A DNA stretch of 59,738 bases from NCBI GenBank assembly GCA_016213735.1, contig JACQZU010000006.1, forward strand, positions 1 to 59,738. The letters are read 5' to 3'. Positions within the stretch are counted from its first letter, which is position 1, and each line of letters begins with the position of its first letter. The position numbers and the translations under genes were made by a program. The notes beneath the pieces were generated by a model that saw only the letters and a program-made list of their open reading frames with translations, ran no database searches and was not told where the DNA came from. Of this stretch, positions 1 through 59,738 are shown in pieces. The DNA is from Acidobacteriota bacterium. GTDB taxonomy: Bacteria > Acidobacteriota > Holophagae > Holophagales > Holophagaceae.

Positions 1-247
1 CCGCACTCAAAGGCTCCCATTCTCTCTATCCGGTTTTCAAAGACGCCCGAACGACCTCGCCACGCGAACTCATCCACTCACGCCCGCACGGCGCCGCCCA
101 ACAGCCCGACCTCGATCGAACCGGACGACTAGAATAACACCCGCAAGCCTGGACGCAAGCGGAAATTCTGCGGAAACCCTTCAGGGACGACGCATCCCCG
201 CCGATGAGCCGGGAGCACGGAGGCAAGGAAGCCCAAGGAGGGGCGCC

Positions 248-1171
248 ATGGCAGGTTTGCCGGGAATCCAGGGGAATCTCTACGGGCGAGATCCAGGTTG
301 GGGTCTTCGGCCCCCGAAAGATCCGCCGCAGGGTAAGAGGGACGAGAAGAAGGAGGCCACCCCGGTCGACCCAAGGCGGGAGGGGGATGTCCTGCTCTTG
401 AAGACCGCCGTCGAGGGCAAGGATTTCCAGACGGCCCGGAAAGAGGTGGAAGCCCAGCGCCATGGGGAGATTCCAGAACAACGCCCGGAGAGCGAAAAGG
501 GGGAGGCCCATTCCCCGGCCCGCCCCGGAGGGGGTCCCGGCCCATCCCACGGTGGAACGGGGCGGGTCCACAGAAGGGACCACGGCTCGGAGGGGCCGGA
601 AGACGAGGATGGAGACCAGGAGGTCGGAGGTCCCGGTCCGGGGACGGTCCCGGGCGAAACCAAAACCCGCCCTGTTTCTCAGCCCAAGGACCCCCTTCTC
701 TTCGACCTGGACGGCCGGGGACCTCAAACGACCGGAGAAGCGGGAAGCGTTCTGTTCGACCTCCAGGGAGAAGGACAGGCGCAGCGCACCTCCTTCGTGC
801 AGGGAGGAAGTGCCTTCCTCGCCCTGGACCGGAATGGGAACGGGGTGATCGACAATGGACTGGAGCTGTTCGGGGATCAGCATGGTGCCCAGGATGGCTA
901 CGAGGAGCTGCGCCGGTTCGACGGGAACCTCGACGGACGCATCGACGGCCAGGACGCCGTGTTCCGGAGTCTTAGCCTGTTGTTCGCGAATGGAAGCACC
1001 CTGGCCCTCCAGGACGCTGGAATCGCCTCGATCCAGTTGGACGCCACGGCAAGCGGCCAAATCACCGCGACGGGGGACACCATCCTTCGGAGCGCCGTGG
1101 CGAGCCGCCTGGATGGGAGCCTCCTGGGCACCTACGCCATGGGACTCCAGCAATTCGACGTGACGGCCTGA
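248..1171 (+). CDS. EF-hand-like calcium-binding protein with disordered N-terminus
   Basis: The 307-aa product has two parts. Residues 1-145 are rich in Gly, Pro, Glu and Arg and look disordered. Residues 148-307 resemble the globular module found in haemolysin-type and large secreted bacterial proteins. Two Asp/Asn-rich loops read as calcium sites: D194-x-N196-x-N198-G-x-I-D202-x-G-x-E206, and D225-x-N227-x-D229-G-x-I-D233. An AAGGAGG ribosome site lies just before the ATG, which decides the start. There is no signal peptide, so any export route is unknown. It is transcribed toward trmFO, 44 bp away. Function is not known; calcium binding is inferred from the loops. Bases 1-247 upstream hold no gene I can support. 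Confidence 0.65.
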   Translation: MAGLPGIQGNLYGRDPGWGLRPPKDPPQGKRDEKKEATPVDPRREGDVLLLKTAVEGKDFQTARKEVEAQRHGEIPEQRPESEKGEAHSPARPGGGPGPSHGGTGRVHRRDHGSEGPEDEDGDQEVGGPGPGTVPGETKTRPVSQPKDPLLFDLDGRGPQTTGEAGSVLFDLQGEGQAQRTSFVQGGSAFLALDRNGNGVIDNGLELFGDQHGAQDGYEELRRFDGNLDGRIDGQDAVFRSLSLLFANGSTLALQDAGIASIQLDATASGQITATGDTILRSAVASRLDGSLLGTYAMGLQQFDVTA

Positions 1172-1215
1172 GACCCCACGCCCGATAGAATCCCTCCTCG
1201 AGGGAGGGTCCGAGG

Positions 1216-2640
1216 ATGAAGGTCCTGGTCGTGGGTGCCGGGCTGGCGGGTTCCGAAGCTGCCTGGCAACTCGCGGAGATGGGTCACCATGTGGACCTGG
1301 TGGAAATGCGTCCCCTCCGGAAGAGTCCAGCTCATCAGACAGGGCTTGCCGCCGAGATGGTCTGCTCGAACTCGTTCAAGAGCGACGACCCCGGTTCCGC
1401 CACCGGAATCCTGAAGGAGGAGATGCGGAGGCTCGGATCCCTTGTGCTCGCGTGCGCGGAGCAGAGCCGGGTCCCCGCGGGCCTCAGCCTGGCGGTGGAC
1501 CGGGCCGCCTTTTCTGAACGGGTCACCCGACACCTGCGGGGCCATCCGCGCATCCACTGGATCAACCGGGAGCAACAAGGTCTTTCACTGGAATGCCCCA
1601 CCGTGCTGGCCACGGGTCCCCTCACTTCCGACACGCTTTCCCAGTGGGTTGCGGAGGCCTGCGGCGGGGAAAACCTCCACTTCTACGATGCCATCGCCCC
1701 GATCGTGCTGGCGGACACCATCGACGAGGGGGTGGCCTTCAGGGCTTCCCGCTACGGGAAGGGCGAGGCGGATTTCCTCAATTGCCCCCTGGACGAGCCT
1801 GGCTACCGTCGCTTCGTCGAGGCCCTCCTCGCGGCCGAGCGCGTCCCGCTGAACGATGTGGACACGCCCTACTTCGAGGCCTGTCTGCCCATCGAGGTCA
1901 TGGCGGACCGGGGGCCCGACACGCTCCGCTTCGGTCCCATGAAACCCGTGGGATTGCGGGATCCGCGCACCGGGCAACGACCCTACGCCGTGGTCCAGCT
2001 CCGCCAGGACACCCTGGCCGGGGACCACTTCAACCTGGTGGGATTCCAGACCCGTCTGCGATGGGGAGCCCAGCAGGAGGTATTCCGGTTGATCCCAGGC
2101 CTGGAGAAAGCCGCCTTCGCACGCTACGGCAGCATCCATCGGAACACCTACGTCCAGGCCCCGCAGGTGCTGGATTCCACCCTGGCCCACCGCGACCGGC
2201 GGGGGCTTTGGATCGCTGGGCAACTGAGTGGAGTCGAGGGCTACCTGGAATCCGCCGCCTGTGGCTTGGCCGCTGCCATTCACGTGGGGCGGTTCTGCGC
2301 GGGCCGAGCACCGGCCCCGCTCCCACCGGAAACCATGCTCGGAGCCCTCCTGCACTACATCGCCAACGCCAGTGTGGAGGATTTCAGGCCCACCAACGCG
2401 ATGCTGGGCCTCCTGCCGCCCCTCCCCGAAGGCAGCGTCCGGGTCAGGAAGGCCTCAGGGCCCTCCCGGAAATCCGAGCACAAGCGGGCGAAAGGGGAGG
2501 CCCACCGAGTCAGGGCCCTGGAGGCCCTGGAAGGGTACCTCGCCGCCATCCGGGACACCCCCGGAGCGCTTGGGACAGACCCTTCCGGCGGGTCGGGCCT
2601 GGCTCCCCACCTCAACCTGGCCAGACCTCAACCGAGGTAA
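1216..2640 (+). CDS. trmFO: Methylenetetrahydrofolate--tRNA-(uracil-5)-methyltransferase TrmFO
   Basis: TrmFO is the folate- and FAD-dependent enzyme that makes ribothymidine at position 54 of the tRNA T-loop. The 474-aa protein opens with the FAD dinucleotide-binding glycines (G7-A-G-L-A-G12) and continues with the family signature VEMRP near residue 36 and CSNSFKSD near residue 56. Length is at the upper end of the family because of a short C-terminal extension. A GAGGGAGGG ribosome site precedes the ATG. The last 13 bp overlap the convergent 3' end of flgL, so the two messages are antisense at their ends. Cytoplasmic housekeeping enzyme. Confidence 0.95.
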   Translation: MKVLVVGAGLAGSEAAWQLAEMGHHVDLVEMRPLRKSPAHQTGLAAEMVCSNSFKSDDPGSATGILKEEMRRLGSLVLACAEQSRVPAGLSLAVDRAAFSERVTRHLRGHPRIHWINREQQGLSLECPTVLATGPLTSDTLSQWVAEACGGENLHFYDAIAPIVLADTIDEGVAFRASRYGKGEADFLNCPLDEPGYRRFVEALLAAERVPLNDVDTPYFEACLPIEVMADRGPDTLRFGPMKPVGLRDPRTGQRPYAVVQLRQDTLAGDHFNLVGFQTRLRWGAQQEVFRLIPGLEKAAFARYGSIHRNTYVQAPQVLDSTLAHRDRRGLWIAGQLSGVEGYLESAACGLAAAIHVGRFCAGRAPAPLPPETMLGALLHYIANASVEDFRPTNAMLGLLPPLPEGSVRVRKASGPSRKSEHKRAKGEAHRVRALEALEGYLAAIRDTPGALGTDPSGGSGLAPHLNLARPQPR

Positions 2641-3539
2641 TCGAAGAGGTTCCGCTGGCCGCTCTTGGCGAGCGTGGCGAGGGTGGCTTGCTGAGCCGTC
2701 TGTTCGGTGGAGAAATCCATGATGGCCGAGGGGTAGTCGAGATCCTGCTCACTGTTCAGGATGCTCTGGAGGTTGAGATTGAAACCTTCCAGGGTGTCCC
2801 GGACCTGAAGAAGGGTCGCCTGCCGCCCGCCCAGGTCGGTGATCGACTGGTTCACGCGAGCGTGGATCGCCTCGAGGTTGGTGACGGCAGTCTGGATCAG
2901 CGCCACGTTGTTGGTCCGAAGGCCATCCCGGAGGTCGGTCACCGCCTGGAACACATCCGTGGCAGACCCCTGGCCCCCCGGGCCGAAAAAGAGGGAGCCT
3001 CCCGGGAGGTTGGTGGTGGCCAGGTGGGTCGGAGATACTTCCAGGTTGATCAGTCCGGCATTCCCCGCGTAGGTGATGGGGCCCGCAGGAGGGCCGCTGA
3101 AGGGCTGGGTCAGCGTGGCCGTTCCAGCGAAGAGGTACTTCCCCTGTTCCTGGGTGTTGGCGATGCTGAGGATGCTCGACCGAAGGCCATCCGTCTCCTC
3201 TCCGAGGGCCGCCCGCCCGGTGGCTCCGCTGGTGCCCGTGAGTCCCTCCTGCCCGATTTCCAGGAGCCTGGTCAGGGCATCGTTCAGGCTGCCCAGGGCG
3301 GATTCGGCCCCGCTGAGAAAGGAGCCGGCCGCTTCCGCCTGCCGGAGGAATTCGTGATTCCGGGCGATGGAATTCTGGAAGTCCAGGATCAGCGCCGATC
3401 CCGTGGGATCGTCCGAGAGGCGAACGATTCGCTTCCCCGTGGCGATCTGTTCCTGGAGGACGGAAATCCGCTCCTTGGTCCTCTGGAGGTCCAGCAGAGC
3501 CTGGCGATTCATCAGGTTGGTGGGGGTCCGAAGGCTCAT
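2628..3539 (-). CDS. flgL: Flagellar hook-associated protein 3 (FlgL)
   Basis: FlgL is the second hook-filament junction protein, adjoining the flagellin filament, and is exported through the flagellar type III system. The 303-aa protein has the flagellin-like N-terminal helix (RIVRLSDDPTGSALIL near residues 37-52) and a C-terminal helical region that packs against it. The gene is the last of the flagellar run and follows flgK by 36 bp. Its end overlaps trmFO by 13 bp on the other strand, and no terminator hairpin is visible there. Confidence 0.92.
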   Translation of the reverse strand: MSLRTPTNLMNRQALLDLQRTKERISVLQEQIATGKRIVRLSDDPTGSALILDFQNSIARNHEFLRQAEAAGSFLSGAESALGSLNDALTRLLEIGQEGLTGTSGATGRAALGEETDGLRSSILSIANTQEQGKYLFAGTATLTQPFSGPPAGPITYAGNAGLINLEVSPTHLATTNLPGGSLFFGPGGQGSATDVFQAVTDLRDGLRTNNVALIQTAVTNLEAIHARVNQSITDLGGRQATLLQVRDTLEGFNLNLQSILNSEQDLDYPSAIMDFSTEQTAQQATLATLAKSGQRNLFDYLG

Positions 3540-3575
3540 GGGTCACCTCGAGGGCGCATCGTGGCCAGGGGCCCT

Positions 3576-5057
3576 TCATCGCCCGAACTGGTTCACCAGC
3601 TGGTCGGTGAGCTGGTCGATCACGCTGAGGAAACGGGCGGAAGCCTGGTAGGCGCGCTGGAAGGTGATGAGGTTGGCCGCCTCCTCATCCAGGTCCACCC
3701 CGGAGATGCGCTCCCGCTGATTCTGCAATCCGCTCAAAAGCCGTTCCTGGGTGGAGGCATTGCTCTGGAGTCCACTGGCCTGGGTCCCGATCGAGCTGAC
3801 GAGGCTGGCGATCACTGTGCTGAAGGGTCCGCTGTCTCCCAGTCCGTCCCCGTTCGTGTCCACGGTGGCTCCCGTGAATTGAAGGTTGGAGAGGGCCCGC
3901 GCGTTGGTGTTGTCCCCAGGTGCCCCCGCAGCCCCGGCGGCTGCGATCAGGCTCGGGTTTGAGACGATGGCTGCGTTCACGGTCAGGGCATTCACCGCCC
4001 CGGCGTAGAAGGCTCCCGGAAGAATGGCGGGGGAGAGACCGTTGGCCCCGTTCGGCACTCCGCCCTGGAAGAAGTCCAATCCCGTGGTCACGCCGTCGAG
4101 GGCGAAACCGGTCCGGTGCTGCAAGTTGACGGTGGATTGGATCCCCGCGGCCAGCTGGTCCAGCTGACGCATGTACCCCGCCAGGATGTTGTCGCGCAGG
4201 TCCAGGCGTCCACCAAGCTCGCCCCCGCTGATCTGTCGGGTCACGTCGAGGGTGGCGGCCGAACCCAGGTCCACATTGACCTGGTTGTAGTTGAAGTTGA
4301 GGGGATCGGGAGTGACGGAGAGGTGGAAGGCGTTCTTTCCGACCAACAGGGGCGCGGCCCCCGAGTCGAGCATGATCGTGTAGCTGCCGTCGGAGGCTTC
4401 GAAGGCATGGATGCCCACGAGGCCCGCCAGTTTGTCGGTGAGGGCCTTCCGCTGGTCCCGGGAATCGTTGTCGGAGCCATCGACGACCTCAGTGCCGATC
4501 CGTTCGTTCAGGGAGGCGATCTGGTCCAGGAGCCCATTGATCTCCTGGGTCAGGATCCCCACCCCCGTGTTCGCCTGGCTGCGTTGTTCGGCCAGCAAGG
4601 TGTACCGATCCTGGAGTCCCGTGACCATGGACTGGGCGGTGCCGACCACGCTGCGGCGAAGGGCGACGTCCTCCGGCCGGGCGGCGAGGTCCTGGAAACC
4701 CTGGAAGAATTTCTGGACCAGGCTCCCGAGGCTGCTCTCCCCTGAGACTTCGAAGGCCGAGCTGATGCCCTCCACCGTCTGGTAGCGCGTGTCCATCCCG
4801 GACTTGGCTGAGAAGGTCTGGAGGATCTGGAGTTCCAGGAAGCGGTCCCGGATCCCCTCCACATTGGTGGCCGTGGCGCCGGAACCGTAGAAAAGGTTCC
4901 CGAACAGCTGGTTCGGCGTGGCGCTCAGGCCCACCCGCTGACGGCTGTACCCCGGGGTGTTGACGTTGGCGATGTTGTGGCCGACGACATTCAACCCGTT
5001 CTGCGCGGCCTTGAGCCCCGAAAGGCCGACGTTCAATCCGAAAGTGAGTCCAGGCAT
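3576..5057 (-). CDS. flgK: Flagellar hook-associated protein 1 (FlgK)
   Basis: FlgK is the first hook-filament junction protein, sitting directly on the hook. The 493-aa sequence has the N-terminal flagellar rod/hook motif (GLNVVGHNIANVNTPGYSRQ, residues 22-41) and a C-terminal helical tail containing LITFQRAYQASARFL. The middle is variable, as usual for the family. The gene lies 9 bp after the small FlgN-like gene and before flgL. Hook-associated proteins need a chaperone for export, which fits the identity proposed for the preceding gene. Confidence 0.94.
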   Translation of the reverse strand: MPGLTFGLNVGLSGLKAAQNGLNVVGHNIANVNTPGYSRQRVGLSATPNQLFGNLFYGSGATATNVEGIRDRFLELQILQTFSAKSGMDTRYQTVEGISSAFEVSGESSLGSLVQKFFQGFQDLAARPEDVALRRSVVGTAQSMVTGLQDRYTLLAEQRSQANTGVGILTQEINGLLDQIASLNERIGTEVVDGSDNDSRDQRKALTDKLAGLVGIHAFEASDGSYTIMLDSGAAPLLVGKNAFHLSVTPDPLNFNYNQVNVDLGSAATLDVTRQISGGELGGRLDLRDNILAGYMRQLDQLAAGIQSTVNLQHRTGFALDGVTTGLDFFQGGVPNGANGLSPAILPGAFYAGAVNALTVNAAIVSNPSLIAAAGAAGAPGDNTNARALSNLQFTGATVDTNGDGLGDSGPFSTVIASLVSSIGTQASGLQSNASTQERLLSGLQNQRERISGVDLDEEAANLITFQRAYQASARFLSVIDQLTDQLVNQFGR

Positions 5058-5066
5058 GGTGCCCTC

Positions 5067-5363
5067 CTAGACATGGTGCTGGATGCGGGCCTTCACCCCC
5101 TGCGCCCAGGAGCCCCCTGGAGCAGGACGGTAGGTGCCCGAATCGTCCAGGGCCATCAGGGCCGCCCGCACGGGGGCCTGAAGCCCCCCCAGCAGGGACA
5201 GGACTTCCCCGACGCGGCGCTTCAGGTCCAGGGCCTGGACCCGGTTCGTCGGCCAGCCCACCAGCTGGTTCCACTGGACGCCGGCCAGCAGGGGGGTCGG
5301 ATCCTGCCCCGAAATCAGGCGACGCTCGATCTCATCCACGAGGGCGGGCACGGAGTGCAGCAT
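5067..5363 (-). CDS. Small helical protein, FlgN-like candidate chaperone
   Basis: The 98-aa product is mostly helical, with no signal peptide or membrane segment. Its size and its position immediately upstream of flgK match FlgN, the cytoplasmic export chaperone for FlgK and FlgL. No strong sequence signature is visible, so the identity rests mainly on context. I chose the ATG at 5363 over the longer frame starting at 5393 because a GGGAGG ribosome site sits 7 bases before it. The stop is 9 bp from flgK, consistent with one transcript. Confidence 0.6.
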   Translation of the reverse strand: MLHSVPALVDEIERRLISGQDPTPLLAGVQWNQLVGWPTNRVQALDLKRRVGEVLSLLGGLQAPVRAALMALDDSGTYRPAPGGSWAQGVKARIQHHV

Positions 5364-5396
5364 GGGCGTTCCTCCCGTGGAGGATGCGCGCAAGCC

Positions 5397-5708
5397 TCAG
5401 GCCAGCAAGTCCAGGTGCTTTTCGGCAGAGTCTGCCGGGGCTTCGTCCACGGAGTCTTCATTCCCCGCTTCCTGGCGCTCCTTCGGTTGCCGGGGGCTGC
5501 CTCCCCGTCCCCCCTGCCGCTCCTCGAGTTTGAGCCCCTGGGATTCTGCCACCAGGTGGACCGCCGACTGGTCTTCCGCCATGCGGTGATCGAAGAGGAG
5601 CCTCCGGGCCACTTCCCGCTGGCTCTGCTCGTTGCCCTCATGGGCCGCCCTGACGGACTCGGCGGCGACGGTCTGGAACATCTGGCGCAGCGCCAGGGGA
5701 GTGATCAC
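5397..5708 (-). CDS. Uncharacterised small protein in the flagellar operon
   Basis: The 103-aa acidic, polar protein lies between flgM and the FlgN-like gene. The first 60 residues are predicted amphipathic helix; the rest is low-complexity and rich in Gly, Glu, Arg and Asp. I recognise no family. It begins 9 bp after the flgM stop, so co-expression with the flagellar genes is likely. Possible roles are a flagellar accessory or hook-related factor, but the sequence gives no direct clue. Confidence 0.6.
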   Translation of the reverse strand: MITPLALRQMFQTVAAESVRAAHEGNEQSQREVARRLLFDHRMAEDQSAVHLVAESQGLKLEERQGGRGGSPRQPKERQEAGNEDSVDEAPADSAEKHLDLLA

Positions 5709-5717
5709 GGAACCCCG

Positions 5718-6023
5718 TCAGGGGCGGTTGGGCAGGGGCTGGTGCTCCCGGACGATCCCTTCCGCCACGGCCTTTCCGTCGGGGTGGTAGGCATCACCAT
5801 CCAGGGCGGCCCGTAGGGCCTCCACCCTCTCGGTGCGGACATCCGGCACCTTGGCCACTTCCGCCTGGGCCACCGCGATCAACTGAGCCGTGTTGGAAAC
5901 GCTGACGGCGTCCTGGACCGGGGCCACGGGGGCGGCGGGCTGGGGGGCGGCCGGGGCGGGGGCCGGGCGGGCGGGTCCCGCTGGCGCGTTCCCGCTGACC
6001 CCTGGCTTGCCGCTGATCCGCAT
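5718..6023 (-). CDS. flgM: Anti-sigma-28 factor FlgM
   Basis: FlgM binds and inhibits the flagellar sigma factor FliA until the hook is complete, then is exported. The 101-aa protein has an Ala/Pro-rich disordered N-terminal half (residues 10-40) and a C-terminal sigma-binding part. That part contains the family pattern in which VPDVRTERVEALRAAL is followed by a Tyr-His and then AVAEGIVRE. Length matches the family. It lies inside the flagellar run, after the flgJ-type gene. Confidence 0.88.
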   Translation of the reverse strand: MRISGKPGVSGNAPAGPARPAPAPAAPQPAAPVAPVQDAVSVSNTAQLIAVAQAEVAKVPDVRTERVEALRAALDGDAYHPDGKAVAEGIVREHQPLPNRP

Positions 6024-6066
6024 GATTCACCTCGACGGAATCCTATCGGCAGGATAAGCCCGTTTC

Positions 6067-6414
6067 TCAAGCTCGTGGGGAATTTCCAGGTTGCCCCGCC
6101 TCCGCCCTGCGCCGCCAAGCCTCTTCCAGTTTCGAGGCGAGCCCCCAGCCCTTCCCTCCCCGGACGGCCTTGTCCACGACGGCCTGGTCCATGAGGTACT
6201 CCAGGGTTCCCCGAGCCTGCCCACTGTTGCCGAGCAGGCCCGCGGGTTCCACGGTCTTCCGAAGGTTCTGGAGCAGCATGCTCATGAGGAGACTCTCGAA
6301 GGCCAGCGCGGCCTCGTGCAGTTCGTCCTTTACCCCAGGAGAGGGCGGACCGGGGATGGGAGCCTCCGGCCGTGGGGTGCCCAGGGGGAGCGCGGGGACG
6401 GCCTGGAGGTTCAC
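6067..6414 (-). CDS. flgJ: Rod-binding protein, FlgJ N-terminal domain only
   Basis: The 115-aa protein matches the rod-capping (rod-binding) domain of FlgJ, with AALAFESLLMSMLLQNLRKT near residues 35-54 and an MDQAV segment near 95. It lacks the muramidase domain carried by the enterobacterial protein, as is common in many phyla, so rod passage through peptidoglycan must rely on another hydrolase. The GTG start overlaps the flgI stop in a GTGA arrangement, which suggests translational coupling. Confidence 0.88.
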   Translation of the reverse strand: MNLQAVPALPLGTPRPEAPIPGPPSPGVKDELHEAALAFESLLMSMLLQNLRKTVEPAGLLGNSGQARGTLEYLMDQAVVDKAVRGGKGWGLASKLEEAWRRRAEAGQPGNSPRA

Positions 6415-7514
6415 AGGATCCTCAACTCCGCATTCAGGGCCCCCGCGTCCTTGATGGCCTGGAGGATGGCCACCAGGTCCCGGGGCGTGACCCCCAGGGC
6501 GTTGAGCATTTCCGCCAGCTTCCCGACGCTGACGCCGCTTTCCACGCTCAGGGACTTGGGCTTCTCCTCGGCGGCGGTGATCTCCTTCTTCTCCCCGGCC
6601 ACCGTCTTCCCACGGGAGAGGGGGGCCGGCTGACTCACCGCCGGGAGGCTGGTGACCAGGATGGAGAGGCCTCCCTGGACAATGCTGACGGGCCCCACCC
6701 GCACGTCCGACCCCATGATGATGGTTCCGGTCTTCTCGTTCACCACCACCCTGGCCTTGGGTTGCATCTGGACGGGGAGGTTCTCCAGGCGAGCCGCCAA
6801 CTCCACCACGTTGGCGGTGTAGGCAGCGGGGACGGTGACTTCCACGGTCCGGGGATCCACCGCCCGGGCAGCCTTCTCCCCCAGTTCCTCGTTGATGGCG
6901 TGCATCACGCGGATGGAGGTCGTGAAGTCGTCCTCCGAAAGGCTGTACCGCAGCGTGGGTCTCTCCCCGAAAGCGCTGGGGATCCCGCGCTCCACCAACG
7001 CCCCCTCGGGGATTCGGCCCACCGTGGGGTGGTTCTTGGTGACGGAGGCTCCACCCGAGGCCGCGCTGAACCCTCCCACGAGCAGGGGGCCCTGGGCCAC
7101 CGCGTAGACCAGGGAATCGGGCCCGGCCAGGGGCGTCATGAGAAGGGTTCCCCCGGCGAGGGATTTGGCGTCCCCCGTGCTGCTCACCGTGACGTCGATG
7201 CGCTGCCCGGGCTTGGCAAAGGCCGGAAGTTCCGCGGTAACCATCACCGCTGCAACGTTCTTCACCTTGACCGTGGCGGAGTCGATGGTGATGCCCTGCC
7301 GCGCCAGGAGGTTGGTGAGGCTCTGGACGGTGAAGCGGGTCTGATCCTTGTCGCCCGTTCCGTCCAGTCCGACCACCACCCCGTAGCCCAGCAGCTGATT
7401 GCCCCGGACACCCTGGAGGCGGGCGATCTCCTTCAGCCGGCCCTCCACCTTGGGTTCCCCGGGACCGGCCCCCAGGAGGGCCACGGCGCCGAGCAGAATC
7501 GCAGCAAGCCTCAT
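6411..7514 (-). CDS. flgI: Flagellar P-ring protein FlgI
   Basis: FlgI forms the periplasmic P ring around the flagellar rod. The 367-aa product begins with a Sec signal peptide (about 16 residues) and continues with the conserved start ARLQGVRGNQLLGYGVVVGL. It ends in the usual conserved C-terminal segment (VAILQAIKDAGALNAELRIL). An AGGAG site precedes the ATG. The gene follows flgH by 10 bp and is coupled to the flgJ-type gene. Its presence indicates a Gram-negative type envelope. Confidence 0.96.
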   Translation of the reverse strand: MRLAAILLGAVALLGAGPGEPKVEGRLKEIARLQGVRGNQLLGYGVVVGLDGTGDKDQTRFTVQSLTNLLARQGITIDSATVKVKNVAAVMVTAELPAFAKPGQRIDVTVSSTGDAKSLAGGTLLMTPLAGPDSLVYAVAQGPLLVGGFSAASGGASVTKNHPTVGRIPEGALVERGIPSAFGERPTLRYSLSEDDFTTSIRVMHAINEELGEKAARAVDPRTVEVTVPAAYTANVVELAARLENLPVQMQPKARVVVNEKTGTIIMGSDVRVGPVSIVQGGLSILVTSLPAVSQPAPLSRGKTVAGEKKEITAAEEKPKSLSVESGVSVGKLAEMLNALGVTPRDLVAILQAIKDAGALNAELRIL

Positions 7515-7524
7515 GGCTTCGCTC

Positions 7525-8199
7525 CTAGAAAGGCCACACGTAGTTCAGGAGACGGCTAATCCAGCCTGGTTTGAGGGTCTCGTCCACCACGCCCTCCCCG
7601 CCGTAGCCGATGCGCAGCTCGGCCACCTGACCCGAGAGGATGCTGTTGTCCTTCGCCAGGCGGAGGGGGTCCAGCATGCCGGCGACGTAGAGGCGCTGCT
7701 TCTCGTTGTTCAACTGGATGTCCCGGAACCCTTCGAAGATGATGTTGCCGTTGCCGAGCACTTTCACCACGCGGGCGGTGATGGTGGTGGTGAACACCGC
7801 GCTGCGCCCTGTGGTGCCGTTGCCCTTGAACTTGTTGGTGGTCCCGGTGGTCTTGTCCGCCGAGGAGCCCGCCCCCAGCGCCTCGCCTCCCATCCGGGAG
7901 AACAGCAGCGGCGCACTCAATTTGTTGGAGCCGTCCCGCGCCGTGGTCACGTCGGCCCTGGAAATGGCGCTGGTGCTCTCGGTGATCCGCACCGTCACCA
8001 GGTCATTGAGCTGTCGGGCCCGGAGGTCCGCCACGACGCTGCGGTCCCGCCAGAGGGACCCTTCGGAAAGGGGGCCTGGGTCCGGGGCCTCGGCGACGTA
8101 GGGCACCCGTGGCTTGGTGAGCAGGGTCGGGTCGTGGCGCTTGGGGATGGAGCACCCCAGGGCCGCGGCGAGTAGGGCCATGGGCAGGAAATTCCGCAT
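7525..8199 (-). CDS. flgH: Flagellar L-ring lipoprotein FlgH
   Basis: FlgH forms the outer-membrane L ring. The product (224 aa from the ATG at 8199) has a short lipoprotein signal with lipobox Leu-Gly-Cys. The family motif SLWRDRSVVADLRARQLNDL follows, then VTVRITES and a C-terminal VAGMLDPLRLAKDN. I prefer the ATG at 8199 to an upstream in-frame start at 8220 because a GGAGG lies 6 bases before it and the signal peptide then begins correctly. First structural flagellar gene of the run. Confidence 0.94.
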   Translation of the reverse strand: MRNFLPMALLAAALGCSIPKRHDPTLLTKPRVPYVAEAPDPGPLSEGSLWRDRSVVADLRARQLNDLVTVRITESTSAISRADVTTARDGSNKLSAPLLFSRMGGEALGAGSSADKTTGTTNKFKGNGTTGRSAVFTTTITARVVKVLGNGNIIFEGFRDIQLNNEKQRLYVAGMLDPLRLAKDNSILSGQVAELRIGYGGEGVVDETLKPGWISRLLNYVWPF

Positions 8200-8243
8200 G
8201 TCCAGCCTCCACGGGGCCATGAGCCAGCCTCGTGCCAGAGCCC

Positions 8244-9068
8244 TCAGGCCAGGGCCACCAGCACCCGGTGGTGACCAGCGAAATCCTTGTGGATCATTGT
8301 TTTACGCCATCCCCGGGCCCTCGCCCGGGCCTCCAGTTCGGGCCCCTGCCCCGCCCCGATCTCCATCACGATGCCGGGGGCGGAGCGGACGTGGGCCTCC
8401 CGGAGCAGTTCCGTGGCCACCGCCAGGCCCCCCTCCCCGCCGAACAGGGCCAGGGAGGGTTCCAGGCCCAGTTCCGGTTGCAGGTCCGGTGCCTCCAGGG
8501 GATCCACATAGGGCGGATTGCTCACCACCAGGCCCACGGGATCCGGGGCGGAAGCGAGCAGGTCCCCCAGGCTGAACCGCACCAGGGCCCCATGGGAGGC
8601 CGCGTTCTCCTCGGCGACCCTCAGGGCCCTGCGGCTGATGTCCGTGGCTGAAACGCCCCAATCCGTCTCCAGGGCCAGGGTGATCGCCAGGATCCCCGAG
8701 CCGGTGCCCACGTCGGTGGCCTTCGAGACCCCGAGACGCCGCCCCACCTCCAGGGCCGCCTCCAGGACCAGTTCGGTTTCGGGCCGCGGGATCAGGGTGT
8801 CCCGCGTGACCTTGAAGCGGCGCCCCCGCCAGAGGCTCCAGCCCAGGATGTACGCCCAGGGTTCCCGGGCCCGGCGCCGCTCCAGCCAATGGTCCACCTG
8901 AGAGACGGATTCGCCGGGGACGACCTCCTCCCCGTGGGCGAGCAGCCACGCCCTCCCCAGCCCGAGACCCTCCTCCAGCCAGCGCCAGGACTCTGCTTCG
9001 GCCTCCTCGGGCGGGAGGAAGCCCCGGAGCTGCTCGACGATGCGGGCGCGGAGAGAGTGGTGGTGCAC
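8244..9068 (-). CDS. prmC: Peptide chain release factor N5-glutamine methyltransferase PrmC
   Basis: PrmC methylates the Gln of the GGQ motif in release factors RF1 and RF2. The sequence has the N-terminal helical domain, the LIPRPETE motif, an AdoMet site (DVGTGSGILA) and the catalytic NPPYV. The frame stays open to a GTG at 9176 that overlaps the stop of the barrel gene. The extra 36 residues do not resemble the family, so I place the start at the GTG at 9068; neither has a convincing ribosome site. It lies 44 bp upstream of flgH and may share its transcript. Confidence 0.88.
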   Translation of the reverse strand: MHHHSLRARIVEQLRGFLPPEEAEAESWRWLEEGLGLGRAWLLAHGEEVVPGESVSQVDHWLERRRAREPWAYILGWSLWRGRRFKVTRDTLIPRPETELVLEAALEVGRRLGVSKATDVGTGSGILAITLALETDWGVSATDISRRALRVAEENAASHGALVRFSLGDLLASAPDPVGLVVSNPPYVDPLEAPDLQPELGLEPSLALFGGEGGLAVATELLREAHVRSAPGIVMEIGAGQGPELEARARARGWRKTMIHKDFAGHHRVLVALA

Positions 9069-9172
9069 AGGGTAGGGAATAGCATGAACCAGGGGGTGGA
9101 GGGCCCCCTCACATGGTACAGGCGGGGAGGCCCCGCCTCGGCGACCCAGGGAGAAATGGGCCCCGGGGCCCG

Positions 9173-9781
9173 TCACCTGGATGGGAATTTGTACCCCAAG
9201 GTCAGACTGTAATAGGAGTCAGGGAAGGGGGTCCAGGATCGCTCCATCCACCGATGGCGGATTTCGAGGTCCCACAGGTCGCCGATCTGGATCCCGAACC
9301 CGAGGGATCTGCCCGAGTGAAGTGTGGTGTCACTCGACTCCAAGTGGGTCGCTCCCGAGGAAATCCTGGATCGGTAGTGCTGATGGGTGGCCGTCGCCCC
9401 CACAAAAAAATACGGCGTTCTGATTCGATCCAGGAATTTGATCTTGTAGTCGAAGCCAAGGGAAACCTGTTGGGAGGTGGTGCGTTCATCCACCATCGAA
9501 AATCCCGAACCCCCATCCCCGGCGGGTGGCATTTGCGCCGTGAAGCTGTGCTGGGTGCGCACCTCCGAAAAGTCTCCCCATGCCCGTACGCTCTGCCGTC
9601 GACCCAATGGAAGCGTCCACACCAACCCTGCCAGGGGGCCATTCCCCGTTCCGCGGTCCGTCCCGGCCCAGGCGTTGAGGTGCATCGAACCGATATAGGC
9701 GCTCAAGCCCGGAGTGTCTTGGGCATGGAGCGGCCCAGAGTACAGCAGCCAAGCCAGGGCGGCACAAACCGTGAATTTCAT
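9173..9781 (-). CDS. Small outer-membrane beta-barrel protein
   Basis: The ATG at 9781 has a GGAGGA site 6 bases upstream and gives a 202-aa protein with a clear signal peptide (MKFTVCAALAWLLYSGPLHA, residues 1-20). The mature part alternates polar and aromatic residues and ends YSLTLGYKFPSR, like single-domain outer-membrane barrels. The specific family and substrate are not recognisable. The stop overlaps a possible upstream GTG of prmC. The frame extends to 9955, but that part lacks coding character. Confidence 0.72.
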   Translation of the reverse strand: MKFTVCAALAWLLYSGPLHAQDTPGLSAYIGSMHLNAWAGTDRGTGNGPLAGLVWTLPLGRRQSVRAWGDFSEVRTQHSFTAQMPPAGDGGSGFSMVDERTTSQQVSLGFDYKIKFLDRIRTPYFFVGATATHQHYRSRISSGATHLESSDTTLHSGRSLGFGIQIGDLWDLEIRHRWMERSWTPFPDSYYSLTLGYKFPSR

Positions 9782-10271
9782 GAATTTCCTCCATGGAAGA
9801 TGCTTCGGGAGGGATGGGGAGCTTTGGTCGGAGGTCTCACGGGTTCCCTCAGCGGTTCGCGGTGGCTCCTCCAACGGGATGGAATTCTCCTCAAACGGGC
9901 CCCGGCAAAGGGGATCCAATCCGGTTCGGGTCCGCCCTTGGGCCCCATGAGGCAATCCCCCGTGGCCCCGCCACCCCGCCTGGGCTGCGAGGACCGATTC
10001 TCATGGGGCACTGGGGTCGCAGGACAGGGCTTTGCGGCTCAGTTGGGCCAGGCAGGGAGGGACCAGCAGGCCCCCTTCCGTGCCCGTACGGCCAGCCTTT
10101 GGTTCCGAGCGGAGTGGATGGACCTTGGGTCCCAGGCCCAGTTTTGGATGCGGATGGACCGGTTGGGCAGGCGAGGAACCAAGCCTTCTATTTCCCTTTC
10201 ACGGGGGGCAGGACGGTGAACCAAGACTCCGATTCGGGAATCCAGCCTGGTCGGGGGAACCTGACACCCCT
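9782..10271. other. Intergenic region without recognised gene
   Basis: These 490 bp lie between the start of the barrel gene and the end of the fumarase beta gene, both leftward. Open frames cross it on both strands, but none has a ribosome site, recognisable motif or plausible composition. It is expected to hold the promoter of the barrel gene and the end of the fumarase transcript; I could not identify a convincing promoter or terminator. Confidence 0.5.
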
Positions 10272-10850
10272 TCAGGCCATCAGCGCTGCGGCCCGTTCCT
10301 GGCTCTTCTTGAGGACGATTTCGTGGAGGCTGCCGCCGTGACTGTCCATGGTGACCACCACGGGGAAGTCCTCCACTTCGATCACCCAGAAGGCCTCGGG
10401 GCTGCCGAACTCCTCGAGCATGTGGACGTCGGCCACGCGCTTGACGCGCTGGGCCAGCAGGGAGCCGGCGCCGCCGGTGGCGTGGAAGTAGACCGCCCCC
10501 GTCTTCTGCAGCCCCTCGCTGGTCTTCTTGCCCATGCCGCCCTTGCCGATGACCCCCCGCACCTTGTAGGTGTCCAGGACCTCGGCCTGGTAGGGCTCCT
10601 CCCGGATGCTGGTGGTGGGGCCGGCCGCCACGAAGCTCCAGGTGCCGTCCGGGTTCTTCTTCACCACCGGTCCGCAGTGGTAGATCACCATGCCTTCGAG
10701 GATGGGCTTCAGCCACTCCGGCTTCTGCTCCTTCATGTACTTGTGGCCGATGTCGCGGCTGAGGACGAGTCGGCCGTTGAGCAGCACCTCGTCGCCGCAC
10801 TTGAGCTGCCGGATCTGTTCTTCGGTGATGGGGGTGGTGAGGCGGATCAT
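10272..10850 (-). CDS. Fumarate hydratase class I, beta subunit
   Basis: With the alpha subunit encoded just upstream this forms the two-subunit, iron-sulfur class I fumarase that interconverts fumarate and malate. The 192-aa product (ATG at 10850 after AGAGGA) carries the family segments CGDEVLLNGRLVLSRDIGHK and GPTTSIREEPY and a GKGGM loop. L(+)-tartrate dehydratase beta subunits are closely related, so the substrate is inferred. It follows the alpha gene by 19 bp. Oxygen-sensitive class I enzymes suit an anaerobic or microaerobic host. Confidence 0.9.
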   Translation of the reverse strand: MIRLTTPITEEQIRQLKCGDEVLLNGRLVLSRDIGHKYMKEQKPEWLKPILEGMVIYHCGPVVKKNPDGTWSFVAAGPTTSIREEPYQAEVLDTYKVRGVIGKGGMGKKTSEGLQKTGAVYFHATGGAGSLLAQRVKRVADVHMLEEFGSPEAFWVIEVEDFPVVVTMDSHGGSLHEIVLKKSQERAAALMA

Positions 10851-10869
10851 GGGGTTCCTCTGCCTGGGT

Positions 10870-11850
10870 TCAGTCGAAGGAGGGGGTTCCGTCGGCGGCG
10901 ATGGTGAGCGTGCGCCTGCGGCTGCTCCAGCACATGTAGCTGATGGACACATAGAAGCTGGCGGGGTGGCGGAACATCTCCTCGACGTGGACCCCCAGCA
11001 CGGTGGTGGTGCCACCGTAGCCCATGGGACCGACGCCCAGGGTGTTGAGGTCGGCCGTGAGGGCCTTCTCGAAGGCGTCCATCTCGGGAACGGGGTTGGA
11101 GGTCCCCAGCTTGCGGAGGATCAGTTCCTTGCTCTTCTCGTAGCCCGTGACGCGGTCCCCGCCGATGGCCACCCCCAGGATCCCGGGACTGCAGCCCTGG
11201 CCCTGGGCCTTCACCACGGCGTCGATGATGCACTTGCGGACCCCCTTGATGTCCCGGCCGGCGCCGATGGCCACGTCCGGGAGCCGGTACTGGGCCCCCA
11301 CGTTCTCGCAGCCTCCGCCCTTGAGCATCACCGCGATCTCGATCTCGGGCTTCTCCCACTCCTCGAAGTGCACCACGGGGTGCCCCTCGTGGAAGGGATC
11401 CAGGTTGTTCCCGGGGTTCTTGCCCGAGAGCGAGGCCACGCAGTTGGGCCGCAGCCACGAGAGCTGGGTGGCCTCCACCACCGCCTGGCGCACCTGCTTC
11501 TTGGCCCGGGCCTGGCTCAGGCCGAAGGGATGCCGGATCCAGAAAATCACCGTGCCGGTGTCCTGGCAGAGCGGCGTCACGTGGCCGTCGGCCAGGACGA
11601 TGTTCTTCACCATGTCGTCCAGGGTGTTGAAGGCCCGGGAGCCTTCCTCCTCCGATTCCCGCCCCTTCACCAGGGCGTCGATGATGTCCTGGGGCAGCCG
11701 GGAGCTGGCCCTCCGGATGAGTTCCTTGACCGGAAGGGTGAGGTCCAGGGTCCGGAGCTGGGAGAAATCGGCCCGGTAGCCTTCCGGCAGTACGGATTTC
11801 CGCTGCACCTCGTCGAGGGTCGTCAGGGTGGGCAGGGTGCATTCGGCCAT
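10870..11850 (-). CDS. Fumarate hydratase class I, alpha subunit
   Basis: The 326-aa protein is the iron-sulfur-binding catalytic subunit. Three cysteines expected to hold a [4Fe-4S] cluster are visible in the contexts LCQDTG, GGGCEN and GQGCSPG. The C-terminal half contains IGGDR and GPMGYGG. It is the first gene of a two-gene unit with the beta subunit. Tartrate dehydratase alpha is the main alternative; gene order and length do not separate the two. Confidence 0.92.
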   Translation of the reverse strand: MAECTLPTLTTLDEVQRKSVLPEGYRADFSQLRTLDLTLPVKELIRRASSRLPQDIIDALVKGRESEEEGSRAFNTLDDMVKNIVLADGHVTPLCQDTGTVIFWIRHPFGLSQARAKKQVRQAVVEATQLSWLRPNCVASLSGKNPGNNLDPFHEGHPVVHFEEWEKPEIEIAVMLKGGGCENVGAQYRLPDVAIGAGRDIKGVRKCIIDAVVKAQGQGCSPGILGVAIGGDRVTGYEKSKELILRKLGTSNPVPEMDAFEKALTADLNTLGVGPMGYGGTTTVLGVHVEEMFRHPASFYVSISYMCWSSRRRTLTIAADGTPSFD

Positions 11851-11929
11851 GGGGACTCCGCGGTTCTTCCCATCATCCGCCCAGGCGATGGGCGCCTCAA
11901 GGCTGCACCATCCCTCTGACAGCCTGTCG

Positions 11930-12958
11930 TCAGCGTCCCCAGGCCCGGCAGAGGTCCAGGGTCAGAGCGGTTAGGGCTGTGCCGGGCCCGGAAATCGCCG
12001 CACCTTTCAGGTCCCGGTCCGTCTGGGCCACCTGGGTCACGAGGCGCCCGAGCCCTTCGGCTCCGAGGCGGTCCAGGGTGCGCTGCAGGCCCTCCAGGAG
12101 CCAGGCCTGCTTGGGGGACAGCCCCAGGGCCTCGGCCAGCCCATTCCCAGGAAGCTTCTGCTCCCGGGCTTCCTGCAGGCGGGCGAGGCGTTCCACCTCC
12201 TTCCGGGCCTGGCCCAGGAGAAGAAGGGGCGCCCCGGCGGGATCGTCCTCCAGGGCCTGCCGCAGCGCCGCCAGGGCCTGGGCGGCCTGACCCTTCTGCC
12301 AGGCCTGGGACCACGCGAAGGCGCTCTGCTCCGCGAGGCGGAAGGTGGCCAGGTTCACCCGTTCATCGGTGATGCGCCGGTCCTCCGCGAGCAGTTCGAG
12401 CACCTCCAGGGTCCGCCGGAGGATGCCCGGGTGGCCCCCCACGCGGGCCGCCAGGAGGGACGGGACTCCGAATCCCAGCTGGAGCCCCCGTTCAAGGGCC
12501 CACCGTTCCACGAAATCCTGGATTTCAGCACCCTCCAGGAGCCCCACCTTCAGGACCCTGCCCTGCTTGAGCCATTCGGACCAGGGTTTGGATCCCAGCG
12601 TCCGGCCGGGGCCCCCGGGAAGGCTCGCCCGGCAGACAAGGAGGAGGGAGGTCCCTGGGATGGGATGGGCGAGCAGGGCCGCGACGGGACCGGGCAGTTC
12701 CTTGGGTTTGGCCAGGAGGGCGTCCGCCTGGGGCACGATCACCACGCGGTCGGCTCCCAGGGGCGCTGCCTCGGAAAGGGCCGCCGTGACCTCGGGCCAG
12801 GGGCAACCCTCCCTGCAGACGGTGAGGCTGAAGTCGGCCCACTCGGGGTCCACATGCCGGCCCTTCCAGGCCTCCACGGCCAACCGGCGGGCATCCCCGT
12901 CCTCTCCGTGGACCAGGGCCTGGCCCGCGGCCAGCCAGGATTCCGGAAGGGCGCTCAC
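11930..12958 (-). CDS. holA: DNA polymerase III delta subunit (clamp-loader HolA)
   Basis: HolA opens the beta sliding clamp within the clamp loader. The GTG at 12958 overlaps the lptE stop (GTGA) and gives 342 aa, the usual family length. An N-terminal Rossmann-like domain has a VIVPQADALL stretch. The C-terminal helical part has the RRTLEVLELLAEDRRIT pattern typical of HolA. The frame continues upstream to 13516, but that part is the antisense-frame shadow of lptE. The lptE-holA order is common in bacteria, which supports both calls. Confidence 0.82.
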   Translation of the reverse strand: MSALPESWLAAGQALVHGEDGDARRLAVEAWKGRHVDPEWADFSLTVCREGCPWPEVTAALSEAAPLGADRVVIVPQADALLAKPKELPGPVAALLAHPIPGTSLLLVCRASLPGGPGRTLGSKPWSEWLKQGRVLKVGLLEGAEIQDFVERWALERGLQLGFGVPSLLAARVGGHPGILRRTLEVLELLAEDRRITDERVNLATFRLAEQSAFAWSQAWQKGQAAQALAALRQALEDDPAGAPLLLLGQARKEVERLARLQEAREQKLPGNGLAEALGLSPKQAWLLEGLQRTLDRLGAEGLGRLVTQVAQTDRDLKGAAISGPGTALTALTLDLCRAWGR

Positions 12959-13581
12959 TCCACCGCCTCGAAGAGCTGCGTGAGGAAGCTCTCCGCGAAA
13001 TCGTCCGCCAGACTGTCCACGACCGAGAGTTCCCTGTTGTCGAAGCTGGCGAAATTCTGGTCCACCCGGTACTGGTTCGAGAAGGTGAGGCCGCGGCGAT
13101 GCAGCACCAGGGCCCCGGTCTGGCCGTCCAGCAGGTCCACGGAGGCCACCACCACCACCTCGATGCGGCTGGCGGTGCCGGCACTGGCCCGGAGGCTCCC
13201 GCTGCCCAGGGAGACGCCGAGGGGCCGCACTTCGTAACGCTCCAGGGTGCCCTGCAGGACCCATTTCGAGGCCGCCCCCTGGGGCACCAGGGTCCAGGGT
13301 GAGGCGGCCACAATGCGGTTCTCCAGGGCTTTCGTGAAGCGTTCCTCGATGCCCAGCTTGCGGGTCGTGTTCCTGAAGCGGGCCAGGCGGACGGTCTCCC
13401 CCTTCTGCATCCAGGCCGCACTTCGAGGCACCCTGTCCAGGCGGTGGTACCCGCAGCCCGGGGTGCCGAGGATCAGCAGGAGGCCGAACAGGGAGCCCGC
13501 CCAAGCCCGCAGCCACGCCCTCGGACCAGGATCTGCGGCTTCGGGGCGGGTCCCGGGTCCTCCGAATCCAGATCTACGCAT
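12955..13581 (-). CDS. lptE: LPS-assembly lipoprotein LptE
   Basis: LptE is the outer-membrane lipoprotein that plugs the LptD barrel and helps insert lipopolysaccharide. The 208-aa product has a hydrophobic signal (near residues 25-42) ending in a Gly-Cys-Gly-Tyr lipobox-like site, and the typical start of mature LptE. A LptE-like segment (PLGVSLGSGSLRASAGTASR) is followed by strands of the alpha/beta fold. The first Met overlaps the end of hpt by 8 bp. The gene indicates an LPS-containing outer membrane. Confidence 0.85.
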   Translation of the reverse strand: MRRSGFGGPGTRPEAADPGPRAWLRAWAGSLFGLLLILGTPGCGYHRLDRVPRSAAWMQKGETVRLARFRNTTRKLGIEERFTKALENRIVAASPWTLVPQGAASKWVLQGTLERYEVRPLGVSLGSGSLRASAGTASRIEVVVVASVDLLDGQTGALVLHRRGLTFSNQYRVDQNFASFDNRELSVVDSLADDFAESFLTQLFEAVE

Positions 13582-14113
13582 GTTCCGGGTCGTAGATGCC
13601 CACGAAGGGGAGGTTGCGGAATTTGCCCGAGAGGTCCAGGCCGTAGCCCACGACGAAGTGGTCCTCGATGACGAAGCCCACGTAGTCCACCGTCACCTCC
13701 ACCCGCCGGCGCTTCGGCTTGTTGAGAAGGGCGACGATGCGCAGGCTCGCGGGCTCCCGGTCCTGGAGGAGGTGGCGGATCTTGTTGAGGGTGAGGCCCG
13801 TGTCCACGATGTCCTCCACCACCAGGCAGTGGCGCCCACGGATGGATGTGTCCATGTCCTTGTGGATGATGACTTCCCCCGTGCTCTCCGTGCCCCCGCC
13901 ATAGCTGGCGGCCTGCATGAAGCTGACATCGAAGTCCAACTCCATGGCCCGGGTGAGGTCCGCGAAGAAGGGGTAGACCCCGTTGAGGAGGCCGACCACG
14001 ACCAGGTCCTTCCCCGCGTAGTCCCGGGTGAGTTCGGCCCCCAGTTCCTTGATCCGGGCCTGGAGCCTGGCCTCGGAGAACAGGGGGCTGATGCGGTCGC
14101 GGGAGGGTTCCAT
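13574..14113 (-). CDS. hpt: Hypoxanthine phosphoribosyltransferase
   Basis: The enzyme salvages hypoxanthine (and usually guanine) with PRPP to give IMP/GMP. The 179-aa protein contains the PRPP loop LVVEDIVDTGLTL and the flexible-loop region SYGGGTESTGEV. It also has the C-terminal DYVGFVIEDHFVVGYGLD segment typical of Hpt. I start at the ATG at 14113, with GGAG upstream; an ATG at 14137 is also possible. It heads an overlapping hpt-lptE-holA unit. Confidence 0.94.
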   Translation of the reverse strand: MEPSRDRISPLFSEARLQARIKELGAELTRDYAGKDLVVVGLLNGVYPFFADLTRAMELDFDVSFMQAASYGGGTESTGEVIIHKDMDTSIRGRHCLVVEDIVDTGLTLNKIRHLLQDREPASLRIVALLNKPKRRRVEVTVDYVGFVIEDHFVVGYGLDLSGKFRNLPFVGIYDPEHA

Positions 14114-14184
14114 GGGCGCTCCGGTGGGAGCTTCCATTCAACCCCACCGTTGCCCCCGGGGTCTACCGCAGGAGGACGACCGTC

Positions 14185-14823
14185 TTGAATCCCCCTCCGG
14201 AGCCCACGATGATGGCCCTTGCCGCCTGCGAAGGAGCGATGGAGCCTCGAGCCCAGGAATCCCCCTACCACGGCCCAGAGGTCCAGGCCTGGGTGGCGGC
14301 GGCCCAGGCGGGGGACCAGGCGGCTTTCAGCCAGCTCGTGAAGCTCTTCCAGCGGGACGTCTACGGGAAGGCCTTCTCCATCGTGAAGAACCACGGGGAC
14401 GCCGACGACGTGGTCCAGGAGACCTTCCTGAGGGTCTTCAGGGCCCTCCCGGGCTTCCGCTTCGAATCCAGCTTCCGCACCTGGCTCATCACCATCACCA
14501 CCCGGCAGGCCCTGAACTTCATGGAGCGCCTCCGCAGCCGCCACGAGAGCCTGGAGGTGGAGGACGGGCAGGACCACCCCGGCCTCCGGATCCCCGAAAG
14601 CCAGATGTCCAGCCTGCTGGACGAGGAGTCCCGGCGGCTGTTGCGGGAGGCCCTCCCCACCCTGCCCCCCCGGCAACGCCAGGCCCTTATGCTTAAATTA
14701 GAAAATGATTGGAAATATGAACGAATCGCCGCCGAAATGGGCACCAGCGTCGGCAGCGTGAAGGCCCACATCTTCCACGCCATCCAAAACCTGACCCGAA
14801 GGATCAAGGGGGTGAGGCCATGA
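14185..14823 (+). CDS. ECF-family RNA polymerase sigma factor (RpoE-like)
   Basis: The 212-aa protein has sigma region 2 (DADDVVQETFLRVFRAL, core-binding and -10 melting) and region 4 (LPPRQRQALMLKL, then a helix-turn-helix with MGTSVGSVKAHIFHA). Region 3 is absent, as in ECF sigmas. I use the TTG at 14185 because a GGAGGA site lies 8 bases upstream; internal ATGs at 14209 and 14239 lack a well-spaced site. The stop overlaps the anti-sigma start (ATGA), so the pair is translationally coupled. Confidence 0.9.
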   Translation: MNPPPEPTMMALAACEGAMEPRAQESPYHGPEVQAWVAAAQAGDQAAFSQLVKLFQRDVYGKAFSIVKNHGDADDVVQETFLRVFRALPGFRFESSFRTWLITITTRQALNFMERLRSRHESLEVEDGQDHPGLRIPESQMSSLLDEESRRLLREALPTLPPRQRQALMLKLENDWKYERIAAEMGTSVGSVKAHIFHAIQNLTRRIKGVRP

Positions 14824-15311
14824 ACACGATCCGAATCCCGGACGAATGCCAGCGCTCCCTGACCTGCATCGAGGCGGATCCCCTCGCGCCGGGCCGGGAG
14901 GCCCTCGCCCATCTCCAGACCTGCCCCGCCTGCGCCGAGGCCAGGGTGTGGTGGCTGGCCCAGGAGGACTGGACCCCGGCCCTGGTCCCCGCGGACTATT
15001 TCGAGAAACTCCCACGGCGCGTGCTGGGCAAGCTCCCGGCCCCCCGGTCCCGCGCCCCCCGTCGCGGCGCCTGGGTCGCGGCCGCCGCCGCGCTCATGCT
15101 CTGCACGGCGGGCGCCGCCTTCTGGGCCGGCCGCGTCAACCGCAGCCCCCTGGTCGAGGCCAGCCTTCCCAAGGGTCCCGGGGAGTCGGAACCCCAGCCC
15201 GAGACCCCCTTCCGGGACCGGGACGAGGCCCTGGTCCAGCTTCAGAGCCTGAGCCCCGACGAGGCCGCGGCCCTGCTCAAGCGCCTCGAACAGTCCGAAT
15301 CCAAGCCCTGA
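14820..15311 (+). CDS. Membrane anti-sigma factor
   Basis: The 163-aa protein has an N-terminal cytoplasmic part with a zinc-finger-like H-x3-C-x2-C (HLQTCPAC near residues 31-38), a single membrane span around residues 84-105 and a periplasmic tail of about 60 residues. This is the layout of anti-sigma factors that hold an ECF sigma at the membrane. It starts inside the sigma stop codon. The periplasmic tail probably senses or responds to an envelope signal, which is inference. Confidence 0.82.
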   Translation: MNTIRIPDECQRSLTCIEADPLAPGREALAHLQTCPACAEARVWWLAQEDWTPALVPADYFEKLPRRVLGKLPAPRSRAPRRGAWVAAAAALMLCTAGAAFWAGRVNRSPLVEASLPKGPGESEPQPETPFRDRDEALVQLQSLSPDEAAALLKRLEQSESKP

Positions 15312-15318
15312 GGACCCC

Positions 15319-15849
15319 ATGCGCCTCCCCCTGACCCTCCTCCTCGCCGTCTCCACCCTGTGGGCCCAGGGACCCGAACGCCCCCGGGTCAATCGGCCTC
15401 TCCGCCCGGGAGGACCCGGCCCGGGAGAAGAGGGTCCCCTGGCCCCCCAGCTCATGCAGATCCGGATGACGCGCATCCGGGAGTCCCTGAACCTGCCCGA
15501 AGAGCGGGCCCGGGCCATCTCCCAGCGCTGGGGGGAGTACGACCGCGAATTCATGCAGAACAACAGGCAGATCCAGCAGGTACGGCAGCGGTTCGGGGAG
15601 ATTCTCTTCGGCCCCGGCAGCGAGGAGGAGAAGAATGTCCGGGTGAAGCCCCTGCTGGAGCAGTTCCTGGACCTGCGCCGCAGGCAGGTGGAGGCGAAAT
15701 CCCGATTCGAGGAGGACATCCTGGCCCAGTTGAGTCCTGCCCAGCAGGCCCGCCTCATCATGCTGGTGGACAACCTGACCCAGCGGCTGCTGGAGGCGGT
15801 CCGGAACCGGCCTGGGCCCGGCCGGCGCTTCCAGGGCGGACCGGAATAG
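15319..15849 (+). CDS. Periplasmic Spy/CpxP-like stress protein
   Basis: The 176-aa protein starts with a signal peptide (MRLPLTLLLAVSTLWA, residues 1-16). The mature form is Pro/Gly-rich followed by long charged helices with LNLPEERARAI and LSPAQQARLIML, the LTxxQ-like repeats of Spy/CpxP and heavy-metal-resistance (CnrR/ZraP) proteins. It lies 7 bp after the anti-sigma gene. The three genes look like a sigma, an anti-sigma and a periplasmic sensor or chaperone that may feed back on them. Confidence 0.72.
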   Translation: MRLPLTLLLAVSTLWAQGPERPRVNRPLRPGGPGPGEEGPLAPQLMQIRMTRIRESLNLPEERARAISQRWGEYDREFMQNNRQIQQVRQRFGEILFGPGSEEEKNVRVKPLLEQFLDLRRRQVEAKSRFEEDILAQLSPAQQARLIMLVDNLTQRLLEAVRNRPGPGRRFQGGPE

Positions 15850-15864
15850 GCGGACCCCGGAGGT

Positions 15865-17568
15865 TCAAACCTCCAGGATGACGGGGACCACGAGGGGACG
15901 GGTCTGGGTGGTCTTCCTCAGAACCCGCCGCAGGGCGAGCCTCAGGGTCTCCCGAAGGGCCTCGCGGTCGGCCTGGATCTCCCGGGGTGCCTCCTCGAAG
16001 GCCCGCCGGGCCGCCGTGGCCAGGAGTTCCGCGTAGGCGCCGTCGTCGGAGGGGACGACGAAACCCCGGCTGAGGATGGTGGGGTCGCCCGCCAGCCCCC
16101 CGTTCTCCCGGTCCACCAGGAAGGTCGCGAAGATGATCCCGTCTTCCTGGAGGATCAGGCGGTCCCGCACCACCCGTGCATCCACCATGTGCTCCACCCC
16201 TTCGTCCACGAAGCACTTCCCCACGGGAACGGCCCCGGGGATGGCCACGCGGTCGTCGGCGAAGAGCTGAAGGCACTGTCCCTCGTCCAGCATGAGGATC
16301 CTGTCCCCGCCCCACCCCTCCTCCTCGGCAATGCGGGCGTGGGCCTGGAGGTGCCGGTAGGTCCCGTGGACGGGCACGAAATACTGAGGCTTGGCCGCCT
16401 TGAGGTAGTCCCGGAGGTCCTCGCGGCATCCGTGGCCGGACACGTGGACGTCTCCGAGTCCGGCCAGGCTGGTCTCCGCCCCCAGCCGGGCGGCGGCGTC
16501 GAGCATCCGCGAGATGGCCACCTCGTTGCCGGGGATGGACCGTGAGCTGAGCAGAATCCGGTCCCCCGGAAGAAGCTTCACACCCTTCACCTCCCCCCGG
16601 ATCAGGCGGGCCAGGGCACTCTGGGGCTCCCCCTGGCTGCCCGTGCAAAGCACCAGGACCTTGCCCGGGGGGAAGAGGCTGACCTCCCCGCCCTCGATGA
16701 AAAGATCGTCGGGCAGGTGCAGCAACCCGAGGTCGAGGGCCAGGCGGACGTTCCGCTCCATGGACCGGCCCAGCAGGCAGACCTTCCGGCCCTCCTCGTA
16801 GGCGAGGTCCAGCAGGATCTGGATCCGGTGGATGTGGCTGCTGAAGGTGGCCAGGAAGAGTTTCCCCCGGGTCGCCGAGAAAGCCCCACGGAGGGGTTCC
16901 ACGCAGCGCTGCTCCGGTGAGGAGTGACCCGGGCTGCCGGGATTGGTGGAATCGCTGAGGAGGACCCGGATCCCCTTGCGGCCCAGGTCGCGCAGGCGCC
17001 GCAGGCCGGTCTTGCGGCCGTCCACGGGATGAGGGTCCAGCTTGAAGTCCCCGCTGTGGAGGACGGTGCCCCAGGGGGTGTGGAGGGCGATGCTGCACGC
17101 CTGGGGAATGCTGTGGGTCACCGGGATCCATTCCGCCTCGAAACCCTCGCCGAGTGGAACGCGGTCATAGTCCCCGACCTCGACCAGGAAGGACTCCGGC
17201 TTGAGGCCCTGCTCCCGAAGCTTGCCCGCCACCAGGGCCAGCGTGAAGGCCGTCCCGTAGACCCGGCAAGGCCACTGCCGCAGGAAATAGGGCAGCGCCC
17301 CGATGTGGTCCTCGTGGCCGTGGGTGAGGAGGACGGCCTCCACCTGGGCCCCGAAGGGTTCCAGGTAGGCGAAGTCTGGAATGATCCGGTCGATGCCCGG
17401 CTGTTCCTCCCCGGGAAAGAGCTGACCGCAGTCCACCACGAAAAGCTGGTTCCTCCGGTGCACCACCAGGGAGTTCATCCCGAATTCGCCCAGACCCCCG
17501 ATGGGGATGAGGCGCAGTTCGTCCTCCCCCGGGGGGGAAGACCAGGCTTCGAAGGCGGGTGCGCTCAT
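15865..17568 (-). CDS. rnj: Ribonuclease J (metallo-beta-lactamase/beta-CASP)
   Basis: RNase J is a 5'-3' exonuclease and endonuclease for mRNA decay and rRNA maturation. The 567-aa protein has the metal motif HGHEDHIGALPY, further His residues in the beta-CASP portion (a VHGTYRH near the C-terminal third) and the ISxGHxxR-like VHVSGHG. Its length matches bacterial RNase J. It is 9 bp downstream of rsmA on the same strand. A 7-bp inverted repeat overlaps its stop codon. Confidence 0.93.
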   Translation of the reverse strand: MSAPAFEAWSSPPGEDELRLIPIGGLGEFGMNSLVVHRRNQLFVVDCGQLFPGEEQPGIDRIIPDFAYLEPFGAQVEAVLLTHGHEDHIGALPYFLRQWPCRVYGTAFTLALVAGKLREQGLKPESFLVEVGDYDRVPLGEGFEAEWIPVTHSIPQACSIALHTPWGTVLHSGDFKLDPHPVDGRKTGLRRLRDLGRKGIRVLLSDSTNPGSPGHSSPEQRCVEPLRGAFSATRGKLFLATFSSHIHRIQILLDLAYEEGRKVCLLGRSMERNVRLALDLGLLHLPDDLFIEGGEVSLFPPGKVLVLCTGSQGEPQSALARLIRGEVKGVKLLPGDRILLSSRSIPGNEVAISRMLDAAARLGAETSLAGLGDVHVSGHGCREDLRDYLKAAKPQYFVPVHGTYRHLQAHARIAEEEGWGGDRILMLDEGQCLQLFADDRVAIPGAVPVGKCFVDEGVEHMVDARVVRDRLILQEDGIIFATFLVDRENGGLAGDPTILSRGFVVPSDDGAYAELLATAARRAFEEAPREIQADREALRETLRLALRRVLRKTTQTRPLVVPVILEV

Positions 17569-17577
17569 GGGGCCAGT

Positions 17578-18378
17578 CTATCCGCCAGGGGTATTCAGGC
17601 CCCGGAAGAGGGTCAGCAGGTCCCGGGGGCCCAGACCTTCCGCCCGGATCCCGGCGTGGATGCCCGCGGCCTCGCAGGCCGCCTGGGCCCGGGCACCGGG
17701 GAACCGGGCGGCGAGGTTGTTCGCCAGGGTCTTCCGGCGGTGGGCGAAACAGAGATGCAGGAACTCCAGCAGGGGCTTCCGCTCGGAGTGGGCTGGTCCG
17801 TCGGGGTCGGGATGGAAGGCCAGGACGATCGAATCCACCTTGGGCCGCGGAAGGAAGGCCCCGGGACCCAGCTTGATGACCCGCTCCACGCGGGCGCAGA
17901 GCTGGACCAGCACCGAAAGGGGACCATAGTCCTTCTGCCCCGGAGTCCCGGTGAGCTTCCGGCCCACCTCCAGCTGGAACATGAACACCATTCCGGACCA
18001 TGGAATGGGCTCGACCAGGAATCGCGTGAGGATCGCGGTGGCCGCGTTGTACGGGAGGTTCCCCACCACCGACCAGGGCCCTCCCTTCGGGAACGGAATC
18101 CTCACGGCGTCCCCCTCCAGCAGGTGGAAGTGGGGGAGCCCTCCGAACCGGACCCGGAGCAGTCCCGCGGCCTCGGGATCCAGTTCCACCGCGAACAGGG
18201 GGCGCCCGTCCTCCAGGAGAGGGGTCGTGAGCACGCCTCCGCCCGGCCCGATTTCGATGATTCCCTCCGCTGGAAGGGCCAGGGCGGCCTCGGAAATCCT
18301 GCGAATGGCATCCGGGGCCACCAGAAAATGTTGGCCGAAGTGCTTCTTGGCCTTCAGCCGGAGCTGGGGTTCTTCCAT
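17578..18378 (-). CDS. rsmA: 16S rRNA dimethyladenosine transferase RsmA (KsgA)
   Basis: RsmA dimethylates two adjacent adenines near the 3' end of 16S rRNA. The product, 266 aa from the ATG at 18378, shows KKHFGQHFL at the start, the AdoMet loop EIGPGGGVLT and the catalytic NLPYN. A start at 18417 would add 13 residues without family resemblance. It probably shares a transcript with rnj, both acting on RNA. Confidence 0.93.
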   Translation of the reverse strand: MEEPQLRLKAKKHFGQHFLVAPDAIRRISEAALALPAEGIIEIGPGGGVLTTPLLEDGRPLFAVELDPEAAGLLRVRFGGLPHFHLLEGDAVRIPFPKGGPWSVVGNLPYNAATAILTRFLVEPIPWSGMVFMFQLEVGRKLTGTPGQKDYGPLSVLVQLCARVERVIKLGPGAFLPRPKVDSIVLAFHPDPDGPAHSERKPLLEFLHLCFAHRRKTLANNLAARFPGARAQAACEAAGIHAGIRAEGLGPRDLLTLFRGLNTPGG

Positions 18379-18419
18379 GTCCCCATCATGCACCCGCGCC
18401 CATCCCCCCCGACGCACAG

Positions 18420-18452
18420 GAAAAGGGCACCGGGCGAACCCGGTGCCCTTCG
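18420..18452 (-). terminator. Rho-independent terminator after pilY1
   Basis: A perfect 12-bp stem (arms 18423-18434 and 18439-18450) closes a four-base loop, read as TTCG on the minus strand, and is followed there by TTTTCC. It lies 15 bp beyond the pilY1 stop in the right orientation. It should end the minor-pilin transcript before it runs into rsmA. Confidence 0.82.
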
Positions 18453-18466
18453 GACGATGGGGAGGA

Positions 18467-21400
18467 TCAGTGGACGGTGCGCCAGACCCGGGCCTTGGGA
18501 TAGCGTTCCCGGGAGGGACCGAGGAAGGTCTTCAACTGGAGGGTGGTGGCGGAGGTGCCGGAACCGGGAGGGGGGGCGCCCGCGCCGGTGGGCACGACGC
18601 CCCCTTGGATGACACCCCGGGTGCCCAGGGCGACGTACCCCGTGCTCACCCCGGCCCAGATGAACACCTGGCCGCTCTTGCAGGCGACCGTGGTCCGGGT
18701 GTCGTTCACGATCGGATTCAGGACGTCGCAGAGAATGAAGCTGCGGGTCTCCCCGTTCCCCCCGGCGCAGGGGTCGGCGCTCTGGGGATTGAAGTAGTTG
18801 TAGAACAGGGCCCCGGCCACGATCATGGGCGACACGATGCCCTTCGGAATGAAGCCGTTCGAGATGGACGGGAAATCCACGTAGTAGCCCAGGAATGGAT
18901 TCCCGCTGGCCGGGTTCAAGTAGTAGGTCGTGGCGCCGGGCGTGATTTCGGGATTCGTCGGGTTGCTCTGGTTGGAGAAGTTCTTGAGCGAACCGTCGAG
19001 GATCCCGTTGGTGTCCGTGCCCCAGGCGTAACTGTCCTGCCGGTCGAAGACCACGGTGAGGCGGTGATGGTTGGGGGTGGTGCCCGCACTGTACAGGTAG
19101 TCCAGGGGATTGTTCCGGTCCCCGCTGACCATGGCCACGCCCACGGCGGAGGGGGGCATCTGGCCGGTCTTGCCGGCCCCGGGGAAACGGCCCACCCGGA
19201 AGGGCGCAGGGTGGGTGGTGTAGCGTGCCCCGTTGCCCGAACTGTCCTGGTAGACGTGGCGGATGCCCGGGAGGGAGCCCTTGTTGCCGTCGGTGGTCCA
19301 GAGGGCCAGGTCGGAGCTGTCCACCCGGAAATCCATGAAGGGCGCGGTGCCCTGGCGGCCCAGGGCTCCCCAGGACCAGAGACCGCCCTTGTAGTCCATG
19401 AAGTACGCGCGCTGGGCCATGCCGCTGTTGAGGAAGTACTCGAAGGGCACCAGGCCGACGGGGATGGAGCCGATGGTGGCCGAGACCGCCCGGAGGTCAG
19501 CGGCCGCAAGGGCCCTCCCAGTCCAGACGTCCATCGCCAGAACGGATCGCCCCAGGGGAATGGGATTCCCCGAACCGTCCTTGAAGTTGACTTCGATCTC
19601 GGGGAGGCTCAGGCCCCCGCCAAAGAACACGGCATCGTGCATGGCCTTGTCGAACTGGACCCGGCCCAGGGCGGGGGTGCAAGAGCTGAACCCCATGCTG
19701 GCGATGACGGACTGCACGGTTCCGGAGGGGGGTCCCCCGGGCTCGACGGCGGTGGCGCGGACGCCGGCCTCGTCGGGAACCACCGCCCAGCGCAGGGCCG
19801 GGGTGAAGGGGTCGTGGATGTCCAGGGCGTAGTAGCTGCGACCGCCCTTGTTCAACCCGATCACGGCCAGGGCCCGTTCCCCGGAATCCACCAGGCCGTT
19901 GCCTCCCCCGCCCAAGGGGTTGGGCAGGTCCAGGTGGTAGATGGTGGGGGTGCCGTCCACCATGAAGCGGTGGGGGTTGGTGGTGGCCCCGAGGTACTGA
20001 AGGTTGGCCAGGAAGTCGGTGGGAAGGAAGGACCAGAGTTCGTCCACCGCGCCCACGACCACTTCCTGCTCGACGCCGCTCCCGTCCATCACCTTGGTGA
20101 CCTTGCTCACCTCTCCGAAGGCGTGGAGCCAGCCCTGGTTGGTGCCCACCAGGATGAGGCGGAACCGGTTCCCGCCCACCGCCGCGAGCCGAGGGGTCAA
20201 CTTGGTGGAGACATCGCTCCAGGTGAATTCGATGGCGGTAGGGCTGGAGTTGATGACGTCCCCCATGACATTGTCGCGAATGGTGGTCGGCCGGGGCGGG
20301 ACCGAAGTGTCCTTGGGCCCGTTGATGTCGGCCCCGGCGACATGCTGGATGATGGCCTTCTTTTGGTCGTCGGTGAGGGCGAGCGTCGGATAGGTCGGGG
20401 CCGGTCCCCCGATGCCGAGGTACGGCTTGAGAAGGGTGAATGCCGGGTCCTGGTCCGAGAACGCCGTGAGGCCCGCCAAGGGGGCGCCGAAGCCGGTGGG
20501 AGTCGACACCGCGGGATCCGGCGTGTTGGGCAGTCGGGTGTAAAGCTTCCGTGCCGTCCAGAGTCGGCTGGTTTTCAGGCTCTCCGCCGCGGACCACTGC
20601 GCGGAAGTCTCGTCGATCACCGAGGCCACGTTCCCGGACTTGTCCAGGATGTAGGTCTGGTCCCCCGACTCCTTGGTGGGGAACATCAGGAGGTCTCCGG
20701 GCCAAATGACGCCGCCGTTGAGAGGGGGCTTGAACTTGCCAATGTAGACCTGCTTGCCGAGGCTGGCCCCGATGTAGGGGAGGTTCGGGTTGCTCGTCTG
20801 GTTCACGTTGGAACTGAGGGAGGCCATCTGGAAGGCGAAATCCAGGCTCTGGGTGAGCAGGGCCGGATTGGTGGCGTCGAAGAAGTTGACCGAGGTGGGG
20901 TCCTTCCCCTTGCTGGGATCCGCGGGATCGAGCAGGGTGAAGGGCTTGAGGGTCTTCAGGTCCCAGGTCTTGGTGTCCGGGTCTCCCACGGCGGCGGCCG
21001 CGAACAGGCGGAACTTGGGGGCGGCGGTATTCGTGGTGGTTCCGGCCAGGCTCACGCCCACGGTCATGGTGGAGATGGGATGGGGGCGCTTGAAGGTCAC
21101 CGCGGGGCTGCCCCGTTGGAGAATGTGGAAGGGCAGGTACGAACGCACGGTGGAAGTGGACCCTGGCCAGGCCCCCTGGGGGTAGGAGGCAGGCACGGGG
21201 ATGGTGCTGGCCAGGCTGGTGTCCGCCCCGTGGGCGGCGATCCCGGCCAGGCTCACGATGTTGAACCACTGGGAGGGCTGCCCCGCGACGACCGTGCCCG
21301 GCTCCATGCTGTTCATGTTGGCGGCGATGGCGGCATTGCCCGAATTGGCATCGCCCACGAAGGTGGTCGAGTTGAGGTAGGGCGTGGTGGTGCTGGTGGG

Positions 21401-22816
21401 CGTCCCCGTTTCACCGTTGGGGACGCCGTCCGTGAAGACGAGGAGGAAGCTCTTCCGGCACTCGATGGGCGCGTCGGAACCCGTCTCCACGGCGTTGAAC
21501 ACGCTGCTGGCGTCGTTGTACTGGGCCAGGGAGTGGGCCATGGCGTAATTCAGGGGCGTGCCGTTCATGGGGGCGTAGGAGGCCAGGCGCTTCAGGCCCG
21601 CAAAGCTGTTCCCGTTGAGCACCACCCAGGCCCGCTGGGTGCCCCCGATGACGCCGCCCGAGGTCTCGGCGGTGGTGGTGGGGTCCGTGGCGCTCATGTC
21701 CCGGGTGCTGTCGGAGTTCAGGGTGCTTCCCTCCATGACCCCTGAGGAGCCCGAGGTGTCGTTGATGAACCGGTAGGCCCAGAACACCTTGTTCCAGTAC
21801 TTGACCCAGACCTGCATGGCCGCGTCCTTGATGGCCTGGGCCCGGGTCCGGGCGGGAATCCCGCTGGCGAAGGCCTTCCCCGTGCCGCTGGCCTGGGGGA
21901 TGGTGGTGGAAGTGGTGAAGACCCATTGCCAATAGGCCGGCCGGAAGCCCGCGAAGTTGACATTCACGTTGCACTTGCTCGCCCCTCCGTTGAAGGGGGC
22001 TGCCGCCGTGTTCGTGATGCTGCTGAAGACGTTGCTGACCCGGTAGCTCCGGTCGATCTCGAGTTCTGTGTTGGAGGCGGGATCCAGGATGGTCATGGCC
22101 AGCGGGTAGTTGCTGGCGTACATGTTCCGGTACTCCCCGGCGGGGATGTTCCGGACCACCGTGGGGCTGTCGAGGACCGTCCAGCAGATGGGAAGGTCGA
22201 AGGTCTTGCCCCCGGAGGTGAAGCGCACGTGGCTGGCGCTGCGAATCCAGTTGCGCACATCGGCGGCGAAGTCGGGATTAAGGGTCGTTGTCGCCCCGGG
22301 CTTGTATTCCCCCGCCAGGAAGGGGGCCGCGGAATCCCAGGTCCCCGCCCAGTTCTTGAGGGGAACGTAGTTGTTCCTGACGGCAAGATCGCCGTTGTTC
22401 GCGTAGTTCAAGAGGCTCCCGTCAGGCCGGACCAGGCTCCCGGCACTGAGGTTGGGCCCGCCGTTCCCGGACATGTTGCACGTCACGGTCACCTCGAAGC
22501 GCTGCGCCCCGGCGACCACCCCCTTGCTCGCCAGGGTGAAGGTCATGGCCACGTCCGTGCCGTAGAGGCTGTCGGTGACGTCGGCACTGACGTAGTCCTT
22601 GTGCCACATGATCGCCCGCATGGACCCCGTGAAATCGAACAAGGTCATGATCTCGGGCTTCATGGTGGTCAGGCTGTTGCTCTGCTGGAAGAGGTCCAGG
22701 AAGTCCGTCTTGCTGGTGCGGAGGCGCGGATCCAGCTGGGCATGGGCGAAGGTCCCTGCGGCCAGGAGCAGCCCGGCCAGCAGGGCGCGGTGGGGCGCGA
22801 AACGCTTGGATGACAT
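18467..22816 (-). CDS. pilY1: PilY1-type pilus tip adhesin/assembly factor
   Basis: The product is a 1449-aa secreted protein. The ATG at 22816 follows AGGAG and starts a signal peptide ending AHA at residue 26. The N-terminal half is von Willebrand A-like: D61-F-T63-G-S65 stands where a MIDAS DxSxS is expected, and VFTDGVPNGETG lies further on. The C-terminal half matches the PilC/PilY1 beta-propeller (IGLNKGGRSYYALDIHDP), with an Asp/Asn-rich possible calcium loop (TDTNGILDG). PilY1 proteins cap type IV pili, support retraction balance and adhesion. Last gene of the minor-pilin operon. Confidence 0.92.
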   Translation of the reverse strand: MSSKRFAPHRALLAGLLLAAGTFAHAQLDPRLRTSKTDFLDLFQQSNSLTTMKPEIMTLFDFTGSMRAIMWHKDYVSADVTDSLYGTDVAMTFTLASKGVVAGAQRFEVTVTCNMSGNGGPNLSAGSLVRPDGSLLNYANNGDLAVRNNYVPLKNWAGTWDSAAPFLAGEYKPGATTTLNPDFAADVRNWIRSASHVRFTSGGKTFDLPICWTVLDSPTVVRNIPAGEYRNMYASNYPLAMTILDPASNTELEIDRSYRVSNVFSSITNTAAAPFNGGASKCNVNVNFAGFRPAYWQWVFTTSTTIPQASGTGKAFASGIPARTRAQAIKDAAMQVWVKYWNKVFWAYRFINDTSGSSGVMEGSTLNSDSTRDMSATDPTTTAETSGGVIGGTQRAWVVLNGNSFAGLKRLASYAPMNGTPLNYAMAHSLAQYNDASSVFNAVETGSDAPIECRKSFLLVFTDGVPNGETGTPTSTTTPYLNSTTFVGDANSGNAAIAANMNSMEPGTVVAGQPSQWFNIVSLAGIAAHGADTSLASTIPVPASYPQGAWPGSTSTVRSYLPFHILQRGSPAVTFKRPHPISTMTVGVSLAGTTTNTAAPKFRLFAAAAVGDPDTKTWDLKTLKPFTLLDPADPSKGKDPTSVNFFDATNPALLTQSLDFAFQMASLSSNVNQTSNPNLPYIGASLGKQVYIGKFKPPLNGGVIWPGDLLMFPTKESGDQTYILDKSGNVASVIDETSAQWSAAESLKTSRLWTARKLYTRLPNTPDPAVSTPTGFGAPLAGLTAFSDQDPAFTLLKPYLGIGGPAPTYPTLALTDDQKKAIIQHVAGADINGPKDTSVPPRPTTIRDNVMGDVINSSPTAIEFTWSDVSTKLTPRLAAVGGNRFRLILVGTNQGWLHAFGEVSKVTKVMDGSGVEQEVVVGAVDELWSFLPTDFLANLQYLGATTNPHRFMVDGTPTIYHLDLPNPLGGGGNGLVDSGERALAVIGLNKGGRSYYALDIHDPFTPALRWAVVPDEAGVRATAVEPGGPPSGTVQSVIASMGFSSCTPALGRVQFDKAMHDAVFFGGGLSLPEIEVNFKDGSGNPIPLGRSVLAMDVWTGRALAAADLRAVSATIGSIPVGLVPFEYFLNSGMAQRAYFMDYKGGLWSWGALGRQGTAPFMDFRVDSSDLALWTTDGNKGSLPGIRHVYQDSSGNGARYTTHPAPFRVGRFPGAGKTGQMPPSAVGVAMVSGDRNNPLDYLYSAGTTPNHHRLTVVFDRQDSYAWGTDTNGILDGSLKNFSNQSNPTNPEITPGATTYYLNPASGNPFLGYYVDFPSISNGFIPKGIVSPMIVAGALFYNYFNPQSADPCAGGNGETRSFILCDVLNPIVNDTRTTVACKSGQVFIWAGVSTGYVALGTRGVIQGGVVPTGAGAPPPGSGTSATTLQLKTFLGPSRERYPKARVWRTVH

Positions 22817-22830
22817 GGGGTGGCTCCTGT

Positions 22831-23478
22831 TCATCGCACGCCGACGGCGGTGGAGATGAAGGCTTCCTTTGAGTGGACGAAGGTGGGCGCGAGGGCTCCG
22901 CTTCCAACCTGGACCTGGGCATCGGACCGGAGGGCCCAGAGGTCCGGGGCCTGGCGTGAAACGGCGCCCTGGGCCGGGGTGAAGCTCCCCTGGACGACGC
23001 CCTGGCTGATGTTCTGGATGGGCAGCTTCCCCATGCGGGTCAGCCCCACCGAGGTCCACTGGGTGGTGGCGGGCATCCCAGGAGACGGCGCGGGCAGGGC
23101 AATGGTCAGGTCGGGCTGGGGGGTGGACCAGGGCCCGGCATAGAGCCCCGCCGTGATGGGATCGTAGGGCTTCCCGGCCAGGGTGTCGTCCTGGAGCAGG
23201 GTGCGGCGGAGGTTCTGCAAGGCAAGGGCCGTGGGTGTGGCGCTCGTGGGATCCCCGCCGATCCAGACCAGGGACCACTCGATCCCCGAATCCGCCACGT
23301 TGCGCACCATGGTGCCCTGGCGGCTGGTGCCGGTGATGACCACTTCCCGGAAGGAGTTCCGGGACATGCCCACCGCCGCCACCGTGAGGAGAACCAGGAG
23401 AAGGAGGGCCACCATGATGGTGAGCCCGCCGGACTGGCTCCTGCTGTGGGGGTGCCGCTGCTTGTTCGCTCTTCGCAT
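22831..23478 (-). CDS. pilX: PilX-like minor pilin
   Basis: The 215-aa protein has a short basic leader and a hydrophobic helix (TIMVALLLLVLLTVAAVGM, residues 20-38) followed by SRNSFREVVITG, as in the PilX N-terminal family. The usual prepilin Gly-Phe-Thr cleavage context is replaced by SGGLTIM. The ATG at 23478 follows GGGAGA. It sits between pilW and pilY1; minor pilins of this set prime pilus assembly together with PilY1. Confidence 0.85.
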   Translation of the reverse strand: MRRANKQRHPHSRSQSGGLTIMVALLLLVLLTVAAVGMSRNSFREVVITGTSRQGTMVRNVADSGIEWSLVWIGGDPTSATPTALALQNLRRTLLQDDTLAGKPYDPITAGLYAGPWSTPQPDLTIALPAPSPGMPATTQWTSVGLTRMGKLPIQNISQGVVQGSFTPAQGAVSRQAPDLWALRSDAQVQVGSGALAPTFVHSKEAFISTAVGVR

Positions 23479-23489
23479 GGCTTTCTCCC

Positions 23490-24668
23490 TCACTTCACGG
23501 GCAGGCCGAAGTGCCGCGGGACCACCACCAGGCTCTGGACCTGGCTCTTGTAGGCGGCCGTGAGCGTCGGGGTGGCACTGTATTCGGGACGCTTGGTGGC
23601 GGTGCGCGTGCTGATGTCCAGGCGCACCAGGACCGGGGCGTTGCGGAACCAGTCGATGGAATTGGTGTCCTTGGCGTCGGCCCGCCCGTAGGTGGCCAGC
23701 TGGGTGTTCATGGCCGCCTGGATCCCGTTGGTCCATCCCGAGGTCATGCCCGAAGCCGAGACCCCTTCCCCCGCCCAGCTTCCGCCCGAATTGGCGCTCA
23801 GGTAGGCCTTGAAACCGGAGACGTTCTCGGTGATCACGGTCTCTCCGCCGGCGGCGGCGGCGAAGGCGTTGGGGTCGTAGGCGCCCTGCTCCCGGATCAG
23901 GCAGGGGATGCCGTTGGGTTTGGCCGGATCCGGGTCCATCTTCCGCATCCGGATGCAGTAGTGCACCATCTGGGCCGGCTGAAAGAGCATCACCTCCGAA
24001 GCGGGGATGTGCCGGGTCTTGGAGGGGGCCCCCGTGGAGCCCACCCCGGTGACCGAGGCGTTGGGATCCGCCCCGGCCACCACGGTGACGATCTTGCTCC
24101 CGCTCATGGCGCTGGCGGACTTGATGTACCGGGTCTCCCAGGAATCCTTGAAGACGAAATACTGGCCGGGCTTGACCATCTGGGCGAAGCTGGGGTCCTT
24201 GCAATCCAGGTCGAAGGTGTCCTCGGTGGCCGCGGGAGCCTGGCCCAGGACGACCAGCTCGGCCGCCGACCGGGCGGCGTTGGCACCCAGGGTGGCCTGG
24301 ATGGGGAGCGGCTGGTCGAAATAGATGAACAACTCGTCCGCGGTCTGGGGATCGTCCGGGCCCGCCCCGGGCACGGGCATGTTGGGAAGAATGTAGAAGG
24401 GGGGATTGGCGGCATTGAGTTCCGGAGGAGGCGCGCTCAGGTCCTTCAGGAACATGCCGGCCGAGTTCAAATCGTCGTAGAGGAGGTCCACCGCCATGCG
24501 ATTCCGGCGGGCGCTGGAGAGGCGCTCCCCGGTGGTGGTGAGCGCCCCCAGGCTGGACTTGAAGACCTGGGCCATCCCGGCCATCAACAGCCCAGTGAAG
24601 AGCAGGGCCACCATCAACTCCACGAGGGAGAAGCCGCGGCTTCTGGAGGGAAGGCGGTGCCTAGCCAT
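23490..24668 (-). CDS. pilW: PilW-like minor pilin
   Basis: The 392-aa prepilin has the type IV leader cut site RSRGFSLVELMVALLFTGLL (residues 9-28), with Gly before Phe and Glu at +5, then a long globular domain. That arrangement is recognised by PilD-type prepilin peptidases. Length is in the PilW range. Its start overlaps the pilV stop by 8 bp. It is part of the fimT-pilV-pilW-pilX-pilY1 order typical of type IVa pili. Confidence 0.87.
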   Translation of the reverse strand: MARHRLPSRSRGFSLVELMVALLFTGLLMAGMAQVFKSSLGALTTTGERLSSARRNRMAVDLLYDDLNSAGMFLKDLSAPPPELNAANPPFYILPNMPVPGAGPDDPQTADELFIYFDQPLPIQATLGANAARSAAELVVLGQAPAATEDTFDLDCKDPSFAQMVKPGQYFVFKDSWETRYIKSASAMSGSKIVTVVAGADPNASVTGVGSTGAPSKTRHIPASEVMLFQPAQMVHYCIRMRKMDPDPAKPNGIPCLIREQGAYDPNAFAAAAGGETVITENVSGFKAYLSANSGGSWAGEGVSASGMTSGWTNGIQAAMNTQLATYGRADAKDTNSIDWFRNAPVLVRLDISTRTATKRPEYSATPTLTAAYKSQVQSLVVVPRHFGLPVK

Positions 24669-25203
24669 GGAGAATCCTCCGGGTGAGGTTCACGGTTCGC
24701 TGGACCTTGGTGGCCGTCCCGGCCGCCAGTTCGTCCTCGAAGCGCACCACGACCTGATAATCGTCGAAGCCCATGAGGCCGATCTGCGCACCGGCGGCGT
24801 TCCTCACGGGGATGTTGTTGACCCCCGCCACGAGGGTGGTGGTGACGGTGAAGATGGGAGTGACGTCCGCAGGGGGGGGAACCGAGGCCACGTCCACCCC
24901 GTCCTTGTTGAAGAGGCGGGTCACCGTGGGCTGAGTGATGTAGTTCAGGGTGCCCATGGCGGCGGGGGCGGCAAGGGCGGTGTCCGTGAGCGTCAGGTAG
25001 CTGAGGCGGCCTTCCAATTCCAGGCGGTCCATGATGTGGTCGGCGATCTGCACGGCCGTGGTGAGGCTCCGGGATCCCCTGGCGGCGCGCATGGACATGA
25101 GCTGGAGCATGGAGAGCCCCAGGATCCCCACGGCCAGGATGAAGGCCGCCATCAGCATCTCAACCATGCTGAAGCCGGACTGGGATGTTCGGACCCGCTG
25201 CAT
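24661..25203 (-). CDS. pilV: PilV-like minor pilin
   Basis: The 180-aa prepilin starts at the ATG at 25203, which follows GGAGGATC and overlaps the fimT stop by one base (TGATG). The leader MQRVRTSQSG is followed by FSMVEMLMAAFILAVGILGL, with the usual Glu at +5. The rest is a small beta-rich domain with a C-terminal FDDYQVVVRFED segment. Expected to be part of the tip-priming complex. Confidence 0.87.
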   Translation of the reverse strand: MQRVRTSQSGFSMVEMLMAAFILAVGILGLSMLQLMSMRAARGSRSLTTAVQIADHIMDRLELEGRLSYLTLTDTALAAPAAMGTLNYITQPTVTRLFNKDGVDVASVPPPADVTPIFTVTTTLVAGVNNIPVRNAAGAQIGLMGFDDYQVVVRFEDELAAGTATKVQRTVNLTRRILHG

Positions 25204-25979
25204 CAGATCCTCCGCCACTGGCCGTCCCCGTTGCGGGAGCCGGGATTGTAGAACTTGTAGACGGTCGCCCCGTTGGCCTGGACGTAGATCAGGCCCATGG
25301 GCCCCCCGGGCACGGGAAGCCCGTTCGAGATGGAGACCACGGGGATGAGGAAGGTGGTGGACCAGCGCTTGTTGGTCCCGGAGACGAGGGCGAAGTTGCG
25401 CGACCCGTCGGAATGGAAGAGCGCGTTCCCGGGCACCAGGGCCCCGGCGAACACCCCGGTGAAGGGATCGATGGTCGAGAGGTCCTGGTTGCCGGGGGCC
25501 GCGGCGTTCCACCAGGCGGGGAACGCGACGTCCACGCCCGCGTTCTGGTGGGCCCGCTCCCGGATCTGGTTGGCGTTGGGGTTGACCCCCAACCTGAAGC
25601 CCAGCCCGGCGGTGCTGGCGATGGCCTGGTTGGTGGGGGTGACCCCGTTCGAGGGCGGCTGGCCATTGAAGAGGTTGATCGCGACGGTGGCCAGGTCCGC
25701 GGTCGGCAGAAGCGCTCCGTCCACCTTGAACATGAACAGGGGGCTTGCGGTGGTCCAATTGCCCGCGGTCACCACCGCCGTGTCCCGGCCCGTGGCCACC
25801 GCCTGGGCCTGCACCTCGGCCAGGGCCCCCTCGATCTCGTCCAGGACCGACTTGACCGCGTTGGCGGGGCGGTTGCCGAGCCACTGGACGCTCACCACGG
25901 CCAGGATGCCGGCGATGATCAAGACCACCAGGAGTTCCACCAGACTGTAGCCCCGCTGGGGGGGAGTGGATCTTGTCAT
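25203..25979 (-). CDS. fimT: FimT/GspH-like prepilin
   Basis: The first gene of the minor-pilin operon encodes 258 aa with the leader MTRSTPPQRG and prepilin helix YSLVELLVVLIIAGILAVVS. Its Tyr at +1 of the mature protein is an accepted variant. The globular part is GspH/FimT-like in length. The ATG at 25979 follows GAGGAA. FimT proteins are pseudopilin-like subunits, some implicated in DNA binding during natural transformation; that role is not shown here. Confidence 0.85.
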   Translation of the reverse strand: MTRSTPPQRGYSLVELLVVLIIAGILAVVSVQWLGNRPANAVKSVLDEIEGALAEVQAQAVATGRDTAVVTAGNWTTASPLFMFKVDGALLPTADLATVAINLFNGQPPSNGVTPTNQAIASTAGLGFRLGVNPNANQIRERAHQNAGVDVAFPAWWNAAAPGNQDLSTIDPFTGVFAGALVPGNALFHSDGSRNFALVSGTNKRWSTTFLIPVVSISNGLPVPGGPMGLIYVQANGATVYKFYNPGSRNGDGQWRRI

Positions 25980-26113
25980 GGGATTCCTCGCGCGCAAGGG
26001 GAAGCTTGGGATGGTGCCGGAAGGGGCACCAGGGAAATTAATTATCGGGATTGCATCAATTAAAGCATCGGCCGGAGAACCCGGGGGGCAAGTCGATGGA
26101 GACTGTAAAAAAA
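25980..26113 (-). promoter_or_regulatory. Leader/promoter region of the minor-pilin operon
   Basis: This 134-bp gap before fimT contains an AT-rich stretch (26037-26063) that stands out in GC-rich DNA. Read on the minus strand it includes GATAAT, a fair -10; no good -35 is visible. Between it and fimT a perfect 6-bp stem (26013-26018 with 26025-26030) would form in the 5' leader. I see no known riboswitch. Promoter assignment is tentative. Confidence 0.35.
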
Positions 26114-28399
26114 TTATACACCCCAATTCAACGGATCCCGGTCCGCCTGGACCAATCCTCCCGGCCGAAGCATGGACTGACGCATGAGGACCCCCTGCAA
26201 ACTTCGGGTGCCGGCCCGGGCCAGCAGGACCCACTGGAAACGGTCCCGGACCCGGGGGACCGGACCTTCCAGGGGACCCAGGATTCGCAGGCCGGGCCCG
26301 GAGGGCAGGCGTCCCGCCAGTGATTCGAGGGCGGATCGGGCCTCCATGGAGTCCTCGCTCTCGGCCCGGAAGAGGACCAGGTGGGAATAGGGCGGGTAGT
26401 GCATCCCGCTCCGGTAGGGCAGTTCCGCGGCCGCGAAGGCCTCGAAGTCCTGGGCCACGGCGTGGACGATGGCCGGGTGCTCCGGGCTGTAGGTCTGCAG
26501 GATCACACGACCCGGCCGCTGCGCCCTCCCCGCCCGGCCTGCCACCTGCGTGAGCAGCTGGAAGGTCCGTTCCGCCGCCCGGAAGTCCGGCACCTTCAAT
26601 CCCAGGTCCGCGTTGAGGATCCCCACCAGGGTGAGGCCGGGGAAATGGTGTCCCTTGGCCAGCATCTGGGTCCCCACCAGGAGGTCCGCCTCCCCTCGCT
26701 CCGCCGCCAGAAGGGCCGCCTCCAGGTTGCCTTTGCGGCTGGTGGTGTCCCGGTCCAGGCGGAGGATGCGGGCCGAGGGGAACCGGGCCCGAAGCAACGA
26801 CTCGATCTGCTCCGTGCCTTCGCCCACACCCTTGAGGTGGTCGGCCCCGCACCCGGGACACACCTCGGGCGGAACGGCTTCGAAGCCGCAGAGGTGGCAC
26901 TTCAAGCGGTGTTCCCCCCTGTGAAAGGTGAGGCTCACCGCGCAGTGGGAACACTCCAGGCTCTTCCCGCAGGCCCGGCACATCCAGAAGTTCTCGAAGC
27001 CCCTGCGGTTGAGGAGGAGCATGGCCTGCTCCCCCCGCTCCAGGGTCTCCCCCAGGGCTTTCAGGAGAAGGGGAGAGAAGACCGGCCGCCGGCGGGACTC
27101 CCTGTAGACCTCCCGAAGGTCCACGACCTTCACCGCGGGGAGCGTCGCCCCCGCGGGGCGCTGCCGAAGGGTGTGGAGGGCATAGCGCCCCTGGTGGGCT
27201 GCGTGCCAGCTTTCCAGGGAGGGTGTGGCCGAGCCCAGAACCACGGGGCACCCCTCGATCTGCCCGCGCTTGATGGCCAGGTCCCTGGCGTTGAAGCGCG
27301 GGTGTTCCTCGGACTTGTAGGAGGCTTCGTGCTCTTCGTCCACCACAAGGAGGCCGAGGTCCCGGAGAGGTGCCAGGACCGCGTTGCGAACCCCCACGAA
27401 AATGGGCGCCCCGTTCTGAAGGAGCCGGACCACGTCGGCCTGGCGTTCCGTGGCGTTCAGGCCCGCGTGTCCCACCGCGACCTTGCCCGGGAACCGGGCC
27501 TCGAGGCGGGCCAGAAGCCGTGGGGTGAGCCCGATCTCGGGCACCAGCCAGAGCACCCGGCGTCCCGCGGCGAGGACCTTCTCGGCCAGCTCCAGGTAGA
27601 TTTCGGTTTTCCCCGACCCCGTCACCCCGTAGACGAGGTGGACCCCGAAGGTGCCGAGTTCCACTCCTTCCATGACCCGGCGCTGTTCGGGGTTCAGCTC
27701 CACCCGCAGGTCCATTCCCTCCTCCCGCCGCTGGGAGAGAAGGTCCACGCGCTTCATCCGGAGCAGGAGGCCGTGCTTCTCCAAGGTTCCCAGGACCCCC
27801 CGACCCACGCCGGCCCGTTCCAGGAGGTCTTCCTCCAGCAGGGCTCCCCCCGCGCCCTCCAGGGCCAGGAGGACCCTGGCCTGGAGGGCGCTCACCCGGG
27901 CCGGGTGAGGGCGCTCCGTTCGGCGCACCTCCATCCGGCCGGCCCCCCGGAGGGCCCGCCGGTGGAAGAGGGCCGGCCATTGAACCCTTCCCCGGTGCCA
28001 GTCCAGGCCCAGGTCCGCGAGTTCATCCCATCGGCCGGCCTCCCTGGCCAGGGCCAGGGTCCCGATGCCCGGCGCCCCGACCCCCCAGTCCGCGAGAACG
28101 GGACCAGGAAGGGCGAGGCTCGCGAGATGGGCCAGGCCGCATCCGTAGTACGCAGACCCGAACTCCATCAACTCCAGGACCTGGGGCGGCAGCAGCGGGA
28201 AAGGGTCCAGGACCGCCTCCACGGCCTTGAGGGCCTTGGGGGGGGGCGAGGGATCCGGTCCCAGGACGAAGCCGACCGCCGCGCCGGACCGGATCCGCAC
28301 CCGCACCCGCAGCCCACGGGGCAGGCCCGCCGGAGCGAGGTAGGTCAGGGGCGGCAGGGGCCGCGCCAGTTCGACGAGGGTTGGGACCAGGCCGGGCAT
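26114..28399 (-). CDS. priA: Primosomal replication-restart helicase PriA
   Basis: PriA reloads the replisome at stalled forks. The protein, 761 aa from the ATG at 28399, has an N-terminal 3'-DNA-binding domain. It then has Walker A GVTGSGKTEIYL, a DEEH box (VVDEEHEASYK) and a zinc-binding region with repeated CxxC pairs (MCRACG, CSHC, CHLCG, CPGCG), and ends in a helicase C-terminal domain with TQMLAKGHHFPGL. It diverges from tsaD with only 19 bp between the starts. Confidence 0.95.
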   Translation of the reverse strand: MPGLVPTLVELARPLPPLTYLAPAGLPRGLRVRVRIRSGAAVGFVLGPDPSPPPKALKAVEAVLDPFPLLPPQVLELMEFGSAYYGCGLAHLASLALPGPVLADWGVGAPGIGTLALAREAGRWDELADLGLDWHRGRVQWPALFHRRALRGAGRMEVRRTERPHPARVSALQARVLLALEGAGGALLEEDLLERAGVGRGVLGTLEKHGLLLRMKRVDLLSQRREEGMDLRVELNPEQRRVMEGVELGTFGVHLVYGVTGSGKTEIYLELAEKVLAAGRRVLWLVPEIGLTPRLLARLEARFPGKVAVGHAGLNATERQADVVRLLQNGAPIFVGVRNAVLAPLRDLGLLVVDEEHEASYKSEEHPRFNARDLAIKRGQIEGCPVVLGSATPSLESWHAAHQGRYALHTLRQRPAGATLPAVKVVDLREVYRESRRRPVFSPLLLKALGETLERGEQAMLLLNRRGFENFWMCRACGKSLECSHCAVSLTFHRGEHRLKCHLCGFEAVPPEVCPGCGADHLKGVGEGTEQIESLLRARFPSARILRLDRDTTSRKGNLEAALLAAERGEADLLVGTQMLAKGHHFPGLTLVGILNADLGLKVPDFRAAERTFQLLTQVAGRAGRAQRPGRVILQTYSPEHPAIVHAVAQDFEAFAAAELPYRSGMHYPPYSHLVLFRAESEDSMEARSALESLAGRLPSGPGLRILGPLEGPVPRVRDRFQWVLLARAGTRSLQGVLMRQSMLRPGGLVQADRDPLNWGV

Positions 28400-28418
28400 G
28401 GACCGATAGACTAGCTGC

Positions 28419-29438
28419 ATGTTCATCCTGGGCCTGGAATCCAGCTGCGACGACTGCTCCGCAGCGGTCCTGGAAGAGAGGCCCGGGGGCCCCCGGGTGC
28501 TCTCCCTGGTTCGACGGGGGCAGGACGACCTGCACGCGCCCTACGGGGGCGTGGTGCCGGAACTGGCCGCCCGGGAGCACCTGCTCCAGATGGGGGCGGT
28601 GGTGCGGGAGGCCCTGAGCCAGGCTGGAATGGGCCTCCGGCGCCTGGACCGGATCGCCGTGACCCAGGGGCCGGGCCTGGTGGGCTGCCTGCTCACGACC
28701 TTTTCCGCGGCCAAAGCCCTCGCGTGGCGGGAAGGGCTCCCCCTGGTGCCGGTCCACCACCTTCTGGGGCACCTCAACGCCGCCCGGATCGGGAGGCCCG
28801 ACCTGCCCTTCCCGGCCTTGGCCCTGCTCGTCTCGGGGGGCCACACCCACCTGTACCTCGCCCGGAACTGGACCCGCCTGGAGCTGCTCCAGAAGACCCG
28901 GGACGACGCCGCGGGGGAGGCCTTCGACAAGACCGCCCGGCTCCTGAACCTGGGCTATCCCGGCGGTCCCGTGGTCGACGCCTGCGCCCGGGCGGCCGCC
29001 TCGGCGGAGGGGCCCTTCACGGCTCCGAGGTTCAGGGACGGACGCCCCGCCTGGAGCTTTTCGGGCCTCAAGACCGCCGTGAGGGCGAGGGTGATCCGGG
29101 ATCCCGACCTGGCCCGCGCCGGGGCGGAAGACCCCCGGGTCCGGGGCCTCTGCAGGGGAGTGCAGGACACCATCGCCGACTGGCTCCTGAAGCCTCTGCC
29201 GGCCCACCGCGAGGCCACCGGGGCCCGAAGCCTCGTCCTGTCGGGCGGCGTGGCCTGCAATTCAACCCTCCGGGAGGGGGCCGCGGCCCTGGCCCACCCT
29301 GAGGGGCTCGTCCTGGCGATCCCGGAACCCCGCCTCTGCACCGACAACGGCGCCATGATCGCAGCCGCGGGGGCCCTGCTGGCTCCCGCGCCGGATCTCC
29401 TTTCCCTCAATGCGGACGCGGACCTTCCGCTAACCTGA
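28419..29438 (+). CDS. tsaD: tRNA N6-adenosine threonylcarbamoyltransferase TsaD
   Basis: TsaD transfers threonylcarbamoyl to A37 of ANN-decoding tRNAs. The 339-aa protein begins MFILGLESSCDD and has a metal-binding region with PVHHLLGHL (HxxxH), the SGGHTHLY loop and GEAFDKTARLL. Length and all motifs fit. It diverges from priA and is followed after 16 bp by gatC, forming a small translation-related unit. Confidence 0.96.
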   Translation: MFILGLESSCDDCSAAVLEERPGGPRVLSLVRRGQDDLHAPYGGVVPELAAREHLLQMGAVVREALSQAGMGLRRLDRIAVTQGPGLVGCLLTTFSAAKALAWREGLPLVPVHHLLGHLNAARIGRPDLPFPALALLVSGGHTHLYLARNWTRLELLQKTRDDAAGEAFDKTARLLNLGYPGGPVVDACARAAASAEGPFTAPRFRDGRPAWSFSGLKTAVRARVIRDPDLARAGAEDPRVRGLCRGVQDTIADWLLKPLPAHREATGARSLVLSGGVACNSTLREGAAALAHPEGLVLAIPEPRLCTDNGAMIAAAGALLAPAPDLLSLNADADLPLT

Positions 29439-29454
29439 GGCCCGGAGGGCGGCC

Positions 29455-29739
29455 ATGAAGATCACCCGGGAGGAGGTGCTTCACTGCGCGGAACTGGCCT
29501 GCCTCAGGCTGCGAGAGGAGGAGATTGAAGGACTGCGCCAGGACATGGAGCGACTCCTGAGCCAGGCCGAGCGCCTGGGGCAGCTGTCCCTGGATGATGT
29601 CCCCCCATGGGTCCAAGGCCTTCCCGTGGATCCGGGGCTCCGGCCGGACCGGGTGCAGTCCACCTTTTCGCAGGCCGAGGCCCTGGGCAACGCCCCGGAG
29701 AGCGCCCAGGGGCACTTCGTGGTGCCCCGGGTGCTTTGA
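29455..29739 (+). CDS. gatC: Asp/Glu-tRNA amidotransferase subunit C (GatC)
   Basis: GatC stabilises the GatA-GatB amidotransferase that converts misacylated Glu-tRNA(Gln) or Asp-tRNA(Asn) to the correct forms. The 94-aa protein has the family pattern ITREEVLHCAELACLRLREE, a central Leu-rich helix and the terminal segment HFVVPRVL. It is 16 bp after tsaD. gatA and gatB are not in this window, so the genes are separated. Confidence 0.9.
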   Translation: MKITREEVLHCAELACLRLREEEIEGLRQDMERLLSQAERLGQLSLDDVPPWVQGLPVDPGLRPDRVQSTFSQAEALGNAPESAQGHFVVPRVL

Positions 29740-29748
29740 TCCGCGGTC

Positions 29749-32511
29749 TCAGAAGGAGTAGCGCAGCCCCAGGCGCACAGCCCGGGGAGCCTGGAAGGCG
29801 AATCCCCTCATGTAGTTCCCGTTCGTCCGGCCTTCGCCCTCGGCGAAGTTGAAACGCTGGTCGATGATCGTCGCCGGCTGGGAGTCCAGGAGGTTGGTCA
29901 CATCCAGGAGGAAGCGCAGGCTCTGCCGGTTCGCCAGTTTGAGGGCGTAGGTCAGGTTGAGGTCGAGCCTGGAGGTGGCGGGGGTGCGTCCCTCGGTGCC
30001 CCGTGGGGTGAGAAAGAGTTCGTAGCGACCGTAACCCGTGTGGTACCCCAAGCGGCTGATGGGCGTGCCGGACTGATAGACGAGGGTGGCCCCCGCGCTG
30101 AGGCCGAAGCTCCATTCGTAGTAGCCGTTGGCCTTGAACTGGTGGGTGCGGTCCCCGCTCAGGCGGCCGTAGCTGTTCACGATGAATTCAGGAAGGTCGA
30201 AGGCGCTGTTGATGTTGGGATCCAACTGACCCGTTCCGTCGGCCCCGCCGATGCCCTGGAAGGCGCCCTCGTAATTCCCCTCGAGCTTGCTCCACAGGTA
30301 GGAGGCATTCCAGGTGTAGCGGTCCGAGAGCTTCCGCTGGATGCTGAACTCCAGGCCCTTGTACTCCCGGATGGCCTTGGGGTAGGTGACCCCCGCAGGA
30401 TGGCTGGAGCCGGGGTTCATGATGAAGTAGTCCCCCAGGGGCGAGGTGACGTCCAGGCCATCCTCGATGGCCCGGCCGAGGAAGCGCCGGATGTACTTGG
30501 CACCCACCACGAACCGGTCGTTGAGGGTCATCTCTCCGCCGAGGATGAATTCGTCGCTGTAGGAGCCCTTGAGGTCGGCGTCCACCGGTTCCACGTAGGA
30601 GCCCACCGTGCGAAGGGCGGTGTCGAATCCAAGGTCGGACTCCGCGGAGGGGTTGATCACCGTGGAGGTGCGGCTGTAGTTGATGACGGTGGGGTTGATC
30701 TCGACGCTGAAGGAGCGGATCACGAGGTCCAGGGGGACCTGCTCGTAGTACCTGGAAAGGCTCAGGAAGAGCTTGTCCTGCCCCTTCCCCCGGAAGTCCC
30801 AGATGAATCCCAGACGGGGCGCCCACTGGTCCCGCAAGGAAATCATGGTCTGGCCGAACTGGTTCTTGATGTCGGTCTGGTCCAGGCGCAGGCCCAGGTT
30901 GAGGGTCATGGCGGGGTTGAGGGACCACTTGTCCTGGATGAAGTAGGCCTGGCTCTCGTGCCGGGGCTTGGAGGTGAACACGATGCTCGGAAGGTAGCTC
31001 TGCTCGGGGTGATCGTCGTCCACGAAGGCGTCGCCGCTGGTCCAGTAGTAGTGGCTGTAGATGAGGGGGTAGGCGCCGGCGGTGCCCGGATTCGGGTTGG
31101 AGAAGATGGTCACCTGCTGGCCGCCGGTGAAGCCGCGCCGGATGCTGGCGCTGTCCCGCTGCACGTCGAAGCCCACCTTCAGTTCGTGGGACCCGAAATA
31201 GCGGGTGAAGGATCCCTGGACGTTGTCCCGGGTGAATTCCTTGTCGTCGTAACGCCCGAATCCGCCGCTCTGGGCCCCGTCGAGGGTGTTGTCGATGAAC
31301 TGGACCTGGCTCCCCCCCGCCCCGCTGGGCAGGATGGAATTCTTCTCCCGGTGCTGGCTGAACTGCAGCTGGCCGAACCAGTTGTCCCCTGCCACCTCGT
31401 ACCGCAGGCTCAGGTCCGCGCCGCCCACTTTCCGTTTCCCTTCCCAGGTGCTGCTGGGGCCCTGGGGCGTCTTGACCGCACCGGTGATCTCCTCGGGATC
31501 CCCCAGGACGGAGGCGATGAAGGTGTGCCCCTCGGCGACCTTCCAGGTGACTTTGGCGGCGAAGAGGTCTCGCGTGGAGTCCGTGGGAGCGGTCTGCCCC
31601 GCGGCGCCGGTGCGGATCTCGTTGGTGAGCTTGTTGGACCGCCGGTCGTAGGCCAGGAAGTACCACAGGCGATCCTTGATGAGGGCCCCGCCGGCGTCGA
31701 AGCCGAATTCGAAGGTCTTGTTCTCGAGGGGAACGGGTCGCACCCCCTCTCCCTGGTGTTTGTTGCCGGACTTGAACGCCGAGCCTTCCGAGTAGGCGAA
31801 AGCGTCGCCGGAGAACTCATTGCCCCCGGACTTGGTGATCAGGTTGACGATGCCACCCAGGGCTTTCCCGAACTCGGCCTCGTAGCCTCCCGTTTTCACC
31901 TGGAATTCCTGGATGAATTCCATGGGCACCCGCTTGCCCTGGGTGCCGAACTCCACGTTGGTGGTGTTGGTCCCGTCCACCACGTAATTGTTTTCCGCCC
32001 CGGTCGCCCCGTAGACCTTCAGGCCGACCTCGTCGACCGTGACCCCGGGAGCGAGCAGGGCGATGTTGCCGAAGTCGCGGCTCGTGGGGAGCTTGGCGAT
32101 GGAGTCCTGGGTGAAATTGGCTCCGGTGGTGGTTCCCTTGATGTCCACCGCCGCGGCCGTGTCGACCACCTCGACCACCGCCCCGGCCACCGCTGCGAGT
32201 CCGAGGTCCACGGTGGCGGTCCGATCCAACCCGACCTGGATCTGGGACTTGGCGGGGTTGAAGCCTTCCTTCGTGGCCAGGGCGATGTAGGTTCCAGGAG
32301 GCAACAGCGGGAAGTGATAGCGCCCTTCCGGGTCGGAGACGACCGCGCGGGTCCCCTGGAGGTTTCCTCCGCTCAGGGTCACCCTGGCCCCCGCCACGGC
32401 GCGGCCCTTGGGATCCACCACCCGCCCCGTCAAGGTGCCGGTGGTCTGGGCCGGCGCCAGAACCGCGGAGGCGGCCAGAAGGAGGAGTAGGGAAGGGATG
32501 CGTCGATTCAC
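29749..32511 (-). CDS. TonB-dependent receptor with N-terminal carboxypeptidase-regulatory domain
   Basis: The 920-aa outer-membrane protein starts at a GTG at 32511 preceded by AGGAG and has a signal peptide ending APA. It then has a carboxypeptidase-regulatory-like beta-sandwich (about residues 24-95, TLTGRVVDPKGRAVAGARVT), a plug domain (about 115-230, with DGTNTTNVEFG) and a 22-strand-type barrel ending in the outer-membrane signature LGLRYSF. This Oar-like architecture is expanded in Acidobacteriota. The ligand is unknown; large saccharides or peptides are usual guesses for the class. It converges with gatC at 10 bp. Confidence 0.9.
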   Translation of the reverse strand: MNRRIPSLLLLLAASAVLAPAQTTGTLTGRVVDPKGRAVAGARVTLSGGNLQGTRAVVSDPEGRYHFPLLPPGTYIALATKEGFNPAKSQIQVGLDRTATVDLGLAAVAGAVVEVVDTAAAVDIKGTTTGANFTQDSIAKLPTSRDFGNIALLAPGVTVDEVGLKVYGATGAENNYVVDGTNTTNVEFGTQGKRVPMEFIQEFQVKTGGYEAEFGKALGGIVNLITKSGGNEFSGDAFAYSEGSAFKSGNKHQGEGVRPVPLENKTFEFGFDAGGALIKDRLWYFLAYDRRSNKLTNEIRTGAAGQTAPTDSTRDLFAAKVTWKVAEGHTFIASVLGDPEEITGAVKTPQGPSSTWEGKRKVGGADLSLRYEVAGDNWFGQLQFSQHREKNSILPSGAGGSQVQFIDNTLDGAQSGGFGRYDDKEFTRDNVQGSFTRYFGSHELKVGFDVQRDSASIRRGFTGGQQVTIFSNPNPGTAGAYPLIYSHYYWTSGDAFVDDDHPEQSYLPSIVFTSKPRHESQAYFIQDKWSLNPAMTLNLGLRLDQTDIKNQFGQTMISLRDQWAPRLGFIWDFRGKGQDKLFLSLSRYYEQVPLDLVIRSFSVEINPTVINYSRTSTVINPSAESDLGFDTALRTVGSYVEPVDADLKGSYSDEFILGGEMTLNDRFVVGAKYIRRFLGRAIEDGLDVTSPLGDYFIMNPGSSHPAGVTYPKAIREYKGLEFSIQRKLSDRYTWNASYLWSKLEGNYEGAFQGIGGADGTGQLDPNINSAFDLPEFIVNSYGRLSGDRTHQFKANGYYEWSFGLSAGATLVYQSGTPISRLGYHTGYGRYELFLTPRGTEGRTPATSRLDLNLTYALKLANRQSLRFLLDVTNLLDSQPATIIDQRFNFAEGEGRTNGNYMRGFAFQAPRAVRLGLRYSF

Positions 32512-32682
32512 GGCGGGCTCCTGGAATGGGGATGGAGGGGCGGGCCGCCCGGATCCAGGGGGATGGACGGGGGGCACTCCCCGGGGGGGTGCCTGCGGCT
32601 CAGGGTGAGGGGATTCTGGTAGAGCTTAGCTCCCAGGGCCCCGGGGAGGGAACCACGCAATCCGGGTTCTGGACTGAGGGGC

Positions 32683-33384
32683 TCAGTCGCCCCCGCCGCC
32701 GTCCCCCCCTCCGTCTCCGCCGCCGGAATCTCCCCAGTCACTCCCGCCGCCGGAGGAATCCCCCCAGTCGCTCCCCCCACCGGAGGAATCTCCCCAGTCG
32801 CTCCCGCCGCCGGAACTGCCCCAACCCCCGGCCGAATCCCCGGAGCCGTTCCGCTCCCGGTCGTGGTCGTGGTGGTGCCCTCCTCCCATCATGCTTCCCA
32901 GCATCATGCCCGTGAGCAGTCCGCCGACGCCTCCCATCCCCCCCTGGGGCGGGTAGCCCGGCTGTCCGGGGGCCATGGCGGCCGGGGCATCCAGGCCCAG
33001 CCGCTGCCGGGCCGAGGCCGGAAGCTCTTCGTCCTTCAATTCCTGCACCCCGGCGGTGGCCGCGCAGTAGCCGCAGCTCCAGGTGACCTTCCGCATCCCG
33101 TCCCAGGCCGCCTTCATTTTGTCCCCGGGGGCCCCGCAGCTGGGGCACTTGGGGTAGGGAGACGCGAAATTCGGGGCCCCGGCGGGCCCGCTGCCCATGG
33201 GGCGGTGGGAGGCCCCGAGCTGTTCCCGTCGATCTCCGCGCCCCCGCAGGAACATGTAGATCACGAACCCCACCAGGAGCAGGCCCAGGAAGGTCATCCC
33301 GAAACAGCCCAGACCGCAGCCGGGGGCCGAGCCCTCTTCGCGGCGGGGCTTGAGGGCCAGGTCGTGGAGCAGGATCGCGTGCAT
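32683..33384 (-). CDS. Single-span membrane protein with zinc-ribbon and Gly/Ser/Asp/Trp repeats
   Basis: The 233-aa protein has a membrane span near residues 29-46 and a likely zinc ribbon (CPSCGAPG then WSCGYC, near residues 79-105). A Gly/Met and His/Asp-rich stretch (GGGHHHDHDRE) follows, and the tail contains three copies of a 10-residue unit (DSSGGGSDWG-like) ending in Gly and Asp. No family is recognised. Gly-rich Ser-Trp tails occur in YgcG/TPM-type membrane proteins, but the TPM domain itself is not visible. Confidence 0.68.
   Translation of the reverse strand: MHAILLHDLALKPRREEGSAPGCGLGCFGMTFLGLLLVGFVIYMFLRGRGDRREQLGASHRPMGSGPAGAPNFASPYPKCPSCGAPGDKMKAAWDGMRKVTWSCGYCAATAGVQELKDEELPASARQRLGLDAPAAMAPGQPGYPPQGGMGGVGGLLTGMMLGSMMGGGHHHDHDRERNGSGDSAGGWGSSGGGSDWGDSSGGGSDWGDSSGGGSDWGDSGGGDGGGDGGGGD
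32727..32816 (-). repeat. Three tandem 30-bp coding repeats
   Basis: Units at 32727-32756, 32757-32786 and 32787-32816 differ at only a few positions. Each encodes 10 residues rich in Gly, Ser, Asp and Trp inside the membrane-protein gene. The period is a multiple of three, so copy number can vary without a frameshift. Confidence 0.85.
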
Positions 33385-33454
33385 GGGGACTCCGGGAAGA
33401 CCGCCCCAGCTTACCGCAGGGCCCCGCTGGGGCGGGCGCTGTCATCATGGCCCC

Positions 33455-34591
33455 ATGCCCGAGAACGCCTTCCGAGCCCTCGCCCAGCCCGGCCCCTGGG
33501 TCGTGCTGGGGCTCATGTCCGGAACCAGCGCGGACGGGGTGGACCTCAGCGCCGTGGAAGTCCAACCCGAGGGCTTCGGTGCGGGGCGACCCTTCCGTGC
33601 CCTGCTGGACCACCACCACGGAAACTACCCTCGGGAGCTCCGCCAGGAGATCCTGGCCGCCGCCTCCAACAATTCCGATCCGGCGCGCCTGTGCATCCTT
33701 CAGCGGAAAGTGGGGGAGTTCCACGCCTCCACCGCCCGGGAGTGGGCCGCCCGGACAGGGCTCAAGCCTCATTTTGCTTCCCTCCACGGCCAGACCGTCC
33801 AGCACAGGCCGGCGGAGCTGGCCACCCTGCAGCTGGCCGACCCCTACCTGCTGGTGGAGGCCCTGGGCTGCCCGGTGGTCTGGGACCTCCGGCGCAGGGA
33901 CCTCGCCGTCGGAGGCCAGGGCGCCCCCCTGGTCCCCCGGACCGAACTCTGGCTCCGGGGACGGGAAGAGGCCTGGGTGGCCCTCAACATCGGCGGAATC
34001 GCCAACACCTGCGTGTGGGACCGCAGGGAGCTCAGGGCCTGGGACCTCGGGCCGGGCATGAGCCTCCTGGACCTGGCGGCCCAGCGCTGGCTCGGCCTCC
34101 CCTTCGATCCAGAGGGAGGGCACGCCGACGGGAACGTAGATGAGGCCTGCCTGTCCCGTTGGCTGGAACACCCCCACTTCCACCAGCCCCCGCCGAAATC
34201 CACCGGCCGGGAAGTCTTCGGGGCCGCCTGGCTGGCCATGGAATCCCCGGGGCTCGACCGCCTGGCGCTTCCGGACCGCCTGGCCACCCTGGCCGCCTTC
34301 ACGGCCGCGGCCATCCGGAAGGAGCTGGACGCCTGGGGCCTCCGCCTCCCGGCCGGCACCGTGATCCTCACCAGCGGGGGGGGCACCCTCCATGCCCGGC
34401 TCATGGGCGAACTCGCGGCCCGGCTCCCGGACTACCGCCTGGAATCCGACCAGGTGTTCCCCCCCGGGGCCCGCGAGGCCATCTCCTGGGCCCTTCTCGG
34501 AGCAGCCAGCGCCCTGGGGATTCCCGGGAACCTGCCCGAGGTCACCGGGGCCAGCCGGGCGGTCCCCCTCGGGAGCTGGGTGTTCCCTTGA
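33455..34591 (+). CDS. anmK: Anhydro-N-acetylmuramic acid kinase
   Basis: AnmK phosphorylates and opens 1,6-anhydro-MurNAc during peptidoglycan recycling. The 378-aa protein has the signature GLMSGTSADGVD near the start, a second phosphate motif (NIGGIANTC) and the late TSGGGTLHARLM segment. The ATG at 33455 gives the correct N-terminus. The stop overlaps the start of the next gene, a peptide-binding lipoprotein, which suggests a cell-wall recycling or peptide uptake unit. Confidence 0.94.
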   Translation: MPENAFRALAQPGPWVVLGLMSGTSADGVDLSAVEVQPEGFGAGRPFRALLDHHHGNYPRELRQEILAAASNNSDPARLCILQRKVGEFHASTAREWAARTGLKPHFASLHGQTVQHRPAELATLQLADPYLLVEALGCPVVWDLRRRDLAVGGQGAPLVPRTELWLRGREEAWVALNIGGIANTCVWDRRELRAWDLGPGMSLLDLAAQRWLGLPFDPEGGHADGNVDEACLSRWLEHPHFHQPPPKSTGREVFGAAWLAMESPGLDRLALPDRLATLAAFTAAAIRKELDAWGLRLPAGTVILTSGGGTLHARLMGELAARLPDYRLESDQVFPPGAREAISWALLGAASALGIPGNLPEVTGASRAVPLGSWVFP

Positions 34592-36150
34592 GGCAAGCGG
34601 CCCCGGGCCTCGCCCTGGCCCTCACCCTCGCCTGTTCGGCGCCCCCCGCGGCTCAGGACCGGGCCGTGGTGGCCTGGGAATCCTTTCCTCTCAGCCTGGA
34701 TCCACGGCAGGGCCAGGACCAGGCCAGCCAGAGACTCCTGGCCCTCACCCACCAGGGCCTGCTGCGCCGGGACCCCCGGCTCCAGCTCGTGCCGGACGCA
34801 TGCCTGGCCTGGAGGTGGGAGCGACCCTTCACGGAGCTCAGCTTCGACTTTCCCGATGAAAAGGCGGCCCGGGCCCTGGACTCGGAATGGTTCTGGTTCG
34901 CCCCGGGGCGCCCTCTGGGCGTCGCAGACGCCAGGGACGCCGTCGAGGCCTTGCGCGACCCGAACCTTGCCAGCCCCAAGTCGGGGCCCTTCCGCCAGGA
35001 GATTCAATCCACGGAGATCCTCCCCCGGCCCGGGGGGACACGGCTTCTCATCCGGCTCCGGAATCCAAATCCGGGATTCGCGGTCAACCTCACCCGGGGG
35101 GTCCTGGGGATTGCTCCCGAGGGGATGCGCGGGCCCAGGCTTCCGGGAACGGGACCCTACCGGATCGCGGAGGTGGTCCAGGAGGAACGCATCCTTCTCC
35201 TGCCCAGGCTGGAGCACCCCGACCTTCGCCGACACCCGGGCCGCGCGCTGCCCCTGGAACTCCGCCTCCTCCCCGACGCCACCACCCGCCTGCTGGCCCT
35301 CCGGCACGGCAGTGTCGGGGCCAGCCTCAACAACATCCCGTCCGACCTCCTCCCGGGGGCCGGCCGCGCCCGGGCCCACCCCGCGCCGGGCGCAAACCTG
35401 GAATACGTCGCTTTTCAGTGCTCGCACCCCATCCTCGGCCGCCCCCAGGTCCGGAAGGCCTTGTCCCTCGCCCTGGACCGGAAACAGCTCCTCACCGGGC
35501 TCATGGGCGGCCTGGCCCGGGAGGCCTGGGGCTTCTTCCCCCCGGAGCTGCCCCACGGGGCCGACGCGCGGGAGGAACTGGGCATCCCGGGGTCCTTCGA
35601 GGCCCGCCTCGCCCTGGCGGAAGCCCTGCTCGACGCCGCCGGATGGCCGCGCCAGGCCTCCGGATTCCGCTTCGTGCTCCGGATCTCCTGCACCCCCGAG
35701 ATCGCCTCTCGCATGAAGGCCCTGGCCATCCAGGCCCAATGGCGGCGGGTGGGGGTGGACCTCCGGATCGTGGCCCGGGAATTCGGGACCCTCCTGGCGG
35801 AGGTGATGGCGGGGAAGTTCGAGGTGGTGAGCCTCCGCTGGGTGGGGACCACGGATCCCCAGATGCTCCACGACACCTTCCACAGCGCCAGCGTGCCTCC
35901 GAGGGGCTTCAACCGAGGACATTTCCAGGATGCCCAGGTGGACCGGTGGCTCGATGAGGCCAAGAACTCCCCTGACCCGGGGAAGAGGCTGGAGTTGCTC
36001 CGCCGCGTCCAGGTCCGTGTCGTGGACCTGGCTCCCTATGCCTTCCTCTGGTGGCCCGACCAGGTTCCTGTCCTGGCGCCGGGCCTGGAAATGGACGTCA
36101 ATCCGGCCGGGGATTTCACGGGGATCTGGCGGACAGGGACCGGGCCATGA
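34588..36150 (+). CDS. Family 5 extracellular solute-binding lipoprotein (oligopeptide type)
   Basis: The 520-aa product starts at a TTG inside the anmK stop (TTGA). It has a lipoprotein signal (LALALTLAC) and reads as a peptide/nickel-type periplasmic binding protein, with an early LSLDPRQGQDQASQ, a GTGPYRI segment and a late NPAGDFTGIWRT. No permease or ATPase genes are adjacent, so it is an orphan binding protein here. Coupling to anmK makes murein-peptide capture an attractive but unproven idea. Confidence 0.85.
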   Translation: MRQAAPGLALALTLACSAPPAAQDRAVVAWESFPLSLDPRQGQDQASQRLLALTHQGLLRRDPRLQLVPDACLAWRWERPFTELSFDFPDEKAARALDSEWFWFAPGRPLGVADARDAVEALRDPNLASPKSGPFRQEIQSTEILPRPGGTRLLIRLRNPNPGFAVNLTRGVLGIAPEGMRGPRLPGTGPYRIAEVVQEERILLLPRLEHPDLRRHPGRALPLELRLLPDATTRLLALRHGSVGASLNNIPSDLLPGAGRARAHPAPGANLEYVAFQCSHPILGRPQVRKALSLALDRKQLLTGLMGGLAREAWGFFPPELPHGADAREELGIPGSFEARLALAEALLDAAGWPRQASGFRFVLRISCTPEIASRMKALAIQAQWRRVGVDLRIVAREFGTLLAEVMAGKFEVVSLRWVGTTDPQMLHDTFHSASVPPRGFNRGHFQDAQVDRWLDEAKNSPDPGKRLELLRRVQVRVVDLAPYAFLWWPDQVPVLAPGLEMDVNPAGDFTGIWRTGTGP

Positions 36151-38138
36151 AGGACGCCCGGTGGCTGGACCACCTTTCCCCCTGGGTGGCCCTGGGCTCC
36201 GTGATCAGCACCGGGCTCTTCCCCCCGGGCCAGGAGCTCCTGATGGCCCTGCCCCTCCTCGGGGCGGCGGCCCTGGAGTGGAGGCGGGCGGACCTGGAGC
36301 GGTTCCGGAGGCTCTTCGAGCTGGGTGCCCTCGCGGTGTTCCTCCTGATGGTGTTCCTGAGGCTGGAATTGATCCCGACCGTCACCCTCACCCTGTTCAT
36401 GCTTTCCGGCGTGCGCCTGGCGCTCCCCAGGGAGCTCCCTCAGCGGCGCCAGATCCTCCTGATGGGCTTCCTCCTCTTCCTGACCACGGGGATCACGAAC
36501 GCCGACCCGAGCTTCCTGGCCTGGGCCCTGGCATGGACCCTGGTGGCCTCCCTCCTGTTCCTGGAACAGAGCTGGGGGCAGTCCGCCCTTTTCCGGAGGG
36601 GACCGGGCCCTCCGCCGCCTCTCCGGAGGGCACTCGTCTGGACCCTGGGGGCGACCCTGCTGGCGATCCCCTTCTTCCTGGTGCTGCCCCGGGTGGCCCT
36701 GGGCCTGAGGCCCTTCGCCGGGGTGGGCAGCGTGGCCTCCCTCCGGGCGGGCTTCAGCGACGTGCTGGACCTGGGTCTCCCCGGAGGCCCCATCGGCTCC
36801 AGCGGCGCCGTGATGCTCCGCATTCGCCCGATGTCCGATCCCTCCCCGAGGACCCTGGAGATGTACCGGCAGACCTTCGGCCTCCTGCGGGGAATGGCCC
36901 TTGAAAGCGTGCACGGAAATCGGTGGAACGCCACGTCCTCGGAATTCGGGGGTTCCCTCGCCAACCTGGGGGAGGAGTTCGGCCCGGCCGAGGAGGCGGA
37001 AATCCTCTTCTATCCCGATCCCCTGGGGGTCATCCCGCGGCCCTACTCCCCCATGGCCTTCCCCGACCTGCCCCCCAACCTCTTCCGGGGTGCGCCGGGC
37101 GGAGCCCTGGCCTGGTTCCTCCCTCCCCGCCGGACCCTTCCCGCCCGCGTGCAATTCCTTCCGATGAAGACCCTCCCCATGCTCAGGGGGGGCACCCGGC
37201 GGATGCGCGGCCCCCGGCGAGCCGACCTGCTCCAGACCGAGGCGATCCACGAACCCGTGCGCCAGTGGAGCCTCCGCCAGGTCCCCGAGGACCTCCCGCC
37301 CGTGCAGCTCGCCAACCGCCTTTCCACCATTCTCCAGGGCTACCGGTACACGCTCGAGAACCCCAGCGGGGGCTCCCCCAACCCTCTGGAGGACTTCCTG
37401 GAGCGGAGCCGGGCGGGGCACTGCGAGTACTTCGCGTCCGCCCTGGCCATCGCCCTCCGGACCCGGGGGGTGCCCTCCCGGGTGGTCAATGGATTCCGCC
37501 TCGGGGCCTGGAACGGGGCCGGAGGCTATTTCCTCGTCACCCAGAACGAAGCCCACAGCTGGGTGGAGTACTGGGACGCCACCGTGGAGGCATGGCGCAT
37601 CGCCGATCCCACGCCCGGCTCTCCCCCCTCCTCCCTCGGGGAGGGCAGTGCCTTCGGGGCGTTGACCCGTTGGGCGGACGCCCTTCAGTTCCACTGGGAT
37701 CGCCACGTGGTCCGATTCTCGGACGAGGACCAGATGGCGGGCACCGAATGGATCCGGACCCGCCTGGGGCTGTTGCGGCTGCGCCTCCTGGGCCAAGGCT
37801 GGAACCTCGCGCTCTTCGGGGCCCTCCTTCTCTTCCTTGCGGCGGGGCTCTACGGAGCCTCTCGCCGGAGGAGGAAGGCCCCTGCTCCGAATTCCCTGCC
37901 CTCCCCCGGAGGCCTCAAACCCCTGAAGCCCCTGCTCCGGCGCACCCGGAAGACCGCCCCTCCAGGGCCCGGGGAGACCCTCCGGCGCTGGTTCCATCGG
38001 CTGGGGGAACTCCGGCCGGAGAGGCGGGAGGCCCTCCAGGTTCTCCTTCGGGAGGCGGAGGCGGTGCACTACGGGGACGGTTCCGAGGAGCGCCTGCGCC
38101 CCCTGGCGGCAGAGGAGGCCAGGCACTGGAAATCATGA
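36147..38138 (+). CDS. TgpA-like membrane transglutaminase
   Basis: The 663-aa protein has about six membrane spans in the first 180 residues and a periplasmic transglutaminase core. Its catalytic triad is visible: Cys426 in AGHCEYFA, His470 in EAHSWVEYWD and Asp487 in ADPTPG. A further span follows near residue 555, then a cytoplasmic Arg/Pro-rich tail. The DUF3488-transglutaminase-DUF4129 layout is that of TgpA. The ATG overlaps the stop of the binding-protein gene (ATGA). Substrate unknown; usually paired with MoxR/DUF58 genes, which are absent here. Confidence 0.88.
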   Translation: MKDARWLDHLSPWVALGSVISTGLFPPGQELLMALPLLGAAALEWRRADLERFRRLFELGALAVFLLMVFLRLELIPTVTLTLFMLSGVRLALPRELPQRRQILLMGFLLFLTTGITNADPSFLAWALAWTLVASLLFLEQSWGQSALFRRGPGPPPPLRRALVWTLGATLLAIPFFLVLPRVALGLRPFAGVGSVASLRAGFSDVLDLGLPGGPIGSSGAVMLRIRPMSDPSPRTLEMYRQTFGLLRGMALESVHGNRWNATSSEFGGSLANLGEEFGPAEEAEILFYPDPLGVIPRPYSPMAFPDLPPNLFRGAPGGALAWFLPPRRTLPARVQFLPMKTLPMLRGGTRRMRGPRRADLLQTEAIHEPVRQWSLRQVPEDLPPVQLANRLSTILQGYRYTLENPSGGSPNPLEDFLERSRAGHCEYFASALAIALRTRGVPSRVVNGFRLGAWNGAGGYFLVTQNEAHSWVEYWDATVEAWRIADPTPGSPPSSLGEGSAFGALTRWADALQFHWDRHVVRFSDEDQMAGTEWIRTRLGLLRLRLLGQGWNLALFGALLLFLAAGLYGASRRRRKAPAPNSLPSPGGLKPLKPLLRRTRKTAPPGPGETLRRWFHRLGELRPERREALQVLLREAEAVHYGDGSEERLRPLAAEEARHWKS

Positions 38139-38148
38139 GCGGGGCGGT

Positions 38149-40431
<2,283 letters not shown>

Positions 40432-40440
40432 CCTACGATT

Positions 40441-40770
40441 CTACTTCCCGGCACCCCGGCGGCCCTTCCTCGGGTTGCGGAGGAACTGGACGAGCTTCCG
40501 GACCTCCTCCTCCCCGAGGCTTGCGCGGAATCCCGGCATGGCGCCTTTCCCGTCGAGGATGGCCCCGAGGAGTTCGTCGTCGCTCCGGTCGGCCAGCCGG
40601 CGGGGATCGTCCAGGCGCGGACCGAGGGGGCGGGGGACCTCCGCCCCCTTGGCCGCAGGGAACGGTCCGTGGCATTTCGCGCAATGGCGACCATAGATGG
40701 CCGCAGAATCCGGGCCCGCTCCGGCCAGGGAAGCCGCGAGGAGCAGGCCAAGAACAGGACGGCGCGACAT
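40441..40770 (-). CDS. Small periplasmic monohaem cytochrome c
   Basis: The 109-aa product has a signal peptide (residues 1-18) and one haem-binding motif, C30-A-K-C33-H34. Met78 in GAMPGF is the likely second axial ligand, and the C-terminal helix EEEVRKLVQFLRNPRK is typical of class I cytochromes c. It would carry electrons in the periplasm. Its partner enzyme is not in this window. The gene is 9 bp upstream of pcrA; the pairing is probably incidental. Confidence 0.85.
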   Translation of the reverse strand: MSRRPVLGLLLAASLAGAGPDSAAIYGRHCAKCHGPFPAAKGAEVPRPLGPRLDDPRRLADRSDDELLGAILDGKGAMPGFRASLGEEEVRKLVQFLRNPRKGRRGAGK

Positions 40771-40820
40771 GGAAGCGACGCTAACACGGCGAAGGGTGGC
40801 TCAGGATACGCTGGTGGGTC

Positions 40821-40906
40821 GCTCCCGTGGCGGAATGGCAGACGCCGCGGACTTAAAATCCGCTGCCCGCGAGGGCGTGCCGGTTCGACTCCGGCCGGGA
40901 GCACCA
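40821..40906 (+). tRNA. tRNA-Leu (anticodon UAA)
   Basis: An 86-nt class II tRNA with a 7-bp acceptor stem (GCTCCCG with CGGGAGC), a D-arm, anticodon loop CTTAAAA giving UAA, a variable arm (CCCGCGAGGG) and the T-loop GGTTCGACTCC. The CCA end is encoded at 40904-40906. The long variable arm is expected for leucine. Confidence 0.96.
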
Positions 40907-40921
40907 CTGGGGGGCCCCTGC

Positions 40922-41866
40922 ATGGACGAGGTGGTGATCGCGGGCGGCAGCGGCTTCCTGGGCAGGGCCCTGGCCGCACGCCTGGCGGCCGAGGGGACCC
41001 CCGTGGTCATTCTCAGCCGCCGCAGCGGGCAGGATTTCGGCCCCGGAATCCGGCGCGGGGCCTGGGGAAACCTGGCCCAACGGCTGGAGGGTGCCCGGGC
41101 CGTGGTGAACCTGGCGGGAGAGAACCTGGCGGGGGGCCGGTGGACCCGGGCCAGGATGGACCTGCTCCGGTCGAGCCGGGTGGAGCCCACGCGGTGGATC
41201 GTGGAGGCCCTGTCCGCCTGCACACGGCCGCCCTCCGTCCTCGTCAACGCGAGCGGGGCGGGCTACTACGGCGACACGGAGGTCCCCGTGGACGAAGGGG
41301 CCCCCCCCGGGAGCGGATTCCTGGCGGACACCTGCGTGGCCTGGGAGGCCGAGGCGGTGGCGGCCGAGCGCATCGGGATCCGGGTCCTGCGGCTGCGGAT
41401 GGGGGTGGTCCTGGCCCGCGAAGGGGGCGCCCTGCCCCGGTTGGCCCTCCCGGTCCGGTGTTTCGCCGGGGCCCCCCTCGGACACGGCCGTCAGGGTTTC
41501 CCCTGGATCCACCTCGAGGACCTGCTGGGGCTGGTCCAGGCAGCTCTCTCCGACGCCCGGTGGAGGGGAGCCGTGAACGCCGTCGCGCCCTCCCTTACCT
41601 CCCAGGGCGAATTCACCCGCAGCCTTGGAAGGGTTCTCCGGCGCCCCATCCTGCCCCTGCCCCCCTCTCTCAGCTCCGGTGTCCTCAAGGTCCTGCTCGG
41701 AAGGATGGCGGACGAAATGCTGCTCGGCGGTGCCTTCGTGCGCCCCGCCGCCGCCCTGGAGCGGGGCTTCGGGTTCGGCTTCCCCGACGCCCGCGCCGCC
41801 CTTCAGGACCTGCTGGGGCCGGTCAGGCCACTTCCCCCCGAAGGTGGTGGGGGCCCGCCCCGGTGA
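40922..41866 (+). CDS. SDR-type epimerase, YfcH family
   Basis: The 314-aa protein has the NAD(P)-binding glycines GGSGFLGRAL near residue 8, NASGAGYYGD with the family active-site tyrosine and a C-terminal DUF1731-like region (PLPPSLSSGVLKVLLGRMADEMLLG). YfcH-type proteins are nucleoside-diphosphate-sugar epimerase homologues of unknown substrate. It begins 15 bp after tRNA-Leu, and its last 44 bp overlap the convergent miaB. Confidence 0.9.
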   Translation: MDEVVIAGGSGFLGRALAARLAAEGTPVVILSRRSGQDFGPGIRRGAWGNLAQRLEGARAVVNLAGENLAGGRWTRARMDLLRSSRVEPTRWIVEALSACTRPPSVLVNASGAGYYGDTEVPVDEGAPPGSGFLADTCVAWEAEAVAAERIGIRVLRLRMGVVLAREGGALPRLALPVRCFAGAPLGHGRQGFPWIHLEDLLGLVQAALSDARWRGAVNAVAPSLTSQGEFTRSLGRVLRRPILPLPPSLSSGVLKVLLGRMADEMLLGGAFVRPAAALERGFGFGFPDARAALQDLLGPVRPLPPEGGGGPPR

Positions 41867-43127
41867 TCCGGGCCTGGACGAGCTCGCCGAATGGGAGGCT
41901 GCGCCCAGGCCCCGCCTGCAGGTGAACGTTCTTCCAGTCGGCGGTGCGCCCCATCCAGTGGCCGGCTTCCGTGGCGGCCGGGCTTTCGATCCGCACGGGC
42001 ACGGTCCGCCCGACCAGCCGGCGGTTGCTCTCCTCGGTCAGGTCGGCCTGCCTTTGCTGGAGCCGTCGGAGCCGGGCCCCCTTCTCGGCCTGGGACAGGT
42101 CGTCCTTGAGCCGGAGGGCCGGGGTTCCGGGCCTGGGCGAATAGATGAAGCTGAAGGAGGCGTCAAACCGAACCTTTTCCAGCAGGTCCAGGGTGGCCTG
42201 GAAGTCCTGGTCGGTCTCTCCGGGGAACCCCACGATGAAATCCGTGGAGAGGGAAACCCCTTCCCTCTCCTCGCCGAGCCAGGAGACCCGCTCGAGGTAC
42301 TGGTCCACGGTGTACTCCCGCCTCATCCGCCGCAGCACGGCGTCGGATCCGCTCTGCACCGGAAGGTGGAGGAAGGGCGCGACCTTGGGATGGCCGACGA
42401 TCAGCCTCGCGAGCCTGGGCGTGAAATTCATCGGGTGGCTCGTGGTGAATCGGATCCATTCCAGCCCTTGCAGCTCCCCGATCCGCTCCACCAGGTCGGC
42501 GAAATCGCAGCCGCCGGCGTAGCTGTTGACGTTCTGCCCCAGCAGCTCGACCTCGCGGAATCCCGCGGCCACCAGGCCCCGGACCTCTTCCACCACGTCC
42601 TTCCAGGGGCGGCTGCGTTCGGGGCCGCGGGTGGCGGGCACCACGCAGAAGGTGCAGGCGTGGTTGCAGCCCTCGATGATGCTGACCAGGGCCTTGGCGG
42701 TCTCCCCCCGGCGGGTGGCCTCGGGCGGGAACAGGTGGTTGTCGGGATGGGCTCCCGTATCAATGAGGCGCCGCCCGCCCTCCAGGGCCTCCCGCACCAG
42801 GTCGGGCAGCTGGCGGAGGGCCATGGTCCCCAGGACCAGGTCGACCTGGGGGGCGCGCTTGAAGAGGGCCTCCTTTTCCTGCTGGGCCAGGCAGCCCGTG
42901 ACGCCGATGAGGAAGGGACGCCGCTTCTTCTCCTCCCGGAGGCGGCCAAGTTCGCTGTACACCTTGTGGACCGCCTTCTCACGGATGGAGCAGGTGTTGA
43001 GCAGGACAAGGTCGGCGCTGGACCAGTGGGGGACGGGCTCCATGCCCATGCCCGCCAGGAGGCCCGACAGCTTCTCGCTGTCGTGGTCGTTCATCTGGCA
43101 GCCCCAGGTCGCGACGTGGAATTTCAT
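41823..43127 (-). CDS. miaB: tRNA-2-methylthio-N6-dimethylallyladenosine synthase MiaB
   Basis: MiaB is a radical-SAM methylthiotransferase acting on i6A37 of tRNA. The 434-aa protein has the N-terminal cluster ligands Cys10, Cys46 and Cys79, the radical-SAM cysteines Cys154, Cys158 and Cys161 (GCNHACTFC), and a C-terminal TRAM domain. The NTCSIREKA motif is MiaB-like rather than RimO- or MtaB-like. Its 3' end overlaps the epimerase gene on the other strand by 44 bp. Confidence 0.95.
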   Translation of the reverse strand: MKFHVATWGCQMNDHDSEKLSGLLAGMGMEPVPHWSSADLVLLNTCSIREKAVHKVYSELGRLREEKKRRPFLIGVTGCLAQQEKEALFKRAPQVDLVLGTMALRQLPDLVREALEGGRRLIDTGAHPDNHLFPPEATRRGETAKALVSIIEGCNHACTFCVVPATRGPERSRPWKDVVEEVRGLVAAGFREVELLGQNVNSYAGGCDFADLVERIGELQGLEWIRFTTSHPMNFTPRLARLIVGHPKVAPFLHLPVQSGSDAVLRRMRREYTVDQYLERVSWLGEEREGVSLSTDFIVGFPGETDQDFQATLDLLEKVRFDASFSFIYSPRPGTPALRLKDDLSQAEKGARLRRLQQRQADLTEESNRRLVGRTVPVRIESPAATEAGHWMGRTADWKNVHLQAGPGRSLPFGELVQARITGAGPHHLRGEVA

Positions 43128-43154
43128 GGCGCCTCGACTTCCCCTGGGCCCCGG

Positions 43155-43751
43155 TCAGCCTCGACCCAGCTTGGCCCGGAGGACATCCCCCTCCAGCGCA
43201 ACCTGGATTCCGAGTGCCTCGCCGAGGCGCACCGCCCAGCGGGAGGCGAGGTCCCTGGGTCCTGGGCCTCCGGGTGCCAGGGCCTCCGGGAGGGTCGGGC
43301 ACGCGGAGAGGAGCACCTCGAAGGAACCCCCGTCCCGGCCAAGACCAATGGTGAGGCCCTGGTCCGCTGTGTAAGGGAGGAGGAGCCGCGCCATGGCGTG
43401 GATCCAGCCCCGGAGCAGGACCCCCGGAACCGGGGTCTCCGGCGGGAGGGACGAGTCGATCTGGATGGTGGACCTGAACATCACCCGGAGAGGCTCCAAC
43501 TGGGTGTGGAGCCGTTCCTTCCAGGTTTCCAGCGGTTCGGAATCGGCGGAGGGGAGGGTCTCCATGGCCAGGCTTCGGGCCCGCACCAGGGCCGTCTGGC
43601 CCTCGCTCAAGGCCGCGGAGAGGCGCCTCCTGTCCCGGTCGGAGAGGGGCCGTTCCGCGGGGGAGAGGTCGAGGATCCCCTGGACCCCGGACAGCACGTT
43701 CGCAAGGTCGTGCAAGGTCGCCCGGATGAGTCCTTCGGCGGCGGCTTCCAT
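43155..43751 (-). CDS. DHp-like histidine phosphotransfer/sensor-kinase fragment protein
   Basis: The 198-aa protein opens with a helix containing LHDLANVLSGVQGILDL (near residues 13-29), like the dimerisation/His-phosphotransfer helix of sensor kinases. A second helix and an alpha/beta domain follow at the position of the kinase ATPase domain. No clear N-box or G-box is seen, so it may be a ChpT-like phosphotransferase or a degenerate kinase. The start at 43751 is the first plausible one; the ribosome site is weak. It diverges from the MshEN gene. Confidence 0.6.
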   Translation of the reverse strand: MEAAAEGLIRATLHDLANVLSGVQGILDLSPAERPLSDRDRRRLSAALSEGQTALVRARSLAMETLPSADSEPLETWKERLHTQLEPLRVMFRSTIQIDSSLPPETPVPGVLLRGWIHAMARLLLPYTADQGLTIGLGRDGGSFEVLLSACPTLPEALAPGGPGPRDLASRWAVRLGEALGIQVALEGDVLRAKLGRG

Positions 43752-43829
43752 GGCAAGTCCATCAATGTGTTGGCGTTCAAGCCCCCACCCAGGGTACCGT
43801 ATCGGTACCTTCCCTGAAGGGTTTTTCCC

Positions 43830-44753
43830 ATGCAGAGCCACACCAAGCGCCTGGGCGAGATGCTGGTGGACGCCGGGCTGATCTCCCCCGCCCAGCTCCA
43901 AGAAGCCCTGCGGCACCAGCGGTTCGCCGGAGGCCGGATGGGCACCAATCTGGTGGCCCTCGGCTACATCAGCGAAGAGGTCCTCATGGACTTCCTTGCC
44001 CACCAGACCGGTGTGCCCAGGGCGGATCTCCGCACCCTCAACATCGACCTGGCGATTCTCCGGCGCATCCCCCGCCGCCTGGCCGAGCAGCTCACCATCC
44101 TTCCCCTCGCCTACAAGGAACCCAAGACACTCGTCCTGGCCATGGCCGATCCGTCGGACCTCAACGCCATCGACAGTGCCCGCTTCGCTTCGGGACTCAC
44201 CATCGAACCCATGGTGGCCTCCCACAGCGCCCTGCGGTCCGCCATCGCCGAACAGTACCGGAAAGTGGACGGCGGCGCCCCGGCTCCCATCACGGTGGAG
44301 GTCGGCCCTTCCCTCAACCTGGACGAGGGGCTTCCGGTCAATTTCGAGATTCCCGCCCCGGGGCCCAACGACAGCGCGCCCTCCTCGTCCCCCGCGGTGA
44401 AGCCCTACCCCAAGGATCCCTTTTTCGACGGCATCGAAGGGGTCTCCCCTGCGGACCCCTTCGGCCTGTTCGAGGGGGGTGGAGAGGGGGCCGCCCCCCC
44501 CGCCCAGGGCACGCCCCTGCCCGGCACCGCGACCTCCGCGGGATCCCCCGCGCCATCCGCGGGAGGCCTCATCCCCTCCCGGAACGCCCGGGAAGGACGG
44601 ACCAGGCCCCTGGATTCCTTCCAGACCCGGGTGCTCCTCATTGGACTGGTCCGGCTGCTCCAGAAGCGGGGGGTGCTCGGGGAGGACGAACTCCAGCGCT
44701 TCTTGTCCAGCCTGATCGAGAGCGGGCTGCTCAGGGAGGACGGGAAGGACTAG
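43830..44753 (+). CDS. Orphan MshEN-domain protein (predicted c-di-GMP binding)
   Basis: Residues 6-60 hold the tandem MshEN pattern (KRLGEMLVDAGLIS, then RMGTNLVALGYIS) found at the N-terminus of GspE/PilB-type ATPases, where it binds cyclic di-GMP. Residues 60-145 continue as the GspEII_N-like domain (ILPLAYKEPKTLVLAMADPSD). There is no ATPase domain; instead a long Pro/Ser/Gly linker leads to a C-terminal helical segment (TRVLLIGLVRLLQKRGVL). A role as a c-di-GMP-responsive adaptor is inferred. Confidence 0.78.
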   Translation: MQSHTKRLGEMLVDAGLISPAQLQEALRHQRFAGGRMGTNLVALGYISEEVLMDFLAHQTGVPRADLRTLNIDLAILRRIPRRLAEQLTILPLAYKEPKTLVLAMADPSDLNAIDSARFASGLTIEPMVASHSALRSAIAEQYRKVDGGAPAPITVEVGPSLNLDEGLPVNFEIPAPGPNDSAPSSSPAVKPYPKDPFFDGIEGVSPADPFGLFEGGGEGAAPPAQGTPLPGTATSAGSPAPSAGGLIPSRNAREGRTRPLDSFQTRVLLIGLVRLLQKRGVLGEDELQRFLSSLIESGLLREDGKD

Positions 44754-44932
44754 CCCGGATCCTTCCCGCGGAGCATGGCTCCCCGCCGGGCGGGACAGGA
44801 TCCCGAAGGACAGTGGCCGCAGGCGTCGGGAGGACAGCGCCCTCCGCCCCGGAGCATGGGCCAGAGGTCCCGGAGCAGCCATCCTCCCGCGAGGGCGGCG
44901 GCAAGGGCCGTGAGGAGGAACTGGACGTTCAT
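44750..44932 (-). CDS. FeoB-associated Cys-rich membrane protein
   Basis: The 60-aa protein has one membrane span (residues 4-22) followed by a Cys-rich tail with four cysteines (C33, C38, C41, C46). This is the layout of the short FeoB-associated family encoded after feoB in many bacteria. It starts 13 bp after the feoB stop on the same strand. Its role in iron uptake is not defined. Confidence 0.8.
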   Translation of the reverse strand: MNVQFLLTALAAALAGGWLLRDLWPMLRGGGRCPPDACGHCPSGSCPARRGAMLRGKDPG

Positions 44933-44945
44933 GGCTCCTCCATCC

Positions 44946-47117
44946 TCACGAGAAACCCAGGACCCGGCCCGCCAGCACGGTGATCCAGGCCATCACCCAG
45001 GCCAGGCCGAGCCCGTAGGCCACGCCGAAGAGGCTCCACCCCCAGCTGCCCAGCTCCTTGCGCATCATGCTGACGGTCCCGAGGCAGGGCGTGTAGATGA
45101 GGGTGAAGACCATGAACGCCAGGGCCGTGAGGGGCGTGAGCCCGCTCTGGTCCCGGAGGGCGCGCTGCAGCGGGCTGAGTCCCTCCCCGGGGGCCGACCC
45201 GCCGGCAGGGGCCTGATGGATGACCGCCATCGTGCTGACGACGATCTCCTTGGCCACGAAACCCGCCGAGAGGGCCACCACGTCCTTCCAGGCCTCCGGG
45301 CGGGAGTGGTCGGGGTCCAGGATGGGCGAGAGGAGGGGCTGGATCCGTTGGCCGGCCCGGGCCGCGAGGCTGGAATTGACGATGCGGCTCTGGTGGCGCA
45401 ACTGCGCCGATTCCAGGGCGGCCATCTCCTGCCGGGGGGGCAGTTTCTGGGCCAGGATGTCGGCCTCCTGGGTCCGGAGCTCCTGGGCCCAGGCCCGGTT
45501 CCCGATGCCGGGGTAGTGGGACAGGAACCAGATGAGGGTGGCCCCGGCCAGGATCGTCGTCCCCGCGCGGCTCAGGAAGACCGATCCCTTCTCCCACATG
45601 TGGATCAGGGTGCTCTTGAGCACGGGAAGCCTGTAGGGCGGGAGTTCCATCACGAAGGGGGCTTCGGGGCCCCTGAAGAGGGTGCTGCGGAGAATCCGGC
45701 CGGCGAGCATGGCCAGCGCGAATCCCAGGAAATGCATGGCGAGGACGGCCAGGGCGGCCGCCAGGGGGCGGAAGAAGGTCCCCGCAATCAGGATGTAGAC
45801 CTGGAGGCGCGCCGAGCAGGAGACCAGGGGCGCCACCAGGATGGTGATGAAGCGGTCGGAGCGGCTCTCGATGGTGCGCGTGGCCTGGACCGCGGGCACG
45901 TTGCAGCCGGTACCCATGACCAGGGGGATGAAACTCTTCCCGTGGAGGCCCATCAGGTGCATGAGACGGTCCATGATGAAGGCCGCCCGAGCCATGTACC
46001 CGGTGTCCTCCAGAAAGGCGATGCACCCCATCAGGAGCATGATCACGGGAACGAACACCACCACGGCCCCGACCCCGGGGATGATCCCGTCCACGACGAG
46101 GCTCGCCACCTCCCCCGGGGGGAGCAGGGCTCCCAGGCGGTCGTGGATCCAGGAGAATCCCAGGGCGATCCAGTCCTGGGGGTACTTCCCGAGCACGAAG
46201 GTCAGGCTGTAGACGGCCACCATCACCAGGACGAAGATCGGGATGCCCAGCCAGCGGTGGGTGAGAACGCTGTCGAGGCGGTCCGTGGCCCCCCTGGGAA
46301 CCACCTTGGGCGCGCGAAGGACCTCCTTCACCAGGCCGTGGGCGAAACCGTACCGGCGCTCCGCGAGGAGGGTGGGGCAGTCGTCCCCCAGGTGCCGCTC
46401 CAGGAAGGCACGGCTGGCTTCCGCCTGGGCCTGGACCGCGGTCTGGGCATGGCTTTCGGCCACGAGGGCGGCGGCCTGGGCGGATCCTTCGAGGAGCTGG
46501 ATCGCGAGCCACCGGGGGGGAATGCGCCGGACGAGTTGTTCATCTCGCCGGATGTCCCCCTCCAGCTTCCGCAGTTCGCCCTCGATGTCCTCCCCGTACC
46601 CCACGTGGATCGGCCGCCGCAACTCCTGTCCCTGCGCCAGCGCCGCCAGGACCGATTTCAACTCCTCGACCCCCTCCCCGCGGCTGCCCACTGTCCGGAC
46701 CACGGGCCCCCCCAGGAGGGTGGCCAGGGTGGGAATGTCCAGGGTCATGCCCAGGCGCGCGGCGTCGTCCGCCATGTTGAGGGCGAAGGCCAGGGGCTTC
46801 CCCAGCTCCAGCAGGAGGGTGCTCAGGTAAAGGTTCCGCTCGAGGTTCGAGGCGTCCAGGACGTTGAGGATGAGGTCGGGTTCGGGCGAGGCCAGGTACT
46901 GGGCCGTGATCCGCTCATCCTCGCTTTTCGCCGCCAGGGAGTAGGTCCCGGGCAGATCGACCACCTCGATCTCGAGGCCATCCTGGAGGAACTCCCCGGA
47001 GCGGCGTTCGACGGTCACCCCCGGCCAGTTCCCGACGTGGTGCCGTGAACCGGTGAGGGCGTTGAAGAGCGTCGTCTTCCCGCAGTTGGGGTTCCCCGCG
47101 AGGGCCACCGTGACCAT
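44946..47117 (-). CDS. feoB: Ferrous iron transporter FeoB
   Basis: The 723-aa protein has an N-terminal G domain (G1 GNPNCGKTT at residues 8-16, G3 DLPGTYS, G4 NMAD), a helical regulatory domain and about eight membrane spans with the Gate region containing GCNVPAVQATR. It imports Fe2+ across the inner membrane. The start abuts the feoA stop directly. Substrate availability fits an anaerobic or iron-reducing lifestyle. Confidence 0.96.
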   Translation of the reverse strand: MVTVALAGNPNCGKTTLFNALTGSRHHVGNWPGVTVERRSGEFLQDGLEIEVVDLPGTYSLAAKSEDERITAQYLASPEPDLILNVLDASNLERNLYLSTLLLELGKPLAFALNMADDAARLGMTLDIPTLATLLGGPVVRTVGSRGEGVEELKSVLAALAQGQELRRPIHVGYGEDIEGELRKLEGDIRRDEQLVRRIPPRWLAIQLLEGSAQAAALVAESHAQTAVQAQAEASRAFLERHLGDDCPTLLAERRYGFAHGLVKEVLRAPKVVPRGATDRLDSVLTHRWLGIPIFVLVMVAVYSLTFVLGKYPQDWIALGFSWIHDRLGALLPPGEVASLVVDGIIPGVGAVVVFVPVIMLLMGCIAFLEDTGYMARAAFIMDRLMHLMGLHGKSFIPLVMGTGCNVPAVQATRTIESRSDRFITILVAPLVSCSARLQVYILIAGTFFRPLAAALAVLAMHFLGFALAMLAGRILRSTLFRGPEAPFVMELPPYRLPVLKSTLIHMWEKGSVFLSRAGTTILAGATLIWFLSHYPGIGNRAWAQELRTQEADILAQKLPPRQEMAALESAQLRHQSRIVNSSLAARAGQRIQPLLSPILDPDHSRPEAWKDVVALSAGFVAKEIVVSTMAVIHQAPAGGSAPGEGLSPLQRALRDQSGLTPLTALAFMVFTLIYTPCLGTVSMMRKELGSWGWSLFGVAYGLGLAWVMAWITVLAGRVLGFS

Positions 47118-47381
47118 TCAGGCCTCCGGCACCACGAGGATGCACGCGCTCTCCTCTTTCCGGAGGGAGAGGTGCGTTCCCCTGATCACCAACTCCATGG
47201 GATCGCCCATGGGGGCAAGGCGCTCCACCCGGATCCGGGTGCCCCGGATGAAACCCATTTCCAGAAGGCGTTGCCGGATCTCCCCCTTGGCCTCCACGCT
47301 GTGAACCTTGGCGAAGGCCCCCGGGGGCAACTGGTCCAGGGGGAGAGGGAGTTGTTGAGACGTATTCTCAATTTCTATCAT
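47118..47381 (-). CDS. feoA: Ferrous iron transport accessory protein FeoA
   Basis: FeoA is a small SH3-like cytoplasmic protein required for FeoB activity. The product is 87 aa from the ATG at 47381; a GTG one codon upstream is also possible. It has the family pattern RQRLLEMGFIRGTRIRVERLAPMGDP and a C-terminal LRKEESACILV. It is the first gene of feoA-feoB-Cys-rich. A palindrome resembling a Fur box overlaps its first codons. Confidence 0.92.
   Translation of the reverse strand: MIEIENTSQQLPLPLDQLPPGAFAKVHSVEAKGEIRQRLLEMGFIRGTRIRVERLAPMGDPMELVIRGTHLSLRKEESACILVVPEA
47355..47371. promoter_or_regulatory. Candidate Fur-type operator at feoA start
   Basis: The perfect palindrome TTGAGA-N5-TCTCAA contains a 7-1-7 arrangement (TGAGACG-T-ATTCTCA) close to the Fur core TGATAAT-N-ATTATCA: six of seven matches in one half, four of seven in the other. 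It lies within codons 4-9 of feoA, where repressor binding could block transcription. A Fur-family gene is present at 55046-55555. The assignment is from pattern only. Confidence 0.5.
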
Positions 47382-47473
47382 CACTCCAGTGTAATCTCCC
47401 CACCCCCCCGTTCAAGCCCCGGGGACGGGATTCGGACCCGTGGATGTAGAATGCCTGGTACCTACGGATTTCC

Positions 47474-48028
47474 ATGACGCTGCCCAACATCCTGACCCTC
47501 GCCAGGATCCTGGCCATTCCATTCTTCGCCATCGCCCTCTGGTACGGGCACCATGCCCAGGCCTGCATCATCTTCGTGGCCGCCGGCCTGACGGACCTGC
47601 TGGATGGGCTCATCGCCCGGACCTGGAACATGGGGTCGGAACTGGGAGCCATCCTGGACCCCGCAGCGGACAAACTGCTGATGACGACGGCGTTCGTCCT
47701 CATGGCCTGGCCGCGGGACCACTACGTCGCCCCGGTGCCGGTCTGGGTGGCGATCCTGGCCATTTCCAGGGATGTGGTCATCTCCGTGTTCGCCTTCACC
47801 AACCTGGCCAGGGGAGGATCGTTGAGGGGGGTCCCCTCCATGCTGGGAAAGGTCACCACCGCCACCCAGCTCGTGGCCTTGTCCCTGGGGCTCCTGATGA
47901 ACGCCCAGGGCCCCCAGGCCTGGCAGCGGTGGTTCAATCCCTGGATGTACTACCTGGTGGCCGCCCTGGTGCTGGGCTCGGGAATCCACTACTTCCTGAG
48001 GACCCATCGGCAGGAGCGGCCGGTCTAG
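47474..48028 (+). CDS. pgsA: CDP-diacylglycerol--glycerol-3-phosphate 3-phosphatidyltransferase
   Basis: PgsA makes phosphatidylglycerophosphate, the committed step to phosphatidylglycerol. The 184-aa membrane protein has the CDP-alcohol motif spread over residues 41-67: DLLDGLIAR, then GSELGAILDPAADK. Length and the MTLPNILTLARI start are typical. It diverges from feoA and its stop overlaps the glycosyltransferase end by 3 bp on the opposite strand. Confidence 0.92.
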   Translation: MTLPNILTLARILAIPFFAIALWYGHHAQACIIFVAAGLTDLLDGLIARTWNMGSELGAILDPAADKLLMTTAFVLMAWPRDHYVAPVPVWVAILAISRDVVISVFAFTNLARGGSLRGVPSMLGKVTTATQLVALSLGLLMNAQGPQAWQRWFNPWMYYLVAALVLGSGIHYFLRTHRQERPV

Positions 48029-48993
48029 GCGCGCACCCCCGGGGCAGGATCCCGGTAGCGCCATGGACTCAGCAGGCGCTTGGTGCGGAGGCCCAGGACC
48101 ATGCGAAGTATCTTGGTGTTCCGGCCCAGGACGTGAAGGCGAGGAATCCAGTAGAGGCTCCGCCGCCGCTGCCAGAGGAGGGCCACCAGGGCGGGGCAGA
48201 ACCAGGCTTCCCGCCAGGCCAGGAAGGCCCGGTGGAGTTCCATGAAGTAGGGCTGGTGGGGGCCCGGCCACTCGGAAAGGCGCCCGATCCAGCGGATCCT
48301 CTGGTCGGTCGCCTCCAGGCGGGGCCTCCTGCGCCGACTCGGGGAAGTCCCTGATAGATCGGTCACCGTCGCGGCGTGCTGACGGTAGTGGACCCAGACC
48401 TCGGGGACGAAGGTGATTCCCCTGCCCGAGGCGGCCACGAAGGCCAGCCACCAGTCGTGGAAGCATCCCTCGGGGAAGGGGCAGGCCTTCTCCACCAGGT
48501 CCCGCCGCGCCAGCAGGGCATGCCCCGAGACAGCGTTGGCGAAGGTGAAGGCCACCGGGTCCCGACCGGAGTACATGTTCAGGAGGTCCGAGACCTTTTT
48601 CCCCATCGGCCGGCCCTCCTCGTCCATGAAGGCCGAATCGCAATAGGCCAGGTCGTGGTCCCCCAGGGCCGCCAGGAGCCCGGAGATCTTTTGGGGTTGC
48701 CAGCGGTCGTCCTGGTCGCAGGGAGCGATGAAGGCCCCCCGCGTGAGGTTGAAGGCCCGTTCAAAATTCTTGAGGAAACCCAGGTTCCGGTCGTTCCGGA
48801 ACACACGCAGGCGGGGGTCCCTCTGGGCAAAGGTCTGGAGGATGTCCGCCGTCCCGTCCGTGGAGGCGTCGTCCACCGCGACCACTTCAAGGTTGGGCCA
48901 GTCCTGGGCCAGAAGTGATTCCACCTGCTCTCCCAGGTGGCGCGCCCCGTTGTAGGTGCACAGGGCGACGGAGACCAGGGGCGGATGGGACAT
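48025..48993 (-). CDS. Family 2 glycosyltransferase
   Basis: The 322-aa protein has the GT-A nucleotide-sugar domain: VSVALCTYNGARHL, VDDASTDGT, and QDD for the metal-binding Asp at PCDQDDRW. It resembles alpha-L-Rha or beta-glycosyl GT2 enzymes of surface polysaccharide synthesis; the donor and acceptor are unknown. No membrane span is obvious. The ATG overlaps the methyltransferase stop by one base (TGATG). Confidence 0.88.
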   Translation of the reverse strand: MSHPPLVSVALCTYNGARHLGEQVESLLAQDWPNLEVVAVDDASTDGTADILQTFAQRDPRLRVFRNDRNLGFLKNFERAFNLTRGAFIAPCDQDDRWQPQKISGLLAALGDHDLAYCDSAFMDEEGRPMGKKVSDLLNMYSGRDPVAFTFANAVSGHALLARRDLVEKACPFPEGCFHDWWLAFVAASGRGITFVPEVWVHYRQHAATVTDLSGTSPSRRRRPRLEATDQRIRWIGRLSEWPGPHQPYFMELHRAFLAWREAWFCPALVALLWQRRRSLYWIPRLHVLGRNTKILRMVLGLRTKRLLSPWRYRDPAPGVRA

Positions 48994-49652
48994 CAGGGCC
49001 GGGGTCGGGCCAGGACGACGAACTGGAGGAACTTCATGTCGCGGAGGCCCCCCGCGAAAGCCAGGCGGTCCAGCCACCGGAGCCGACGGGGCACCTTGGC
49101 CCCCACCAGGCCCTCCACGGAAATCACCTGGAAGCCTGATTCCTCCATCATCCGGACCATGGAGCGGCGCGTGAAAAAGCGCAGGTGGGTCTGGTCGAGG
49201 ACGCCCTCGGCGCGGTATCGCCAATCCCCCTCGAAGAGCAGGTCTCCCAGGACGCTGTGGTGCAGGACGTTGGGAATGCAGGCGAAGAGGACCCCTCCGG
49301 GTGACAGCTTGGGGCGCACCAGGGACAGGACGCCCCAGGGGTCCGGGAGGTGCTCCAGGACGTCGTTGAAGGAGATGCAGTCGAAGTGGCCGTCCGGAAC
49401 CTGGGGAAGGCAGGTCTCGGCGGTCCCGGCCAGGACCTTGTCGAGTTTCTCCGCGGCCCGGGCCGCCGCGTCCGGGAAGGGCTCGATCCCCCACACCTCG
49501 ATGCCCCTGGACCGTTTCACCTGGGCTCCGAAGGTCCCCCCGGAGCACCCCACGTCCAGCAGGCGCGTGAGGGTGGCGGGAAGATGGGGCAACAAGGAAC
49601 TCCGATCGCTGTCGAAATAGTCCCCGTTCTTCTTCAGGTAATCGTGGTCCAT
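48993..49652 (-). CDS. SAM-dependent methyltransferase (class I)
   Basis: The 219-aa protein shows the AdoMet-binding motif LLDVGCSGGTFGA near residue 31, the acidic GIEPFPDAA and a post-I DVLEHLPDP segment, as in methyltransferases found in polysaccharide gene clusters. The start at 49652 is preferred over 49700, whose extra residues are Pro/Gly filler. Coupled to the glycosyltransferase, it probably modifies a surface glycan. Confidence 0.85.
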   Translation of the reverse strand: MDHDYLKKNGDYFDSDRSSLLPHLPATLTRLLDVGCSGGTFGAQVKRSRGIEVWGIEPFPDAAARAAEKLDKVLAGTAETCLPQVPDGHFDCISFNDVLEHLPDPWGVLSLVRPKLSPGGVLFACIPNVLHHSVLGDLLFEGDWRYRAEGVLDQTHLRFFTRRSMVRMMEESGFQVISVEGLVGAKVPRRLRWLDRLAFAGGLRDMKFLQFVVLARPRP

Positions 49653-49771
49653 CCCTCCCCTGCCCGCCGGGGGGCCCCGTGGCCCCGGGAAGGGTAGCAC
49701 GAGGCTCGCCCTGCCCTGCGGAGCCCCGCTCAGGCTAGAGTGGTCCTTCCCCCTGACTGGGAGAGGAACCC

Positions 49772-50557
49772 TTGAGGAAACCGCCGAAGAAGCCTGTCCG
49801 GAGACCCGCCGACCCGGGTCCGGCCGGAACCCGGACCAGGGTCCCCTCCCCGGGAGAGCGCCTCCAGAAGATCCTGGCCCACGCGGGGGTCGACTCCCGG
49901 CGGAAATGCGAGGAGCTGATCCTGGCGGGCCGGGTCCGGGTCAACGGGACGGTCGTCACCGAACTGGGGGCCAAGGCGGATCCGCGGAGGGACGAGGTCA
50001 CCCTGGACTTCCAGCCCATCCGCCGCGAAGAGGCTGTCTACATCCTCATGAACAAGCCGAAGGGCTACGTGACCACCGTGAAGGACGACCAGGGCCGGCC
50101 CACGGTCATGGCCCTCCTGAAGGGCGTGCCGGCCCGGGTCTACCCCGTGGGGAGGCTGGACTTCAACTCGGAGGGCCTCCTGCTCCTGACCAACGACGGG
50201 GAGCTGGCCCAGCGCATGGGGGCCCCGGAATTCCACATCCCGAAGATCTACCTCGTGAAGGTCCACAGGATCCCCTCCCGGGAGATCCTGGACGAGTTCC
50301 GCGCCGGCTTCCGCCTCTCGGGACGCCGCCTCAAGCCGTGCCAGGTGGAGATGGTCGAGCGTTCGGAGAACCCCTGGCTCCGGATCACCCTCATCGAGGG
50401 AAAGAACCGGCAGATCCGCCGGATGTTCGAGGCGGTGGGACACCCGGTCCACAAACTGCGGAGGATCCAGTTCGGCCCCCTGGAGGACCCGGCGCTCAAG
50501 CCCGGTGCGTGGCGATTCCTGACCCCCCAGGAGATCGGGGCCTTGAAACACCTCTGA
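49772..50557 (+). CDS. rluB: RluB-type 23S rRNA pseudouridine synthase
   Basis: The 261-aa protein has an N-terminal S4 RNA-binding domain (ERLQKILAHAGVDSRR) and a catalytic domain with GRLDFNSEGLLLLTNDG carrying the active Asp. It also has the family IEGKNRQIRRMF segment. RluB and related RsuA/RluE enzymes share this layout; RluB, modifying 23S rRNA helix 89, is the best fit. The start is TTG with GAGAGGA upstream. A basic disordered tail precedes the S4 domain. Confidence 0.88.
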   Translation: MRKPPKKPVRRPADPGPAGTRTRVPSPGERLQKILAHAGVDSRRKCEELILAGRVRVNGTVVTELGAKADPRRDEVTLDFQPIRREEAVYILMNKPKGYVTTVKDDQGRPTVMALLKGVPARVYPVGRLDFNSEGLLLLTNDGELAQRMGAPEFHIPKIYLVKVHRIPSREILDEFRAGFRLSGRRLKPCQVEMVERSENPWLRITLIEGKNRQIRRMFEAVGHPVHKLRRIQFGPLEDPALKPGAWRFLTPQEIGALKHL

Positions 50558-50629
50558 TCCCCATGCCTTCCCGGGGTCCTTGGCGCTACCCTGGAGCCAG
50601 CCCGGCCCCCCCTTCCCGCGAGTCCTTCC

Positions 50630-51379
50630 GTGAACCCCTACGACCTCCTCGAAATCAAACCTGGCGCCACCGCGGACGAAATCAAGACCGCCTACCACCG
50701 GCTGGCCAAGCAGTGGCACCCGGACCGCTTCACCGGCCCGGAGAAGGAGCAGGCGGAACACCGGTTCCGGCAGCTGACCGAGGCCTTCAACATGGTCAAG
50801 TCCAGCGCCCCCGCGGCCCGGCCCATCGAATTGGACCACAACAAGCCGCAGGCGTCGGACCCCAGCGCCACCATCCCCTCGGCGCCCGCTCCGGGGGCCC
50901 CCACCCCCATCGTGGTGCGGCCCGCGGATGTCCACACCGCCACGCAGGACTGGTACGCGAACGCCAAGAAGGCCTACGAGGGCAACCGCTTCGGCGAAGC
51001 CCTGGGCCTGATCCAGTACGCCCTGAAGCTCGATTCGGAGAAATGGGACTACCACGCCCTGCAGGCCAAGATCCTGGAAGCCATGGGGACCGACAAGCGC
51101 TCCCTCGTGGGGGCCCTCGAGAACTGCCTCCGGCTGAACAACCGGGACGCCGACGCCGCCATCAAGCTCGCGGAGACCTACCAGGCCCTGGGGATGTACG
51201 CCCGGGCGACGCGCTACTGGGAGTGGGCCCGGAACCTGGCCCCCGACCATCCCTACTTCGTGAAGCAGCGGGCCAGCGCCAAGGAAAAGGCCATGGAAAC
51301 CGCGGAGGGCCTCGGCGGGACCCTGAAGATGTGGGTGGACCAGGCCAAGGACGCCCTCTCCCGCATCACCAAGCGCTGA
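50630..51379 (+). CDS. DnaJ-domain protein with TPR-like C-terminus
   Basis: The 249-aa protein starts with a J domain (NPYDLLEIKPGATADEIKTA, with the HPD motif in WHPDRF near residue 33). A Pro/Ala linker follows, then three to four helical hairpins resembling tetratricopeptide repeats (NAKKAYEGNRFGEALGLIQY; LAETYQALGMYARATRYWEW). It is likely a DnaK co-chaperone with a client- or complex-binding tail. The start is a GTG at 50630. Partner unknown. Confidence 0.85.
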   Translation: MNPYDLLEIKPGATADEIKTAYHRLAKQWHPDRFTGPEKEQAEHRFRQLTEAFNMVKSSAPAARPIELDHNKPQASDPSATIPSAPAPGAPTPIVVRPADVHTATQDWYANAKKAYEGNRFGEALGLIQYALKLDSEKWDYHALQAKILEAMGTDKRSLVGALENCLRLNNRDADAAIKLAETYQALGMYARATRYWEWARNLAPDHPYFVKQRASAKEKAMETAEGLGGTLKMWVDQAKDALSRITKR

Positions 51380-51403
51380 CCCCTGCTGGAACGGCGGCGG
51401 CCC

Positions 51404-52087
51404 CTAGAGGGGCTCCTCCAGGAAATCCATGAGGTGGCCGCTCTTGCGGGCCTTGGTCTGGAGGTAGAACAGGTTGTGGGGGTTGGACGCGGCCTGGTGG
51501 GCCTCCCGCTGGACGTGGATCCCCGCCTCCTCGAGGGCCTCGATCTTCCGGGGGTTGTTCGTGAGGAGGCGGACCTTGTGGATCCCGAAGAAGCGCAGCA
51601 TCTCCACCGCGCAGTCGTAGGTCCGGAGGTCGTCGGCGAAGCCGAGGCGGTGATTCGCCTCGACGGTGTCCAGACCCTGTTCCTGGAGGGCGTAGGCCTT
51701 CAGCTTGTTCAGAAGGCCGATGCCCCGGCCCTCCTGGCGCAGGTAGAGGACGATGCCCCCGTGCTCGCCGGTGTAGCGGAGGGCGGATTCCAGCTGGGCC
51801 CTGCAGTCGCAGCGAAGGCTGCCCATGACGTCCCCGGTCCAGCACTCGCTGTGGATCCGCACGGGGACCCGCTTCCGGGCGTCGATCTCACCGCTGACGA
51901 TGGCCAGGTGCTCCTTCCCCGTCAGGCGCTCCGCGAACCCGTACACCGTGAATTTCCCGAAGGTGCTAGGAACGGTGGCCTTGGCGACGAAGGGAAGGGC
52001 CTCCGTCTCGAAGCGGGTCACCACTTCCAGCGGGGAGTCGGGCCCGAGTCCGAGCCGTGGGGCGCTGCTGCTGTCTTTGGGGGCCAT
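51404..52087 (-). CDS. ribA: GTP cyclohydrolase II
   Basis: RibA converts GTP to the pyrimidine precursor of riboflavin. The 227-aa protein has zinc-binding cysteines (Cys in SECWTGDV and LRCDCRAQ), the QEGRGIGL loop and the late TNNPRKIEAL motif. There is no fused DHBP synthase domain. The ATG at 52087 follows AAGGAAGG. It is 65 bp downstream of nrnA on the same strand. Confidence 0.94.
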   Translation of the reverse strand: MAPKDSSSAPRLGLGPDSPLEVVTRFETEALPFVAKATVPSTFGKFTVYGFAERLTGKEHLAIVSGEIDARKRVPVRIHSECWTGDVMGSLRCDCRAQLESALRYTGEHGGIVLYLRQEGRGIGLLNKLKAYALQEQGLDTVEANHRLGFADDLRTYDCAVEMLRFFGIHKVRLLTNNPRKIEALEEAGIHVQREAHQAASNPHNLFYLQTKARKSGHLMDFLEEPL

Positions 52088-52152
52088 GGATCCTTCCTTG
52101 AGGGCTTGGTCCGATCCGGAGGGGCGGGAAAAGCGCCCGGGCGAGGGCCGGG

Positions 52153-53151
52153 TCAGGGGGGGAGGTCCGAACGGACCTGCGCGACCACCGCTTCGTCCAC
52201 CCGGCGCGAGGCCTCCGCCAGGCTGGTCTCCAGGCGGGCCCCGGAGGCCAGGGTGTGGCCTCCGCCGCCGAAACGGCGGGCCACGGCGTTCACGTCCACC
52301 CGCTCCCGGGACCGCAGGCTGACCTTGATGCGGCCGTCCCGGGCCTCGTAGAGCAGGACGCTCACTTCCACGCCGGCCAGTTCGAGGGGCTTGTTCACCA
52401 GGCGGTCCAGGTCGTCGTGGTCCGCCCCGCAGGCGGCCAGGTCGGCCAGGGTCACCTGGAGGCGGGCGTAGGCCCCGCCTTCCAGGAGTTCCAGGCCCTG
52501 GAAGGCCCGGCCGAAGAGGCGGAGCTTCTGGGGTCGCTCCTGCCAGAAGAGCTGCTGGTAGGCCCGGGCGGGCCGAACGCCCTGGTCGATGAGGTCCGCC
52601 GCCGCCCGGTGGATGGCCGCGGTGCTGTTGGAGAACTGGAAATTGCCCGTGTCGGAGACGATGCCCACGTAGAGCGCCGTGCAGACCGAAAGGGACCAGG
52701 GGCGGGGTTCCCCTGCGTCGAGCAGGCGGTAGACCAGCTCGGCGCTGGCGCTGGCGGCGGGGTCCGTGAACTCCTCGTCGAAACCCGCCGGGGCATCCTT
52801 CAGGTGGTGGTCCAGGCAGGCCTTCCGGGCGGCCGAGGCGTGGAAGGGGTCCCGGAGGGGACCCAGGCGCTGGACTTCCGAGGCATCCACCACCAGCCAG
52901 GCGTCGGGCCAGGCCGACAGGTCCTTGTGACGCCCCGAGGGATCGAAGGGCTCCACCGCCTGGCCGGGATCGAGCCAGGCCAGGTCCGGGGGCAGGTGGG
53001 GGTGCACCACGATCCGGGCCTCCTTCCCCCTGGCGCGGAGAAGGTGGAACAGGGCGAGCGCGGTTCCCACGCCATCCCCGTCCGGGTTCTCGTGGGAACT
53101 GATGAGGATCCGGCCGTGGGAATCCAGGAAGGCTGCGAAGCGGTCCAGCAT
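52153..53151 (-). CDS. nrnA: DHH/DHHA1 phosphoesterase, NrnA-like
   Basis: NrnA-type enzymes degrade nanoRNA (2-5 nt) and pAp, and some hydrolyse c-di-nucleotide products. The product, 332 aa from the ATG at 53151, has the motifs SSHENPDGDGVGTAL, DHH in CLDHHLKDA and the C-terminal FGGGGHTLASG. A TTG at 53178 is an alternative start with a distant AAGGAG. The substrate among the DHH family is inferred from length and motif spacing. Confidence 0.88.
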   Translation of the reverse strand: MLDRFAAFLDSHGRILISSHENPDGDGVGTALALFHLLRARGKEARIVVHPHLPPDLAWLDPGQAVEPFDPSGRHKDLSAWPDAWLVVDASEVQRLGPLRDPFHASAARKACLDHHLKDAPAGFDEEFTDPAASASAELVYRLLDAGEPRPWSLSVCTALYVGIVSDTGNFQFSNSTAAIHRAAADLIDQGVRPARAYQQLFWQERPQKLRLFGRAFQGLELLEGGAYARLQVTLADLAACGADHDDLDRLVNKPLELAGVEVSVLLYEARDGRIKVSLRSRERVDVNAVARRFGGGGHTLASGARLETSLAEASRRVDEAVVAQVRSDLPP

Positions 53152-53195
53152 GGGAATAATCCCGACTCCTTCAGTCAAGAATATCTCACGGGGAC

Positions 53196-54263
53196 CTACA
53201 GATGCTCTTTTTTCACTTCAAGACTTTTCGGTTTGAAACTCTTCAGTTCGCTCACCACCTCCGCCAGCATGGCCCGCTTGACGGCGTAGGGGAGGAAGGC
53301 GCTCTTGAACCCCATGATGATCACCTCCTGGATCTCCTCCAGGCCGAAGCCCAGGGTCTCGTGGAGGATGAGCAGTTCCTTGCTGACCGAGGTGTTCGTC
53401 ATGAGGCGGTTGTCGGTGTTGACGGTGATCCTGAGGCCCAGGTCGTAGAAGAGCCTGACCGGGTGGTCCTCCATCTTCTTCACGGCCTTGGTCTGGAGGT
53501 TGGAACTGGCGCAGATCTCGAGGGGGATGCGGTGGTCGTTGACGTAATTGAGAAGGTCGCCGTCCTCGATGAGGCGCACCCCGTGCCCGATGCGGTGCGC
53601 GCCGCACAGGTGGATGGCCTGGTGGATGCTTTCCGGGCCGTAGGCCTCCCCGGCGTGGAGGGTGCAGTTGATGTTGTTGGCCAGCACCCGGCCGAAGGCC
53701 TCCTTGAACTTCTTGGCCGGGAAATCCTCCTCGGCCCCGGCCAGGTCGAAGCCCACCACGCCCTTGTTCTTGAAGGCCACGGTGAGGTCCGCCAGGCGGT
53801 TGCTCATCTCGGGGCTGATGTGGCGGATGCCGCAGACGATCACCCCGGTCCGGATGTTGTACTTCCGTTCGGCGAGGCGCAAGCCCTCCAGGACCGCCTG
53901 GACGATGTTGTGCAGGGTGAGCCCCCGCTGCTGGTGCAGGATGGGGCTGTAGCGGACCTCCATGTACCGCACGTTCTCCCGGGCGGCGTCCTCCGCCAGC
54001 TCGAAGGCCGTGCGCACCAGGGCCTCGTAGGTCTGCATCACCGAGAGCGTGATGTCGAAGGCCCGGAGGTACTCCACGAGGGACTTGCACTCCTCCCCCA
54101 CCTGGACGATCTTCCTCAGGCCCTCCGCAGAATCCGTCGGGAGCTTGACCTTCTGCTGCTCGGCCAGCTCGAGGATGGTCTCGAGGCGCAAGCTCCCGTC
54201 CAGGTGGACGTGCAGGTCCGTCTTGGGGAGGCGCTGGATGTCCTGGAGCGTGAGTCTGGGCAT
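53196..54263 (-). CDS. add: Adenosine deaminase
   Basis: The 355-aa amidohydrolase has the metal/catalytic motifs KTDLHVHLDGSL, THAGE-like LHAGEAYGPESI, RIGHGVRL and ITVNTDNRLMTNTS, where the metal-ligand Asp lies in NTDN. It deaminates adenosine to inosine in purine salvage, complementing hpt in this window. The ATG at 54263 gives the normal N-terminus; the frame runs on through the 88-bp repeats to 55049, but that is an artefact. It lies 44 bp downstream of nrnA's end. Confidence 0.92.
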   Translation of the reverse strand: MPRLTLQDIQRLPKTDLHVHLDGSLRLETILELAEQQKVKLPTDSAEGLRKIVQVGEECKSLVEYLRAFDITLSVMQTYEALVRTAFELAEDAARENVRYMEVRYSPILHQQRGLTLHNIVQAVLEGLRLAERKYNIRTGVIVCGIRHISPEMSNRLADLTVAFKNKGVVGFDLAGAEEDFPAKKFKEAFGRVLANNINCTLHAGEAYGPESIHQAIHLCGAHRIGHGVRLIEDGDLLNYVNDHRIPLEICASSNLQTKAVKKMEDHPVRLFYDLGLRITVNTDNRLMTNTSVSKELLILHETLGFGLEEIQEVIIMGFKSAFLPYAVKRAMLAEVVSELKSFKPKSLEVKKEHL

Positions 54264-54336
54264 GGCGCAGTGTAGCGCCCCCGACCGGCCCCGGGCGCAA
54301 TCCGTGGGGGCCTTGTGACCTTTGCTCGCCCCGGCG

Positions 54337-55044
54337 CGGCGTGGAAGGGGACGGGACGCCTCCGCCCCGACGGAGCGCAGAGCGCGGGGGCCCAGGCCAC
54401 CCCTGGACGCCGTTTGCCCCCACGGAGCAACACCAGCGAAGGCGCGGCTCCGCCGCGACGGAGCGCGGGGTGTGGGGGCCCAGGCGGCCCTTGGCCGCCG
54501 TTTGCCCCCACGGAGCAGAACAAGCGAACGAGCGGCTCCGCCGCGAAGGAGCGCGGGGTGTGGGGGCCCAGGCGGCCCCTGGCCGCCGTTTGCCCCCACG
54601 GAGCAACACCAGCGAACGAGCGGCTCCGCCGCGAAGGAGCGCGGGGTGTGGGGGCCCAGGCGGCCCCTGGCCGCCGTTTGCCCCCACGGAGCAACACCAG
54701 CGAACGAGCGGCTCCGCCGCGACGGAGCGCGGGGTGTGGGGGCCCAGGCGGCCCCTGGCCGCCGTTTGCCCCCACGGAGCAACACCAGCGAACGAGCGGC
54801 TCCGCCGCGAGGGAGCGCGGGGTGTGGGGGCCCAGGCCACCCCTGGCCGCCGTTTGCCCCCACGGAACAGAACAAGCGAACGAGCGGCTCCGCCGCGAGG
54901 GAGCGCGGGGTGCGGGGGCCCAGGCCACCCCTGGACGCCGTTTGCCCCCACGGAGCAACACCAGCGAAGGCGCGGCTCCGCCGCGACGGAGCGCGGGGTG
55001 TGAGGGCCCAGGCGGCCCTTGGCCGCCGTTTGCCCCCACGGAGC
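54337..55044. repeat. Array of eight 88-bp tandem repeats with internal stem-loops
   Basis: The word TTTGCCCCCACGG recurs at 54413, 54501, 54589, 54677, 54765, 54853, 54941 and 55029, always 88 bp apart. Each unit can form an outer stem (GCCCCCAC with GTGGGGGC, for example 54416-54423 with 54472-54479) around an inner hairpin (GCTCCG-N6-CGGAGC, 54447-54464). Most copies have a second hairpin (GGCGGCC-N3-GGCCGCC, 54483-54499). The array fills the gap between add and the Fur-family gene and touches the latter's stop. Function unknown. Confidence 0.92.
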
Positions 55045-55045
55045 A

Positions 55046-55555
55046 TCAAGTATGGATCTGGGAGACCCGGGCCGCGAGGTCCTTCTCGTCCACCTTCCCC
55101 TTGCAGGCCGAGCAGATCCCGAAGATCTGCAGGCTGTGGTGGAGGGGCTTGAACTTCTGCTGGGCACAGATGGCGTCCTGCAGGGACTCGAGGTCCTCCC
55201 GGAAGAACTCGATCACCTTCCCGCAGTTCATGCAGATCAAGTGGTCATGGTGCTCGCCGGGCTTCACGGCCTCGTACTGGGCCTGCTGGTGTCCCAGGCT
55301 GTCCTTCCGGACGATCCCGCACTGGACCAGCAGGTCCAGCGTCCGGTAGACCGTGGCCCGGGAGATGGTCTCCCCCTTCTGCTTCAGGGCCATGTGGAGG
55401 GTGTCGGCGTCGAAGTGGGAACCCCAGCCCAGGACGGCCGAAAGGAGGGCCCGGCGCTCGCCGGTGAGCTTCAACTGGTGGGTGCGGAGGAAGCCCTCGA
55501 AGCGAACCTGGTCAGCAGAACGGTCGGGCGGCACCGGCGCGAGGCGTGGGGTCAT
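55046..55555 (-). CDS. Fur-family metal- or peroxide-responsive repressor
   Basis: The 169-aa protein has an N-terminal winged helix (residues 15-95, RATVYRTLDLLVQCGIV as recognition region) and a metal-binding dimerisation domain. That domain has HHDH (102-105), C108-x2-C111 and C148-x2-C151, the structural zinc cysteines. Fur, Zur and PerR share these, so the metal is not fixed; the Fur-like box at feoA favours iron. The ATG at 55555 follows AAGGAG. It diverges from the winged-helix gene. Confidence 0.9.
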   Translation of the reverse strand: MTPRLAPVPPDRSADQVRFEGFLRTHQLKLTGERRALLSAVLGWGSHFDADTLHMALKQKGETISRATVYRTLDLLVQCGIVRKDSLGHQQAQYEAVKPGEHHDHLICMNCGKVIEFFREDLESLQDAICAQQKFKPLHHSLQIFGICSACKGKVDEKDLAARVSQIHT

Positions 55556-55658
55556 GTCGGCACTCCTTCGGACCAGTTTATGCCAATGTCCCGGGTGGCA
55601 ATGGATACGATTTTTCCGATGTGATAAAGTGACATTCCCCCGAAAAAGGAATTTCGCC
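55556..55658. promoter_or_regulatory. Divergent promoter region between Fur-family and winged-helix genes
   Basis: This 103-bp gap must drive both genes. It includes an AT-richer stretch (55601-55645). TGTGATAAAG at 55621-55629 is a possible extended -10 for the rightward gene, with no good -35. No Fur-like palindrome is evident. Confidence 0.35.
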
Positions 55659-56243
55659 ATGGCCCTCGTGATGATCCACGCCTCTCCTCTGTCCGCGGAC
55701 CAGAAGAAGCGCATCGGCGACGGATTCCTCCGGATCCTCCACCAGGAGGGGGTCCCTTCTTCCTCCACGGTCATCCTCTTCAAGCCCGAGGACGCGGACA
55801 TCTACCTGGACGGGGGGCTGCTCCACGAACCCGCGTCGGCCGTGCCCACCCGCGGGGAATCCCCGGCGCCGGCGCCGATCCAGGCCCCGGCCGAGGTCCG
55901 GGAGGCTCCCGTGGATTTCACCCGCCCCGCCCCTGCGACCCGGGGCTCCGGCCGCCCGGCCAAGACCGAGCGCATCGCCCTCCGGGACAGGCTCGTCCAG
56001 GCCCTCCAGGTGGACGGCGCCCTCTCCAGCTTCGAGGCGCAGACCAGGCTCAACCTCAAGGACGCCGACTGGGCCCCCAACGTCCTGCGGAAATTCTTCG
56101 CCGAACTGGAGGCGGAGGGACTCATCTCCAAGCAGGGCCAGAAGCGCGGGACCCGCTATGTCTGGAAAGGCATCGTCCAGGCCGGTTCGCCCGCCCTCCC
56201 GCCGGTGAAACTGGTGAAACGCCCCTCGGAGGAGGAGGCCTGA
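55659..56243 (+). CDS. Winged-helix protein with tautomerase-like N-terminus
   Basis: The 194-aa product has three parts. Residues 1-55 resemble the beta-alpha-beta start of 4-oxalocrotonate-type tautomerases in spacing, but Ala2 replaces the catalytic Pro. Residues 56-103 are a Pro/Ala-rich linker. Residues 104-171 look like a winged helix (ALSSFEAQTRLNLKDADWAP, then LRKFFAELEAEGLISKQG). The ATG at 55659 follows AAAAGGAA. It could be a DNA-binding regulator paired with the divergent Fur-family gene; function unknown. Confidence 0.7.
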   Translation: MALVMIHASPLSADQKKRIGDGFLRILHQEGVPSSSTVILFKPEDADIYLDGGLLHEPASAVPTRGESPAPAPIQAPAEVREAPVDFTRPAPATRGSGRPAKTERIALRDRLVQALQVDGALSSFEAQTRLNLKDADWAPNVLRKFFAELEAEGLISKQGQKRGTRYVWKGIVQAGSPALPPVKLVKRPSEEEA

Positions 56244-56380
56244 ACCGAAGGGTGCCGCGCCCCGCGGGCGGAGTTCCCTGAATCCCTCGATCGCTCCGGC
56301 CCCAGGGCCCCCGGAATCCCGGGAGGGCCGCTGGGAAGGGAGGCCCACTGGGTCCCTGCCCTCCCGCGGACCCGGGCCCC

Positions 56381-57535
56381 TCACACGGTGAGCCCCCTCG
56401 TGGCCGCCAGTCCGGCCCCGCAGAGCAGTCCCACCGTGGCCAGGGCCCAGGGCGCCCCCAGGGCCTGGACCAGGGCTCCTCCCAGGAAGGGGCCCACCAC
56501 CATGCCCAGGGAATAGGCCAGGTTCAGCACACCGAAGCCCGACGCAAAACTCTGGCTGCCCATCCGCTCGACCTCGTCCGCCACCGCGGGGCTGCAGGGG
56601 CTGATGAGGAAGCTGGCGTTCACCCCCAGGGCCACCAGCGCGGCCGCCAGGGTCCAGGGGGTGGGCACCAGCGCCGGCAGAGGCATGAGGAGCGCCGCGG
56701 ACCCCAGGCCCAGGCGCAGGACCCGGGTGCGCCCCACCCGGTCGGACAGGCGGCCCATCCAGGGGGAACTGAGGGCGTGGGACAGGGCCATTCCGGCGAA
56801 AAGGAACCCGATGGCCCTGGAGCCGAGACGAAGGCGGCCTGCCATGTCCAGGGGCAGGACCGCCTCCAGCAGCGCCCAGGTCCCGGAGGCCACCACCGCC
56901 GCCCCGGCGAAGATCCGGATCACCCGGTTCTCGAGGAGGGCCCTCCAGGGGATGGGAGGCGCCTTCACGGGCTCCGCGTCCTGGAGCAGGAAGACCCGGC
57001 CCAGAGCGTCCAGGGCCACGAGGCCGATGCCCAGCTGGAAGGGGGCCGAGGGTCCGAAGTGCTGGTCCAGGAAGCCCGAGAGCGGAGGCCCGAGGAGCAT
57101 GCCCAGGTTGGCCCCGGCGAAGGCGATGCCCAGGGCCCGGCCCCGTTCCTCGCTGGGCCAGTGGTCCGCCACCAGGGCCATGCCCGGCAGCCAGGTGGCG
57201 GCCCCGGCCACCCCCTGGAGCGAGCGGGCCGCCAGGAGGAGGGGAAAGCTTCGGGACCAGGCGAAGACCGCCGTGGTGAAGGCCAGGCCCGCCAGCCCCA
57301 GGAGCATGGGCATGCGCCGGCCCCAGCGGTCCGTGAGGCGCGCCACCGGGAAGGTGGCCAGGAGGAGGGCCACGGCGTAGCTCCCGAACAGCGCCCCCAC
57401 CCCCAGGGGCCCAAGCCCCATTTCCGCCGCATAGCGCGGAAGGAGGGGGACCAGCAGCGCGTAGAGCAGCGTGTCCACGAAGAAGGCCAGCGAGGTGACC
57501 ACCAGGGCCGCCCGCCGGGGCGCGATCAAGGGCAT
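56381..57535 (-). CDS. MFS transporter (drug/sugar efflux type)
   Basis: The 384-aa protein has about 12 membrane spans. The loop 2-3 signature of the major facilitator superfamily is visible (ARLTDRWGRRMPMLLG near residue 65) and is repeated in the second half (GRLSDRVGRTRVLRLG). It is close in length to drug:proton antiporters. Substrate cannot be read from sequence. It is the last ordinary chromosomal gene before the integron region, and its start at 57535 is 500 bp from the first cassette. Confidence 0.88.
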   Translation of the reverse strand: MPLIAPRRAALVVTSLAFFVDTLLYALLVPLLPRYAAEMGLGPLGVGALFGSYAVALLLATFPVARLTDRWGRRMPMLLGLAGLAFTTAVFAWSRSFPLLLAARSLQGVAGAATWLPGMALVADHWPSEERGRALGIAFAGANLGMLLGPPLSGFLDQHFGPSAPFQLGIGLVALDALGRVFLLQDAEPVKAPPIPWRALLENRVIRIFAGAAVVASGTWALLEAVLPLDMAGRLRLGSRAIGFLFAGMALSHALSSPWMGRLSDRVGRTRVLRLGLGSAALLMPLPALVPTPWTLAAALVALGVNASFLISPCSPAVADEVERMGSQSFASGFGVLNLAYSLGMVVGPFLGGALVQALGAPWALATVGLLCGAGLAATRGLTV

Positions 57536-57835
57536 GCCTCAGGGTACGGGAACCCGGCCCGTCCCCGGGGCCCGGCGGTCCAGCCTTCGGGTCCGAAGTC
57601 GCGGCGGGTTCTCCCGCCGGGCGAGGGGCTTCGCCCTGCCCCGAACGCCAAGTCCGGTCCCCGGCCGGTCCCCCACCGGTAGCTCCACCCCCCCGGACGA
57701 TCCCCTGCCCCTCTGCTCCGGGACCCCGGAGAGGCACGGCGCGATTCCGGGGCCCCCGCGGCCGCGCCCCCGTCCGTCCTTTTCCGGTCTGCCTAAGGGG
57801 TTCGTTCATGTTTCCCCTTTACTCGTCCCACGGAC
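57536..57835. other. Non-coding GC-rich spacer before the integron junction
   Basis: No gene is supported here. Several short GC-rich hairpins are present, for example GGGCGA-N6-TCGCCC. No integrase gene or recognisable remnant is visible in the place where one is normally found next to attI. Confidence 0.5.
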
Positions 57836-58047
57836 CGCCTAATTCTTTAGGAAGCCAACGGACCTCCGGGGCACCATCCAGAACGGAATCAAAACATGTC
57901 GCCTGGCTTCCGCCTTCCAAGCACCCCTCCCAGTTCGCCTAATTCCCCCCGGACCCGAACCGGATCCGCCCCGGAATCCCTCCCCCAACCCCCCGCATTA
58001 GGCGTACTCGCCCCCACCCGGGGCCGTCGTCTAATTCAAAGTTAGGA
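57836..58047 (+). other. attI-like integron recombination site
   Basis: The decamer CGYCTAATTC occurs three times (57836-57845, 57936-57945, 58028-58037). The last copy runs into CAAAGTTAGGA, which closely matches the core of integron attI sites (CTAAAACAAAGTTAGG in class 1). The crossover point lies between G58041 and T58042. The first cassette begins there. The repeats could be integrase-binding sites. A -35/-10 pair for a cassette promoter is only faint (TTTACT at 57818, TAATTC at 57840). Confidence 0.6.
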
Positions 58048-58055
58048 GGTCACTC

Positions 58056-58787
58056 TTGCCCCTCCCTGAAAGTGAGAGAATAAAATTCTTTGTATTCGTC
58101 ATTGAGTCGCCTTCCGCAGTTGATCTTTATCACCGTCGGAGTGAAGGAGACATCATCAGGCAAGCTGTCAATTTAAACGGGATACCCTGTTACCTTCTAA
58201 CCGCTATAAATATTGAAGCTTTTGAAGCTGCTCTTAGGATTGGGTTACCTGAAGCAATGGAAGCCAACCCTGGACGGGTACCAATTCTTCATATTAGTGC
58301 GCATGGATTTCAAGAAGGGATTCAGCTATCCAATTCAGAAATTCTCTTATGGGCTCGATTAAGACAACTATTATTGCCTATAAATAAAGAGCTTAGTAAC
58401 GCCCTCCTGGTTTGCCTTTCGAGTTGCGAAGGATACGCAGGAACCAGAATGGCAATGTATATTGAAGACGATGGCTATCCATTTTTTGCACTCATTGCGA
58501 ATGCAGAAAAACCTCTATGGTCAGAAACAGCTATTGCATACTCAACTTTTTATCATTGGCTTGCTCGAGGCGAATATGTTTTGCATGCCCTTGATGCAAT
58601 GCGCGTAGCTTCAGGGAATAAAACATTCTTTGCAGAGATGGCGCATGAATCACGACAAGGATATATTAATTATATTCAATCGCTTAACGCTGAAGCTATT
58701 CAGACAAATCTTGAAAAACAAGCGGTCAATGATCAATCAGGCAATTCAATAAAGTTGCGTAAATATGGTCTCAATCAGCCCTCCTAA
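58056..58787 (+). CDS. Caspase/CHAT-like cysteine peptidase (cassette 1)
   Basis: The 243-aa protein has the layout of clan CD peptidases. A hydrophobic strand ends in the catalytic-type His (ILHISAHG, His83); 40 residues on, a second strand ends in the catalytic-type Cys (LLVCLSSCEG, Cys124). There is no signal peptide or membrane span. CHAT and caspase-like proteins act in cell-death and anti-phage systems; that role is inferred. The TTG start is set by an AGGAGG six bases upstream, inside the cassette core. Codon use is AT-rich, unlike the chromosome. Confidence 0.75.
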   Translation: MPLPESERIKFFVFVIESPSAVDLYHRRSEGDIIRQAVNLNGIPCYLLTAINIEAFEAALRIGLPEAMEANPGRVPILHISAHGFQEGIQLSNSEILLWARLRQLLLPINKELSNALLVCLSSCEGYAGTRMAMYIEDDGYPFFALIANAEKPLWSETAIAYSTFYHWLARGEYVLHALDAMRVASGNKTFFAEMAHESRQGYINYIQSLNAEAIQTNLEKQAVNDQSGNSIKLRKYGLNQPS

Positions 58788-58904
58788 CCAATCGTTCAAC
58801 TCGGACCCAGCCGCTACGGCCCACCATGCTCTCTCTTGCCCATGTCCCCCGTCTTTGTTTCGCGTCCGGCCTGCGGCTGGGCCGGTTAACTTGTTTCGTT
58901 AGGC
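58782..58904 (+). repeat. attC site of cassette 1
   Basis: This 123-bp site runs from R'' TCCTAAC (58782-58788, overlapping the stop codon of the peptidase gene) to R' GTTAGGC (58898-58904). The inner arms 58794-58814 and 58873-58890 pair (CAGCCGC with GCGGCTG, and GTT...AAC ends) with unpaired bases on one side, as attC folding requires. Confidence 0.88.
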
Positions 58905-58911
58905 GACCAGT

Positions 58912-59163
58912 ATGCTTTTACTTGAAGATCCACGAAATCAAGTTTTTGGAAATCTGGGTCTCTCCATGTTTTATGCTCTTGCAATGCCGCTACTCGGAAT
59001 TTATTTAATAGGATGTTTTAAAAATGGTTACATGCCCTTTCAATCTTATAAAATCCATCGCCGAACGAGGCCTTTATTGTTCTGGCTGTTGGCTTCGCTA
59101 TCCTCAGGGATAATTCTTTTCTTAACTATTGTGGCTGTTTCACCAATTTGGGCCATTAAATGA
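58912..59163 (+). CDS. Small two-helix membrane protein (cassette 2)
   Basis: The 83-aa product has two hydrophobic segments (about residues 16-34 and 56-77) separated by a basic loop (NGYMPFQSYKIHRRTRP). No family is recognised. It starts 8 bp after the attC R' core of the preceding cassette, with no clear ribosome site, so translation may depend on an upstream message. The composition is AT-rich. Confidence 0.62.
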   Translation: MLLLEDPRNQVFGNLGLSMFYALAMPLLGIYLIGCFKNGYMPFQSYKIHRRTRPLLFWLLASLSSGIILFLTIVAVSPIWAIK

Positions 59164-59175
59164 TTCTATTCTATC

Positions 59176-59301
59176 GCCTAACACCTCGTTCAACCCGGCC
59201 CCAGCCGCAATCATCTCCCAGGCTCCCGTGATCGCTCCAGATTTCTCGTCCCCATTCCTCGTCCGGCCTGCGGCTGGGCCGGTTAACTTTTTCCGTTAGG
59301 C
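59176..59301 (+). repeat. attC site of cassette 2
   Basis: This 126-bp site runs from R'' GCCTAAC (59176-59182) to R' GTTAGGC (59295-59301). The inner arms at 59188-59209 and 59269-59287 pair over about 18 positions (CCAGCCGCA with TGCGGCTGG). It is nearly identical to the other two sites except in the apical part. Confidence 0.9.
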
Positions 59302-59310
59302 GCTTCAACC

Positions 59311-59565
59311 ATGAACCAGGAACTCTTCAACAAAGCCGTTGAACACAATCGCGAGAGCCGAAAAGTGCTCCGTTGGCTTTCCCTTGTTGGGCTTCTCGCT
59401 GTACTCGCTGGGGTGCTTCTTGTCGTTCGCCCCTATGGAATCAATTGGCCCTGGTCCGCATTCATGCCGGAATTTCTTTATTCACGGTTGGCTCAGTCTT
59501 TAATCATTCTTGGCCTGCTCATGATTTTTTTATTCATCAAATCGTTATTCACAAGAAGGCACTAA
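59311..59565 (+). CDS. Small two-helix membrane protein (cassette 3)
   Basis: The 84-aa product has a charged N-terminus (MNQELFNKAVEHNRESRK) and two spans (about residues 22-40 and 58-78). A short loop with WPWSAFMPEF joins them, and the tail is basic. No family is recognised; it is not a sequence relative of the cassette 2 protein as far as I can read. It starts 9 bp after the attC core. Confidence 0.62.
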   Translation: MNQELFNKAVEHNRESRKVLRWLSLVGLLAVLAGVLLVVRPYGINWPWSAFMPEFLYSRLAQSLIILGLLMIFLFIKSLFTRRH

Positions 59566-59571
59566 CATTGC

Positions 59572-59695
59572 GCCTAACATTGCGTTCAACCCGGACCCAG
59601 CAGCCTGTGTTTTCCGCGCTCTTTCGTGGGCGTGAATCCTCGTCTCTGTTCATGGTCCGGCTTGCGGCTGGGCCGGTTAACTTTTTCCGTTAGGC
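59572..59695 (+). repeat. attC site of cassette 3
   Basis: This 124-bp site has R'' GCCTAAC at 59572-59578 and R' GTTAGGC at 59689-59695. The inner arms are at 59584-59605 and 59663-59681. Its right arm is the same as in the other two sites; the left arm differs at one base (CAGCAGC). Confidence 0.88.
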
Positions 59696-59738
59696 GTCAT
59701 CGCACAGGAAATTGGTTGCATCTCTTTCGAGGACCAAC
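59696..59738 (+). mobile_element. Start of cassette 4 (truncated by window edge)
   Basis: After the R' core the sequence continues 43 bp without a recognisable start codon in context. It shows that the array goes on beyond the window. Confidence 0.6.

Follow-up and report, generated by a model that had tools for sequence, protein, structure and literature searches.

A predicted stand-alone CHAT-fold cysteine protease carried as the first cassette of an integrase-less integron platform in an Acidobacteriota genome

The window, that is, the whole analyzed stretch of 59,738 nucleotides of an Acidobacteriota genome, ended with an integron attI region and an array of gene cassettes, the first of which contained the gene of a predicted cysteine protease; the coordinates of these features are collected in Table 1. 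The contig terminated within the cassette array at position 59738. The TTG start codon of the protease gene lined up with the ATG of its relatives in the sequence alignment. The Shine–Dalgarno motif was located at the junction of attI and the cassette; the corresponding point of the other attI of the genome, on contig C3, reads GTTAGGTG.

Table 1. Positions of the integron platform, the protease gene, and the following cassettes in the window.
Feature	Position	Strand	Remarks
intI 5'-end remnant	57756..57809	-	~18 codons; MNEPLRQTGKGRTG... vs MADLVRQTGEGRTG... of intact IntI
Integron attI region, second copy in the genome	57756..58046	+	291 bp, 86% identical to C3:32147-32437
attI recombination point GTTAGG	58041-58046	+	directly before the protease ORF
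Shine–Dalgarno AGGAGG	58044..58049	+	at the attI/cassette junction GTTAGGAGG; 6 bases 5' of TTG
Stand-alone CHAT/caspase-fold cysteine protease gene (predicted)	58056..58787	+	243 aa, TTG start
Presumed catalytic His83 codon (HISAHG)	58302..58304	+	same residue in all 14 aligned rows; His motif in 24/24 sequences
Presumed catalytic Cys124 codon (SSCEG)	58425..58427	+	same residue in all 14 aligned rows; Cys motif in 24/24 sequences
attC of the protease cassette	58783..58905	+	direct-repeat family; bottom-strand fold z -2.95
Second cassette ORF	58912..59163	+	hydrophobic product of 83 aa, unmatched in Pfam
attC of the second cassette	59176..59301	+	direct-repeat family
Third cassette ORF	59311..59565	+	hydrophobic product of 84 aa; nothing in Pfam above cut-off
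attC of the third cassette	59572..59695	+	direct-repeat family

The segment of contig C3 homologous to the attI region of the window (L033) is the stretch between an intact intI and its first cassette. Homology to the attI/intI region of C3 ended in blastn at position 57756, and the remainder of intI was gone there. The sole integron integrase of the genome above the family cut-off was encoded on contig C3 (453.7 bits). The integron of this genome is split: the second platform, found in the window, is integrase-less, and the intact intI is on C3. Since intI was lost at the window platform, further recombination at its attI would require IntI in trans. The attI homology ends before the protease ORF, and the protease cassette therefore occupies position one at the attI of the second platform; an attC array without attI was ruled out by the attI copy at 57756-58046. 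A single ORF followed by an attC of the host integron type and inserted at attI corresponds to an integron cassette, while the platform, with intI absent beside attI apart from the remnant, does not correspond to a complete integron. The preliminary description had placed the gene in the first cassette of an integron, and this position was borne out by attI directly 5' and attC 3' of the gene, the integrase gene itself being located on another contig.

Across seven contigs of this genome, more than 40 related attC sites or site fragments were found. The attC-bearing contigs include C6, C19, C22, C23, and C7 (L034-L038), several of which end inside arrays, and many of the cassette ORFs on them encode small hydrophobic or lipoprotein-like proteins. 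The Rfam scan of the window revealed no attC-type family. Position one beside attI is the expressed position of an integron according to a review (PMC12409362), and by analogy with integron biology high expression would be expected for the first cassette. A search of the + strand of the attI region revealed no sigma-70-like promoter.

The G+C content of the protease gene was 0.413 versus 0.686 for window bases 1-57500, and the gene was absent from all 59 related genomes. This composition (41% vs. 69%) and this absence indicate that the gene is horizontally acquired, and a native, vertically inherited gene was ruled out on the same grounds. Within the genus Polynucleobacter, the gene was present in 2 of the 186 genomes; the two copies differed with a dN of 0.041 and a dS of 0.92 (dN/dS ~0.04 for this one species pair). 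The best-supported reading is a stand-alone, horizontally spread CHAT-fold protease that selection keeps functional, purifying selection being seen in this one species pair. The reading frame of the window gene was intact, and, given also the dN/dS of the Polynucleobacter pair, the gene is therefore not a pseudogene.

The ORF contains His83 and Cys124, the two residues that the preliminary description had named (in ISAHG and LSSCEG, respectively) as a pair with clan CD spacing. Both are invariant in the 14 aligned sequences, and both motifs recurred throughout the 24 sequences, at identities as low as ~27%, so their occurrence by chance was ruled out. In two plasmid-borne relatives the cysteine motif reads SSCSV or SSCDV. 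Other invariant or near-invariant positions of the 14-row alignment were E17, S18, S20, D23, E30, W99, C120, W155, Y166, and H167; the near-invariant W155 may presumably represent the substrate-pocket tryptophan of caspases. E17 and D23 are candidate residues of an S1 pocket for basic residues.

The Pfam CHAT profile (PF12770) matched the window protein with 25.5 bits, i.e., 1.5 bits above its gathering cut-off of 24, and no other domain above its own cut-off was found in the Pfam scan of the protein. The relatives mostly scored below the CHAT cut-off (12-13 bits) or had no match; for two phage-borne copies, Peptidase_C13 scored slightly above CHAT, yet under the Peptidase_C13 cut-off. Because the window protein passed so narrowly and most relatives were below the cut-off, sequence profiles alone leave the family unsettled. 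Nothing meaningful was retrieved for the protease from the PDB by sequence, profile search included, and thus only the fold comparison was informative.

An AlphaFold2 model built from a 10-sequence alignment (pLDDT 86.7, pTM 0.81) was used, which replaced a poor earlier model from 7 sequences (pLDDT 62). The modelled protease consists of one domain and a C-terminal helix, with His83 after strand 3 and Cys124 after strand 4, in caspase-like order. The highest hydropathy in a 19-residue window was 1.2, and no transmembrane segment was found in the protein by hydropathy, in agreement with the compact protein without accessory domain described previously. In the Foldseek search against the PDB, the top five matches were to the SAVED-CHAT filament (E 1e-7); caspase-4, legumain, and the GPI transamidase subunit came next. 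The second structural comparison gave a Z score of 16.1 for SAVED-CHAT (rmsd 2.9 over 170 residues) and ~13 for caspases and legumains. The predicted fold, the dyad, and its conservation thus uphold the assignment to clan CD/CHAT peptidases; neither of the two outcomes named beforehand as counter-evidence, a fold unrelated to clan CD or a lack of conservation of both residues, was observed. The model supports the view that the product of the window gene is a compact cysteine endopeptidase of the CHAT fold (clan CD), built as a single domain, in which H83 and C124 form the dyad.

The close relatives, with 52-58% identity, were encoded in a proteobacterial MAG, Dyella, a planctomycete MAG, Gallionella, and two Polynucleobacter genomes. 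The proteobacterial MAG copy (L002) was found among same-strand small ORFs ending in attC-like palindromes, a setting that is likely a second cassette array. The planctomycete copy (L059) was located within the tail module of a prophage, just 3' of a tail-tip J gene, and the Polynucleobacter copies (L056 and L057) were within integrase-bearing islands, one of them adjoining a tRNA. The copy L003 was flanked by housekeeping genes, and L065 followed a RelE/ParE-like ORF, recognized by eye and not by profile. Three phage contigs with the protease gene were found in IMG/VR: a T7-like podophage (L051), where a head-tail connector gene was near the protease gene and the latter was on the strand opposite to its neighbors, a low-GC contig, and a temperate phage (L052), where the protease gene adjoins the integrase. 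None of the INPHARED phages matched the window protein, two phage-borne relatives, or the Salmonella plasmid member, and PHROGs gave only phrog_38219 (function unknown) at weak scores. That stand-alone CHAT-fold proteases are carried on mobile elements is well supported by these contexts. The 24-row tree resolved few forks and served for grouping only.

In both Polynucleobacter islands, a conserved 91-aa ORF lies 30 bp 3' of the protease gene (L056:13288-14330, L057:6640-7683); it contains Cys pairs (ECPxCF...CHTC), has no Pfam match, and is a candidate partner. The Gallionella copy (L005:4849-7771) is situated between arnB-like and arnC-like genes of the lipid A operon, these names being assigned by eye.

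Relatives of ~27-32% identity, or reached only by profile, are referred to here as distant. They were found on Salmonella and Vibrio plasmids, the majority being chromosomal. Several had genes of defense systems in their surroundings: LmuB and GajA-like genes (Lamassu/Gabija-like) nearby, with an HNH gene next to the protease gene; SspB/SspC, with the protease gene directly after a NucS-like nuclease gene; adjoining SIR2 proteins; and CARF, PRTase-CE, and NADAR genes. These neighbors are suggestive of a defense role for the wider family. The pattern was absent in the close family, whose members were located outside classical defense islands.

Several of the distant loci are described separately. 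A distant relative was carried by 6 of the 5,426 complete genomes of E. coli. The three loci inspected (L095-L097) had it in an integrative island, between dinD and yicC or nearby, and the island cargo varied (a restriction endonuclease in one strain, an integrase, an S8 peptidase with an AAA ATPase). A genome of the planctomycete group has a distant CHAT gene (L078:3619-8686) inside a type I restriction operon, between hsdR and hsdS, where the start and stop codons of adjacent genes overlap. For two distant CHAT genes (L063:7901-10444 and L088:7482-9041), the gene immediately before encodes a PD-(D/E)XK-like nuclease, which matched CARF4-PDDEXK (27.7 bits) and NucS_C (28 bits), respectively.

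Well-studied bacterial caspase-like defense proteases mostly rely on large sensor domains or CRISPR complexes. The best structural match, the type III CRISPR-associated SAVED-CHAT (PDB 8tl0; 16% identity over the 170 superimposed residues), differs from the window protein in this respect: the latter has no SAVED domain, no cyclic-nucleotide binding part, and no CRISPR locus, and its residues 9-198 correspond to the protease alone. The 243-aa single domain in a cassette context thus falls outside both SAVED-CHAT and TPR-CHAT. Csx29 of Craspase (TPR-CHAT, type III-E CRISPR) has the dyad H615/C658 with a spacing of 43 residues and E659 next to the cysteine (PMC10028731), which resembles the 41-residue spacing of H83/C124 and E125 after the cysteine in the window protein; however, the TPR domain, Cas7-11, the Csx30 substrate, and the sigma factor are all missing at the window gene. 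Borvo (BovA), a CHAT-domain anti-phage system annotated as one gene (PMC10952713, PMC12322248), whose escape mutations map to the phage DNA polymerase (PMC11348598), is similar as a one-gene CHAT protein, BovA being compared by its description. The caspase-nuclease (canu) systems include a clan CD protease in phage defense (PMC12799240). The distant relatives L063 and L088, directly following their nuclease genes, are possibly nuclease-protease pairs resembling canu, whereas the window gene has neither a nuclease partner nor an Ig-like domain; its cassette neighbors encode small hydrophobic proteins, and no nuclease was found among the cassettes of the window.

Phage-defense cassettes have been shown experimentally in chromosomal and mobile integrons of Vibrio (Darracq 2025 and Kieffer 2025, as reviewed in PMC12409362). 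The protease cassette resembles them as a single small ORF with attC in position one beside attI; no CHAT protease cassette is named in the passages of the review consulted. Defense by CHAT proteins (Borvo) and defense cassettes borne by integrons are thus already known from these sources. The newer part is a minimal sensor-less CHAT protease that is moved by integrons and phages and has no match in PADLOC-DB, where the window protein was searched up to E 10; its relatives had no PADLOC match at convincing scores.

The preliminary description had further proposed a defense or cell-death effector. This proposal stood in part: the fold relatives, the mobile contexts, and the defense neighbors of distant relatives make it plausible, while the PADLOC result and the location of the close relatives speak against it. 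By analogy, the gene would most likely have an anti-phage or cell-death role. An antiviral role is suggested because the nearest structural kin are controlled by CRISPR, a CHAT protein defends as one annotated gene in Borvo, and integron cassettes carry defense genes. On balance, we lean towards the reading that the gene is a horizontally acquired one-gene CHAT protease, carried as cargo by cassettes, phages, plasmids, and islands, and acting as an antiviral or cell-death effector.

For such an effector, we infer a proteolytic activity, a trigger, a substrate, and an antiviral outcome, which could be connected in the following way. The protease would be made yet held inactive. It would directly sense a component of a phage or another invader, or the damage from the invader, perhaps via the conserved N-terminal ESPSxxDLYxxRSEG segment of the family; its conservation suggests that this segment, which follows strand 1, could build the substrate pocket or a sensing surface. 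Upon sensing, the active site would be realigned, and the protease would make a specific cut in a single protein, or in a few proteins, of the host or the phage. Growth would thereby halt or the infected cell would die, which would favor the resident mobile element and the clone. If this is true, the 240-residue cassette-borne protease would be among the smallest possible immune or suicide devices of the caspase type, and phages and integrons would be shown to share such a gene. Its small size makes expression and testing simple, and the protease is a concrete candidate, testable with mutants, in the current search for immune genes among integron cassettes.

A bolder version, which we hold only tentatively, is that a minimal sensor-less CHAT family, absent from the catalogs, constitutes a complete one-protein immune system, with sensor and executioner in ~200 residues; it would be exchanged between cassettes, phages, and plasmids, and its deeper branches would recruit PD-(D/E)XK nucleases or restriction enzymes.

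The main rival to the defense reading, in our opinion rather unlikely, is that the protease serves mobile elements as a weapon or shield against each other or the host, as a phage moron or counter-defense gene cleaving a host immune protein or a protein of a competitor, and was later captured into cassettes. The copies on the opposite strand of the T7-like podophage, by the integrase of the temperate phage, on the other phage contig, and in the prophage tail module would suit such a gene, and the three IMG/VR contigs fit it as well as they fit defense; the gene is also rare everywhere, like accessory genes. However, the majority of the distant relatives are encoded on chromosomes, and several of them have defense genes next to them; moreover, superinfection exclusion itself counts as defense, so the two readings overlap.

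Somewhat less probable again is a role unrelated to phage infection, the gene encoding a protease for regulation or stress or acting as a toxin-like addiction gene, and having spread passively as cargo of cassettes and islands. Consistent with it, the protease gene has neither a sensor domain nor a substrate gene linked to it, and copies occur in the arn operon (L005), amid housekeeping genes (L003), and after the RelE/ParE-like ORF (L065); against it, conflict genes typically show such a patchy distribution over phyla and phages, and several neighbors of the distant relatives are defense genes. Finally, a catalytically dead CHAT-fold adaptor or sensor is highly improbable, given the retention of His and Cys in 24/24 sequences to ~27% identity and the near-invariance of W155.

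Apart from the integron platform, the window contains 7.8 tandem copies of an 88-bp unit (92% matches) at positions 54360-55045, directly 5' of an adenosine deaminase-like gene.
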